64,000 nt of DNA. Origin: Aspergillus flavus (lineage: Eukaryota > Ascomycota > Eurotiomycetes > Eurotiales > Aspergillaceae). The notes under the pieces were generated by a model, which was not told the origin of the DNA, made no database searches, and saw nothing but the letters and a program-made list of their open reading frames with translations. Location of the stretch: positions 3,472,001-3,536,000 of the forward strand of contig NC_092407.1 of assembly GCF_009017415.1 (NCBI RefSeq). The letters run 5' to 3'. Numbering within the stretch: the stretch's first letter is position 1; the number at the start of each line of letters is the position of its first letter. Positions 1 through 64,000 of this stretch are shown one piece after another. The position numbers were made by a program, and so were the translations under genes.

Positions 1-43
1 ACAGACTTTACCGATGACTCGTTTGGGTTTAACAGTTGTCTAG

Positions 44-1638
44 TCACTCTTCCTACAAGGAACTCCGAATCCTCAGCCCTCCTTCTTCTTGGTTGCAGCG
101 GCTATCAGACTGTCGCATAGCATCGGCCTCCATAAACGGGGATCCGGATTTGGACTAAACCCAGTTGAAGTTGAGCAGCGAAAGAGGGTGTTCTGGATCG
201 CTTATCTTCTTGATAAAGAGTATGTTGTAATCATGGACTTTCATACCGTTCTTAGCCGCTAGTTTTTGCTCGACTAACATGCGCACAGTATCTGCCTTCG
301 TTCTGGTCGCCCCCCGGTGCAGGATGACGATGATATGAATGTGGAATTACCCAGCGAAGATCCGCCAGATAACATAGGCAATGTTCCTCTATCTGACGGA
401 AAGGGGAAGTTCAACTTGTTCAGAACATTGTGCCGATTCGCTACCATTGAGAGCAAAGTGTATAAGCGGCTATACTCTGCTAAAGCGTCTAAGCAATCCG
501 ATGGTGAATTGCTGAATACTATTGGAGAGTTGGACAGAGAACTCGAAGAATGGAAAGACAGCATTCCTATTGATTTCCGACCTGAGCATGAAATCAAAGC
601 TTCCCACACGCCCCTGATACTCCACGTCGTTGTCCTTCATTTTTCCTACTATAACTGCTTGACAACGATTCACCGAATGTCTGTACACCACGGGTATTGG
701 ACAAGCCGGCTATCCAATTATGCAATTCAAGGCCTCAATGCCAGACCGTTAAACCCTAGAGTCTTTTTATCTGCTGTTCTTTGCGTCACGGCTGCCAGAG
801 CGTCTATCAATCTAATCAAATACATACCGCACGGTGATTTCGCTTGTGTCTGGTGAGTCGGGCGTATAAATTGGATGGCCACAGTCGCACGCTAACAGCA
901 TCTAGGTTAATTCTGTATTATCCCGTTTCAGCATTGGTCACTTTATTTGCTAATATTCTCCAAAACCCCAACGATGCTCGAGCACGTTCTGATGTCAAAC
1001 TTATGAATGTGGTTGTCAACTTTCTCTCGACACTCGTGTCTGATGAATCCAATGGAAGCATTAAGCGTATGCTTGGCCTCTGTGGCGAGTTTGAGCGAAT
1101 AGCCCAAGTCGTTCTTGACAAGGCGGAAAAGGAATCACATTCCAAGAAGAAACGCAAGGCAGCCCCAGATGAGCCACAGGATTTGCGGCAAAAGACACCT
1201 GATGAGAACTCGGTTCCTTCCCCTTCCACTAAAAGGCCAACAGGTGCACCACCAACAGCTACACTATTCCCATCATCTTCGTACCCGATAAATCTGGGCA
1301 ACACTGGACCTGATATGTCAAATCCTACAAGGGCTTTCGCTCCAGGTCAAACTGTTTTAGGCACTAATGGTGTCCCCACATCTATGCAAGAAAGCATGCA
1401 TACCATGTCTGGTATGGGACACGATTTCCCAGAGATGCTTAGCCCCAACAACATGGACGGTGTGGGCTTTGGTGATCAACAACCATTTGGTACTCCTACT
1501 GAAACCCCTATGACATCTTTCCAACAACCCTTTGTTCCACAAGACCTATGGCAGATGCCGATGACGATCGAATGGGATTGGGCCGACATGTCGAGCAACT
1601 TCCCGGTCTTTGAGGGGACACCCAACACTGGACCGTGA
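44..1638 (+). CDS. Fungal-specific Zn-cluster-type transcription factor, 3' part (5' end outside window)
   Basis: Visible exons are 44-219, 289-852 and 906-1638, with introns 220-288 (gtatgt...cacag) and 853-905 (gtgagt...tctag); phases match throughout. The first exon must start after the tag at 41-43, because the frame is closed upstream. The protein has the core of the fungal_trans domain: an [13 protein letters not shown] segment, [34 protein letters not shown], then a long helical region. The C-terminus is low-complexity, rich in Pro, Ser, Met and Gln, as in activation domains. The DNA-binding Zn2Cys6 cluster would lie left of the window and is not seen, so the target pathway cannot be named. 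Family assignment is secure; orthology is not. Domain order and motifs are seen; nuclear regulatory function is inferred from the family. Confidence 0.85.
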
Positions 1639-2531
1639 TTATGATGAGATGAAGAAATTGACGAATTTTACAACGAGATGCACTCGAACCCTAACATTGC
1701 ATGGAACCAATGGAGTTGAGCATTATTATTCTGTTTTCATGTCATTGTATCTAGTCATATATTTCTGGGTGGGGTTAACGGCGTTTAAAAAATGGGGGCT
1801 TTCGTTACTCCACTCTTTCAACCGCAAGATTTGCCAGCGCCTAAGGCCAAGGGCAACGTGAACTACCAGAAGCCGAGGATCTACGTTACCCCTTTTGTAG
1901 TATAGGTAGCATTCACATAATAGTTCATTTGTGAGAAGACAATATAAAGATATGCTCCACATTTGCGGTCGTCAACCTTGTATATCTTTACTTTAGGTGA
2001 AAATTTCGTATACATAAAAAAGTATGATTGAAGGGTACATATATGTCTTGAAAGTGGTAGAATATTTCTAGAGAGGGTCACTTTTGCTGATATACTGTAA
2101 GGTTTGAGTGACCCATAGGCATATTATTCCCCGAATTCTCCGTAAAAGCATCGACTTTTGCTCTGCATACCTCCCGATCTACTCGTACTCGTAAATTCAA
2201 GAACAGCAAATATGACGAAAGAGGTCTGGAAGGTCCATTACCTTCGTTAGGATTCTGGCCGCCGGGCTGCTTTGGTAAGGCCGTAACCCGATGACTCAGC
2301 TACCGGGGCGGAACTACGAAAAAACCCAAAGTCCGACAAAAGGCGGCGGGAACTCAACTTAGTAACTCAACGGCGACAGACAGCTCTTCCCCAAAAGAGC
2401 TTTCCATTCCCTCTTCCGCCTCCAATTTAGTGCTTCACGAGGACTTATATGGATTCGGCAGTCTGCCATTGTCCCTGAATCTCGATTGAAACACCCCCTA
2501 ACCTTTGCCTTCGGGCTCACCTTCCTCGACC
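1639..2531. other. Intergenic: 3' end of regulator gene and promoter/leader of the m-AAA protease gene
   Basis: No coding signal is convincing on either strand. The left half is AT-rich, as expected for a 3' UTR. The right half contains a TGACTCA element (2292-2298) and leads into the protease gene. Confidence 0.5.
2292..2298 (+). promoter_or_regulatory. TGACTCA, candidate bZIP (Gcn4/CpcA or AP-1 type) site
   Basis: A perfect palindromic 7-mer lies about 240 bp upstream of the m-AAA protease start. This is the classic target of fungal Gcn4/CpcA and related bZIP factors. A 7-mer can occur by chance, so function is inference. Confidence 0.3.
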
Positions 2532-5215
2532 ATGGCCACCCTACTCCGACGGCCAGGCAATCTTGCTCGATATTCGAGGAGAGCCGCAGACTATATCTAT
2601 CGCGCAGGACCACGGTCGGCGCATATCTCACAATCGAGACTATCCTCCCTTATCACCACGCCACGCTTTAGAACATATGCTACCCAGAGTCCGAAACCCC
2701 CGAACGAGAACGACGGTCAACACCAACCACCGAACCAACCCGGGAATGGCAGCGGTAAGGATGGGGAAGGAAAGAAGCCGGAGGAGCCTCAATCGAAGCT
2801 CACCAAACAAGAGCAGGAGTCAGTTGATCAGTTTATACAGCACCTGAAGTCGAAGGTGCCACAGTCACAACACCAAATGTTGGATGACATGCGGTCGATT
2901 ATGATGAGTGAAGGATTACCGGCGGAGGTCCGCGACTTCATACAAAAGCACCTAAAATCCGGTAAACCCACGTCTCTGATGGACTACGTGAACTTGACGC
3001 GTTACATGGCGAAGTACTTGGAAAACTACGCCTCCAAACTGAACGAGTTGGAGGAGAAGAGAACGCGGGACCAGGAGAAATCAGAAGATGGACAGAGCCA
3101 GAAACAACAAGGACAACAAGGGAAGGGCAAGAATGAATGGAAACCGCCACCGAATGCGAGAGTTTTCGAGTTCCGTTTCGATCCCGCCTCGTTCCTGATT
3201 ACCTCCCTTCTATCCTACTATGTCTACCGAAGCTTCTTCCCTGGCGAAAACAGCAAGGATATTACATGGCAAGAGTTCAGAGCCAACTTCTTCGATAAAG
3301 GTCTAGTCGAAAAGCTGACCGTCATCAACGGCAACCGGGTTCGGGTTGAACTGAACCGTGACGCGGTCTCTCGAGTCTATCCTGATTCTCCGGCTACCCA
3401 GCCCCTATTCCATTACTACTTCAGCATCGGATCGGTTGAGAGCTTCGAGCGGAGATTAGATGAAGCGCAGAACGAACTTGGTATCCCTGGCTCTGAACGT
3501 ATTCCCGTTTCGTATACTGAAGAAGTATCATGGGGTGCCACTCTCTTGTCCTTTGCTCCTACCTTCCTCCTCATTGGTTCTGTTTTCTGGTTGTCGAGAC
3601 GTGCTGCTGGCGGTGCCGGTGGCCAAAGTGGCATCTTTGGTATTGGAAAGAGCCGTGCCAAGCGTTTCAACCACGAGACAGATATTAAGATCAAGTTCTC
3701 TGATGTGGCTGGAATGGACGAGGCTAAGGTTGAAATCATGGAGTTCGTCAGCTTCCTTCAACATCCCGAAAAGTTCCAGAAACTTGGTGCTAAGATTCCT
3801 CGCGGTGCCATTCTTTCTGGTCCTCCCGGTACTGGTAAGACACTGCTTGCCAAGGCAACGGCCGGTGAATCTGGTGTTCCGTTCTTTAGCGTCAGTGGTT
3901 CAGAGTTCGTTGAGATGTTCGTTGGTGTTGGACCTTCCCGTGTCCGTGATCTCTTTGCCAATGCTCGTAAGAACACGCCTTGCATCATCTTCATTGATGA
4001 GATCGATGCCATAGGTAAATCGAGAGCAAAGCAAAGCTTTGGTGGTGGAAATGATGAGCGTGAGAGCACGCTGAACCAGATTCTTACTGAAATGGATGGT
4101 TTCAACACCTCTGAGCAAGTGGTTGTCTTGGCTGGTACAAACAGACCCGATGTTCTGGACAAGGCTCTGATGCGGCCTGGACGTTTCGATCGGCATATCG
4201 CTATCGACCGTCCCACTATGGATGGCCGTAAACAGATCTTCCGCGTCCACCTGAAGAAGATCGTTACCAGCGAAGATATGGAGTACCTCACCGGTAGACT
4301 CGCTGCTTTGACTCCCGGCTTCGCTGGTGCCGACATTGCTAACTGCGTGAACGAGGCTGCACTAGTCGGTAAGTAGCTGCCTCGTCATTGTCATGTCTTC
4401 AATTCATTTACTAACACACCTCTACAGCGGCTCGTGTAAACGCGGATCACGTCACGATGAAGCATTTCGAGCAGGCGATCGAACGTGTCATTGGTGGTCT
4501 GGAAAAGAAGTCCCTTGTGCTCTCGCCGGAAGAGAAGCGCACGGTGGCGTATCACGAAGCTGGACACGCTATTTGTGGCTGGTATTTCCGCTGGGCCGAC
4601 CCGCTACTGAAGGTTTCTATCATTCCTCGTGGACAAGGCGCTCTGGGTTACGCCCAGTATCTCCCAGCCGGAGGTGACACCTACCTGATGAATGTCAACC
4701 AGCTCATGGACCGTATGGCTATGACTCTTGGAGGCCGTGTCAGTGAGGAGCTGCACTTCGATACCGTTACCAGCGGAGCTAGCGACGATTTCAACAAGGT
4801 CACTCGCATGGCAACCGCCATGGTTACGAAATTCGGCATGTCTCCTAAGCTCAAATACATCTACTACGAGGAGGACCCCAACCAGTTCCACAAGCCTTTC
4901 TCCGAAGAAACAGCCAAGGATATCGACACGGAAGTCCGTCGGATTGTCGCCGAGGCATACCAACAATGCCGCACCCTTTTGACCGAAAAGAAGAAGGAAG
5001 TCGGCATCGTCGCCGAGGAGCTTCTGGCCAAGGAAGTCCTCAGCCGTGACGACCTCATCCGACTCCTTGGACCCAGGCCCTGGCCTGAGTCCGGCGAATT
5101 CGCCAAGTACTTTGACGGTGCCAAAGGAGCCACTATCGCACCTCCCGAACCCACCCAGTCAAGCGAAGCAACCGAAGGCAAAGACGGAAGAGACCAAACG
5201 CCATCCCCACCATAG
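2532..5215 (+). CDS. afg3: Mitochondrial inner-membrane m-AAA protease subunit (Afg3/Yta12 family)
   Basis: Exons 2532-4368 and 4428-5215 (intron 4369-4427, gtaagt, ctaac branch, ctacag) give 874 aa. I chose ATG 2532 (context gaccATGGcc) over the in-frame ATG 2505 because it starts directly with an Arg-rich, acid-free mitochondrial presequence. Domains in order: presequence; charged, Gln-rich linker; FtsH-extracellular-like domain between two membrane segments; AAA module with Walker A (SGPPGTGKT), Walker B ([12 protein letters not shown]) and second region of homology (RPGRFDRH); M41 peptidase with zinc motif HEAGH. The family forms the hexameric m-AAA protease facing the matrix, for quality control and processing. 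The [16 protein letters not shown] and RLLGPRPW stretches look closer to Afg3 than Yta12, but I did not align it, so paralogue choice is tentative. Confidence 0.95.
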
Positions 5216-5862
5216 ACAAATGCGTTGTTGAATTCCTTATCTAGACACAGGAAAATTTACGGTTGACGAGGGGACATATATCAATCTGGGTTTTGTATTT
5301 ATCATGTTACGGAAGCATCTCCTTTCTTTGTTCTTTTTCCTCCCTTCTTAATCCCTCTGATCGTTCTTCCTCCTTTTTCTTACATTTCTCCTTCGACATC
5401 ATCGCCATAAATACTAGGATCTCTTCATATCTCTCCCCATTTTCTTCTTCTCCTTTTCCTCTTACCCTACCTCTGTCGCTTCCACGTTCTCCCCTTTATA
5501 AGAAGCATCCGGTGTACTGTACTGTATAGTAGGTAGCTCATTTGACTCATCTTTCTAACATTTATCTCACGCTCGTTGCTGGTAGACTTGAGTTATACCG
5601 ATAGTCTTGTAGATGTTTGGTAGTTGCATGCATATACTGGTTAAGGCTTTAACTCGTGTAGTAGATAAATTGGTATAATATATTTAGAATATATTTGGCC
5701 TTAGCCTACTTTCCAAAACCTCGACAAAATAACGCCAACACAGTAGGTTTTTTAATATACAACGTGTAACCAGAAACCCCGGACCGAACAAAACATTGGT
5801 ATCATATGACCGGTACATAGAATCGACACGACACAACCCGCTTCTTTGACTTTTGCACCTCC
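5216..5862. other. Intergenic between convergent genes
   Basis: Holds the 3' UTRs of the m-AAA protease and DUF1295 genes. It includes a T/C-rich tract at about 5310-5480 that gives a spurious Ser/Phe-rich open frame. No gene supported. Confidence 0.5.
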
Positions 5863-7024
5863 TCACTGGTGCTTCTTACCCTCCTCTTCCTCGGATTGCT
5901 CAACCTTTTCAGTCTTCTTGGCCTTCTTCTTGGCCTTGGCCTTGTACTTGGGCTTCGCAGAAAAGCGGGGAATGAACCGTCCAACACGAGCCTGGTACTC
6001 GCTGTATTCAGGGTACTTGCTAGAGCTGATGGATTCGGTGAGACGAGTGCTTCCCTGGAAGATCAGCAGGAGAACCAGGACACCAACTCCAGTCCACTGG
6101 GCATACGACTCGGTGCGGTAGCAGTTCCACAGATACAGTGTCAGCCAGATAGCCTGCTCGGCGAGGAAGTTAGGGTGGCGAGACAGAGACCACAGGCCGC
6201 TGACAGTGAAGCCGCGTTCTAGGTCCTCGGGGGTGAATTGGCCCTTGTACTGATCAGGGATGCGCGCCGTCTTCTGGTATTCATGCTTGGCGCAGTGGAA
6301 GTGCCACTGCTGCTGATCGGCGAAGTATTCGATGATAAGGAAGAAGAAGGCGACGCGAGAGAATACTAGATCGGGGACCTCAAATGTCTTTCCGCCAGGG
6401 AGGCGCGACAGAAGGAGGAAGTTGTAGGTGGGTGCCGCGAGGAGCAACAGCACCAGGGATTGGATCAGGGAGATGAAGACGATGTTGAAAATGAAGAAAA
6501 CGAATCGGTTGTTGACCTTTGAGCGCACAATTGCCCATCGGTAGTCTTCGGAGCCGATCTGGTAGCCTCCTTTGCGCCAGTAGTTGAATGCCAAGCGGAC
6601 CTGCGCGCAATTAGTTTTCGGGATTCAGAGATTAGCGCAATGATTGCCTTACACTCCAGAGAACAGAGATAACAGCGATCGTGTCCAGGTGTTGAGTGCG
6701 AAGATCAGACAAGCGTGCCCAAACGGCGAAGTGCACATTGTATATAGCTGGCAGAAAAGGCCAGAAACGATCAACTTGGGAGTAGTTTCGGTTGATCTCT
6801 GAGAAGAGTAAGAAAAATACAGCCAGAGCTAGACTGAAGCCAAGTGCTGTAACGAAAGGATTGGTGGAGAGATAGATGTCTTTCAAACTGTCCACATCCT
6901 TCGCTACCGCAGCAACCTGAAGCCTTTCGGGGAGAGTGATTAGTTGCGAAAGGAATGGTAGCACAGTGTGATTGAATGAGGCGCAGTCCACAGCGGACTG
7001 GACCTCGGGGAGTGGCAACGCCAT
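5863..7024 (-). CDS. DUF1295 / steroid 5-alpha-reductase-like polytopic membrane protein
   Basis: Exons on the minus strand are 7024-6653 and 6600-5863 (intron 6601-6652, gtaagg...cgcag, phase 0), 369 aa. ATG 7024 is the first ATG of the frame. Several strongly hydrophobic segments are spread along the protein. The C-terminal half carries the DUF1295 signature SLSRHPNFLAEQ followed by a transmembrane stretch and a late YPEYSEYQARVGRFIP segment. The last 40 residues are almost only Lys, Ala and Glu (KAKAKKKAKK...), probably cytosolic and possibly an ER-retention-type tail. The DUF1295 fold is related to steroid 5-alpha reductases and isoprenylcysteine methyltransferases, but the substrate is unknown. 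Located divergently from top3. Confidence 0.85.
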
Positions 7025-7344
7025 TTTCACAAGCTTAATGTAATTTTGGTGAAGTATTATTGCACCAAACCAAGGGGAAGTGAATGAAGTGGAGGTGGGC
7101 GGATGAAATCAAAACAGACAACAACAGTGTTGAGCTCACGCTTACCGCATCGGGACAGGGAGCTTGGGCCAACTGGCTATTGATGCCTCAGGCATAAAGG
7201 CATGTATCAACGGCGGGATATCGCGTCTTTTTTGTAGCTTGATTGCTTCTTTCCTACCAGCAATGGTACTCAACCAACTATCGAACAGGGCTTGTTTAGA
7301 TAATGGAATTCGTCTCATTGCGTCTTTAACCTGAGCCCACGGTC
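7025..7344. other. Divergent intergenic region between the DUF1295 and top3 genes
   Basis: About 320 bp shared by two head-to-head genes, so it must hold both promoters. On the minus strand a 58-codon ATG-started frame (about 7332-7159, ending at taa) occupies the middle. It is followed by gtaagc, so it could be an upstream exon or a short upstream ORF of the DUF1295 transcript. I see no homology in it. Confidence 0.35.
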
Positions 7345-9565
7345 ATGACCGTTCCCAGAGTCTTGTGTGTGGCTGAGAAGCCTGCCATTGCCAAGGCTGT
7401 AAGCCAACATCTCTCTGGAGGTTCCTTCCAAACCGTAAGTTTTCAGAAATGGGTATTTGCCTAGGTGTGAGGGTACATGTACTAAGGTAGACGTAGATCC
7501 CCGTGCGTGGGAACCAATATGTGAAGAATTATGTGTTCGATTTCAATTTTGGCGGCCCTTGGGGCACCTGCTCGGTCACTATGACCAGTGTTATTGGGCA
7601 CTTGACGACCCTGGAATTCGAACGGCAGTACAAGGGATGGCTGTCATGCCCGCCTGGTGCACTATTTGAGGCTCCTGTGCATATAACTGTGGATTCCGTA
7701 TGTAGTCGTTCTTGTTTGGCATGACAAGTCTATGAGGAACATGCACTAAGTTCGAAAACAGGACAAAGCAGCCATTGCAAAGAATATACAAGAGCAGGCT
7801 AAATACTGTAAAGCTCTGTTTATCTGGACTGACTGTGACCGAGAAGGGGAACATATCGGAACAGAGGTCCGAAAACAAGCAAAAGAAGGGAATGCCCGGA
7901 TTGTCGTTAAACGGGCCAAGTTCAGCAATACCGAGAAGGCGTGAGTAGAATCATTCACGATGTCTCTTTACAATATTTCTAACGATATGCTTAAAGTCAC
8001 GTTCTCAATGCAGCTCGATCACTTATCGAGCTGGACGATCTTCAAGCGAACGCGGTAGCTGCCAGAATAGAGCTAGATCTTCGGATCGGTGCCGCGTTCA
8101 CTCGCTTGCAAACTCTTCAATTGAAACATATATCAGAGGCTCTGAGCGAGAAGATCATCAGCTATGGTATGTGTGTTCACCAAAACTTTCTTTGTCAATC
8201 TCTGATCTCCAGCAGGATCTTGTCAGTTTCCTACACTGGGGTTCGTTGTTGACCGTTATCTACGAGTGAAAAACTTCAAACCTGAAAATTTCTGGGGCAT
8301 CAAGGTGATGCATACCCGCGACGGTATCAAAGTGAATTTTCTCTGGAGAAGGGTACACTTATTCGATAGGGCTGCAGTGACAGTGATGCTAGAGCGTTGT
8401 CTCATGGCTAAAAAGGCCAAAGTTACCAAAGTTAATCAGAAGCCCACCAGCAAGTGGAGACCCTTGCCGTTGACAACAGTAGACCTGCAAATGATGGGTA
8501 GCAGATATCTTCGCATGGACAGTCAGAAAATTATGAAGGTGAGGAGAGTCCCCGGCTCGACTGTATACGTACTTACCGATTCCAGGTCGCAGAAGCTCTT
8601 TATACTAAAGGTTTCATAAGTTACCCACGTACAGAAACGGACCAGTTCGATAAAGGTATCGATTTGAAGAAATTGATTGAAAAACAATTCCCAGACACAA
8701 ATTGGGGCCAATACGCCCGGGGGTATGTTCTACAATCGCAACGTTGCATTACATTGGTTTAACTCAATGGTCCAGTCTTCTCGATGGCGGATATAGGACC
8801 CCCAGAGCGGGCCGTCACAATGATCAGGCACATCCGCCTATTCATCCTATCTGCTGGGTTTCACCAACCGCATTAAGCGCTGATGAAAAGAAAGTCTACG
8901 AGTTTGTTGTCCGACGATTCTTAGCATGCTGTTCCGAAGACGCAAAGGGCCAAACATCAGAAGTCGAGATCCAATATGGTGACGAGATGTTCCATGCCAA
9001 AGGGCTCATCGTCCTAGAGAGGAACTATCTTGACGTATATGTCTATGATAAATGGGAGAGCAGTCAACAACTACCCAATTTCCAGATGGGAGAACTCTTT
9101 GAGCCTACCGAAGCCAAGATCTTTGACGGCAAGACAACGCCACCGAACTACCTGACCGAGCCTGAACTTATCGGACTCATGGATGCTAACGGAATCGGTA
9201 CCGATGCCACTATGGCAGAACACATCGCCAAGATCAAGGAGCGAGAGTACGTTGCTGTTCATTCGCGTGGAAGTGGGCGCAACGCGGTCAAGGAACTCAT
9301 CCCGACCCGCCTCGGCGTCGCGTTGGTTGAGGGTTATGACAATGTTGTTACCGGACTCCCAGATAGTCCTTCTCTCAGTAAGCCCTTTCTTCGCAAAGAA
9401 ATGGAGCTTCGGATGCGAGAGATCTGCGCCGGGTCTAAGTCGCGAACGGAGGTTGTGCAACAGAGCTTAGAGATGTACCGGGAGGTCTTCATACACACTC
9501 AGAGACGAATCAATATGCTGAAGGATGCGGTTCGGAAGTATCTCGTTGAAGAGGCTGCGTCTTGA
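7345..9565 (+). CDS. top3: DNA topoisomerase III (type IA)
   Basis: Seven exons: 7345-7434, 7497-7697, 7762-7940, 7997-8166, 8216-8538, 8586-8722, 8776-9565. All introns are 47-64 bp GT-AG and all phases close, giving 629 aa, close to the yeast enzyme. The N-terminal Toprim domain has LCVAEKPAIAKAV and the acidic metal site WTDCDREGEHIG. The nucleophile is the tyrosine (about Tyr334) in GFISYPRTET. TPRAGRHNDQAHPPIHP and GIGTDATMAEHI are conserved type IA motifs. There are no C-terminal zinc fingers, as in yeast Top3 but unlike animal TOP3A. The family relaxes and decatenates single-stranded DNA and works with a RecQ helicase and Rmi1 to dissolve recombination intermediates in the nucleus. Identification is firm. 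Confidence 0.96.
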
Positions 9566-10452
9566 TCTATATCCCACAGTCACGGTGCGGAGTTAGGATT
9601 TTGGGTGGAATTGCGAGTTTGTAAATATGATACCCTATGCTCAGGATTGGGCTTGCATTTGAGCAATTGCAAGCTGTCTGGTAATAGAGAGACCGAATAT
9701 AACAATCGTAAATGTCAGTTGATAATTGACTATTAAGCCTGCTTTTAAGACAATGATTAGGTATAAGTGTTGAATGCAACCCGTCATTTATGTTTATGCC
9801 TGAGGCATAGTATCTAGCAATATATACAGGATGGTATCCCTTGATCTGTATAATTGATAATCAACAGAAAACAACGAAACACCTGTAACTAGAGCCTTAG
9901 ACCTAAAATCAGCCATGTACCACTTTGAATGAATCTCTAATCTACTTATCACCTTCAAACCCAGCCAAATTTCTTAAAGATTCGCGGTCTTGTTTGTCTC
10001 TCGCTACCTGCTCTATAATGATATATTACTTACCCCTCAAGCAGGATATATTATCTGTAGAATTCAATAATTCCTATCTCCAGAGATTAGAAAGAAAATC
10101 CAAAAACAGTAAAATCATAAACGCCATCCCAAGTATGATACAAACATCCGCAGGCCAAGATCCAAAAACCCTCGGCCCCCAAAACCCTAGACTTAAGACT
10201 TAGCCCAACGACCACCATAGCGCCAGCGCCAAGAATAAAAAACCGGGTCAACATGCTCACCCTGCATATATGCTATTAGCGGGAATATCCAAAAGCTTGA
10301 ATGGAACTATGAGCACCTACCAGGAGAAGCCCAGCACAACCCGGGCAATTGAGGTCTCCATGTGTAGGCAGTGTATATGCCATGTCAGCAACGTCCAGCG
10401 CAGCATCAGCACGGGGTTCTGGAGCACCCTCCCCGGTATCTCGAGACGCATG
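9566..10452. other. Intergenic, AT-rich
   Basis: 3' region of top3 and of the convergent small secreted-protein gene. Open frames here are short and lack protein-like composition. Nothing else seen. Confidence 0.5.
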
Positions 10453-10846
10453 CTAAACGGGCGCGATACAGATGCCTTGGGAACATGTGCCCGGGTTACA
10501 GTCGGTGTTGTTACGGCATCGTGGGTCTGATTCAGGTGGTATGACCACTCCGGGTCCATACTGATCTGAATCGAGACAGATGCCGTCGTAACAGACTCCT
10601 GGGGAGCAGTCAACGTTGGCGCGGCATTTGGTGATCTTTCGGGTCTTTATGAAGCCTCGATGAGGGGTTTTGGGAGCTGTGGTGTGGATGCTGTTAGTAT
10701 ATTTGAAGTATATATTGACGGGTGTAGAAATGTGGCTTACTTTGGACAGTTCTAGACGGTAGATTTTTGTTTCTGAATGGGAGGGGGATGGCAACAGGAG
10801 CAACAAGGTCAACAAGAAACATAACAATAAGGGTTAGAAACTTCAT
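10453..10846 (-). CDS. Small secreted cysteine-rich protein with two identical-spacing Cys modules
   Basis: Exons 10846-10741 and 10676-10453 (intron 10677-10740, gtaagc, perfect TACTAAC branch, cacag) give 109 aa. The strong branch site and exact phase make this a real spliced gene. The N-terminus MKFLTLIVMFLVDLVAPVA is a signal-peptide-like segment. The mature part carries two modules with the same spacing, C-x5-C-x4-C-x4-C (CRANVDCSPGVCYDGIC and CRNNTDCNPGTCSQGIC), separated by a Pro/Asp-rich spacer; the second ends five residues before the stop. No other cysteines follow the signal. An extracellular, disulphide-bonded protein is inferred. I do not recognise the family and do not assign a function. 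It sits alone in a gene-poor stretch. Confidence 0.7.
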
Positions 10847-12393
10847 TGTGACGGGGTGGTAAGGAGATGGGATCTCGTAGAAAAGGATTTCGACAAATAT
10901 ATAAAAGAAATGGGGAATATATAAACAAAAAGAAGACTATTATGAAATCTGCAGACAACAAGGTGGGGGGGAAGAGTTATTTATAGGAGTAGGTAGTTCA
11001 ACTGTAGGCAGTGTATTAAGCGTAGAACAGCTGGATTTACTTTGGCTTTATTACTTATCTCTCTGAGAGGACATCGTACTCGTCCTACACCTCCTGGTCC
11101 CATAAGCCCTTGGTAACACTACTTATGTATCCAGTCAATCCCCTGCATATCAGCTTTAGAAGAACTGCAATTATGCTGAACAAGTTCATTTACCCTCGCG
11201 TCTCTGTGATATGTACCTATATGCAATGATACTGGAATCCTTCTTTGTGTGCTTCACAAGTAGACCTCCTATTTAAGCTCTGCCAGTTAGGGCGACTGCT
11301 CATCTGCAAAAGCTACTCGGTCTTATACAAACATGACAGCTGAGAGCTCGAGCAGCTCAGTATCTACATTGCGTCGTCTGATCCATTGAAGAGCACAGGG
11401 ATCGAGCTAGTGGATGAGTTCTATTTCCGAGAAAAGGGTGCTTCGATGCTGCGCGTGAGGGGGTAGCACACTGCAAGACGACTATGGTAGGGCAGTAGTG
11501 TTTCTAAGTATAAGCAATGGATGTCATTAATATAACAATAGGGTGTTATCTAGAGCGAAGGTGCATGACGCAGTCGGGCTTCGACTATGATGGAATTCTC
11601 CATGTTATTGTCATCACTTGTTGCCCCAGTGTTCGGTTCTATCTGTATATAGATTCTAAAAACAGATAAGTTACTCCCAAGGCATACACGCTTTGTTTCT
11701 CACAACAGCGGGGCCTAGCCATAGAGCGTGCTCGCCCAACTAATGGCCCTATATTAATGATCATATACTTCAATGAATTCCACATGCACACTAATTTTCT
11801 GCCTTCAATTCTATGAATTTCTATCTCGCTATTACGGGCCAACCCTCGTTTCGCCCTATTCACTAATACTACTAAGATCTGGGCTCTTCTACTAGGAATG
11901 AAGCGCTCGGGATTGTGAAGAGAAAGATAAGCTTGATCGCGCGAAGCATCATCAAGAACGTCTTAAATACACTCACTATGTTACTCCCAGGCTGACCCCC
12001 AAGATAAATCAAGCGCAAGCAATATATCTCGCCTAGCCTTTAAACACTCCTCTTATTCCTTTGCTATCAACGTGGCCGCAGTAAATCCTACACTCCCACC
12101 CCCTAACTGCAATGGCAGAAGCAAAATCCCAAGCACCAGGTTGAGAGTTTCCGGTCGATAAGCGATTGCTAAGGGCTCCCTTCCGCTTCAACCATACTCA
12201 CGTGATCGCTGGCTTGTAGATATATATCTAGTTCGCAAGACACAGCTCATCCCGCACATCTACAATGCCAATATTGGTCGCTCTCTTACATTACCGAAAT
12301 CATTTGCCGTTATGAAGCCTCAAGACAGATTCTACTCCGAGGGATAGGACTACTTCGGTCCGAGAGAAAACCCCATGACCGAAACTCATTGCA
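10847..12393. other. Intergenic, about 1.5 kb
   Basis: AT-rich, with no reading frame on either strand that looks like protein or extends by splicing. Contains the promoter of the divergent secreted-protein gene and the upstream region of the kinase-like gene. Confidence 0.45.
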
Positions 12394-13558
12394 ATGTTTG
12401 GGATTGGGGATCGACTGCGGATGGTTAAGGTCAAAGGCGCCGCTAAGCTGTTTCCGCCCGACGAGGATAGAGAGATCCCAATTCTGGCACAATTTGCAGA
12501 TTACCTGTCCCCGGAAGTTTGCGCAGTCACAGTCGACGACGATGGACTCCTTGCTGGAGTCTCGACCGATCCGAAAGAGGATGATACCCCCTTTGTTGCA
12601 TATCTTCCCATCTCCGTTGTTGAATCGCTTGGCGATTGCCGTACAGTTCAGTACTCTAAACTTCAGGAGGTCGATCGGCTTGGACCAGGTGTTGGTCTTT
12701 TATCATACGAAGACGAATATGGGATTCCTCATAAGGTTGCCTTTAAATTCAACCCTTTGGACAAGCCTCAGAGACTACAGATGGCGTGGGATGAGCTCAA
12801 CCTTCTCAAAAGTCTGCCACCACATCCCAATATAGTACCCTTTGATCGTATTGTACTCGAAGATGTGGAGTCTCGGGTGATTGGATTCACCACGAAATAC
12901 ATTTCAGGTGGAACCCTCGACAATATAAATGTGCCTTTCCGATTTGAGTGGTTGCAACAGCTTACCCAACTCGTGGACTTCCTCAATCTGGAACTGGGAA
13001 TCATGCATCAAGACATTGCACCCCGTTATCTCCTTATCGATTCTGACACACACAAGATCCTTCTTTTTGATTTTGATTGGGCTGCAAACGGAAAGAAACG
13101 CTTGCTGGAAGGTCGAGATGACGTAACTGCTGTTGTATTCACACTCTACGAGCTCATCACGAACGATACACAATTCACGAGTATACCTCACTTGAATCGA
13201 ACCTTGGACATGGTGCAGAGTATCTCGGAATGGGCTTGTAGTCTGGAGCTGGACTGTGATGTATCAAAATTCCGCAACTTCTTGAATGATTGGGTCGCCA
13301 CGCGCAAATCAGATGGGGACTTGGGAACGATATCTCAACGCACCCAACTGGCTTACATGGCCGGAACTATCAACCGCGCCCGAGTACAATGTACCTTTCG
13401 AGCTGGGTAAGACTTCGGATGGAGAGCCAATCTGGACAACAGGCCCGCGGGTTAGACGCACTGCAATGGAGAAGGGACAGTATTGTTTCCTCTGGGAGAG
13501 ACCGCCACAGAGTAAATTGTTGAAATGGACAAAAAGTGATGCACTGGCCGATGTATAA
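12394..13558 (+). pseudogene. Kinase-like protein of a fungal expanded family, disrupted by a 1-nt frameshift
   Basis: The frame opens at ATG 12394 and runs to about 13320; the rest of the family's C-terminus is read in the +1 frame from 13322 to the stop at 13558. One extra T at 13321/13322 (GAC-T-TGG) separates them and no intron fits. Kinase traits: VAFKF (candidate ATP lysine), HQDIAPR catalytic loop, LLFDFDWAANG in place of DFG, RDDVTAVVFTLYELIT helix. The Asn that normally follows HxDxxxxN is Tyr here (HQDIAPRY), which should impair Mg binding. After the shift come WERYLNAPNWLTWPEL and TGPRVRRTAMEKGQYCF, which I recall as the usual tail of this family. Either a recent pseudogene or a single-base sequencing error; without the shift the product would be about 387 aa. 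The Tyr substitution argues for relaxed constraint. Confidence 0.75.
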
Positions 13559-14019
13559 AAGATAATGTTCAATCACGCAGTATTCGACTGCATACATTTA
13601 GACTCTTCTACTTCTGCCCAGATGTACATCAATTTATATATTTATTTTACTTCAGAACAGAAATGATATGCCACTAATACCTCTTGATATAATGCTTGCA
13701 GGTCGGGTTGTATATTTGTGCTAGTACTGTTACAATAGCAAACGCCCATACTAATGACGCAGCCGTTATAGAACTAAAGAGCAGGCAAGACCATGATCCC
13801 ATGTCTGCAAGTCACCAGGACATACCCTTGATTCGATTGACAAGAGCTTTTGACGTCGTAAGTTCATGACTTCTGGGGCAACCCGGAGTGCAATAGTGCT
13901 TGGTTAACCAAGCCACAGCATCCCCCACAGCGCGAATGCAGTGATGCTCTCTCTCGGGCTCCGCATAAGGCAAACTGCCTCGTGGAAAGAGAGAATCCAT
14001 TTCATAAACCACTGCCAAC
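13559..14019. other. Intergenic between convergent genes
   Basis: Downstream of both the kinase-like gene and the small membrane-protein gene. A long minus-strand frame here (13812-14243) overlaps the membrane-protein gene out of frame and has no recognisable features. Confidence 0.4.
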
Positions 14020-14283
14020 TCAACTATGGCGCTCCTCACCATTAGGAAAGGCCGCTTCAACGTCTCGATCAACTCTTCCGCCACGGGCTTCCCGAGCGAG
14101 CCATTGTACGTTGCGTAGCCGGTATTCCCGCATATATTTCCTTTGTTCATATGGTATTTCAACTTTTTGTTCATCATCCTGGAACCCGTTGGTTGAGAGA
14201 GAGTGTATGGAATAACCGATAAGGACAGCAGCAATGCAGCCAATGAGGACGATGACGACGATCGCTTCGTACGAAAGACCCAT
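14020..14283 (-). CDS. Small single-pass membrane protein, unknown function
   Basis: Intronless frame of 87 aa from ATG 14283. One N-terminal transmembrane helix (about residues 7-25, AIVVIVLIGCIAAVLIG) is followed by a charged tail with EQRKYMREYRLRN and LAREARG. I recall similar short proteins (hydrophobic N-terminus, then a YMREVRLRN-like tail) in Aspergillus and relatives, but no function is known to me. The tail could be altered by an intron I did not detect. The upstream region (14284-14520) is CT-rich on the coding strand, like a fungal leader. Confidence 0.55.
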   Translation of the reverse strand: MGLSYEAIVVIVLIGCIAAVLIGYSIHSLSTNGFQDDEQKVEIPYEQRKYMREYRLRNVQWLAREARGGRVDRDVEAAFPNGEERHS

Positions 14284-15483
14284 GTTCTATGATTGATATT
14301 TCATCAGCTTCAATCCGTACATACCGAAGACCAAGAGAAGTATAACTCACGATTATAAAGAGGGACTGTTGTATAAGAAAGATAAAGTTCGATAGATGAG
14401 TTTCAAGAGGTCCACAAATGAAATAGTATGTACGGAGTATATATGAATCGGGATTGAAGATGGAAAGAGTGACAAAAACGAAAGAATCTGCTTGAACACC
14501 ATTATCTCCCTCCCTCTACTCTTATTTATACCCCTCTTCCCATCGACAAAGGACCAAAAGAAAATCTATTCATAGCCCGACATTCTCACTAAAAGAGCCG
14601 TAGTGTTTGGTTCCATCTGCCATCTACAGTATCAAATCTCGATATCGACCTTCATTGGATGGCTTAACACGGCAGGCTAAACCCCAAGTCGTTAGTCACT
14701 TTTCTTATGATGTCATTTGCGAGCGGACCAATCAGAGCACAGGCTAGTAGATGCCAAAGCAACGATAGCTCGAGCGTTAAGAAGGAGTAGTAACAGGAGA
14801 CTAACAAGACACTTCCTCCGGACTTTTACGCTAGTCCAAGCTACGCAGGTACCAGCAAACATTATTGGGCACCCGGACTGATTTCGACGTCTTGGCTATG
14901 CTGATTGTGATTCAGGAGTTAAGATTTGAAGGGGCCAAAACCCGAGATGGATTGGGGGCCAGACCCCTTTGGTATGAGGCTGGAACTGGTGACTTTGGCT
15001 CTGTGCTCGTTATCATGGGCGTGAATTGGCATTCTCGATCTTAGGTGGGTTTAACCTATTTCGTGTACCTAATCTTATTTAGCTTTTAGCATGGCTACCT
15101 CTATGATTAGATGATACTGCGCTAGCCCAATTGGGTATTTAGGGCTCGTTTCAGGTTCAAGGTTATCTGATCCGTCTTATACTCCAGTCTACAGTACTTT
15201 AACTGTTGATCCCATCAAACTGTTGGTAAGAAGAGACTGAGAAACTCTGGGGGAGGGAGGAGAGAGAGAACATTTTGGCTGCTAGAGAGGCTCTATAATT
15301 GCAAAAACGCTGATACGGTACGTGTTGATACGGGGCTAATAAAGCGTCAATTGGACATATTTGCATCGCCTCACACTTATGAGACCAAACCTCTATTTAC
15401 AATAACGAACCGAGGCCAGGACTACCTGTCATGGCTCACTGAAGCATATATTGCCAGCTCAATCGTCTACGGACTTATCTTCT
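14284..15483. other. Intergenic, about 1.2 kb
   Basis: Begins with the leader of the small membrane-protein gene. The remainder shows no reading frame, RNA gene or repeat that I can support. Confidence 0.45.
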
Positions 15484-16164
15484 CTAAGCCAGTCGCTTGC
15501 CAAGTAAAGCACCATAATAAATGGTAGCACCGAGACAGACCAGGTTGATCAAGCTCGAGAAGCCGTGGAGTCGGCCGAACTTCTTGTTAAGAGCTACCAT
15601 CTCCTTAGAGTGGGGAGGGGGGTCGTAACTCTTCTTGCCATCACGGGTTTCTGGGAAACTAAATCAGCGCGCTTTCCTATTGGAATGAGGCCGATAATCT
15701 TACCCTGGTGCTTTCTTTCACGCATGGTGTTAACAGTCAGAGGACGAAGTACGACCATGTTGACAAGCCCAGTCACAGCAGCCGCGGCCATGGGGAGCAA
15801 AGTCTTGGGGTTCTCCAGGAGTCCGGAGATGCCGAGCGGCTGCCCATTGTTGCTGGCTGTCAAAGCAACTAGCACTGGAAGTGCCGTCTGAAGAGAGAAA
15901 TAAATGGGGAATGTGGCAGTCTGCAACGAAGCAAACTGAGGTCGGGGAAGGGCCCTAAAAGCTACAATCCCGGAAACGAAGGTCTATTCGGTGGAGAATT
16001 AGACTGGCATTGGCGCTGGATGTTGCATGATCACGGTACCTGATACACTTGAACACCGAGTAGAGTGCCATAGCTGGAAAGATCGATAAGCAAGAGGATA
16101 TTTGGATAGATTGCGTGCCTGTAAATACTAACCTTAGAATGTGATACGGGCGAGGGTCAATCAT
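15484..16164 (-). CDS. TMEM205-like (DUF4149) membrane protein
   Basis: Four exons on the minus strand: 16164-16133, 16073-16040, 15983-15704, 15650-15484. Introns are 59, 56 and 53 bp, all GT-AG, and phases close to give 170 aa. The protein starts MIDPRPYHILSYGTLLGVQVYQTFVSGIVAFRALP, written here as separate exon products: MIDPRPYHILS (exons 1/2), YGTLLGVQVYQ (exon 2), TFVSGIVAFRALPRPQFASL (exon 3). It has four hydrophobic segments and ends in GAllGKRLA-type sequence. The G-x-Q-xx-QTF-x-G motif, the RPQFxxLQ block and the central NxxxLRPxTxxxMRERKHQ block are typical of TMEM205/DUF4149. Animal TMEM205 is linked to trafficking and drug resistance; the fungal role is unknown. It lies head to head with CTP synthase, 270 bp apart. 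Confidence 0.88.
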
Positions 16165-16434
16165 GGTGGAAAATGGAAACAGTGAGTATGTATTCGGGTC
16201 AACAATGGATGATCCGAGGCAGTTAGTGATGTAACAGGGAAGCACTCCGCTTTTAGTATTCCGTATCCGCCGTCCCTGTCTGTCCAGCCTCACCGCCCAC
16301 ATGATTGATTAGGTAAGTTCTGAATTTTTTTTTTTCTATAGAGTCACCAAAAGCGGATATTCGCGCCCACTTTTTTTTGTTCTTCCCCCCTCCCTAGTAT
16401 TCTACTAGGGGGGCTAACTTTCAGATTCTGCAAA

Positions 16435-18604
16435 ATGAAGTACGTTCTGGTTTCTGGAGGTAATTGCTTTCCGTTCTATGTTTTTCTGTCATTTTTTTAA
16501 CGACCCTCTGCAGGTGTCATCTCCGGCGTTGGCAAGGGCATTATCGCCTCCAGCTGTGGGTTGCTCTTCAAGACGGCGGGTTTGACCGTCTCTTCTATCA
16601 AGATCGACCCCTACCTGAATATCGATGCTGGTCTTATGAACGTGAGTATCTACACACTTTAACATCTCAATTGCCGTACAAGCTAATAGGTTTCGATACA
16701 GCCTCTAGAGTTGGTCCCACTTGAATCCCCGTATACCTGCATTCATTGACACAATAAAAAGACACGGTGAAGTGTTCGTTTGCGACGACGGTGCAGAAAC
16801 AGATCTGGATCTTGGAAACTATGAGCGCTATCTTGGCGTTACTCTTGGCGGTGACAACAATATCACCACCGGCAAGATCTACCACCATGTCATCACCAAG
16901 GAGCGTCGTGGAGATTACCTCGGAAAGACTGTGCAGATCGTCCCCCATCTGACGAATGAAATCCAGAACGTACGTCCCAGAGTTTAGCTCAACTTGGTTA
17001 GGAAGTGTATTAATGTGATATGCAGTGGGTTGAGAAGGTCGCCAAGGTTTCTGTGGATGAGTCTGGAAGGGAGCCTGATGTCTGTATCAGTAAGTTCACC
17101 CGAGCAAATTATGTGTTAGGGCTTGCTAACGCCTGTATCAGTCGAAGTGAGTACAGGGAAACACCGGTCGATGGCATCATAGACTAACATAGCATTTTTA
17201 AGTTGGGCGGTACTGTTGGAGACATCGAGAGCGCACCATTCGTTGAGGCCATGGCTCAGCTCCAAAGACGAGTTGGCAAGGACAACTTCCTTCAGATCCA
17301 AGTCAGCTATGTTCCTCTGATTGGCTCGGAGCAGAAGACCAAGCCTACACAGAGGGCCATCAGTGATGTCCGTAGTGCTGGTCTCAGACCTGACATCATT
17401 GCATGCCGCTGCGAGACACCCCTGGAGGAGGCAACTATTCAAAAGATCGCCAATTCTTGCCAAGTGGAACGGAACCAAGTTGTTGGCGTACATAACGTCT
17501 CTACCACATATCAGGTCCCCATCCTTCTGGCGCAACAGGGATTCCTCAGTACTCTTAGTGAACTCCTTAAAACCGACTCTATCTCTAAGGATCAGAAGCT
17601 TATTGACAGTGGTAAGCTCATCTGGCAGGAATGGCAGGGCTTGGCTATGAACCAAGTGCATTCCCTTGAGACTGTGACGATTGCCTTGATTGGTAAATAC
17701 ACAAGCTTGCATGACTCATATATGAGTGTGAGCAAGGCGCTGGAACATGTGAGTCTGATCTATCATGTAGACGTTGTGTCGTTGCTAACCATCAGTAATA
17801 GGCGTCCATGCATTGCCGCAAGAAGCTGAATCTGATCTGGATCGAATCGACTCATCTTGAAGATGAGCACAAGACAAACAACCCTGCGGAATACTATTCC
17901 GCGTGGCACAACTTGACCACCGCCAACGGGGTAAGTTTTCATTTTCTTTGGCAAAGTCTACTCAATACTGACATTTATAGGTTCTTGTCCCCGGTGGCTT
18001 TGGTTCGAGAGGTACGACCGGTATGGTTTTGGCTGCCCAATGGGCCCGTACCAACAACGTTCCCTACCTTGGTATTTGCCTTGGTATGCAATTGGCTGTG
18101 GTCGAGTATGCTCGGCATGTCTGCGGTATGGATAAGGCAAGCAGCGCCGAGTTCGATGAGACCTGCGAGCAGCCTGTTATCATCTACATGCCTGAGATCG
18201 ATAAGACTAAGATGGGTGGTACAATGCGCCTTGGAAAGCGGGCGACTGTGTTCCAGCCTGGTACCGAATGGTCTCGCCTGCGCAAGCTGTACGGGGAGAA
18301 GCAGGAGATCTGGGAAAGACATCGCCACCGTTATGAGGTGAACCCTGAGCTTATCGGCCAGCTGGAGCAGGGTGGACTGTCCTTCATTGGAAAGGACGAG
18401 GCCGGCGAGCGTATGGAAGTCATTGAATTGAAGGATCATAAGTGGTACGTCGGAGTACAATTCCACCCTGAGTACCTGAGCCGAGTCCTTGCGCCCAGCA
18501 AGACCTTCTTGGGCTTCTTCGCCGCTGCCGCCGGATGCCTCGAAGAGATCACCGAGGCTTATAAGGACCGTCACGATCTCAGTTCCAAATTGCCTATGGT
18601 TTAG
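16435..18604 (+). CDS. ura7: CTP synthase
   Basis: Nine exons: 16435-16459, 16514-16641, 16702-16709, 16762-16969, 17026-17089, 17142-17146, 17203-17748, 17802-17930, 17981-18604. Total 578 aa, as in yeast Ura7. Exons 3 (CCTCTAGA, 8 nt) and 6 (TCGAA, 5 nt) are microexons, required to restore NPLEHGEV and CIIELGGT. The N-terminal amidoligase domain has [12 protein letters not shown] (ATP loop) and [11 protein letters not shown]; the C-terminal class I glutamine amidotransferase domain has GICLGMQ (nucleophile about Cys404) and VQFHPEY. It converts UTP to CTP with ATP and glutamine, the last step of pyrimidine nucleotide synthesis, in the cytosol, where the family polymerises into filaments. 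The leader just upstream is pyrimidine-rich. Confidence 0.97.
16702..16709 (+). other. 8-nt microexon of the CTP synthase gene
   Basis: CCTCTAGA is flanked by an upstream acceptor (gatacag) and a downstream gttggt donor, with acceptor aaaaag at 16761. It encodes Pro-Leu and two bases of Glu, joining ...GLMN to EHGEVFV exactly. Confidence 0.85.
17142..17146 (+). other. 5-nt microexon of the CTP synthase gene
   Basis: TCGAA is flanked by acceptor tatcag (with tgctaac branch at about 17124-17130) and donor gtgagt; the next intron has actaac and ends ttaag. Joining ATCA+TCGAA+TTGGGC gives Ile-Ile-Glu-Leu-Gly, the invariant IIELGGT of CTP synthases. Confidence 0.85.
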
Positions 18605-18942
18605 GCTCGGTGTTTTTTCTCTTGGGGTTATAGGATAGGATAAAGAAAAAGGAGATATCATACCATATTATAGACATAGTACAATGAAATAACATGAAAT
18701 AAGACTCATTTATTAACTGTAATGCCACGCGCTCTTGTGTGCTGAACTTACTGTTTCCACGCACCTTTGCCATGCCATGATGTCATGTGCCTTCGCGTCC
18801 CGCTTTCCACCCAAACGGGAAATATCACGCGTCTGCCTGGCCATCGTGTCGCCTAGTGGAAGGTGCCTTGTGCCTTATACATCTAGTTTAAATGTCGACT
18901 TTTCTTGGGTAGTCTCAGGATTTGGACCGCACCACATTCACA
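18605..18942. other. Intergenic between ura7 and ku80
   Basis: About 340 bp, same-strand genes. Holds the CTP synthase 3' UTR and the Ku80 promoter; no other element recognised. Confidence 0.5.
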
Positions 18943-21645
18943 ATGGCGGACAAGGAAGCAACTGTGTATATTGTGGACGTTGGGAGGTCCATGGGAGAAT
19001 GTCGCAATGGCCGATCAGTGACTGATCTTGAATGGGCCATGCAGTATGTCTGGGATCGCATTACAGGAACAGTGAGTGGCAGTCGTCACAATTGGACCGT
19101 ATTCGTTAAATACCTTGCTCAATTTCAAACCAGGTGGCCACTGGCCGCAAAACTGCCATGATGGGTGTGATTGGACTCAGGACAGATGGTATGTATACTT
19201 CTGAATACTGTATGCGGTTCATACGCTGATCCAAAAATTAGAAACGTCCAACGAACTTGAAGATGACGTACATTTCTCTCACATTGCAGTTCTGTCGAAC
19301 CTCAAACAGTATGCTTTCCACTCTATGATAATTTGGTTTGTGCGCCAAACTGACGAGGACGTCAAGGTTTCTTATGCCGGACATTCGGAAACTGGAAGAT
19401 GAACTGAAACCGAGCAAAACGGACAAAGGAGACGGTAAGCTTTTTGAGAGCCACTAGGACCTACTGTCCAATTTACTAAACTTTGTTCTCTAGCTATTTC
19501 CGCTATTATCTTGGCTATTCAGATGATTATCACGCATTGCAAGAAGTTGAAGTACAGGCGCAAGATCGTCCTCGTCACTAACGGACAGGGGCGCATGAGC
19601 GATGAAGACCTGGGCGAGATTGTGAAGAAGGTCAAGGAAGATAACATCGAGCTTGTTGTTATGTCAGTGATTTGCTACCAGATAGCAACGAAACAAAAGC
19701 TAACTTCAAGCAGGGGAATTGATTTCGATGACCCTGAGTACGGTTACAAAGAAGAAGACAAAGACCCTCACAAGGTAGCGATATCTCTCGCGCAGCTTTG
19801 TTCTTTTCTAACAACTAAAACAGGCCGAAAATGAAACTCTCTTGCGTACCCTTGTGGAAGATTGTGATGGAGTCTATGGAACATTCGAGCAGGCTGTGGC
19901 TGAACTAGACATCCCCCGTGTCAAGTCTGTCAGGTCAGTGGCAAGCTTCAAAGGATATCTCCAACTAGGCAACCCAGAGGAGTATGACTCTGCTCTCCGC
20001 ATTCCTGTTGAAAGGTACTATCGGACTTACCCGGCCAAACCCCCGACCGCAAGTTCTTTCGTCCTGCGCTCAGAGCCTGAAGCTGGACAAGAAGAGGCAG
20101 AGTCATCTGAGGCTGCTGCTGCTACACAAAAAGGGAGCCAATCTGGAGATGCCGGATTGACCGCTGTGAGAACCATGAGAACATATCAAGTTGAGGACAA
20201 AAGTGCACCGGGGGGGAAAATCGACATCGAACGAGATGAGCTCGCCAAAGGATATGAGTATGGACGGACAGCAGTTCACATTAGTGAAACTGACGAGAAC
20301 ATCACGATTCTCGATACATTCGCAGGGCTGGAGTTGATGGGCTTCATCCAGACTGACCAGGTATGTCTTGCTGAAGTTGCCTCGGTGCATGCTCTGACAC
20401 ACGATTATAGTATCAACGTTATATGCACATGTCCAACACAAACATCATAATTGCACAACGTGCCAACGACAAAGCAGCTCTTGCCCTTTCATCCTTTATA
20501 CACGCCCTTTTTGAGCTAGAATGCTATGCTGTTGCTCGCCTAGTCGTGAAAGAGAACAAGCCACCAGTTATAGTCTTGCTCGCGCCCTCGATCGAGCCTG
20601 AGTATGAATGCCTTCTCGAAGTCCAGTTACCATTTGCAGAAGATGTCCGAACTTATCGGTTCCCTCCTCTGGATAAAGTGATTACTGTTTCTGGAAAGGT
20701 TGTGACGCAACACCGGAATCTTCCCAGTGATGATTTACTCGATGTGATGGGCAAGTACGTGAATAGTATGGAGCTTGTCGACGCAGATGAGGATGGGTAG
20801 GTCTATGCCTAAAAGATTCCGAATATCTTCTCATTGACATAACCAGGGATCCAGTGGAGACTTTCCCTATCGACGACTCGTATTCCCCAGTTTTGCACCG
20901 GATTGACGCCGCCATCCGTGCTCGGGCTATACATCCTGACCAGCCCATACCTCCTCCATCAGAGAGACTGACAAAATTCTCACACCCACGAGAGGATCTC
21001 ATCGAGAAATCACAGAAACACCTAGAGAAGTTGATCGAGATAGCCGATGTTAAGAAGGGTTGGACATCACCCCACAATCAAGTCTATCAGACTGCTAATT
21101 CAGTTACCAGTTCCTCCCAAAGCGAAGGGTCGCAAGCGCACTCGCGAAACCGAAAAGCCACTTTCCGGACTCGACGTCGATGCCCTGCTTCATCATGAAA
21201 AGCGCGCCAAGATATCTCCCAACAATGCCATTCCTGAGTTCAAGCAGACTCTCGCACAGGCCGAGAATATCGAGGCCATCAAAGACGCTACAAAGCAGAT
21301 GATGGTCATCGTTGAAGATCAAATCAAACACAGTCTCGGTGATGCTAACTACGACCGGGTCATTGAAGCGCTGGGCACGATGCGTGACGAGTTGGTATCT
21401 TACGAAGAGCCTGCCTCGTACAATGACTTCCTGGGCCAGCTCAAGGATAAGTTGCTGCAGGAGAAGCTTGGAGGAGACCGACAAGAGCTGTGGTGGCTTA
21501 TTCGACGAAACAAGCTGGGACTTGTCACTCAGCGCGAGTCGGATCAATCTAGGGTTACCGATACGGAAGCCAAAGAAGTAAGTCTCACTAAGATGAAGGA
21601 GTGACCTAGACTAACTGCAGTTTACAGTTCATGTCCGCCAGATGA
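18943..21645 (+). CDS. ku80: Ku80 subunit of the Ku DNA end-binding complex
   Basis: Eleven exons: 18943-19071, 19134-19188, 19242-19308, 19367-19434, 19494-19662, 19714-19774, 19824-20360, 20411-20796, 20847-21058, 21111-21577, 21628-21645. All introns are short GT-AG and phases close at 722 aa, about the size of Aspergillus Ku80. It has an N-terminal von Willebrand-like alpha/beta domain ([22 protein letters not shown]), a central Ku beta-barrel with a GYEYGRT segment, a C-terminal arm with KRAKISPNN, and a helical Ku80-type C-terminal domain ending in EAKEFMSAR. Ku70/Ku80 encircles DNA ends and starts non-homologous end joining in the nucleus. The last intron has two acceptors, 7 nt apart, giving two possible C-termini; I chose the downstream one because it lies 13 nt from the ctaac branch and gives the shorter familiar end. 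Confidence 0.96.
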
Positions 21646-21833
21646 GTGTTGAGCAGGTGGTTCCAGATTGAGCTGGACGACAACCGATATGACAAGTGAA
21701 CGATATCATTATAATAATGCCATAACTCCCATTCCAAATCCTATGCTCGCTAGAGTAGACCAACCGGGCCAAAGCGTAGGAGGCCTGTAGAACGCTCCAA
21801 ATGGTACAAAATGATACAGGGGCATAGCTCCGA

Positions 21834-23013
21834 CTAGGAAATCTTCCCTATCCTCTTCTTTCCAATATCGATTTTACGGTGTACCCTGTTTGAATCGTTA
21901 GTCAAAGAATGAAAAATCCAACCGCATAAGGGAAACCAAAGCAAGCACATACCGTTCAGCATCCTCATTAGCTATCGACAGAAGGGCATTCTGAATCTCC
22001 ACCTCCTCATTTATAGCAATGCCCAGTTCCTTCTGCCTTCGTATAATCTTCAACAACTCCTCCACACTCTGGTCCTGATCTTCCATCGTCTGCCTCTGCA
22101 ATTGTAACAGTCCCTGATTATCCAGTTCCCGCGTCCTCTCCGTCTCCTTCCCCAGAACCCTCCCCGACCTGGCAGGCTTCCTACTGGCGCTCCCAACCAA
22201 CGCCTCCTTATCCTGCACCGAAGCCACGGCATGATCCACCCGACTCTTAGCCGCCATAGCATTCAACAAATCCTCCAACCCATCCTTCTCCTTCCGCGCA
22301 TTAATCAGAAGATCCTTCCTCCGCCGCAACTCCCCATCCCCCAACGAACCACCCCTCCCCTTGCCACTAGGACTCTGCGCCCGATTCGCCGCCTCCCCCA
22401 TAACCTTCAACCCCTCCTCCAACGCCGCAACCAAGCTCCCCGCCCGCACAAGACTACTCTTCGCGCGCGCCGAACTCTCATGCTGCTTCTGCGGCGTGGT
22501 CTCCTGATCCCGCCTCGTCAAATGCAACCTCGCATCATGCAAGTGCGACTTCATATCCCGATACACATCCAACCACAGCGTCGGATCCGAGATCGGATTA
22601 TCCGCACCACTCCCGGGGTCCGTAATCGCCGCATGGAGTCTCGTCGAGGTATGCGAAGCGTTCGCGGCAGACGGGAGATTCAGGAACGCGCGCCAGGCGG
22701 GCGAATTGCGCCATCGGGGATCGTCGGCGTCGTTTATGGCCTGCAGGTAGGCTTCTAATGCTTGGCGGCGGTCTTCGCGGAGGGAGGCGTTTGAGACGGT
22801 GTTTTTGAACCAGGTTTTTTGGGGTAAGGGGGCGGGTGGAGGGATATTGGTTTGCGTGAGGAGGGTTTTGTGGAAGTTGAGGAAGTCTGAGTAGCGTTTT
22901 GAGATTGTGAAGGAGCGCAGGGGGAGCCGGAGGGTTAGGTTGTAGACGGTGTAGGGGGGGGATGTTGGGGAGAGACTGGTTGTTGGGATTGTGATTTCGA
23001 GATTGGGGGACAT
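21834..23013 (-). CDS. vam7: PX-domain Qc-SNARE, Vam7-like
   Basis: Exons 23013-21953 and 21885-21834 (intron 21886-21952, phase 2) give 370 aa. The N-terminus is a PX domain (YTVYNLTLRLPLRSFTISKRYSDF, here given as the two halves YTVYNLTLRLPLRSFT and ISKRYSDFLNFH; the RY pair is the phosphoinositide-binding signature). A long helical linker follows. The C-terminus is a SNARE helix (LLQLQRQTMEDQ, IIRRQKELGIAINEEVEIQN with the central Gln layer) ending in DIGKKRIGKIS. There is no transmembrane anchor. Vam7 binds PI3P on vacuoles through PX and supplies the Qc helix for homotypic vacuole fusion. The exon 2 tail VHRKIDIGKKRIGKIS, recovered only by splicing, confirms the model. Confidence 0.9.
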
Positions 23014-23463
23014 TGTCTGTTTTTGTTTTGTTCTTTGGTGATTAGTTAGGGGGCCATGGGTTTTCTGGGGTTTTCTGGGGTTTGTTGACTAAAGAGTGGA
23101 TGTTTGGGAGGAGGAGGTTGTCGCCATGGATTGGAGATGATGTGGTTTGGGAGGAGAATGACGAGGGTGAAATGACTGATAAAGCTAGCTTGTCAGTCAC
23201 CGGACTTTAGTCTAACTGATTCGTGCCTTACCGCAATGACGCAAGGCTCTCCGTTTTACTGACTCAGTCGGACATTGTGCCTGATTTACTGCTTTTAAGT
23301 ACAATGGTTTGTATTATGGATTAATTCCCATTTTCAACTGTGAAGGGCGATTGATTGGGGTATCTTATGTGGTTTGTTTCGCCTTCCACTGATAAGCGCT
23401 GATTAAATGATCGTCGGCCAGGAAACACCATTAACTGAGAACTATGGACAAGGATAATCAACT
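23014..23463. other. Intergenic: promoter of the Vam7-like gene and 3' end of the Gemin2-like gene
   Basis: 450 bp. Contains TGACTCA at 23260-23266 and a nearby AATGACGCAA at about 23234-23243, both bZIP-like. No reading frame supported. Confidence 0.45.
23260..23266 (-). promoter_or_regulatory. TGACTCA, candidate bZIP site
   Basis: Perfect 7-mer about 250 bp upstream of the vam7-like ATG. Near-palindromic, so orientation is nominal. Chance occurrence cannot be excluded. Confidence 0.25.
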
Positions 23464-24953
23464 TTAAAACAAAGTCGTCGACTCGTTCCACGGTTCTCGG
23501 TCCGAAAGTAAATCGCGCTGGCCATAGTACTCTCCGACAACCGTAATGATCATATCCAGCATGGCCCGGGTTTGCATGGCGACTTCGACGGCATTATACT
23601 GAGTCTTGGACTCGTCCTTTTGAGCCTCGGGTTCGGACGATTTAGATCCACCGCCTTGCTCAATCTTAGCCTGTAACCGTGCTTTAGCCATTTCTAGCTC
23701 TTCGGCAGGAGGCTCTTGTTCCGCGTCCGGAGATTCTCCAGCAGGATCACTGGTTGCCTCCGCATTCTCCGTCGTTTTCTCCTCCACATGAGGCTGGTCA
23801 TCAACTGGATTCTCATCCTCCGACTCTCCACTCGACGCATTCCCATCCACCCCAGCCGAGCGCTTCTTCTCATTCTCCTCCCGCATTTTCCGCAAGATCT
23901 TCGCAGCGCGTTTTCCCAAGTCCCGAATCTCACCCACCTCCTCAGACGCCAACTGCCCGACATCGCGACACTTGCCCAGTAGACCCCAAGCCCAAGCACC
24001 GATCCGTCGAACACGCTCCGCATCTCCACTCCGTATATTCTCCGACATCAGCTTCGCCATAACTTCCAGCACCCCCAGCACACTATCCATGTCCATGCAC
24101 GCTAACTGCACCGTCTGCGGGTCCACCGCCAACAGGAGACGTCGCCACTCCTTGCGCGCATCTCTCGAGCGTCGCGGCAGACTTATCGGATGCGACTCGT
24201 CCAGTGCCGCTATAGCGGTCGACGGTGGCGTGCATTTTAATATAGACCGGAGGAGCAAGAAGCGGTGGTGTAGAAGATTGTAATAGCCCGATTGCGCATC
24301 CGATTGTGTTGGTTCGGTGGTATCTGGTTGTGTCTTCGAGGTAGTTAGGGGAGCCGCGACGTATACCCCATCCGCGTAGAAACCTTCCTGGGCGATATCT
24401 GTTTTCTTCTTCTCTTCTTCGGGCTGAGGTTCGTTTAGGTCCTGTTCGGTTTCACTTTGTTTGGTCTCCTCGACGGGCGGATCTGTAGGTTGAGGCGCGG
24501 TAAACAGAAAGGGTAGTGAATTCGCCTCTGACCTATTATTCCACAGTAAGGCCAGTATTAGCTCCAGAATCTCGATATAATAGAATCGCATTCATCGCGG
24601 GCTGCAATAAGCAAGATACACGCAGGCGTTTAGCAAGCGGAAAAGTAACAAAAGCAACCGTTATAAACAAGCAAAAAAGTAGTGATGCGAGCTTACCGGA
24701 CCATGCGAAGATATTCCAAGCCGTCCTCTGCTGGACCGTAGAATAGTTCATCGTCGCCGGCTGTGTCGAGACCGGGAAAAGCGCTCTTCTGTCCGTAGAT
24801 CGGGTGGTTCCGAGGACGTTCGTACGGAGTTACGGTTGGTGCCATCTCGTCTTCATCGTCGTCTTCTGCGTAAGAAGGACGGGATCGCTTTGCGTAGGGG
24901 GTCCCGCCAGTATGAGAACTGGGTTGTTTGCGCTTATCGCGTATGCTGGACAT
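23464..24953 (-). CDS. Gemin2/SIP1-like (Brr1-type) spliceosomal snRNP assembly protein
   Basis: Exons 24953-24697 and 24532-23464 (intron 24533-24696, 164 bp, unusually long for this window) give 441 aa. ATG 24953 is the first ATG of the exon; the frame opens further upstream without one. After a basic, Asp/Glu-rich N-terminus comes GPAEDGLEYLRMVRSEA, resembling the Gemin2 segment that contacts SMN. Later, VQLACMDMDSVLGVLEVM and GAWAWGLLGKCRDVGQL with EEVGEIRDLGKRA follow the pattern of the Gemin2 helical domain. An acidic, low-complexity insert (about residues 270-340) is probably disordered. Gemin2 proteins hold Sm proteins during snRNP assembly. Assignment is from motif resemblance, not alignment, hence moderate confidence. 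Confidence 0.7.
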
Positions 24954-25262
24954 GGCCTTTGGTGAGAAGAAGGAAAAGGTAAGATTGAAGATGTTCCTGG
25001 ACTGGGCTCGGCGGACTAAAAAAGAAGTTTGGGAGGTCCCACCGGGAGCTTGGGCCACCTCTAAATCACATTTATATATTTAATGTATTCCAGTGGATTT
25101 AATTTACTGGTTCTACCACCTACGCAAACGAATCTGGCAGCGCTGAACGTGCTAATATAACATGTCGGTCTCATGATCCCATTATCTTTTGTTTTTATCT
25201 CATGCAGGTATAAAGTACTCTTGGTCGTCTATACCAATCTTCTTCCATCCCGTACTAGACGC
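24954..25262. other. Intergenic: promoter of the Gemin2-like gene and 3' UTR of dps1
   Basis: About 310 bp. An open frame continues upstream of the Gemin2-like ATG without a start codon. Nothing else seen. Confidence 0.45.
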
Positions 25263-26997
25263 TTACGGGCGCAGACGCTGAGGGTCACGGGGGAACAAGG
25301 TCGCCAAACGAACGTTGGGCAGACCCAGGAAGAACATGACAATACGGTTCAGACCAAGACCACCACCGGCGTGGGGAGGGCAGCCTTGGCGGAAAGCATT
25401 CAGGTAGTCCTCAAAGCCCTCCTGGTCGGGGTTGATGCCCTTGGCGCGCATCGACTCCATCAGCTCGTTGACGTCGTTAATACGCTGGGCACCGGACATG
25501 ATCTCTTCACCACGCATGAAGAAGTCATACGAGTTGGAGAAGCGGGCATCCTTGGGGTCGGCCTTGGTGTAGAAGGGGCGCACGGCCATGGGGAACTTGT
25601 CCAGGACGTAGAAATCAGTGTCGTACTTCTCGCGAATGATCTGGCCAAGCTGCTTCTCCATAGCCGTGCTGAAGTCGTTCTCAAATCGTTCCTGCTCGGA
25701 GACGTCGACACCGGCCTCCTTCAACAGAGCGACACCGTCCATGTAGTTCAAGCGCAGGGCCTTGCCGTCCTTGGGAAGCTTGAAGTCGCCAGCCTTGGGG
25801 TAGGACTTCTGGATAACAGCGATCTGATCCTTGTAGCGCTCCTTAAGCTGGGTAAGAATGAAGACGAGGAGGTCTTCGGCGAAATCCAAGACCTCATGGT
25901 AGTGGCCGTGGAAGGTCTTCTCGAAATCAAGACCGGAGAACTAGAATAGACTCGGTTAGCTATGTTAAGAAGAGCCATATCAGGTGTTGTTGCTGCCGTA
26001 CCTCAGTCAAATGTCTGTGGGTGTTGCTGTCCTCCGCACGGAAAACGGGAGCAATCTCGAACACGCTTTCCATGTCACCGGCGATACACATCTGCTTGTA
26101 CAGCTGTGGGCTCTGGGCCAAGTATCCGTTCCTCTTGAAGTACTTGACCTCGAAAACGTTACTGCCACCTTCCGTAGCGGAAGAAACCAGCTTAGGAGTG
26201 AAGATCCACCGCGAGCCGCTCTTGATCATGTACTCTGCGAATAACTCTGCAACGCCGCTCGAGATCCAAGTAATAGCCTGGCTAGTCTCAGTCTGCAGAT
26301 CGAGGACACGGTTGTCAAGACGGGTCTTAAGAGTGACGATGGGGACGCCATCAGCGTCAACCTCGTTGCCCTCCTCGGTGGTCTCCGGAGGCGGTCTCTC
26401 GGCATCCTTGACCTGCATAGGAAGCTGTTGAGCGGCCTCAGCAATCGTGTAGACCTTGCGGATGTGCAGTTCATGGTTGTTAAGTGTAGCCGAGGCAATG
26501 GGCACCTGGGGCTTCTTGACGACACCAGTAACCTGGACAATGGAGTTGACGTTCAGTCCACCGGTGTACTTGACCATCTGTCTCGAGATGGGCTCCGCAG
26601 CGGCAATAACAGCCTGCACCTTCTTGCCCTGCTGTCTGAGCATCAGGAAGGCCAGCTTGGCACTCTGAACACGGGCATTGTCCACACGAGCGACCACGGT
26701 GATCTCCTTCTCGTAGTGGTCATCGGTAATATCATCGAACTTCGTGGTGGGGAGGACGTCTTCGGATTCGGGGATCTTGCCGTAGAGATCCTTTGCGGTG
26801 TCGTTGGCCTCAGCAGCGGCGGCCTGAGCCTTCTCCTGGGCGGCGCGCGCAGCAGCTTTCTCGGCCTTGGCCTTCTCCTTTGCGGCCTTCTTCGCAGCGT
26901 TCTTGCTGGCGCTCTTGCTCTGCTCCGCACCCTCCGCGGGGGCCGCGGCGGGGGTCTCCTCGGGCTTAGGGCGAGTGGGCAATTCGGAGTCCGCCAT
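25263..26997 (-). CDS. dps1: Cytosolic aspartyl-tRNA synthetase
   Basis: Exons 26997-26002 and 25940-25263 (intron 25941-26001, phase 0) give 557 aa, the length of yeast Dps1. A Lys/Ala-rich helical N-terminal extension (about residues 25-70), typical of eukaryotic AspRS and used for tRNA binding, precedes the OB-fold anticodon-binding domain (about 95-200) and the class II catalytic core. Motif 2 is FRAEDSNTHRHLTE (Arg contacts ATP) and motif 3 is GGGLGLNRIVMFFLG. It charges tRNA-Asp in the cytosol. Long antisense frames over it are artefacts of strong codon bias. A TGACTCA element lies 99 bp upstream of the ATG, fitting Gcn4/CpcA control of aminoacyl-tRNA synthesis. Confidence 0.97.
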
Positions 26998-27543
26998 GAT
27001 TAGTTGCACGAATTGTTCCTTGAGAAAGAAGGCGATAAGGGGAAGTCAACAATCAACCGATGACGGCGTGAGCTTTGCAACCTCAATCAATACTTTGAGT
27101 CACCCCACCGCATGGAGGCAACCCTAAGCCCTATGAGGGGCTGTGTCACATGATTTGGGCCGCCAGGGTTGCGCCTCAGGCACCAAAGGATGCGGAGTAA
27201 GCTAACAGTGGATATCGCTGGAGAGATTTAGCCCTAATGCTTGTTGTATCTAATTTCGAAGTTCTATATAGGAAAGCAACCCCTCGTATGTGTCTAGCTA
27301 ATTAAACGGCCGCGCCAAAGCTGAGGATAAGAGCTGCAATAGTCTCGATCTCGTTAGGAAAACATGATTGAACGGATGGAATGATATGGTATCTATATGC
27401 ATTCAACAGCATGTAAAGTTTCAAGGTAAGTTTAAGGAGGAGTAGCTGACGATCTTGTCTACATGCTCAGGCATTTACTGCTGCAGCATTAGTCAGTAGA
27501 TCGTGGTTCGCGAAAATATGGCCGCCTCTGTATGATGTCTTTA
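26998..27543. other. Intergenic: dps1 promoter and 3' end of the HAD phosphatase gene
   Basis: About 550 bp. Contains a TGACTCA element (27096-27102, minus orientation) near dps1. The rest shows no gene. Confidence 0.45.
27096..27102 (-). promoter_or_regulatory. TGACTCA, candidate CpcA/Gcn4 site in front of dps1
   Basis: Perfect 7-mer (TGAGTCA on plus) at 99 bp from the AspRS start. In fungi many amino-acid biosynthesis and aminoacyl-tRNA synthetase genes are under general amino acid control through this element, so context supports function. Confidence 0.4.
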
Positions 27544-28877
27544 CTACCACTGAGAGGATTTCAAGCCATATTCAACAGCCTTCTTCACATTGTCGTGGAT
27601 GGACTCCGGTGTCCATGTAGGTTCCCCTCCACTGTAGACTCCAGTCCGCACGAGAAGCGAATGCCAATTGCTGCCATAAGGGCTCCTATATGTATTGGCG
27701 CCCTGGATATCGGATTCTGGGTTGTCTCCGATCATGTATACGTTTCGTAGAGGTATGTTAGCCTCTGCGCCAAAAACGCGGGAACGGTTCCGTAAAAGCT
27801 GATTCTCTGCAAATTCATAAGTTCCCTGGTACGGTTTCCCGATAACTATTTTCTTCAGCTCAACGCCTTTGCTCGGGCCACCAGTCGTCGCAGCCCAAGT
27901 ACCTTCCAGCGCTTCCCGGAATCCACCCTGGCCGAGACGCGGGAGATGGTAGGCTGCAGCCCACCACAGATCGGGATTCGAGAAGTAGAGAGGTGGCTGA
28001 CCATCTTGCTGGTAACCCCGGTTCGGCAAGTCAGACCGTCCGTTCTTCTCTGAGAGAGTACCAAGGACACCCTGAGACGAAAGTAGGAAATCCATAATTA
28101 TTTGCGCATCCAGAGCCCAGTCACGCGGGTCATTGTAAACAAAGATGGCGTCAACCTTAAGGCCCTTGGTCGGATCTTTAGGATCCTGGGGGTTCGGCAG
28201 GGGTCTGGCAAATGATTTATAGTAGTCCTTGAACACATTCGAGAAAGGCCAAATGGTCGGGTTGGCCATGATGATATCACCGGGTGTGATCACGTTTTTG
28301 AAGCCGTACCTGGAGGTTGTATCAGAATTGCGCCTTGTCGGTGTTATTCTGGTGCACACAAGTACCGTACCTCTCTGCAACTTGTCGACAGCGGTCGCCA
28401 TCGCCTCCGACTACTAGCACGCACTTGTTCTCGAGAGAGCTCTGCTCGTCCGGTCCGCGTACGAGCTCCGCGAACGGGGAATGGCTCTGGACAATCACCG
28501 AGGGATCCAATGGCAACTGAAGTTTCTCACTGATTTCGGCCACTCTCTCCGTCTCATGTTTCCCACCGCCATTTGTCAACAGAATGAAGGGAATACCCTG
28601 TTCCTTGAGGAGAGCTAATGACTCCGCGGCGCCGGGGATGGGCTTGGAGGATCTGAGAAGGACACCATCGATACTGGTCACATAATTAGACAATTAAGCT
28701 GAGGCGGAGCTCAGAGGCTGAGTATACCTACTCGAAGGCAAAGGCAAAGTCTGGGACCCGAGGCGGGGAGGTGGTTGTCGTTTGAACGAATCGGCGACCT
28801 GCACCGGTCTCCAAGAACGAACGAGTGGCCGCGCGATGAAGGAGGCCGAAGGACCGATAGAGCCCGTGAGGCCGCAT
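27544..28877 (-). CDS. CECR5-like HAD-superfamily (class IIA) hydrolase, probably mitochondrial
   Basis: Exons 28877-28732, 28673-28371, 28309-27544 (introns 59 and 61 bp, phases 2 and 2) give 404 aa. The first 45 residues are rich in Arg, Leu, Ser and Thr with almost no acid (HRAATRSFLETGAGRRF), like a mitochondrial presequence. The nucleophile motif DIDGVLLRS is assembled across the first intron (GA + TATCGAT). ILLTNGGGK is motif II, the C-terminal block has KPYQGTYEFAENQL, and MIGDNPESDIQGAN is motif IV. Class IIA caps and this length match the TIGR01456/CECR5 group, sugar-phosphate or nucleotidase-like phosphatases of uncertain substrate. Family firm; substrate unknown. Confidence 0.88.
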
Positions 28878-29148
28878 TCTGGACAATAATCAATGAGATA
28901 GAGCGATGGAAAGAGGGAACTATAATTTGGAGGAGTGGAATCTCACTCGATGGGAGATGCGGAGGAGTCCAGCTTATTGTTTACTCGGAGCTTCGAGAAC
29001 TGGTGACCGTCGGCAATTTATCTCCTTATCGGCCACCGACCCCATGATATCATTAAATTATTTATTTAGTCTCCTGTCTCTCCCACACACCAACTCCACT
29101 TCCACCACCAAAGATCGGCTGCAGACAACCTTACCATGGAAATCAGTG

Positions 29149-30339
29149 ATGCACCCTTCTCGCCATATTCATCTTCCCACGGAAGTCGTTGTGCAGATCG
29201 TTTCCTACATCGACGGCAATGAACTCGATCGCCAACGGACTCTCCATGCCTGCTGTTTGGTATCACACCAATGGTACTCCGCCGCCATCGCACCCCTCTA
29301 TGAAAGGCCTCGAGTAGACTCCGGAGTCTCCTTCCAGAGGTTCACGGAAACCATCAGTCCGCCAATCAATGCACGGAAGAACAAACTGAATCTCGGTAGT
29401 TTCGTGCATCGATTAAACCTAAGCCACCTCGTCCACCATAGCTCCAACAGCCTCACATCGAGACTACTGGGCCGAATCAAGGAAAACCTAGAAGTATTCG
29501 TCGCTCCAACCCTTACCTTCTCGTACGTATACCTGTATATATAAACAAGAAGATAACTAACACTCCACTCCAGCATAAGCAGCCTCCCAGCGCTATCAAA
29601 ATGCACCAACCTTCGAAGCCTCGACCTCGGACTCGTCCAAGAAGCAATCCCCTTCCCCAACCTCAAACAGGCCATAAGCCGCCTCCACAAACTCGTCACC
29701 CTTCGCCTCCCACAATCAACCATCCTGACCGACTCCGAATCTACTAAAGTACCATGGCCCCCCGCCCTCCGCCGTCTCCAGATAAGCGGACGCTTCAACC
29801 CCCTCCTAATCCCCACCTTCTCCTGGCCTCCAGCGCTCACCAGTCTAACACTGAAAAATTGCTCCGAGCTCTCCGTCTCAAACCTGAGCAGCCTCATGAG
29901 TAGTCCGCAACTAGGCGAAAGCCTTCAACGTCTCACCATCTCCGGCTCAAACCGCGGTCTAACCCCGGAATCCATCAACGCTATACCCGCCTTCCTACCC
30001 AATTTGAACTTTCTAAGTGTACCGGGCGACATGGTGGAAGACTCATTCTTCATCATCCTGTGCCACGTGTCCCCGCCGTTGGCGCTAGAAGTACTAGAAT
30101 TCGGGTTTCCGTGCAATGACCTTAAGTTAAGCTTCGAGACGAAGACGCTGATAAGTGCCCTCGATACCGGGCTGGCAAGTCTTCGCTCTGTCGGGTTTCT
30201 GGAGGATCTGGTCTCAGACGAGCGCTGGGAAGAGGATGAGGAAATCGATAAAGCTCTCCAGGAACGGGTTAAGCATCGTGGTTCTCAGCCTGGGGCAGAG
30301 AGCCGGGATGATGAGGAGGCGGGTGTCTATTATATCTGA
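29149..30339 (+). CDS. F-box protein with leucine-rich-like repeats
   Basis: Exons 29149-29522 and 29574-30339 (intron 29523-29573, phase 2) give 379 aa. The upstream ATG at 29135 runs into a stop and is not used. The N-terminus (HLPTEVVVQIVSYIDGNELDRQRTL, residues about 8-32, read here as HLPTEVVVQIVSYID then GNELDRQRTL) and CLVSHQWYSAAIAPLYERP form an F-box. The remainder has irregular Leu-rich strands (LRSLDLGLV, LVTLRLPQS, LQRLTISG, LNFLSVPG), then a short acidic tail. F-box proteins recruit substrates to SCF ubiquitin ligases through Skp1; the substrate is unknown. Such genes are numerous and fast-evolving in filamentous fungi. Divergent from the HAD gene, 271 bp apart. Confidence 0.8.
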
Positions 30340-30852
30340 ATTTATTCGCACATTGCACGATATGCATATATGTCCAACTACGATTTTATGACTAGACCAA
30401 GACAAAAGTTCCAAATTTAGCGTTTTGAAAGATCGTTGCCGGAAGTACTACCAGTCTCTTGTTCTATATGAGTTATAAGGGCTCAGGAGGTCCAGGTTAA
30501 CTTGTTGTCATGATCCCAAAGCCAAGGATTCAAGTAGCGTTATCTGAACAATTCAACATGGATCACACCGCTTTTGACAACTACACTAAAGGCTATGAGA
30601 TGGAATCGTCACGAAAAACAGCAAGGAAACATGATCAGAAGTATGAAATAGAAGACCAGTTTAGACACCTACAAAAAAGGGGGGTAAAGGGGATAGAAGA
30701 AAAAAAAGCCATCATATCTAGCTTGACATCTGGATTATCAAAAATTGGGAAAAGAACAAACAAAACAAGTCCGATCTCATAATGCAGGACTCGTTGCAGG
30801 GTACGCCTCCTGACATGACAACCTCCTCCATTACCATTTACAATTTACAACC
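30340..30852. other. Intergenic between convergent genes
   Basis: About 510 bp of 3' UTR sequence of the F-box and gamma-COP genes. A 90-codon frame at 30510-30782 is Lys-rich with A-runs and shows no family resemblance; not called. Confidence 0.45.
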
Positions 30853-33800
30853 TTAGGAAAGGGATGCAATCACAGCCGGTGCGACGCCTTCTTCCTCCGC
30901 CCGCACGGTAATCTTCGTCGTGACACCGGTCTTGCTGGAGAATGCCATCTTGATCAGGGCTGCAACCCGGCCACCTGATACCGTCTTTCCAAAGAGCTTG
31001 AGCGTGTGTGTGCTGTTGCTGAGGGCCACATCAGTTCCCTCAAGAGGTTGCAAAGATAGCGCGGAGATTAATTGTTCGGTGGCATCTGTGATATGCTTAG
31101 TACTTGGCGCTTGACAAAACTGGCTAGGAAATGGCTTACCTGATATGCCCTTCATGTTGCTAAGTTGCAGAGTTTCGCTCTCTTCCTCTCCGTTTGCACC
31201 AGTTTGCTCCCAGACATGGTCGAAGCTGCCAGCAAAAGTGGGAATAACGTAATCGCTGCCTGTGAGCTCCAGATCCTCGACCTGGTACTCGTCCTCATAT
31301 CCGCTGTCCTCAGGCTCACCAGTCGTAGGATCGATCTCCTTGCTGGTGAACTTCAGAATATTCGTAAATGATGTGACTGGTACGCTGTTCTCGCCAGCAA
31401 GTTTCTTGAACGTAACATATACAATTCCGGGCTCATTCGTAGCAAGCTTGGGGGCGGGCACAATGAACTCTTCTTCCAAAACATCTTCTTCGGAGGGCGT
31501 CGCAACAACAGTGACATCTTCTAGAACAGTATCTGGCAGAGTGTTCTTGATATCGTACTGCACCACAATGTGTTCCTTGAAGACATGCTTGACCGCCGTG
31601 ACGACGTACTCAGTTTCGCTTTCGGTAAGCTCGACGGGAACAGAAGATTTGAGCAAAGTGCCGTACTCCTTGAGCTCTGGAATCCGCATAAGCTCCTCGG
31701 CGTACTTCTGGGTGGCAGCAACGGTGGCAGCTTCGGCAACACCATTGGCCTTGCTCTTCGGGGGACCGGTGGATGGAGCCTTGAGTGTGGGGGTTGCAGT
31801 CGTGAGTTTCTTGGTCCGTTCTTCGGCCAGGGCTTGCTCTTGAGTAACAACCGGGACTGTAGAGACGTCGAAGGCCGCGGCAAACGTTTCTTTCTCTGTC
31901 GATGTCACATACATCACGAGCTGGTGCTCGAATGTGGAAAGAGAGTACATCGAGTCTAGATCCGTCAGCAAACACTACAGGCCAGATAGGTTTCATCCGC
32001 TAAGCTTACCGTTCTTGAGGAAAAGCGACGCTGTCTCGTCCTCCTCGGCCATGAGACGGAGGTTGAGAGCAGCACGATCACGCACTTCATCATCAGTGTC
32101 ATCAAGACAGCGCGTGAGAAGTACAGAAACGCTTGACTTCACTTCTGGGTCTTTCTGTCCAACGCCAAACTTGGCCAAGGCCGTCACAGCAGCAGCTCGT
32201 ACGATTGCATTCTCCAAGACGACTCGATTGTAAATATAGCGAATGTACTTGGTAGGATGGGAAGTCTTTGGGCCTTCTACACCAAGAAGGTGCAGAACCC
32301 GAACGGACAATTTGGTGAATTCACAGTCTTCAATGAACTCACAGAGGTGGGCGAGAGCTGATTTCCGTTAGCAATACGAAATTCTCAAAGGGTGCGAGAA
32401 AGCCTACCATCTTCCCTACTCTCGGGAACGAATTTGATCAAATCAAACATGCTCTCGACAACGCTCCGCTTAAACTCATATCCACCCTCATCCCGCAGAA
32501 TGCCGCTAAGGAATGCAAGCATGCCGGCCTGCTTGCTGGGGAACTTCAGACACAACGTGCGAATAGCCTCAACAATAGTAATCTTGAACTCGTCGGTAAT
32601 ATCAGCCATGAAGCCAGAGATCTGCTTCATCAGACGGTCGACACTGGCCTCGTTGCCAGTCTTGAGCAGCGTGGTAATAGCGAAGGTAGCAATGGAGCGG
32701 TTGGAGTTCGAGATCAACGACTCGATGTCAGGGTTGCAGACGTTCACCACATGGGGCTTGAATGTTGCGAAGTTATGGAGGATGCGGATAGCTGCGAACT
32801 TGGTGATCGCCCGTGGCGATGACAAGAACAATTGCAGGACATGGACAGCTTGAGAGGCCTCGGCATCGGTAACATCCCTCATATCGCAAATAGCCTTTGC
32901 CGCCTCGAAGTTGACCATTTCGTGCTTGTGTCGAAGCCAACCATCAAGCATCTGCATCATAGGCTTTCTCAAGCTCTGGTCTTCTTCTGCCAACTTCGCT
33001 GCTAACCGCACCAGCAGGACCAGGGCAGCCGGGCTCTTGATCACACCAGCAGCACCATACTGCTGAACCATCTTCACAAGAGCCATACGATCGTGCGAGC
33101 GCATCTGATAGAGAAGGCCAATTGCGTGGTATTGTGTCATGAAGTTCGACTGCGAGATGGCATGGGTAGAGCTGCCGCCAAACCCAAGGAATCCAGTCGA
33201 TTGCTTTCCGGACGATGCTGCTTCCTGTGTTTCACTCTGCCATCTGCGGACAACATCACGGGCGATCGGGAGGAGGTGGTACGAAGAGACCAGGGCGGCG
33301 GAGGAGACCGAGGGGGTCTTGTCAACAATTGCGGTCTTGATCAAGCGTTCAATGCCTTGCACAGTCGTGGCCTTTTCCAACAACAATTAGCTCACACTCA
33401 GCGATGGGAAGGTTGGCAATGCGCTTACATCAATGATGCGGCACAGAGCACGGATAGCGTTCGCCCGGTAGAGCACATCGCTACCGACAGCGGTGTCTTT
33501 CATGATAATGCTCGTCGACATGATAACATCCTCCGCAGTGTTGGCAAGCTCTTTCAGGACAAGATATACCATTTGCCGCAGCGATGGGTCTTTGTTCTGG
33601 AACAATTTCGAAATACCGAAAAACAGCGTCGTCGCCTCGTTCGTGGGGAATTGCTCCCCGGTGAAAAGGAGGACCGCAATCTTGGTCAGAAGGGTACGAC
33701 ATTGTCGCGGAGAGATCGGTGAGGTGTTGAACAATCGGGCTAGAAGCAGATAAATAAGGAAGATTAGTCCACAAGGACCCTGTACACTCAATGCGACTTC

Positions 33801-33904
33801 GGGAGGATTGTTTGTGATAGTCCCTTACCATCTTGGAAGACGGAGGTCCGATCCAGCTTGATCATAGTCTGGTCGGCGTCCTCATCTTTCTTCATGTAGC
33901 TCAT
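30853..33904 (-). CDS. sec21: Coatomer gamma subunit (gamma-COP)
   Basis: Six exons on the minus strand: 33904-33829, 33739-33429, 33371-32408, 32357-32010, 31955-31140, 31085-30853, total 915 aa (yeast 935). It starts [20 protein letters not shown]; the first two thirds are alpha-helical adaptin-N repeats ([51 protein letters not shown]). A Pro/Thr/Lys-rich hinge leads to the gamma-COP appendage (beta-sandwich then platform). Gamma-COP is one of the seven COPI coat subunits; the coat returns cargo from Golgi to ER, and this subunit binds Arf1, ArfGAP and dilysine cargo. Phases close at all five introns. Identification is firm. Confidence 0.95.
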
Positions 33905-34442
33905 GATGGCGGGCTGCGGTAATTGCAGCAGCTGAGACTCTCTATCTCACACTCTGTATATGGGAACTAGACCCCGTTGAAGTGACGTCGGAGTAAATGA
34001 TCGAGTAAGGGCGGGTCAGGTCCCAATGTTTAGTTGTAGTGCAGGCGGTGAAACAGCGATTAGCGCACCCTCATTATCTTCTAGGAGAAACAGGGGAACG
34101 GGGAGGGAGCGGTAATGGGGACGAGGTTGAGTGGAGGATATGCGAAACCCGTCCCAGGGAAGAATGAATGGATGTTCTGCCAAAGCGTCGGACGAGGAGG
34201 TCCAGATGGCATCCAACAATCTCCAGGTGGCCTTAGTCTACTTAGTCCTTCCGCGTCTGTGGGCTTAAAGCCACCGTGGCTGACACTGCAAACCATGCAA
34301 ACATGCGGCATGCATCATCACCGTTTTGAGATCGTAAATATATGGTTGACTGATACTTCTTTCTACTCACTTGGTTTGCCTCTTTTTTCTGACTAGATAT
34401 TCTCTATTCCAATCATCGTGCCCTGCCATACATTGTTCCACC
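33905..34442. other. Divergent intergenic region: promoters of sec21 and the phosducin-like gene
   Basis: About 540 bp between head-to-head genes. Short open frames on both strands have no protein-like character. Confidence 0.45.
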
Positions 34443-35375
34443 ATGCAAGTTGAAGTCAACCCCAACGAAGATACAGAATGGTCCGCCTCTGCGTCCCCAC
34501 CATATTCCCACCCCATACAATCTTAATACTCACCCCGCCGCAGGAACGATATTCTCCGCAAACACGGAGTTATCCCGGAGAAGCCTCAGGACCCTGAACC
34601 TCTCATTCAAGAGGCCCTTGTTGAGGCAGAGCGCAAAGCCTACGAGAACCGACTAGAAGATAAAGATTTGGACGAACTAGATGAGCTCGAGGACGAAGAG
34701 GATGAAGAGTTCCTTGAACAATATCGGTATGGCGCCGCCGACGTTTGCGGGCTTCATTTGGGCCAAATCCGATCGCTAATAATAAATGCAGAAAGCAACG
34801 TCTTGCAGAGCTCTCTACGCTCCAGAAAACCAGTCTATACAACCAAGTTTACCCTCTTCAGAAGGTCGACTATGGAAGAGAGGTGACTGAGGCATCCAAT
34901 AACGCCTTTGTACTTGTGCATCTGTCCTCGTCTTCGAGTGGCAATGTTGAGTCGCAGCGCTTGACGGAGCTATGGCGGCAGTTAGCTACTAAGTTTGGCG
35001 ACATCAAGTTCTGCGAGATTCGCGGCAATATGTGCATTGAAGGGTATCCGGAGAGAAACACTCCAACAATCCTAGTGTATAAAGATGGCGAGATAAGAAG
35101 ACAGCTCGTAACACTCAGGGAACTGAAGGGCCCTAGGACGACGATTGAAGGTAAATTCAACCCCTTATTCATCATTGGAGAGCAAAGCTCTATATGGTGT
35201 CAAAGTCTCGGTATTAATTTCTACCTCGATAGATCTCGAAAGGATGCTCCTAGACTTAGGCGCCCTCAAGGAGAGTGATGTGCGTTTGAAGAAGCGGTCC
35301 GACGACTCAGATGACGTTCGTCCATCGAAGATAAAACAGTCCCGGGTAGACGATGACGATGACGACTGGGACTGA
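34443..35375 (+). CDS. Phosducin-like protein (Plp2/PDCL3 type, thioredoxin-like fold)
   Basis: Exons 34443-34480, 34544-34726, 34792-35150, 35233-35375 (introns 63, 65 and 82 bp) give 240 aa. The first exon encodes only 12 residues plus two bases and is joined as DTEWNDILRKHGVIP, the hallmark N-terminus of this family. An acidic helix (DELDELEDEEDEEF) precedes the thioredoxin-like domain (VLVHLSSSS, ...KFCEIRGNMCIEGYPERNTP, TILVYKDGE); the C-terminus is Asp-rich, ending DDWD. It lacks a CxxC redox motif, as expected. Family members are cofactors of the CCT/TRiC chaperonin, helping to fold actin, tubulin and G-beta proteins in the cytosol. Plp1 versus Plp2 is not resolved. Confidence 0.85.
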
Positions 35376-36136
35376 GAGCTACTATAATGGTACTGCAACA
35401 AAAGATGACATGATCCCCCGTCGGTCATGAGTAACAGTTCTTAATGTGCACTATCTCTGTGCATTATCTTCCAAGCTTCTCAATCAACCTACATCTGGCA
35501 TGTACTGTTATTGTATTGTTAATAGTTACTAAGCAGCCAAATGGTCCTGGAGACCTATTGCTTGTACAAAACATCCACTCCAGAGAACTGTTTCCATTGT
35601 TCATGCATTTAGATGGGCATTCCGAGATCCAGGAAAAACGTCGACAGATGTACAGAGTCCTCGACATATATGTGCTGGATGGCATCAATTATGATCTCAT
35701 ACACAAGAACAAAGGCCTTAACTGGACAGTTTTCCTTTTGTCTCGGAATACAAATTTAAGCACTACATATCGGTCTCTACATAGTATCCTAGGTCTCCTC
35801 AGCCCTTAGCATTCTAGTTCGGAGTTGAAAGGAATAACGTACCCAGCAGGCCACTATATGAAACGTCAATTTTTCGGCCATTGGCATCTCAAGAACACAC
35901 CAAAATGATTGGAGATCAACGAGACACTGGTTATAGATGTAGGAATGTATATACACTAGGTCAAAGGTGGTATCATTTGCGTTATCAATAGTCATCCGCA
36001 TTTCAAAAATGTGGCTCGATCTGCATTCCAATTGAAGATGGCACTAGGCTGGGGAAACGCGCCAGCGAGATATGCAGTATTTCAGGAGAGAAAAGGTGGA
36101 AGTGGAGGCAAAAATAAGGAAAGAAAAGAAAAAGAT
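35376..36136. other. Intergenic between the phosducin-like gene and tRNA-Ser copy A
   Basis: About 760 bp without a supported gene; it ends in an A-run that is the T5 terminator of tRNA copy A on the minus strand. Confidence 0.45.
36129..36133 (-). terminator. Pol III T5 terminator of tRNA-Ser copy A
   Basis: Five consecutive Ts on the minus strand begin 4 nt after the discriminator base. Typical RNA polymerase III stop. Confidence 0.7.
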
Positions 36137-36180
36137 CGACAAGGACGCGATTTGAACGCGCGACCCCGAAGGGATAAGAT

Positions 36181-36197
36181 AACATCCAATGATTGGA
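36181..36197 (-). other. Canonical-position tRNA intron (37/38), copy A
   Basis: 17 nt. ATCCAA and TTGGAT around the insert pair perfectly around TCA; the TCA could alternatively pair with the UGA anticodon. Position fits removal by tRNA splicing endonuclease. Confidence 0.65.
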
Positions 36198-36201
36198 TTC
36201 A

Positions 36202-36256
36202 CTAGAAGAGGAATTAGTATTTGGATAGGTTATGTAGCGGAAACATGTCAACATAC
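36202..36256 (-). other. Spliceosomal-type 55-nt insert inside tRNA-Ser copy A
   Basis: Begins GTATGT, has TACTAAT 11 nt before the end and ends TTCTAG, that is, a textbook filamentous-fungal GU-AG intron of normal size. It interrupts the anticodon loop between positions 33 and 34. Confidence 0.7.
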
Positions 36257-36289
36257 AGTCTTACGTCTTAACCACTCGACCACCTTGCC

Positions 36290-36619
36290 TCGGATGAAGG
36301 ATTTTGCGACTTTGAGGAAAAATGAAGGGCACTGATATAGGACCAAGATGTTGTATTATAATACAACACTGGAGGTTCTGTGTTCTGCACAACGGATTGT
36401 TGTTGACACCCGTAGAGAACTTGCATATCAGATAGAAAACAAGAATATCATCTTGATTCAATGCAAAGGCCCACCACCTATCAATTCGTAATACAAGATA
36501 TAAGTGACAATGGACTCGGAGAGCCAATACCGTATGGATATGACAAAAGATTGCACGTATTTACCGCCGGGCGAGCGGTAGCCGTCTCCGTGACAAAGGA
36601 CAAAAAAGACCAAAAAAAA
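36290..36619. other. Spacer between the two tRNA-Ser genes
   Basis: 330 bp with no resemblance between the two flanks. The A8 run at its right end is the T8 terminator of copy B. Confidence 0.45.
36612..36619 (-). terminator. Pol III T8 terminator of tRNA-Ser copy B
   Basis: Eight Ts on the minus strand directly follow the discriminator G. Confidence 0.75.
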
Positions 36620-36663
36620 CGACAAGGACGCGATTTGAACGCGCGACCCCGAAGGGATAAGAT

Positions 36664-36678
36664 ATCATCCAAGAGGGA
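36664..36678 (-). other. Canonical-position tRNA intron (37/38), copy B
   Basis: 15 nt. It shares TCC...TTGGATG with copy A and can form an ATCC/GGAT stem. Confidence 0.65.
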
Positions 36679-36682
36679 TTCA

Positions 36683-36737
36683 CTGGGTGATTATTAGTAT
36701 AATTGTGTGGATCAGGTGCCGAATAAAGGCTACATAC
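36683..36737 (-). other. Spliceosomal-type 55-nt insert inside tRNA-Ser copy B
   Basis: GTATGT at the 5' end, TACTAAT 10 nt before the end, CCCAG at the 3' end. Same length as copy A, interior sequence unrelated. Confidence 0.7.
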
Positions 36738-36770
36738 AGTCTTACGTCTTAACCACTCGACCACCTTGCC

Positions 36771-37051
36771 TTTGGTGCGGTTATGATTATCAAGCTTTGC
36801 TTCAAGTAAAGGTAAGATCATTACGTCTCAATACACACGTTTGGTAAGTATGTCCTCCAAGGCTCCAATGTATATGTGGAGTACAAAAGAGGTTCCTATC
36901 TTTTCTTTTCTTTTTCTTCGAGTTTTCTTCGAAGAACTGAGCCTAGAGGTCTGGCTGAGAGTCAATCCATAGGGTTAAGTAACTATGGAGGTGTCTTGTG
37001 CTTGAATTTCTGTACGCAAAATAGCCCTCTTAGCATAAGAAATCACTCTCT
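36771..37051. other. Spacer between tRNA-Ser copy B and the GIY-YIG pseudogene
   Basis: About 280 bp with a CT-rich stretch (36896-36930). No gene supported. Confidence 0.45.
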
Positions 37052-39384
37052 TTACGTTCTGCTCTCCCTCTCGGACTCATTCTTGAATTTAACCCCTTTA
37101 TCGTCAATGTAGCCCCCATTCACAAAGTACATCAGCTCCTCAGGTAAACCTTCTAATAAGTGCGGTTGGAAATGCAGGTATCTTCTCGGTGTCTGGCTGA
37201 TCTGTACGTAACCCATGCCGTTCAGCCAATCCACAAATGTGTTGGCTTTGTAAGGCGCCCAGTATCCATTGTTGGTTGCATAAACAGTAATGAAATGGTC
37301 GCCTTCTTCTCTGGTAATGGTAATCGCAAGACGAGCGCCTGCATCGCTATCCAAAACATTTCGAGCCCAACAATTGGGATGTCTTTCGCCGGGTTGTTTG
37401 AGTTCTGCTCGAACCAGGAGACGGTGTTGTGGATATTTGTTAACGTTGATAGTAGCAATGATGTTCATCGGCAGGTATATATCGACTCTCAGGTTTTGCC
37501 TTCTGCATCCATTATAATAGCGACCGCCATTCAGCAATTGCATTCGTGTTTTGAATATGGGTTCAGATACGATATTTCGCATACTAGAGCCACCAGGCAT
37601 ACGTGATGGGCTTTGAACTAGACCATGCAACGGAGTATCATCTGCCTCGTTGAGTTGTTCTTCGGCCATCTCAAGGATGGCATCCGGGTCTTCGGCAAGC
37701 TGCATCTCTGCATCCAGTATCCGCCTAACTCTGACTTCCTTGGCGGCCTCAATGGTAGAGTTCTCTAGCGGACCTTCTGACGAGACTTGCATGAGAGCGT
37801 TCTGTACTTCACCGATATGTTCCTCAGGTACGTCAAAATAAGCATTCGGATCGTCAGTGTTTATTTCTTTTTCGAGTATGGACAGTCGTGTCTTCGAGTA
37901 TGTCCTCTCTGGGAACCCATCCGCGTTGAGCTCAACAAGTAAACTCTTGACATACTCAAGCTTGTCTCTTTCAAAAACGCCTCTTCTTTTGGTCAGGCTC
38001 GGAATGATAGTTTTCTTCTGGGAACTTCCTGCTATATGTGCCGGTCGGTATGGAAGAAGTGTCATTAGCATTAGAAGAGCTTCAGCTAAGCTTGATCCTC
38101 TTTCTTGGAGGCGAACAATATCTTCATCCCTTTTAAATCCCTTTGTGTAGAGCCAGAACCGGATGCTGGAGCTCAGAGTATCAATCGTAGTAGCCGACCT
38201 TGTCTCAGGACTTACTAATCTTTCGTCAGAATATAGTCTGACTATCTCGGTAGTTTTCGTAGATTCAATCCCTAAAGCAAAGGTGAGACGATGTTAAGTC
38301 CCACACATGTGTAAGGCTTGTCCGCATCTTCTCCAAAAATCTGAGTTAAACTTGATGGAGGAAGGGATTGAAAAGCACGGCACATTGCTAATTCAAGAAT
38401 ATTCTGGCAAATCAGCTGCAGCTCAGGTAGGTCCATAGCGATATATGGTTCTGACCACAGCCGGATGAAATTAGCTGATCTGAATGGAGCCCCCATCCAT
38501 ATAATATAGTAGTGCAAGCTCTCGCGCTCGCAATCACGTATGCATCTTATGTGCTGACCTATTCGTTGGATAGGGTTGCTGGACTGGCCTACATAAGCCC
38601 GCCAGTAGGCACTGTTTCGATCATCTAGGACAAAGTCCAGATAGCCACTCTTTCGGCGCCAGAGGGCTACTGGGTCTCAGAGTTGCTTCCTATGAATGGT
38701 AACCATCCTGATCTGGACTGTCAGAGCTACTTGCAAGATGAGTTCATACAGGAAGTCAATATTTACCTCTCAGTTGTTATAATATGTTCTTCCAACTTCA
38801 CAATATCTGGAAAAATTCCATTTAAAAGTACATCGATAAGCTCTTCCTTACCTACTGTACCGATAACATGCTTGTATGGAATATGTCTCAAATTAACATC
38901 TGCTTGCTTCAACAGGTAGTCCATAATTGTGCTAATCGTTTGACGAAAAGTTGGAAACTTGATTGCTGGGGTGATGAGATAGGCCTCCTGGATCTCTTTT
39001 CGCGTTGAGTATAACAGAAGATGCTGATACCCTTACTAAATTATTCCCATTCGCTTCAGCGGCTTGTGATTGGGGCCTGGGTGAAATGTATCGAGAGGTA
39101 AATGAAACTGTCTGTTGTTTGCTGGGTTGTTGACTTGGTCCTGAGCTCCCACGCTTCCGTGATGCAGATCCCGGTATCTCATGATGAAAAATTTTTTCTT
39201 TGGCTACATGAAGGTTCATGCCCCTTGTGATGACATAAATCACACACAGGACAGGATGGGCAGTCGTCAATGACGTGCCATATGCGCGACAGTATGAGCA
39301 CGGGAGATAAGGACACCTTAGGGTACGATGGGCCCCCATGACACCGCATCCTTCACAGGCAGGTGGATCGGGGTTGTAAGACAT
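37052..39384 (-). pseudogene. GIY-YIG-nuclease-domain gene, broken
   Basis: Reading pieces lie in order on the minus strand. Exon 1 is 39384-39037 (MSYNPDPPACEGCGVMGAHR..., several CxxC pairs that could bind zinc). A good intron, 38988-39036, leads to exon 2, 38987-38767 (ends ...EEHIITTER), then intron 38718-38766. The next block, about 38675-38272, has SGYLDFVLDDRNS and AYWRAYVGQSSNPIQRIGQH, a GIY-YIG-like core (GYL for GIY; YVG at 38595-38587; conserved Arg and His), and ends at TAG 38274-38272. The last block, about 38271-37052, is a 400-codon frame, GIESTKTTEIVRLYSDE... to the stop. The frame is lost just before the GIY block and again at its end, so a single product cannot be made. I recall related intact proteins running through SPLLQG at the second break, which would need CAG for TAG plus one G. 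An undetected intron could explain the first break but hardly the second. Confidence 0.6.
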
Positions 39385-39842
39385 GATGGATATTTGAAGC
39401 TTGATAGGAGAAAGAACTGGCTTTCAGTTGCCGGGGAGGTGGTCGCAGATGTCGCCGTGTCCCATGAGGCATTCTCTGGTTGTGATGTTAAAGAAGAAGG
39501 GGGAAAAAGAAAAGAAAAAAAGAAAAGAAACTGGCAAAAATGGGAGGAAAAGGAGAAGGGATGAGTTTGAGGTGCAGCTGGGTAAACAAGAGGGGGATTA
39601 TATCTGGTCCTTGAGGGGCCGCCTACACGTAGGAAATGCAGCCGTAAACGGCCTCAGTAGGGGTCATTTTTAGCATCAGTTACACAATTCCTCATATTCT
39701 ATTAATAAGAATCTCCCAAGTTCCAGCAGGAAGTGATATAACAATCATTATGACCGTGAACCGAATACGCCAATCAACTAGCACCGTAAACACACCGTAC
39801 CCAGATCCGAAAGAGCAAGCATCACATCGTAGCATTCAAAAC
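39385..39842. other. Intergenic, purine-rich
   Basis: Between the GIY-YIG pseudogene start and the bZIP 3' end. A GA/A-rich tract at about 39490-39560 (pyrimidine-rich on the pseudogene strand) resembles a fungal leader. No gene. Confidence 0.45.
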
Positions 39843-40912
39843 TCAGAGAAGGTCATCATCATTAGCAGCCGCGCTTTCTTCGATTGCCTTGAGCACCTCA
39901 GCCTCGGGGAAAGCAGGGCCTTGTCCATCACACTGAGTTATGTTCTTCAGTCGTTCCGAGACATCTTTGATGTCTACTAAACCGCGCTGAAATAGCTCAT
40001 GCCCTTGGATTAGGTCCCACGTAGCGCCGGCACCGAGCAATTTCTCCCCTGTCTTCGCGCAGGTGGACACTCGATGAAGACGGGATGGTTCGCCCTTTGG
40101 TACCAGCTCGGAGTAAAAATCCGTGGGTGTATATTTCAACGGCCCTGTCGTGGTTGGCTCGTCTGAATGGTTGTGTGTTCGGTCACCGGAGCCCGATGTT
40201 GCCCGCAGGATCTCATTCTCTGTTGTAAACCGGGCTAACTCCCGCTTCAAGCGTTCGTTATCTGCCACCAAGTTGGATGATGCTTGCTCCAGGTTGTTAA
40301 CCTTTTCCTCTAACTCTCGCACATGTCGCTCCTTTCGTTCACGAAACGCTCGTTGACTACCGCGCCGAGAGAAGAACATTAGTCGGGCCGGTTACCCCTC
40401 ACCGGGAAATTGGTCGCTTTCTTGCGACAAAAACTCCAAAAGAAGGTGTTGAACCTACGCTGCTCTGTTCTGTGCCTTGCGCTTCGATTGCGCTGGAGTC
40501 ATGGAATCCTTTTCCTCGCTACTACTCCGACCAAATCCTGGTTCTCCATCTAACGACGTCGGCTCGGTCGGCTGGCCGAAAATGTCACTTCCAGAGGCGG
40601 AATGCTTCGAGAAGGACTCGGGTGGAGAGTGTGGCGGATGTCCGAACGATGCGGCGGGGTTCTGAAAGCGAAAGGAGGGGTCGAAGGACTGATAACTCTG
40701 TATCCCCTTGCCACGGTCAGTGAAACAGGACTCAGCTTTAGTCGATCAATAATAAGAGTGCGGACCAACGAGGCGAGAGTATCTTGGATGTCATCGGTCT
40801 GTGGGTTTCGATGTTGGTTGTCATCGTCGTTCTGACCGAGGGTCGGCGCCCCTTGCAGGTTGTAAAGAGGGAACGGTTGGGATTGGGGATTGGGATAGTA
40901 TGGGTACTCCAT
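39843..40912 (-). CDS. bZIP transcription factor, fungal AP-1/Yap-like
   Basis: Exons 40912-40766, 40706-40459, 40356-39843. The second intron (40357-40458, gtaggt...ggtag) is secure because it reunites the basic region KRKAQNRAAQRAFRERKERH. The first intron (40707-40765) starts gtccgc, a poor donor; an alternative gttggt...acagag pair (40696-40769) also keeps frame, so residues near 48-52 are uncertain. Product is about 302 aa. The leucine zipper follows (VRELEEKVNNLEQ... LVADNERLKRELARF), and NRAAQRAFRERK matches the Yap/Pap1 subtype that binds TTAC-type sites. The N-terminus is Pro/Tyr/Gln-rich; the C-terminus is acidic and lacks the two Cys-rich redox domains of Yap1, so an oxidative-stress sensor role is unlikely. 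Nuclear regulator of unknown targets. Confidence 0.85.
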
Positions 40913-42621
40913 CTCTTAGGTTGGTGGGCGATTTCTTGAACATACAGTAGGGGGATCTGAGAAGGAGCAAACGCCGCGATCGCAAAATAAGTTCGGGCCT
41001 AAAAAAACCGGGGGTGGGCATTGGCCTTCAATTTATCCGTGTATTTTTGACCCCCCTCGTATTACATGACCTCCATTTCATTTGTTACAAGTACTAACGA
41101 GGTATTGATATACATACCTACAACTTCTACTTCAGTATTCCCTACTGGTGGTGTTGATCTCCATCCGACCCCATACGGACCTTCCACTTACATGTTCAAG
41201 GGTCAGAGCTGTGTTTTGTTAGGTCCAGTCTAGCCGCCAATCTCCGATGATGCCCAGATAAAAATAGCAATCCAGTTGAAACTCCATATCTTACCTACTG
41301 CTGGTAGGTGCTTACCTGCGATAGACTCTACTAGAAGTATATAAATCCTTGGTTTAATCATATTAAGTTCCCATTTTCCTACGTACCCGCTTAGGTCGAC
41401 TCGAAACCAAGACAGGATCTGAAAGCTACAGGGTAAAGGAATCTCTCACTAGAGACATCTGGCTACGGAGTAGGATCATTCAGGAGCACCAAATAACTTG
41501 AATTATATGTCGAATACAAGACAGGCGCATTCGAAGAAACCCCAACCGTTCCTCCTTGACGACAACCGGCGCCGTTGGGTTTCAGGTGTCCAGCGTCCCC
41601 TTGCAGCCCGGTGACCTTCGAATGTTGTCCAGTCTTCTTCACATAACAAGAGAGGAGCGAGAGCAACAGAAAACATAAAATACCACAAAGGAAACAATCT
41701 CGCATGACGCAATACCTCCCCGGAAGCGACCCTAGCCATTTTCCGTCGCCAGTTACCGATCGTAGAGACGTGCTTTCTTAATGTCCAAATCATCGTGTGC
41801 AGTACTACCACCCGTGCCATCCAGTTCTCGTACTGCATGTTTAAGTCTTGAACCTTGACTCTTGGACATCAAAAAAATAACCACCCCCACACCTCTTCAC
41901 GTGTCATACCTTCATACTCATCGTCCCCAATGTTGCGTCAATAATCAAATAATAACAGTCTGGAGTGCTGGAATGTGCAAAACAGGAGATCAAAAGACAA
42001 TTGCAGAGTAAGGGCAGGGAAAATGAAACAAAACAACGAATGATATGTCCGAAGGTCTTCAGTGGCAAACATCAACTGAAAGATACCCCTCGTTCTGCCG
42101 ACAGACAGAAGAATTTCGTTTTGCATCTCCTTCGGTCTAACCCTCCCGGTCGGTTTCAAAGATGGCTTAGAGATCCTGCACAAACATGACAACCGAGGAG
42201 GGATGACGTAAAATAGCCACAGTAATTGCGTTTTGTTCTTTCTACCTAGGACTTCCCAGGTGCAAATCGATTGTAATGTTTCCGAGTACGCATTCGAGTG
42301 TTCGATCGCGGAAACTCAGGCACGATAGGGAAGACCAGATAAACCAATAGGCAGATCGGGCCAAAAACGCGGCAGATCGAGACGGCGGAAACCGGAAGAC
42401 GATCGAAAACGGGATAACGGGCTAACAGAGAATGCAATGAAGTAAAATAAGAAAAAGAAAGAATGGAGACCCAAGGCGAAAGAAGTCGGAAGGTTTGCTG
42501 CAGGTGGCAGAAGGTTACCAGCATCACGATGCTCTTGGGTTCTTCAAATAATGGGACGTCAACATGCAGGAAGCAAAACTATCAAAGGAAAACAGCTGAG
42601 CTACCCTGCCATGTTGCATAA
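40913..42621. other. Intergenic, about 1.7 kb
   Basis: bZIP promoter on the left and CK1 3' UTR on the right. A minus-strand frame at 41463-41705 starts with a signal-like hydrophobic N-terminus but overlaps a longer unrelated frame and has no supporting splice or family evidence; not called. Confidence 0.4.
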
Positions 42622-44090
42622 TTAGTACCACTGAGCACCGTATCCATCGTCCCGCTTCGAGCGGCTACCGGTAGGTCCATAAGCACCTGAAGCAGCAACC
42701 TTGGAAGCAGAACGCAGCCTAACGCCGAAGACTATGAGATTAGTCAGATTCTAGGATTCAAGGCGACCTCTACGTGCGGGGTCAAGGCAAATCACCAAGC
42801 GCAGAGGAAAGGGGTTCCCTACACGGAACCTAGGTTTCAGATACTCACATCCTGTCACTCCCTCCCACAGCACGGTTGGTGTCGGGGGTGTTCTCGAGAG
42901 TTCCACGTTCGATGACCTTGCGGCGCTGGCTTGAGATAGCACCAGGCTTAGCAGCAGCACCGGGGGTGCCCATCGGCGCGGCAGCTGCCACGCCTTGACG
43001 GCGCTGCTGTTCCTCCGCTTCCTTGTCCTTCTTGTTGCTGGCATCCACAATCATCGCGGCATTCTTCTGGTACTTGTAGACGGTCCAGTCGAAAACGTAG
43101 TCATACTGGAAAGACTCGCGGACGAAAAGGTCACGGAAGATCTTGCGAAGGTACGAGTAATCAGGCTTGTCATCGAAACGCAGGGAACGGGTGTAGTTCA
43201 AGTAGATCGAGAATTCGTTGGGGAATCCACGGCAAAGGACCTCAGTGGGTGTGGTCATCTTCTTCTCCATGATGCGGTCATATTTCTGCTTCTTCGTGGC
43301 AGCCTTAAGTCCCTGCCAAGGGAGAGTACCACGGCAGAAGTAGAGCATGACGTATCCCAAAGACTCCATATCATCACGGCGAGACTGTTCAACACCCAAG
43401 TGAGTGTTGATACTGGCGTAACGGGCAGTTCCGGTAAGGTTCTTGTTTTCGCGGTAAGGAATGTGGAAGTGCGTCTTAGGGTCACGATATTTCTTGGCCA
43501 GACCGAAATCGATCACGTTGACCTGGTTTCCGCGCTTGCCAATGCCCATCAGGAAGTTGTCGGGCTTAATATCGCGGTGAATGAAAGACTTGGCATGGAT
43601 GTACTCGATGCGGGAAATGAGTTGATCAGCCAGGAGAAGCACGGTTTTGAGCGAGAACTTGCGGTTGCAGAAGTTGAAAAGATCCTCCAGACTAGGACCC
43701 AAAAGGTCGATAACCATAGCATTATAGTCGCACTCAGTACCGAACCAACGGACGAAGGGAATGCCCACACCACCAGCAAGAGACTTGTAAACACGAGCCT
43801 CGTACTCAAGTTGGGGGTGCTTAGCCTTGACACTCTCGAGCTTGATGGCAATCTCCTCACCGGAGATGATATTGGTTCCTAGATTTCTGTCAGTCAATAT
43901 TGACCAGCCCGATTGTTGCCATTCCAGGGAGATATAATACGCACCAAGATAGATATCACCGAAGCTACCGCTTCCAATCTTGCGGCCAATGCGGTATTTG
44001 TTACCGACACGCAAATCCTTAGAGCTTCTATTTAACTATGACCGCTCGACAGAAAGGCAATTGCAAAAGACTACGTACCATGGTCGTCAT
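42622..44090 (-). CDS. ckiA: Casein kinase I (CkiA/Hhp1 type)
   Basis: Exons 44090-44079 (only 12 nt, MTTM), 44017-43945, 43878-42849, 42718-42622 give 403 aa. The first intron follows the second ATG directly. Kinase domain: [19 protein letters not shown] (ATP lysine), [10 protein letters not shown] catalytic loop, [13 protein letters not shown]1-specific [20 protein letters not shown], and a [12 protein letters not shown] nuclear-localisation-like region. The C-terminal tail is short, Ala/Gln-rich, and its end ([20 protein letters not shown]...) lies in the last exon across a 130-bp intron. No palmitoylated Cys pair at the end, so it belongs with soluble CK1 delta/epsilon/Hhp1 rather than Yck1/2. 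Roles in the family include DNA repair, circadian and trafficking control; in Aspergillus nidulans CkiA is essential. Confidence 0.95.
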
Positions 44091-45595
44091 CTTGAGTAAA
44101 AGCACACACAGCTGACGGCTGTGGCTGCAAGATCACAAAGACTGTAGGCAGGTTTGTCAGTCACCGAATTGAAAGGTTGTTGGGTAGACCGAATTAGAAA
44201 GTGACCGAGGGTGTATTTAGATAGAATAAGCTGCAGGATGAAGACAGAATGAGGCTGGAGTAAGAGGGGAAGAGAAAGGTCATAATGAAGCAGGCTGCCT
44301 TCGGCGCGTAGTTACTTGGCACAGTGAATTTAGCCCACTGAGGCTACGAGTAGCTGGTAGCAGGGAATGCCCGGCAGTGAAACACCGAGGAACACAGGAA
44401 ACAGAACAGGTGTGTAACGACCAGTCCGGACCAAAAATAACGAGAGTCTGACAAACCTTGTAGAAAGAGGCGGGTGAAAAGAGGTGAGATAGCGGTGATG
44501 TCGACCGTTGGGGCTCCGACCGACCGGAAAGGCAAAAAGGCGGAGAAAGAAAAAGGAGATGAGGTGACTTGACAGGCCTTTTGAAAGAGGCTGACAAGGA
44601 AATCCGGGCTGGTGAAAAATCAACAAAAAGAGGAAAAGGGAAGAAAAATAGAAGAGTGGAAACAAATGGCAATAAATCAAGGACAAACGCCTTGATATCG
44701 GAAGGTGGGATGGAAAGAAAAGAAGGGGAGGAAGAGAGAGAAGGAGAAGAAGGGAAAGAGAGTTAGAGTGAGAGTAAGAGGGGGCGGGTAAAAGGCCGGT
44801 GATCAGTTTGGCTGTGGTTGGCGGTCGCAGCTTGTCACAGCGGTCTGCTGTAGGAAAGGTGTTACATTTCAATTACGACCTGGGGGGTTATCACCTTACC
44901 TTTGAGACTGGGTAATTTTGGTAATCTTGTTTTCAAAGTATTAGGCAGTGACCACGGTCTGGTCGGGCAAAGAAAACCATAGGGTAGAAAGAATTATTAC
45001 AATTAGAAGAACAAATCGAAAAATTCTATATTTTCTATTTTTAAAAAAAATCTGAGGATTTTTATTAGCATATCTTGGAACAGACGCTCAGTAAGTCGGT
45101 GAAGAAACTTGTCAGTAGGAGGGCGTAAATAATAATTTCTTTAACGTTTGTTTTCTTGAGAAGGCAAAAAAGAAAAGCAAAGGGAAAAATTGTCTCATAT
45201 CTTAAACTTGTATTTTTTTTGTACAATACCATGTTTCCTACTACTAAGGTATGTAACTACTACTACTATGTACCTCAGTAGGTATACCCCTAGTTTCCAC
45301 TCTCATTTCTTATCTTTTTTTGCCTGCTTAGAGAGTACTTGATCACTTTCTTGAGAGCGACAGAAGCTATTCCACTTTAGGGTAAACATCCATCACGTCA
45401 GACGCTTACCTCGCTGATAAAAGACGGCGCTCAGGACCATCTCACTAATCCCAGTACATATAGGTCACGTAAATACAGTACAGGACATTTGATCAAACAT
45501 AGCCTACCAATGCTTATATACTACGTAGGTGAGTGTCTTTTGAACGGTGTAACAACTGGCAAGAGTGGCCAAAAAGAAACGGAAAGGAAAAGTTA

Positions 45596-45599
<4 letters not shown>

Positions 45600-45628
<29 letters not shown>
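45600..45628. repeat. Homopolymer A29
   Basis: 29 consecutive As on plus. It could be a retroposed poly(A) tail, but no coding remnant adjoins it and I see no target-site duplication. Confidence 0.9.
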
Positions 45629-45630
<2 letters not shown>

Positions 45631-46213
45631 CTGTACAATATCTCGTGGCAAAAAAAGTCGGTGCACATTCCCATAGCCACATGGACGTTTGTATGTGGAT
45701 TGAATTTCCTGTCGCCGCCGATTACCACAATTTAACATGTATCAGCCGAACCTTTTGACCGAGGTCCCCTGTTTGATTAATTGATCGTTCTATTCTATCT
45801 TACGTTTACCAGATTCGACCCTGATTGACTGCCTCACATGGGGCCTGAGGCAATTACCAGAATGGATCCATCCAATTGTCCATTGATTGATCTGGGGTCA
45901 TCTGAGTCTGGGCAAAACCAGTAATGGATCCGCCGACGTACTCCGGACTCTGTCAGGTAATTACGGGTGATTACGGGGGCCCGATTTTGGGCAGAAACCG
46001 CCCCTAGTTCAAGATCTCTGACGCCGATGCCACAGGGATCGGTAATTATATACATCGGGTGACAGACGATCAGAATGTTGTTTCTGTCCGCAGTGGTATG
46101 ATTTGATCTGCCTCATCCCAGTTCTAACTGACAACTACTGCACCGATGACCTCGCCAGATCATTCAATCAGGCTCACAGCCTCCCATTAATATTTCCAGT
46201 CATTCCTCCATAC

Positions 46214-46230
46214 ATATATATATATATATA
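46214..46230. repeat. (AT)n microsatellite
   Basis: 17 alternating A/T bases in intergenic DNA. Confidence 0.85.
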
Positions 46231-46978
46231 CATAGCTACATCTCTTACTGTCAATGGTACTATAAATATGACGTTTATCACCAACTTCATGCTCATATTA
46301 GCCTACTGTGTACCTTGGAGCATCGATTTCCAGGACTTATGGCGTCTCATCGAGTTCTATGTACAATTTGGACCTCCCAGGAATCGGAGTAGTACTTGTA
46401 TTAACCAGATGAGAATCTCTGGGGTGATCCAACTGGACATACTTATCTCAACTAAATCTACCCATACAATTACATTCAGCCATGAGGCTGAGACAGAGTC
46501 AGTGAATACGACAAGTCACGGTGGTTTGTGAAAGGCAAATAACTGATTTGGATCAGACAGAGACTTCGTGAAGTGAAAAGGTAAGTAATAGTACATTCCA
46601 AGGCTGGGTCAAAATGTGAAGGGGTATAAAAAAAGAAGTCGAAGAAGACTAAAATAACAAAAGGAAGAAGAAAAGAAGAACAAACATAGGAGAGCGAAAG
46701 AAGGAACATGAACAATATGGGAAATGAATCATAATTCCCTGACTTCATCACATACTGACTAAAATAGCCAGCTGATAGTCAGAGTAACAAAACGAATATA
46801 AAACAGACATAACGTATGCCTTTACATCGTCTAGATGACAAGTCAACAATTCATCAAAACATACACAGCGACAGGGCGTTTTGAGGACACAGGACGAGTG
46901 TGGCCCTGGCAAGCCTCGCGCCTCGCAGCAGGCTTTCCAATAGACTATAGATAAGTCATCCGTGTACTGCCGAGCTTC

Positions 46979-49900
46979 TTAAATCATGTTTGTTGTCGTA
47001 GGCCCTCCTTCTGTGTTCCGGGGCTTACTTTTCTCAGGAGAGCTTGCCCTGGTGTCATCGTCATCCAAGCGCCGCCTCCATTCCGCAAGGCTGTCACTGA
47101 GCCCTGTCTCTTTGGTGGGAGTCCGGTCAAAGTCAGACTGAGTGCTTAACCGATAATTGCGGTTAGTGCTCTCCCAGTGGCTACGCAAGGTCTCCAGCTC
47201 ATTGGCTAGGGAGTCCAAAGCCATAGAACCGCGATTGTCAGGGAATGGATCCTCCTGTGACACAGCACTGTTGGCTCTCGATCTGCTTATGGTATTGCTT
47301 GAGGCATTGCTATAGGTACGCGAGATGCCGTTCATGTTTTGGCCATGTTGGGACTGACGACGGTAATGTCCAACCGACGCTTCCACTTGATCCAAAAGCA
47401 TACTGACCTTCTGTTCAGCGTCTGAGGCGCGACCTTCGAGGAGAGCATTTTCGCGTTTAAGCTGATCCAGTTCGGCGCGGCTCTTTTCCGCAGAAGCTAT
47501 CAGTTCTTGCTGAGAGCTTTCATATTCCGATCGGGCCTTTTCGTGATCAGCTTCGGCGGCAGAGAGATCCTCCTTCAGTTTGGCGATTTCGCTTTCGAGT
47601 TTTGCGATAGAGGACGAAGTGTCTTGCTGTAGATCGGTAAGAGACCTTTGAAGTTGAGCGCGTTCAGTCGCCCACTCGGTCTGCATCGGCGTTCGGTCAG
47701 AAGTTTGCGCTCTGTCATTCTGGGCTGCTTCCAGCTCTGATTGCATCTTCGCATTCTGGGATTTATAACGAGTAAGCTCATCCTTCATCCGCTTCAACAT
47801 TTTTTCAGTTCCCTTAACATAATGAACAGCCGACTGGTAATCGTTTTCAAGTTGTTCTAGTTTCTCCTTATATGCACGGTCAGCTTCTTGCTCGCGAGTC
47901 TCGAATGACGCCTTCAATTCTTCATGGGCCTTTAGACTGGTCGAGAGTTGCTGCTCTAGCTCACGAAGTCGACTCTGCTCAGGTGTTCCAAACCGAGACC
48001 CAGGGGAATCCAGTCGAGGAGAACGCCTGCTATCAGAATAGTTGACCCCACGCTCGCCAAGAAGGTCTTTGAGAGCTGCGTGTTGAATAGCCAAGGCGCC
48101 AGACTCGCGTTGATGATTTTCAAGCTGGGCCTTCAGCTCCCTGTTCTCAGCGGCATGAGACTGGCCTTCTTTCATAGCTGCTTGGAGCTGCCTTCGTAGC
48201 TGTAAACCTTCTCTACTGGCCTGCTCCTGGTATGCTTCTAAACCTGCAATCCTCTCTTCTGCACGGCGGAGCTTGTCTGCTGCCTCATCTGCAGCCGTTT
48301 GGCTAGCTTTTGCCAACCTATTTGCCCTTTCCACCTGTACCTCCAAGGCAGCTACCCGCTGGTCTGCGAGCGACCGTATGGATGAATCAGAATCAAAGGA
48401 TGATGCGCGGTCAAGTCCTGTCAAGAATGCATTCTTATGCGTCTCGGCTTCCCTGGCATTGCTTTCGGCGAGTTCTTCGGCGTCGTGAAGACGGCGGACA
48501 ACATTCTCAAGCTCTGCATTCTGTTCCTCGTGCTCGGATCTGAGCTGCAGCAACTTTTTCTCCAACCCCTCCCGACGTTCGCGCTCCTCTTCCAATTGTT
48601 TCTCGAGAAGGGCTGCTTTGCCAGAAGACGCAGATACGGCCTCTCGGAGCACGCCCAGATTCGTACCAAAGTCTTTGAGATGAATTGAAGAGTCCTCAAC
48701 TTTTTTCATTAGCTCCTCCTTGTCCAAGGTCAACTGTTTTGTTGCAGATTCTGCTTCAGCTCGTAGCAAAGCCTCCTCCCTCATGGAGGCTTCCAGCTGG
48801 TGTAATTCTGCACGCAGACTTTCGGCCTCTAAAGCATTATTTTGCATCTCGAGTTCAGCTAGACGTCTCCTGGTAGCTTCACATGTCTCTTCAGCGAGCT
48901 CTCTACCCCGCTTTTCTTGTTCAAGCTCACTTGTAACCGTATCCAGTTTTGACTTGAGCTCATTCTGAGATGCAAGGGCTAGAGCCAATCTTCTGCTGAT
49001 ATCAGTACCTCTCTCCGTCATCACTTCCTCAGGATCCTGAGAACGCCCGTCAGGCTGTGGAGTTCCTCTTTGACTACCACCATGAGCGGCAAGCTTAGCA
49101 CGAGCATAAGCCGCTTCATTGACGGCCACATCTCTTTGGTGCTCAACCTCAGCGACCCGCTTGGAAGCTATAGCAGCTTGTCGATCTACAGTTGCCTGCA
49201 TCTTTGCGAGTTCCGCCCTCATTGCGAGGAATGCCTCAATCAAGGGGCGGTCTTCGTCAGCGAACGCATCACCCGCACGCTCGTCTAAAGTTGGGCTACT
49301 TGAAGGATTCGGCGTGTAACCAGCCTTCTTGGCCAATGCAAGCTCGGAAGCATACCATGCATTGCGGCTTTTTACGGCCTCCAGCTCCTTAATTAGAGCT
49401 TCTTGATGAGCGGTCAACCTTGGTGACCGGGGTTCATCACCTAGAGTCTTCGAATTCCGATAACCTCGAGAGTCTACCGAGCCATCAATACTAGCGTTTC
49501 GACCCAAAACAGATTCATCGGCACTATCCATAGAGCTGCGCTGTCGGTGTTGGCGAAGCGACCGTTGCCTGGCCGGTGCACTAATAAGGGGGGCTGCCTC
49601 GCCAGCCTCCATAGCCCGGGCAGACATTCGTGATTGCTGATTAGGTGTGCGACGGTCTCCCGATCCAGCTCCAGAATCATGAACAGGTCTAGCCTCTTTC
49701 GGGGATTCTTTGGCAATTGGAGACTCCCTATCCCCGTCAGCTGCCATCGCTCGAACGGTATCCACTGGTGGACCGCCATACGACCGGTCCGTTTTTGTGG
49801 GGGTTTTGCTTCGTGGGTTCATAACGTTTTGGGGGGTGCTCCCTCGAGGGCCAGGGGTGGGAGCTTGGCCTGGTGGAGGAGGTCCTGAAGGAGCCTGGGC

Positions 49901-51674
49901 TATAGAGGCCCTCGGGAGTCGAGACCCGGGCCCTGAGGTAGGACCAACCTCTGCCGGTCTGCCGGTCGGACTCATCATGCTTTCCCGCGAGGCACCTGGT
50001 CGTCGTGGATCTGGTGGTTGGTTATGCGCTTCGCGAGATGTGCGGCCCGCCTGAGGGCTTTGTCTGTCTGCACTGCCTTTTCTCATACCGGGAGGGGGCG
50101 CTCTATCTCCATTTGGCGCCTCAGTTGGATAGCGAATCTTCGATGTGTCGAGGACGTATACCATACTGAGTTCCACGGGATCCCTTGGTGCAGAGCTTGG
50201 TTCACCCGCCATCACGATGATATGCTTTCCGAAAGCCGTCATACTGTGCCCAGATCTCGGTGATGGGGCGGGTCCCATGTTTTGGAAGGAATACCACCTT
50301 CGGGTCGTGATACGAAATGCTGCCAGATCCCCAAGGTCGATTCCCTCATCTGTGCGGCCGCCAAATATGTACATGACATCGTTCACAAGGGCTGCTGCAT
50401 GCCCTTCTCGAGGCGTAGGGATAAACCCAACGCAATCGAGTTGAGTCCATTGGTTAGCGCGAGGATCATAGGTCCAAACGTCGTTGAACCACTGTAAGCC
50501 GTTCGTTCCTCCGAACCTAGGTGAGGGTGAGTAAACTATACGATAATAGGCAAGCGAAAGTTTTAGATGCAAGACTTACAAATACAACCGGTCATTGAAG
50601 CTTACAATTGTATGGTTCGTTCTGGCCGGGGGAATCTGGCCCGGAGGTGGACCACCGTCGTGACTGCTTCGGATTAGAAACTCCCACTTGTTTGCCGGGT
50701 TCTGCAATTGATTAAGGTCAAATGCGACAAGGTCGTTGAAGAAGTAACCTTCAACCTGTCCACCAAAGACGTAAATCTTGGAGCCAAGGATATTCAAGGT
50801 GTGTCCATAACGCCCAGCGGGCCGGGGCCCAGGAGGTATGGCGCGCGACCATTGCCGGGAGGCTGAGAGACATATGTTAGGGCACATTTTATCCAGCACG
50901 GGTTATAACCTCAGCACGTACAAGTGTTCAGTAAATAAAGTGTGTCGTCCAGTGTGTCGGCCTCGTCCACCTTTGTATCGCCGCCAAAAACAATGAAGGC
51001 ATTGCCAACCAGTAAACTCGCATGACCGACTCTGGGACCGGGCCCCTCCGACACAGTGGCAATTGGAAAGCATGGGAGATTTCCGCCGCTGCTGTCAATC
51101 ATCCAGAGATCTCCTTTGACAGTTGATCCGTCTATCAATCCACCCATCATATATATAGCTCCTTCCTTCGAAGCAACGGAATTTATAGCTGCGCCATAAC
51201 GGGGAAAGGGATTCGTCTGTGGCGCGGAGAAATTTAACCGACGCTGTGACCATGGGTACAGTGAGGCACCGGGGCTCGTATTTGGAGCATTGCTGTTCAT
51301 CGATTGTTGCGGTGGCCGTTGAACCTGTATATGATTAGCTGTGCTGCATGGGGTCGAGAGGCATTGTCTGGCGACCAGCGGAAGGTATTTAACAAGAGGT
51401 AAAGGGAGCGTGGAGTACCAACCTGCGACTCAGATTCGGCTCTTTGTCGCACCCGCTGCTGTTCCGGGCTGTTGATACTGCTCACCGAATTCAAAGAATT
51501 ATTATAGCTGCTGCTAGGCGTCGGCGTCTGCGAATTGCTTCCCTCCCGCTCTTTTACTCCATTGGGCGCCGCCGGTGCATTTGTTGACGCTCCCTCGGAG
51601 GTATGGAGGTTTCTGTTCGCTGGAGGAAGGGTGGTATTTTGTTGATTCTTTTTTGATTTAAACAAGAATGCCAT
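46979..51674 (-). CDS. teaA: Kelch-repeat cell-end marker (TeaA/Tea1/Kel1 family)
   Basis: Exons 51674-51423, 51324-50922, 50862-50580, 50516-46979 (introns 98, 59 and 63 bp) give 1491 aa. After a Ser/Asn/Pro-rich N-terminus, six kelch-type blades follow (YPWSQRRLNF, AIYMMGGLIDGS, FIVFGGDTKV, IYVFGGQVEGYFFNDL, FGGTNGLQWFNDVW, MYIFGGRTDEGIDLGDL). A disordered Pro/Ser/Arg segment (about 400-700) leads to a very long coiled coil to the C-terminus (LEQEKRGRELAEETCEA, LREAVSASSGKAALLEKQLEE in part), ending NMI, without a CaaX box. In fission yeast and Aspergillus nidulans this protein is carried on microtubule plus ends to the hyphal tip, where it binds the prenylated receptor TeaR/Mod5 and steers polarity through the formin. 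Exon joins restore kelch blades exactly. Confidence 0.94.
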
Positions 51675-53300
51675 CGTGACAATTGAATCGTAAACGGTCG
51701 TTCAGAGTACAGGGTTGTAGATTAACGGTAACCGGGAAAGGCAGAATCCAATTCGCGCTGAAAGCCAAATTAAGGCCGCTTTGTCACAAGGAGTCGAACA
51801 ATTCTCAGTAATACAATGGCAGAATCAAATTAAATCGGCCAAAAGCAATCAGCAGAAGGGGAAAAAGAAAGAAAAGAAAGGCAAGGAAAACAACGAGGGC
51901 ACCAGGCTGTAGAAGGTCTCAAGAGAGCGAACAACGGAACCCAGCCGGAATTCGATCAGGTCTGGATACGTGCCTTCCCAATGTTGACGAGCGGTGGTCC
52001 GAGTGTTAAGAGGAACAATGGAACAGTCCCATCCAAGCTACGGAAAACCCTTAGAAGTCGCTCAGCGTCTTGAAGCAGAGGGCGACAATGTTCCTTCTAT
52101 TCCCAAAGCGAATCCTCGATTGCGACTCCGGGGGAGCATGAGTGACTTATACAGGGGACAGGGTAAACAAGGGCGGGACAAGTGGAAGGAAACGAAAAGC
52201 CCTCAAGAAGGAAAAGAAAAGGAGAAAGACAAGGGGAAAATAAAGACGCGAGTATGGGAGGGAAACGGGCCCTGGGACATGGATATTGGAGAAGAAGAAA
52301 GAGGGAGAGTGAGAGAGAGGAATAATGCGAGGCCCCGGCGTTTCAAAGTTCCCTAACTAACCAGCATTAATTAGATAATTATTTTGAATTTCTTTTAAGA
52401 AATGTTGTTGATCCAAACGGTACAGTCGTTCGAGTTCCTAGTTAGGGGTCACCGCCTTTGGAGTAAGGTAATACTGTTTGTTACAGTTAAAGATGGTCAG
52501 CAGAGATCTGATACATAATTAGACTAACCACTAGTTCAAGGTCGGTCACATTCTCATGCATAATTTTCTAAACCAGTGATGAGGAATTTGGATGCATCAC
52601 TGAATAGCTTTCAAGAGTTTCTGGAGTTCAAATCTCCAAGTCAGTCGATTGCTAGGTATGTACTATCCATATATGGGTCACTACGTACTCGGGTGTATTC
52701 TATCTACGTAACTGCCGGAGTATGGGGTTTTGAACTGATATTAATTCAGGTGTCAAACCCACAATACAAAATCCTAATGAGCATGTGCAGACTAATAAGA
52801 ATAACCTTGGCACTATCAAAGTGGTCCCCGTACTCTACCTTCTTATTTTTCTTCCTTCTTTTATACTCGTCTTTTCCTCTTATCCAGGTCGTGATGGTCA
52901 TGATCCGCAGTGGTTATATTTATATCCCACTCCGTTGATAGTACTAGTAATCGGTAAATGCATCGTTCCGAGGTAGCCAGTATAGAAGTCCCGTGGTTTC
53001 AAGATTGAGGTCGTATAATTACGATGATCTCTGTTTATTTCCAATTTGATTCATGTAGAGTTCCCATTGGTTGTGCGCTTCGTGTACCTTACAGGTAACA
53101 GTATGTATGATCTATGCAGGAACGAAACATCTGTACATCGTCATCAACGTCTTCGTGATGCGGACAGATTTTCCAGCCATCATGGACTACTAGTATGCTT
53201 AGAATAATTGCTGGCTCTCTTGTCATATTCTATTGATTGAAGTGTCGACACATGAGGCTGATCGCCTCTCAGCCCCTCTTATTACCTCTTGTGATTTTGA

Positions 53301-53340
53301 TTTTTTCTTTTCTTTTCTTTTCTTTGTCTTTCTTCTTTTT
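53301..53340. repeat. T/C-rich simple-sequence tract
   Basis: Repeats of TTTTC interrupted by G at 53326, in intergenic DNA. Confidence 0.75.
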
Positions 53341-53716
53341 GGCTGAATGATGCGATGATGAACGGTGCCAAAAGGAATGGTGATGGCCGGTTGGGTACTG
53401 ACCAATGGATCCTGCTTGCCCCTAAACTTAGAAATTATCCACGACTAAGTCAGGGACGGTGCCAGAAAAGGGCGGAGCCAGGGGCTAAAAGAGCCGACAA
53501 ACCTTCTCAAAAGGGGGGCTGGTTAGGTAGGTTCGATCCAGAAGTTCTTTTGGTCAAGCTCAAAGTGAACTAAAACTGGGTGGAGGGGAAACGTTTAAAT
53601 CATCGACCTATCAGAACCTTGGAGATTCGCTTAGCTGGTGAGGTAGGGATTCACTGGCTCGTGCCGTGGTCCAATTCTAACCCGCCTCATCGCTAATCCC
53701 AATGGAACTCCATCCC

Positions 53717-53735
53717 TTTTTTTTTTTTTTTTTTT
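53717..53735. repeat. Homopolymer T19
   Basis: 19 consecutive Ts in intergenic DNA. Confidence 0.9.
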
Positions 53736-55282
53736 CACTGGCTATCCTGAAGCTCCATTTCAGGTACGGTTCCACATACAGTGCAGCTGACTGGAATGAA
53801 CATTTTCTTGTGTCAGGTTTTGTTCTTTATCTCTGGCCTCATTAAAATGGACTCGTCGTATTAGTGAATATCCCCTACATATTACGGGTTGGCTGGTCAC
53901 TTTGACGAGTACCAGGGATTCGTGGGAATGTGATCATGCATCGTCGATCCGACGGAAGAATAACCTCCTTATGTTGACAACTTGACAGCATATTTACTAC
54001 CAAGGTATACCTACCTGCCTTGAGCAGACCTCAAGTCAGATTAAGTTACTGTTGTTTAATACCTTAATCTCTCATGGCCCTGGCAACGCATTTACCCGTA
54101 CCTTAATATCCGTAGGGTTTGAATAGCATGAGTATTCCGAACTGAATCTGGTAGGGATATGTTTGTTTGTTTGGATGTACTTAGTGTACATATACAGGGA
54201 TTTCTGGATGCTGATCTACTCCTGTATGGTCAAAGTATTTGTAGATAGTGAGTTCTCCTACATGATGATACCTCGCACATTGTCCTATCTTTTCTTTTCT
54301 TTGCTTTTTTCGCCCCTTGGATGAGTGGGATCTCAACGAACTAAAATCGAGCTGGGAGACCCTGTAAACATGGATCCAGGTGGTATTTGTAGACCAAGTA
54401 TGGTATGAAGTTTAACTCAGTAGCATATCAGGATTGTCAACAATGCCAAGACAACCAAATACTCTTAACTGTTGTACCTGCTTAGAATTATTATATATTA
54501 CACGCACGTGGTACCTACTCCCCTCGTACGTACTGTACTATGGAACTGTGCTGCAGGGTCTCAATAGTTTACTAAGTATAGTTAGTTAGGCTGCCATTGA
54601 TTATACATCATCCCACCTAGCAACTCTATATGAGATGTTTATAGAGGCAGCGACATAAATATATGTTGAATACTCTGTCTTCGTACAAGGAAGTAAGGTG
54701 AAATCAAAAGAACGTACGCCCCTGTACCAACAACTGTGAGATCAATGATTTGTATGTAATAAAGATACTCTGATGTAACTCTATGGGGAAAGCGGCCGGA
54801 GCGATAGATATTCCGATCGTTCTGTGCCAAGACATTGCGGCTAAAGCTCATGAACCTCACTGTTCCCAGAAAAGATAACGACAACCCATAAATTCTGAAG
54901 CTGTGGGCTTGGGAGAGAGAGTCTGTCATTTTTGGCATCAAGGAGCAGAAGAGACACCTTTTTTTACCTGTTCCTTTCGCCGAGGAGGCAGTCCCAAATC
55001 TCTCGCAGCATTAAGCGTCGGGTTTACTGACCGCGGAAGGCTACAGATTAGGGACGATATTCCGTTGCTCTTTGTGCACGCACCGTGGCATGATAATTGA
55101 TAAGGTGAGAGCATACATGTGCATCTGCCCCACAATCAGATACATCGAATAGCTATAATATATCACATTCAAAACTTAATTGTCAACGAACCACTTCTAA
55201 ATCTCCGCTCTTTCCAGACTTTGACCATCCGAGGAGCTAGCACGCCTTCACGTCCCTGCTTGCACACGATGATACCTGCATA

Positions 55283-58200
55283 ATGAAGGATCCCAATTTG
55301 ATTATGGAACAGAAAGCCACTATGGAGCCCCAAGAAACCAGCGGTCATGCTGAACCCCGAAAGAACACCACCAAATCCGTCCGCGTGGCCTTCGGTCCGG
55401 ACCTGGAAACGCATATCCCTCCTCGCGATAAGTCACCCGCGCCTGGGCCAGGACACCACAGATCGTTTACTACCGTGGAGCGGAGACACCCCCCTGTAAC
55501 CACCCCTGACAGACCGACGAGTTCCTCGGCAGGTGAAGGCCCAGCCGTCATAGATGATAACCCTCGGTTAACATCTGATCGGGCATCGGATTCAGCACGG
55601 CCGTCGACATTGAAGCGGGCTAAAAGCGACTATGGACCAAGACTGGGGTTTGAAAAGTCTCCTGGAGAGGATGAAGAGGACTTTGCCATGCGCCATGGAT
55701 GGCAGGAAGAGTACACTTCGAGCGAATACCTTAAAATCTTACACTCGGTAAGCAGAACGGCGATACGCTGCCTTAACAGAGTATCCTCTGATGATCCTAG
55801 AATTTTTACATGTATTTCACGGAAAAACGCCATGAGACAAACGGCATGCCGAGAGATCCCGTGGGAAGCTGGCCCAGCCAGGACTGGCGTATGAAGGACC
55901 GTTTGAAAACCGTTTCTGCGGCCTTGGCTATATGCTTGAACATCGGTGTTGATCCCCCGGATGTGGTCAAGACGAACCCTACGGCTAAGCTCGAATGCTG
56001 GGTTGACCCAACATCGACTACTGGGGGCGGGCAGACCAAGATCATGGAGCAGATTGGAAAAAAGCTACAGGAACAATATGAAACACTTAGCCTAAGAACT
56101 AGGTACAAGCAGTATCTCGACCCATCTGTTGATGAGACGAAAAAGTTTTGCATATCTCTACGTCGTAACGCCAAAGACGAGAGAGTTCTTTTCCATTATA
56201 ACGGCCATGGTGTCCCTTTACCCACCCAGTCTGGTGAAATATGGGTCTTCAACAAAAATTATACTCAGTACATCCCGGTGTCCTTGTATGATTTGCAGTC
56301 CTGGCTTGCAGGCCCCAGCCTTTTCGTTTTTGACGTATCACATGCTGGGAATATTGTCCAGAATTTTCACACCTTTGTCGAGAAACATGAAAAAGAGAAT
56401 ATCGAAGCAAAGAAGCGGGACCCTAATGTGATCACCCAAAACTATGGGGATTGCATAATCCTCGCCGCGTGCCAGAAGAGCGAGTCGCTTCCAACCAACC
56501 CTGACCTCCCCGCAGATCTTTTCACTTGTTGTTTGACGACGCCCATCGAGATCGCTCTGAGATACTTCATCCTCCAGAATCCTCTGCAGAGTAACATCTC
56601 CATTGATGATTTCCGAGTCCCGGGTCGTTTGCAGGACCGCAGGAGCCCCCTTGGAGAACTAAACTGGATTTTCACTGCTATTACGGACACGATCGCGTGG
56701 AATACCTTGCCCCGAGCTCTCTTTAAGAAGCTCTTCCGTCAAGATTTAATGGTAGCGGCCCTTTTTAGAAATTTCCTCCTTAGCGAACGGATCATGCGCA
56801 CATACAAGTGCCATCCAATATCGTCACCTGAACTGCCAGAGACACACCATCATCCTCTGTGGAAAAGCTGGGATCTAGCCGTTGAAATGGTTTTGGCTCA
56901 GCTTCCTGCGCTCATTGATCATGAAGAAGGTCGTAGACAATATGAATACCAACACTCTACCTTTTTCGCTGAGCAGCTTACTGCTTTTGAGGTGTACTTG
57001 TCATCTGGACCCACAGAGAAAACCCCGCCGGATCAGCTACCTATTGTCCTGCAAGTCCTTTTGAGTCAGGCTCACCGATTGAGGGCCCTGATTTTACTCA
57101 GTAAGTTCCTGGACTTGGGACCCTGGGCCGTCCATCTGGCTTTGAGCATAGGTATCTTCCCTTACGTCGTCAAGCTCCTACAGTCGGCAGCTCAGGAGCT
57201 GAAGCCTGTTATGGTTTTCATATGGGCAAGAATCATGGCGGTGGACCATACAGTCCAGAATGATCTGCTGAAGGACAACGGAATCCACTACTTCATTTCT
57301 ATTCTCAACCCGTCATCACCCATACCCGTCGGAAACGCTAGCGAACATCGGGCCATGTGTGCATTCATTGTGTCGATATTTTGCAAAAATTATCCCCAAG
57401 GCCAGAATGTGTGTCTCTCAGCAGAACTCTTTGACTCTTGCTTGAGGCATCTGATGGATGTTGAGAATCCTTTACTGCGCCAATGGTCATGTCTTTGCAT
57501 TAGCATGCTTTGGTCTGATTTCCCTGAGGCAAAGTGGATGGGGATTCGATGCGCGGCACCTGCAAGACTCTGCGAGCTCAATTTTGATCCTGTCCCGGAG
57601 GTCCGAGCCGCAATGTTACATGCCGTGACGACATTCTTGGGTATCCCCGATTTGACAGATCAAGTGGCACAGATCGAAGAATCCTTAGCCATGGCCGTGT
57701 TACCAATGGCATCCGATGGTAGTGTACTCGTTCGAAAAGAACTTCTGGTATTCTTCTCGACTTTCGTGAGACGCTATCAAAACAAGTTCCTAGTTGCCGC
57801 ATATGACGAGCTTCAGGATGAGAAGCAGAGCCTTCTCTCCAAAGTCGAGCAAGCGACACCTAGAGGTCATTCCTTTGAGGATGCACCGAATGGCTCCGCA
57901 AATGGCTCGCTTTCGAGCTACAAGACACAGAAGCTCTCTCGTAATTCTACTTTTGGCACCATTTGGAAACAGCTCCTTATCCTGTCTGTTGACCCACATC
58001 CTGACATCGCACAGGATGCAGCTACAATTGTTGATTACATTCATTTGTCCCTTGTGCAATCCCCCATGGCATCGCTAACTGAAAAAATTCGGCAAGAAAT
58101 AATGGACCTCTCAAACAGCTTGTCACAGAAGACGCAGATCCGGGAAAGACTAGAGTCGAAGAAGACTGCACCACCGCCGGCTCCTCCGTCGGTTGCTCCA

Positions 58201-59891
58201 CCAAAACAGGAAGGCTATCTTTCTCTGAGTTTAAAGCGGACTGCTAGTGTCGCGGCGTCCCTAAAAAACCTTGCCTTTGGAGGTTCATTAACAGAGCCGC
58301 AATCGCCGCAACTTTCAGCCTCTGATAAGAGTCGCATGCCCATGACGCCACGAGGACGAGCCCCTCCGGAATGGACCCGGCCCCCCGAAGTGAACGACCA
58401 AGTTGCCCCTGCGACAGCCTACCACCAAGCTCCAACCCCAACATCCCGCGGCTTCGAACCCAAGGCATCATCAACCCCCCCGACCGTCCCCTTGATGAGC
58501 AGGTTCCTAGACTGGTCCACAGAGGTAATCCCTGAATCTCTCGCTTTAATATGCAAGCAATACAACAAAGATTATAAACAGTTTCTCACCCATATTCAGT
58601 ATTTCCGGGAGCCCCAGATGAAACCCAATGAGCCCGATGAACCCGGTAGCGCGGACTACAACGAACGCCTTTGGAGAAGAAGCCGTAACGAAAGGATCAT
58701 CACAGAGACGCAGCCCCTCAAGAGTAAAGCTGGCAGCAGCCGATGGGATACTTCAATAGCCCTACTCTCTAACAGCAGCCAGCCCATGAAGATGTGCTTT
58801 CACCAGTTCGAGGATCATATCGCCGTTGCGGATGACAAAGATACTATTGCGTAAGTCCGGTGAGCTTCATGTTGTGACTCATGCTGACATTCTCTTCTTT
58901 TCCCATTCAGGATCTGGGACTGGCAAAGCCACAAACGTCTCAATCGGTTTTCTAACGGAAATCCACCAGGGTCAAAGATCAACGAAGTCCGTTACATTAA
59001 CGAAGATGATCAAGCACTTTTATTGACAGGTTCTTCTGATGGAGTTTTGAAGATTTTCAGGAATTACGAGTCCGCACGGGATGTCGAGATCGTGACGGCT
59101 TTTAGAGCTCTGCCAGAGCTTATTCCTAGTAACCGAAACGCTGGGCTTGTTCTCGACTGGCAACAGGGCCAGGGTAAGGCGCTAGTCGCAGGAGATGTGA
59201 AAGTCATACGAGTATGGAATGCTGCAACTGAAGTTTGCACCAATGTACGTCATCGATTCAGACACTGACCGTGGAGGAAATGCTGACCTTACATGTTCTA
59301 GGACATCCCTGCTCGCTCAGGATCGTGCATCACTTCCCTAACTTCCGATCAAGTTGCGGGTAACATCTTCGTAGCTGGATTCGGTGATGGGGCAGTCAGA
59401 GTATTCGATCAACGCATCAAGCCCACGACTTCCATGGTCAAAGTATGGCGCGAGCACAAACAGTGGATTACCAATGTCCACATGCAACGGGGTGGCCTAA
59501 GAGAGCTGGTGTCTGGTAGTCGGAACGGTGAGATTCGACTTTGGGATCTTCGGATGGATAATCCAATTTCGACGCTGTACGCCACTAAAGATACCTTGCG
59601 AACGTTGAGCGTTCATGAACACGCTCCAGTATTCATGGTGTATGTGATATACTAACTTACCATTTGAGTTGGTGGGCTTGGCTAACTTGGAACGTTTGCA
59701 GCGGCACCAACCGCCATGAAGTCAAGACATTCAACGTTGACGGCACCTTTCTGTCGACGTTCGAGCCTTACTCGAGTTTCCTCCATCACAACCGCTCTTC
59801 TCCGATCGCAAGCACCGCATTCCATCCTCACCGCACGGTTCTCGCCTGTGCTGCTCTTAATGATAATCATATCAATCTGGTTTCCTGCTAG
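55283..59891 (+). CDS. kog1: Raptor/Kog1 homologue, TOR complex 1 subunit
   Basis: Exons 55283-55747, 55801-58850, 58911-59244, 59302-59639, 59702-59891 (introns 53-62 bp) give 1458 aa. The N-terminal 150 residues are disordered and basic. The raptor N-terminal caspase-like (RNC) domain follows: WPSQDWRMKDRLKTVSAALA, CLNIGVDPPDV, RVLFHYNGHGVPLPT (GHG histidine), SLFVFDVSHAGNIVQNF, where animal raptor has a cysteine and this protein has Val-Ser. Armadillo/HEAT helices (about 500-850) and a C-terminal WD40 propeller (IWDWQSHKRLNRF, LLTGSSDGVLKIF, VIRVWNAATE, EIRLWDLRMDN, TAFHPHRTVLACAALND) complete the typical layout. Raptor presents substrates to TOR kinase in nutrient signalling at the vacuole. 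Family assignment is firm; upstream exons cannot be excluded, but ATG 55283 has no in-frame competitor nearby. Confidence 0.95.
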
Positions 59892-61349
59892 GTCTGACCA
59901 GGCTTATTCCTACAACTAATCATGTTTCATTTCCTGTTGGTCTATATCTTAACCCTTTTTTAATCTGCTATATCTCAACAGACATACTATACAGCAGAGA
60001 TGGCGCTTTCGGTCACGATGGATTCACTTCCGGATATCTTTCTTCTTCCTTTCGACATGGTTGTCTGATGACCCTTTTGATTTATGGCGTAAGACGGAAG
60101 TTTACAGCAACTTAGCAACCTGGCGCCATGGTTTATGTTTTCCGTTTTCCTGTTTCAATCCTTTTGTCACCTTGTTTGCCTTCTTGTCTCTAATTCGATC
60201 TGTTATGATCGCATGTATATGGATGGAACCTAAACAATCGCGAACATGCAGAATGCATTTTTAATTCACTTAGGCCGCTATCTTCGTATCCCGTCTTCTA
60301 CAGTGATGACACCAGATATCTCGGTGGTTAGAATTGGTGGTGGAAGTTGGACCCGATAAGGATGGCTAGGGTTCCTTAAATCACGAGATGCGCGTAGTAC
60401 TTACGTTCCCAATAATTCCTGAATCTACCTGACCAGACAGAGTATCTCCCATTGGTACTTAGTACTGATGGAGTCTCTAGAATGGCCATGTCCCTCTATT
60501 ATAAATCTGGATCGTAACGAAAAGGAAAACAGTGAATACATTCCCACAGTGATTCTAACCGTTCCGCCGCGATCATTTTAAACCCTACTATATATGACCG
60601 GACCCGGAAGAGGAGACGTATGGGCTGTTGAGTACATGCAGGTACTGTGGCTAATGTGATAGATCTGTTTCCTCCATGATAAACGAGCCCACTATATCAA
60701 TCGTTTCATTCCCGGATGATCCAAGTGAGTTGTAAATAGGTACAGAGTACTTGACTGGATGGTTATTGGTGACATGTAAAATACCATTACCTAGAGAAAT
60801 AGACATCCGTTGGTGAGGGTATATCTACTTGGGATAGATATAGATCAACGAAACAGATTTGATACCGTTCTACTATACCTTTCCAATATAAACAAGTGAT
60901 ACTCACCACTTTTGGTCGTTTCTTTAGGAGAAAAGAAAAGAAAAGGAAAGGAAAGGAAAGAAAATAATAAGTATATGAATTCTGCCTACAATTTCCAGAC
61001 ATTGTCGACTTTATTGAAGAGAAGTGGCTTGTAGTGGGGAGCGAGAGTGGGGAAGGAGGGGTATTTATATTCATGGAGGAATGAAGGCAGACTTGCCTTT
61101 CGACTACCCAAGGTCCCCAGTTGAGAAAGAATAGTATTCTCTTTTACTTTGATGAGAATAAGTAGGTCAATAGGGAACAATCAGGCTTGACGTCCTCAAT
61201 TCCTAGGGGTTTATTCCAGCTTGGAGAAGAAGAATAGCTAGGTGCTCGCTGACAACATAGAGTATAGACAACACGATGTTCCAGGTGAGACGATACAATC
61301 CGACCAGCAAGAGTCATCTAGGCTCAGAACTAAGTTTCCCCAACTCCTC
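59892..61349. other. Intergenic, about 1.5 kb
   Basis: 3' region of kog1 and then AT-rich DNA with a GAAAG-type simple tract at about 60928-60965. No gene supported. Confidence 0.45.
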
Positions 61350-61688
61350 TTAGTCCGCTATGGCCCAGAATCCTTGACCGGTGAGGGTAAACCTCCCAGG
61401 AATAGGAAATGAGAGACTACCGGTGATCTTGACTTTCCTGCCGTCTTGCCTTACCAACGAGAGGGCCACATCAGTGTTGCCGACATGTGAAGGTGTTTCC
61501 GCGGTGTCAATTAGGCAGGGGCCAACAAGGTCTTCGGTGCTGTCGTATTCAAGCGTAGCATTGATCGAATGGAATTGTTCAACGCTTTGGCTGAAATTAC
61601 CACGGAGCTGGACACTGTTGCCGTCGACAACCCAATGGCCTTCGAATTGATTGAAGTCACCCTTAATTTCACCCTGCGCGGTGGGCAT
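61350..61688 (-). CDS. Small beta-rich hypothetical protein
   Basis: Frame of 112 aa from ATG 61688 to stop at 61350. The ATG lies directly after an acceptor (ggctag), and a gtaaga donor about 65 nt upstream makes a 5' UTR intron likely; no ATG lies in the preceding stretch. The sequence alternates hydrophobic and polar residues (GHWVVDGNSVQLRGNF, KITGSLSFPIPGRFTLTG), suggesting a beta-sandwich or barrel. One Cys only, no signal peptide, no membrane segment. I do not recognise the family. Composition is protein-like and codon use resembles neighbours, hence called. Confidence 0.5.
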   Translation of the reverse strand: MPTAQGEIKGDFNQFEGHWVVDGNSVQLRGNFSQSVEQFHSINATLEYDSTEDLVGPCLIDTAETPSHVGNTDVALSLVRQDGRKVKITGSLSFPIPGRFTLTGQGFWAIAD

Positions 61689-62088
61689 CTAGCCAGAGAA
61701 TCAGAACAAGGCTAAGGATAGAGGAGAATGGTTGATGTTTAGGGATATCTTACTTTGGTGCTGGAGACTGGCGTTTCCCGGAATATGTGAGGGAGAAGAG
61801 TAGGATGGATTGTTCAGAGTTTGTTCACTTGTCTTTTCTGGTTGTTGGATTTCAGGAGAAATGTGGGAAACTGTCCACGTATTTATACCTCAGCCCTGCA
61901 GCTCAGCTCACAGAAGGGCACAAGAGGGGCTTGATGAGGGGTCGCTCGTCTGATGGTGCATTCAATGGTTGCTATGTCGCCAAATTCAAATACTGTACAC
62001 GTCACTTGGTACGGACGAATGAGAGTAGTCCGATCAGCGAACGAGGTGGAGGGGTTTATGCGCAAGGCAATTGTGGAATTACTACTGC
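61689..62088. other. Intergenic, 400 bp
   Basis: Likely holds the leader and 5' UTR intron of the small beta-rich gene. A long plus-strand frame (61787-62632) crosses it but lacks protein-like features. Confidence 0.4.
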
Positions 62089-62715
62089 CTACCTCCTAGT
62101 AGGAAATACCGCAATCGCACGTCGAGATCGCCTTGCTTTCGCGAGTGTGGTGTTGATCTCGGGATTTGATGCAATGACGAGGGCCGTCACACGAATCTCC
62201 GATGACGATAAGGGACCCATGCTGCAACCTGAGGGCTCGAGGCCTGGAATCAGTATCCAATCGAGAGGGGATGGGCTCTGTAATTCATTTGATTCGTCAA
62301 CTCCTATTCTGCACTGGTTGGCTGAAGGTTCACTCAACAAGTCTCGGTCCATCCATCGGGTCCACCATAACAGAATGAAGGGGAAGCGCATGGACTCAAG
62401 GTCGGGGATATTTTCCGCGTATTCGAGGTTCCTCTCCAGATCCTGTGGGTTATCGTATACAGTACATCTGATGGGGGGGGTCTGTGCGCCTGGTAGTGCG
62501 TTGAGAGGATGCCAATCATCGGACTCCTCGCCCATCGTGGATCCATCTCCATCTGCACGTTCTAAAATGTGCTGGCACCAACCCTTGCAGATTCTTCAGC
62601 TCATACCTGCCCTTGATCCGATTTCGCAGTGATGTAGCAATTGTAGCAACGATCGGTCGTTCTGCTCCGGGTCAGAAAGGTTGTTGATTATTGTTGTTAC
62701 TATTGTTTTATGCAT
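62089..62715 (-). CDS. Hypothetical protein, two-exon model
   Basis: The 148-codon frame ending at 62089 extends upstream by splicing: exon 62715-62607 (starts MHKTIVTTIINNLSDPEQND) joined by a 45-bp intron (62562-62606, gtatga...ttttag, phase 1) to exon 62561-62089, total 193 aa. Features: WWTRWMDRDLL, two Cys, Arg-rich end, no signal peptide or membrane span. No family recognised. The intron is at the short end for this window, so the model is tentative; a single-exon start at ATG 62535 is the alternative. A plus-strand frame of 281 codons overlaps it and was rejected. Confidence 0.35.
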
Positions 62716-62892
62716 ATTACATTTGTCTGATCTTGAGTGTGAGGTGATCACGTGGGTGCCAGGTTAAGCCCTCAGCTTCAAGTGAAGAAAGAGCAGCAGG
62801 CCATATACACGATCCAAAAGGATACGAGCAGTCTCGATACCATGTCTATTCAATGAGAGGGAGCATGTCTTTGTGTTTTCAAAAAATATCTC

Positions 62893-63833
62893 TTATACTA
62901 ATGGTCCACGGCTTAGGTATCGGCATTGTTGAGACTGTTTCTGTTCCAAGGAGTTTGTAAAGGCACGAATATGCTCAGCTGCGTCCAATTCTTGACCAGC
63001 AGATCTGTTCTCACCTTTTAAACAGTCTTGTAACTCATCAATCGTCATTGCCAGGACTGTCAAAATTGTTGTATCTGTGAAAGTTGGTTCAACAGTCATT
63101 CCCTCACACATGCAGATCTGTCTCTTGCTGATTGAGTTTCTCCTGCAGAGCCGAGAATTTCTTGTTGTAACCAGATAAATGCCATCCTTGAAATACCCAT
63201 ATCCGCGTCCAGTATGCCCTCTTTAGAATCTCGTGTATGTCTGCGTGAGCTCGTGCAAGCGCTAAGTTACCCACTTGTTGACACTTAGCAGAGCAAGTCG
63301 GTAGAAATTGCAATCTGCCCAACTCTGACTTCTTGTTGAGTTTTCTTCTTATCTGATGTGAGAGCCGCAAGACTCAGAGTTATCGTGATATGAGGAATTG
63401 ATATTCCTAGCTAGGCAATAACCCGGCTCGCTATGAATATACATCGCCCATCAAAGGAACTTGAAATTTTTTTTTTCTCAAATATTGCTTTGGCCGATGC
63501 AAATTGCCTCAATCTAAAGTATTAGAGGCTTACCAGCCCGAAGTAGGCGATAAAGGGCTTGTATTAGGTTGGATGTCACGAAGAAGATTTGACCATCGAT
63601 AAAGTTACATTAGTCTTTAGAGGACGTGCCTCAGGTGTGCGAAAGGGCCTCGAAATCTGGTGATACATCAAGTGAGGCAGTATGATGATGGCCATAAGTT
63701 GAGCTTGTTCGGTTATTGTTGGAAGAATCGTTAGAAGTCGGATTTCATGTTGATCTTCGTCCAGGAGCACATAAGACCCGGACTTCAGGTGGACACAATA
63801 AGCACCAGAGGGTATCTGCGGATCTAACAGCAC
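62893..63833 (-). pseudogene. HET (heterokaryon incompatibility) domain gene, decayed
   Basis: Fragments of a HET domain lie in order on the minus strand in different frames. First is DEDQHEIRLLTILP (about 63761-63720), the usual HET lead-in. Then, after a frame change near 63695, come SLDVSPDFEALSHT, a TGA at 63633-63631 exactly where the family has Trp (EALSYxWG), GTSSKD, a TAA at 63612-63610, and FIDGQIFFVTSNLIQALYRL. Further on is ILKRAYWTRIWVFQ (about 63226-63188), the second HET signature, followed by another out-of-frame segment to 62893. Two in-frame stops plus frame changes show the gene is dead, unless the sequence is poor. HET proteins control self/non-self cell death on hyphal fusion. 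The start may lie nearer the right edge. Confidence 0.6.
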
Positions 63834-64000
63834 TGTAGTTGACGAAGGAAGAGAAAATCAATAGACATCACGGAAAAGAATGGTGTTAAGCACTCAGTGC
63901 TGGAGGACAGCATAGCCTTATAGTTCTTAGTATTATATAGAAACCCTAAGCAGGCATCACAATCTTATGCCGACTTGGCCTAACCTAACCCGATATAAGA
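63834..64000. other. Right edge, nothing called
   Basis: A splice-acceptor-like ctacag on the minus strand just right of 63833 suggests an upstream exon of the HET pseudogene, but no coding frame is evident. Confidence 0.3.

Follow-up and report, generated by a model that had tools for sequence, protein, structure and literature searches.

Introns of nuclear tRNAs and introns of mRNAs are taught as distinct systems, each with its own enzymes, and the locus described here raises the question of whether both can be joined in one tRNA gene. The window, by which we mean the whole stretch of 64,000 nucleotides of Aspergillus flavus DNA that was analysed, contains two minus-strand genes, A and B. 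A sequence-only reading had described them as tRNA-Ser(UGA) genes with two inserts each: one of 55 nt in the anticodon loop, with the appearance of a spliceosomal intron, and a separate one of 15-17 nt at position 37/38.

Two interrupted tRNA-Ser(UGA) genes

Our analysis confirmed this description. The exons of the two genes are identical at 81 of 81 positions, the inserts lie at 33/34 and 37/38 (tRNA position numbers were set by hand), and the 37/38 insert measures 15 nt in gene A and 17 nt in gene B. The features are as follows.

36620-36770, minus strand: tRNA-Ser(UGA) gene A, G73 included (Rfam tRNA span and letters)
36738..36770, minus strand: gene A exon 1, positions 1-33 (letters and Rfam span)
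36683..36737, minus strand: gene A 55-nt GT-AG insert at 33/34, GTATGT...CAG (letters)
36693..36699, minus strand: gene A branch-site-like TACTAAT, followed by 10 nt ending in CAG; branch A 11 nt before the 3' end
36679..36682, minus strand: gene A exon 2, TGAA, positions 34-37 (anticodon UGA and A37)
36664..36678, minus strand: gene A 15-nt Sen-type intron at 37/38, G at -3
36620..36663, minus strand: gene A exon 3, positions 38-73, with long variable arm, B box and G73
36612..36619, minus strand: gene A T8 run resembling a Pol III terminator, directly 3' of the gene
36137-36289, minus strand: tRNA-Ser(UGA) gene B, G73 included (Rfam tRNA span and letters)
36257..36289, minus strand: gene B exon 1, positions 1-33, identical to exon 1 of gene A
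36202..36256, minus strand: gene B 55-nt GT-AG insert at 33/34, GTATGT...TAG
36213..36219, minus strand: gene B branch-site-like TACTAAT, followed by 11 nt ending in TAG; branch A 12 nt before the 3' end
36198..36201, minus strand: gene B exon 2, TGAA, positions 34-37
36181..36197, minus strand: gene B 17-nt Sen-type intron at 37/38, G at -3
36137..36180, minus strand: gene B exon 3, positions 38-73, identical to exon 3 of gene A, with G73
36129..36133, minus strand: gene B T5 run resembling a Pol III terminator, three bases 3' of the gene

When both inserts are removed, the two genes give the same 81-nt RNA, with a 7-bp acceptor stem, a D arm, a 5-bp anticodon stem with the loop CTTGAAA, a long variable arm, a T arm and G73. 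An A box, a B box and a T-run terminator are all present in both genes. The inserts of 15-17 nt have the position (37/38) and the possible C32-G(-3) pair of a Sen-type intron, and they look like ordinary introns of this type because 37/38 introns, each with G at -3, are also present in the Ser(CGA) genes at L053 (16 nt), L064 (14 nt) and L065 (7 nt), the first two according to ARAGORN and that of L065 from the letters. Near the intact Ser(CGA) gene of L064, on the plus strand from about position 422, lies a damaged and inverted near-copy with G-to-A differences, which we take to recall repeat-induced point mutation. In the window itself, an open reading frame with a SIP1/Gemin2 domain (snRNP assembly) is found about 12 kb from the interrupted tRNA genes (23464-24591, minus strand), probably by coincidence.

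When introns are permitted, ARAGORN identifies the joined exons as tRNA-Ser(tga), the raw genes A and B as Asp(gtc) and Asn(gtt), and the Ser sequence with the 37/38 insert alone removed as Tyr(gta). The earlier claim that removal of both inserts yields tRNA-Ser(UGA) stands to the extent that the joined exons are read in this way; the GT-AG excision is not singled out by a cloverleaf score, as discussed below. The Rfam tRNA model matches genes A and B at 41.1 and 40.9 bits when positions 35900-37000 only are searched with permissive filters, and ARAGORN and Rfam runs over the whole window reported nothing. No cloverleaf emerged from minimum-energy folding of the Ser sequences, whether raw, half-spliced or mature; tRNAs often fold poorly in such programs. 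A group I or group II intron was considered and rejected, as positions 35900-37000 gave only tRNA matches at E up to 1 and 55 nt is far below ribozyme size.

The sequence-only reading had proposed a search for any uninterrupted tRNA-Ser(UGA) in this genome. We searched 37,736,778 bases in 8 contigs with a pattern and a BLAST-type search, and none was recognised, the weak pattern matches having been read in part. The pattern, a serine D arm with YTTGAR and up to two mismatches, matched 44 places genome-wide (control, 18), none of them with zero mismatches. The 14 places with one mismatch comprise seven Ser(AGA) genes, three Ser(CGA) genes, one Leu(UAA) gene, the degenerate L063, L071 (no tRNA according to ARAGORN) and one unread place. 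Among the 30 places with two mismatches, no Ser(UGA) was found in the five that were read (L064, L066, L067, L068 and L070), the other 25 being available as 25 letters only; one of the latter, C2:4153222, retains CTTGAA together with a D arm of the serine kind, and a divergent Ser(UGA) gene without inserts may be present in the genome, for example at this place. The BLAST-type search with the joined Ser sequence returned four pieces, all from genes A and B, at a limited sensitivity that left the Ser(AGA) and Ser(CGA) genes unreturned. L063 (C6:3484193) was set aside as a further Ser(UGA) gene on account of its damaged T arm and its loop CTTGGA; this degenerate serine-like tRNA with a long AT-rich insert (C6:3484000-3484350, minus strand) is probably a pseudogene. 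Both recognised copies of the Ser(UGA) isoacceptor are interrupted.

Interrupted tRNA-Trp(CCA) and tRNA-Leu(CAA) genes

A genome-wide pattern composed of the 5' signal, the branch and the B box matched 22 places (control, 9), and three tRNA genes were present among the 20 that were read: A, B and one tRNA-Trp(CCA). With a longer distance, the same signal pattern matched 19 places (control, 10), one of which (L100) is tRNA-Leu(CAA). The additional genes and their inserts are as follows.

C1:5760584-5760710 (L074:1474-1600): interrupted tRNA-Trp(CCA), 55 nt at 28/29 in the anticodon stem, GTAAGT...TTCTAAC...CACAG
L100:618-782, 1476-1644 and 1721-1887 (C1:5832660-5833929): three tandem tRNA-Leu(CAA) genes
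Leu1 insert: 54 nt at 23/24, GTAAAT...CTAAC...TAG
Leu2 insert: 59 nt at 25/26, GTAAGT...CTAAC...TAG
Leu3 insert: 56 nt at 25/26, GTAAGT...TTAAC...CAG

Four uninterrupted tRNA-Trp genes, identical over 72 nt and with unrelated flanks, occur elsewhere in the genome. Once the sequence from GT to AG is taken out, the interrupted gene aligns with them without gaps, with 68 of 72 bases matching; the four mismatches make up two compensatory acceptor-stem pairs, 4-69 and 6-67. The uninterrupted paralogues fix the ends of this insert exactly at GT and AG, without ambiguity. Because four uninterrupted copies exist, the interrupted copy may be dispensable.

Each Leu(CAA) gene has a second intron of 29-30 nt at 37/38, in which GCTTG can pair with CAAGC, and isolated Leu arms fold through this pairing without a full anticodon stem. 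The G at -3 of the 37/38 insert is absent in Leu1 and present in the other four Ser and Leu genes. Although the three inserts have diverged and that of Leu1 is shifted in register by 2 nt, their removal leaves the same 81-nt tRNA in every case; the two registers may represent a single gain that slid by 2 nt. A genome search with the joined Leu sequence returned only these three copies, all three of which are interrupted. A pattern of the D arm and YTCAAG had no exact match genome-wide; three of its six one-mismatch places (control, 1) were read, and they are two known Leu(UAA) genes and a Leu(UAA)-like stretch. This stretch (L068; C4:3731450-3731750, plus strand) has a Leu(UAA)-like 5' half, an acceptor-like end and no normal T arm, and ARAGORN reports no tRNA in it.

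The genome-wide total is six tRNA genes with GT-AG inserts (two Ser, one Trp and three Leu), and the five Ser and Leu genes also carry the 37/38 insert. A scan of all DNA that had been read for tRNA genes counted 38 distinct genes by its criteria, six with long inserts and no further one (L098, L105, L111 and L114-L116 included). Two further pattern searches brought no additional GT-AG-interrupted tRNA to light, among the readable places of the 18 matched by one (control, 6; five available as 80 letters, two unread) and among the eight read of the 14 matched by the other (control, 3). Exon patterns had zero matches in viral_contigs and zero in genome_contigs. The genome may hold further tRNAs of this kind, or a Leu(CAA) gene that is uninterrupted but divergent.

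Insert signals, processing and alternative readings

All six inserts are 54-59 nt long, begin with GTATGT (two), GTAAGT (three) or GTAAAT (one), end in CAG or TAG, and contain a branch-like CTAAT, CTAAC or TTAAC whose A is 11-14 nt away from the 3' end. None of them lies at the Sen-type position 37/38: they are found at 33/34 (Ser), 28/29 (Trp), and 23/24 and 25/26 (Leu). Under the assumption of independence, the chance of beginning with GTAWGT, ending in YAG and having YTAAY with the A 11-14 nt from the end is about 2e-7 per random insert of the composition of the Ser inserts. The Trp and Leu2 genes were found through signal searches, and their signals are partly selected. The signals of Leu1 (GTAAAT) and Leu3 (TTAAC) were not selected for, because neither insert fits the patterns that led to L100, yet both hold the signals in register. 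The Ser inserts have TACTAAT instead of TACTAAC, and GTAAAT in Leu1 and TTAAC in Leu3 are weaker signals.

Apart from these signals, the inserts have diverged. Aligned without gaps, the two 55-nt Ser inserts share 27 of 55 positions, with GTATGT, TACTAAT and YAG kept, and without the signals they are no closer to each other than shuffles (78 of 500 shuffles were as good). The same is true of the Leu insert pairs (173, 365 and 70 of 500). Between families, the Ser A and Trp inserts are slightly closer than shuffles (20 of 500), whereas Ser B and Leu2 are not (232 of 500). Meanwhile, the exons are identical over all 81 positions not only in both Ser copies but also in all three Leu copies.

The inserts had been said to match the introns of protein genes in the same window, and the likeness is one of length, general signals and branch distance, the exact motifs of the Ser inserts being rare (GTATGT) or absent (TACTAAT) there. 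A GT-AG stretch that would join two open frames exists for 94 frame pairs of the window and for 32 of the reversed window; a candidate with full signals is present in 10 of the former and in none of the latter. With no preference for length, the full-signal candidates of the 10 pairs number 12, and among the eight pairs with a single candidate, seven introns are 50-60 nt long and one is 102 nt. The branch A lies 9-23 nt from the end in introns picked with a limit of 7-25 nt. In the ten chosen introns, which were picked by their signals and show that such introns occur rather than how frequent each signal is, GTATGT is the start of one and GTAAGT of two, and the exact TACTAAT occurs in none. 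The inserts contain no TTTT; as a signature of Pol III transcription this was judged weak, since eight of the ten window introns are also without TTTT.

To what extent does tRNA structure specify the excision? All excisions of 40-75 nt with a start at positions 13-60 were made, with the 37/38 intron optional and the splice signals unused, and scored by the D stem, the anticodon stem, the loop positions and the GG of the D loop. For Trp, the GT-AG excision is the unique optimum. For Leu2 and Leu3, four excisions tie for best in each, one of them GT-AG, and for Leu1, 62 tie, two of them GT-AG. In the Ser genes, whose insert sits within the loop, the ties number 49 and 47 with one GT-AG excision each, and 17 and 14 of them, respectively, give the anticodon GTA. 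The assignment of UGA to the Ser genes therefore draws on the splice-site reading, on the finding that no other Ser(UGA) was recognised and on the parallel cases, rather than on structure by itself.

Taken as a whole, these observations are best read as U2-type spliceosomal introns, 54-59 nt long, inside nuclear Pol III tRNA genes. It had been suggested that pre-tRNA-Ser(UGA) may be processed by the spliceosome as well as by the tRNA endonuclease, and the Trp gene and the three Leu(CAA) genes with like inserts elsewhere support this as the best-fitting reading. In the course of events that we regard as very probable, Pol III would transcribe the whole interrupted gene; in the nucleus, U1 and U2 would recognise GTATGT and TACTAAT, and the spliceosome would cut out the GT-AG intron, presumably via a lariat. 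This removal would re-form the anticodon loop in Ser, the anticodon stem in Trp, and the D stem and its junction with the anticodon stem in Leu. The tRNA endonuclease and ligase would then take out the 37/38 intron in Ser and Leu, and the end products would be tRNA-Ser(UGA), tRNA-Leu(CAA) and tRNA-Trp(CCA). The spliceosome would be expected to act first, because Sen acting on unspliced Ser would leave the loop CUGUAUA, with anticodon GUA, and because GT-AG removal restores the body from which the endonuclease measures. The yeast tRNA endonuclease works outside the nucleus, which would enforce the same order. A point that counts against the spliceosome is that Pol III transcripts are without the cap that normally helps splicing.

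Could the endonuclease do the whole task? It would have to cut after position 37 as counted on the unspliced RNA and again before position 38, and so discard UGAA and the 37/38 insert along with most of the 55-mer; the product would be a serine-type body with the loop CUGUAUA. The cloverleaf score permits this, given the GTA excisions among the best-scoring ones, as does the Tyr(gta) that ARAGORN reads with just the 37/38 insert out, and the G at -3 could still pair with C32. However, this would not explain why UGAA is intact or why the branch and 3' splice signals have been kept, it would deliver serine to tyrosine codons, and it does not extend to Trp or Leu, whose inserts break stems beside the measuring site of Sen; we consider it highly improbable. 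Removal by another protein system also appears very improbable; an example would be a tRNA endonuclease of relaxed, archaeal-like specificity acting at non-canonical sites, of the kind proposed for a red alga. Non-canonical and multiple tRNA introns are indeed described for nucleomorphs and Cyanidioschyzon in the available text of PMC4090602, but the determinant that it gives for Cyanidioschyzon is a bulge-helix-bulge, whereas the elements kept between copies here are GT, branch and AG.

The interrupted genes are also very unlikely to be pseudogenes or silent relics into which intron-like DNA has been captured. Four intact Trp copies are present, and eukaryotic tRNA genes with short insertions in the D or T arm are supposed to be pseudogenes according to the part of PMC4090602 at hand. 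Nevertheless, the Ser and Leu exons have stayed identical despite diverged inserts, the A and B boxes and T-runs are intact, the acceptor-stem changes of the Trp gene are compensatory, and no other Ser(UGA) was recognised.

Consequences and comparison with known systems

We consider it likely, judging from the gene sequences, that the spliceosome is a required tRNA-maturation machine in this lineage. All of the Ser(UGA) genes (two) and Leu(CAA) genes (three) that were found would pass through the spliceosome and then the endonuclease, the supply of the tRNAs decoding UCA and UUG would depend on splicing capacity, and introns would have been gained at at least three separate tRNA sites (Ser, Trp and Leu). 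If this is true, both splicing pathways are joined in one precursor, as most such genes hold the tRNA-type intron too; Pol III tRNA genes can acquire spliceosomal introns and keep them; and the decoding of particular codons is tied to splicing capacity. Standard annotation may hide such tRNAs in other genomes, because before splicing ARAGORN gave the proper identity for none of the six interrupted genes and Rfam had no tRNA match at the Leu locus L100 or the Trp locus L074. The non-canonical intron step of tRNAscan-SE 2.0 is described for archaeal tRNAs in the available text of PMC8450103.

The sequence-only reading knew of no precedent in nuclear tRNAs, and we likewise found no report of a spliceosomal intron in a tRNA in the open-licence literature, as covered by titles and abstract openings, with subscription journals and bioRxiv mostly outside this scope; the introns of U6 and U3 are nearest. 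A 1985 study reportedly described Podospora tRNA-Ser(UGA) genes with unexpected structural differences, which may bear on the Ser inserts. The U6 snRNA introns of fungi, first found in fission yeast, are likewise GT-AG introns in a small structured RNA gene, and U6 is a Pol III RNA. U6 differs in being itself a part of the spliceosome, whereas the host here is a tRNA, the inserts break the cloverleaf, and five of the six genes carry a second, endonuclease-type intron. Splicing of the U6 precursor is impaired in pre-mRNA splicing mutants, according to a title cited in PMC5832005. The U3 snoRNA introns of fungi, as presented in the available text of PMC5832005, are normal spliceosomal introns with experimental evidence in S. 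cerevisiae and N. crassa; they are similar in interrupting a structured non-coding RNA and different in the class of RNA. U3 and U6 are named in that text as the only small structured RNAs so far known to be often interrupted, and no tRNA is named there.

According to the portions of reviews available to us (PMC4090602, PMC4390854), eukaryotic tRNA introns are of the endonuclease type and mostly at 37/38, and non-canonical or multiple introns occur in nucleomorphs and a red alga. The nucleomorph and Cyanidioschyzon tRNAs resemble the present genes in having more than one intron per gene, some of them outside 37/38 (PMC4090602, as far as available, a text that mentions the spliceosome zero times). 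The non-canonical introns of Guillardia measure 3-24 nt, with a removal mode given there as unknown, compared with 54-59 nt here, and the tRNA introns of Cyanidioschyzon are described in the same source as endonuclease-type. Canonical Sen introns at 37/38 are like the Ser inserts of 15-17 nt and the Leu inserts of 29-30 nt, including the possible CAAGC/GCTTG pairing in Leu, and they differ from the inserts of 54-59 nt, which are located at 23/24, 25/26, 28/29 and 33/34 and carry splice signals.
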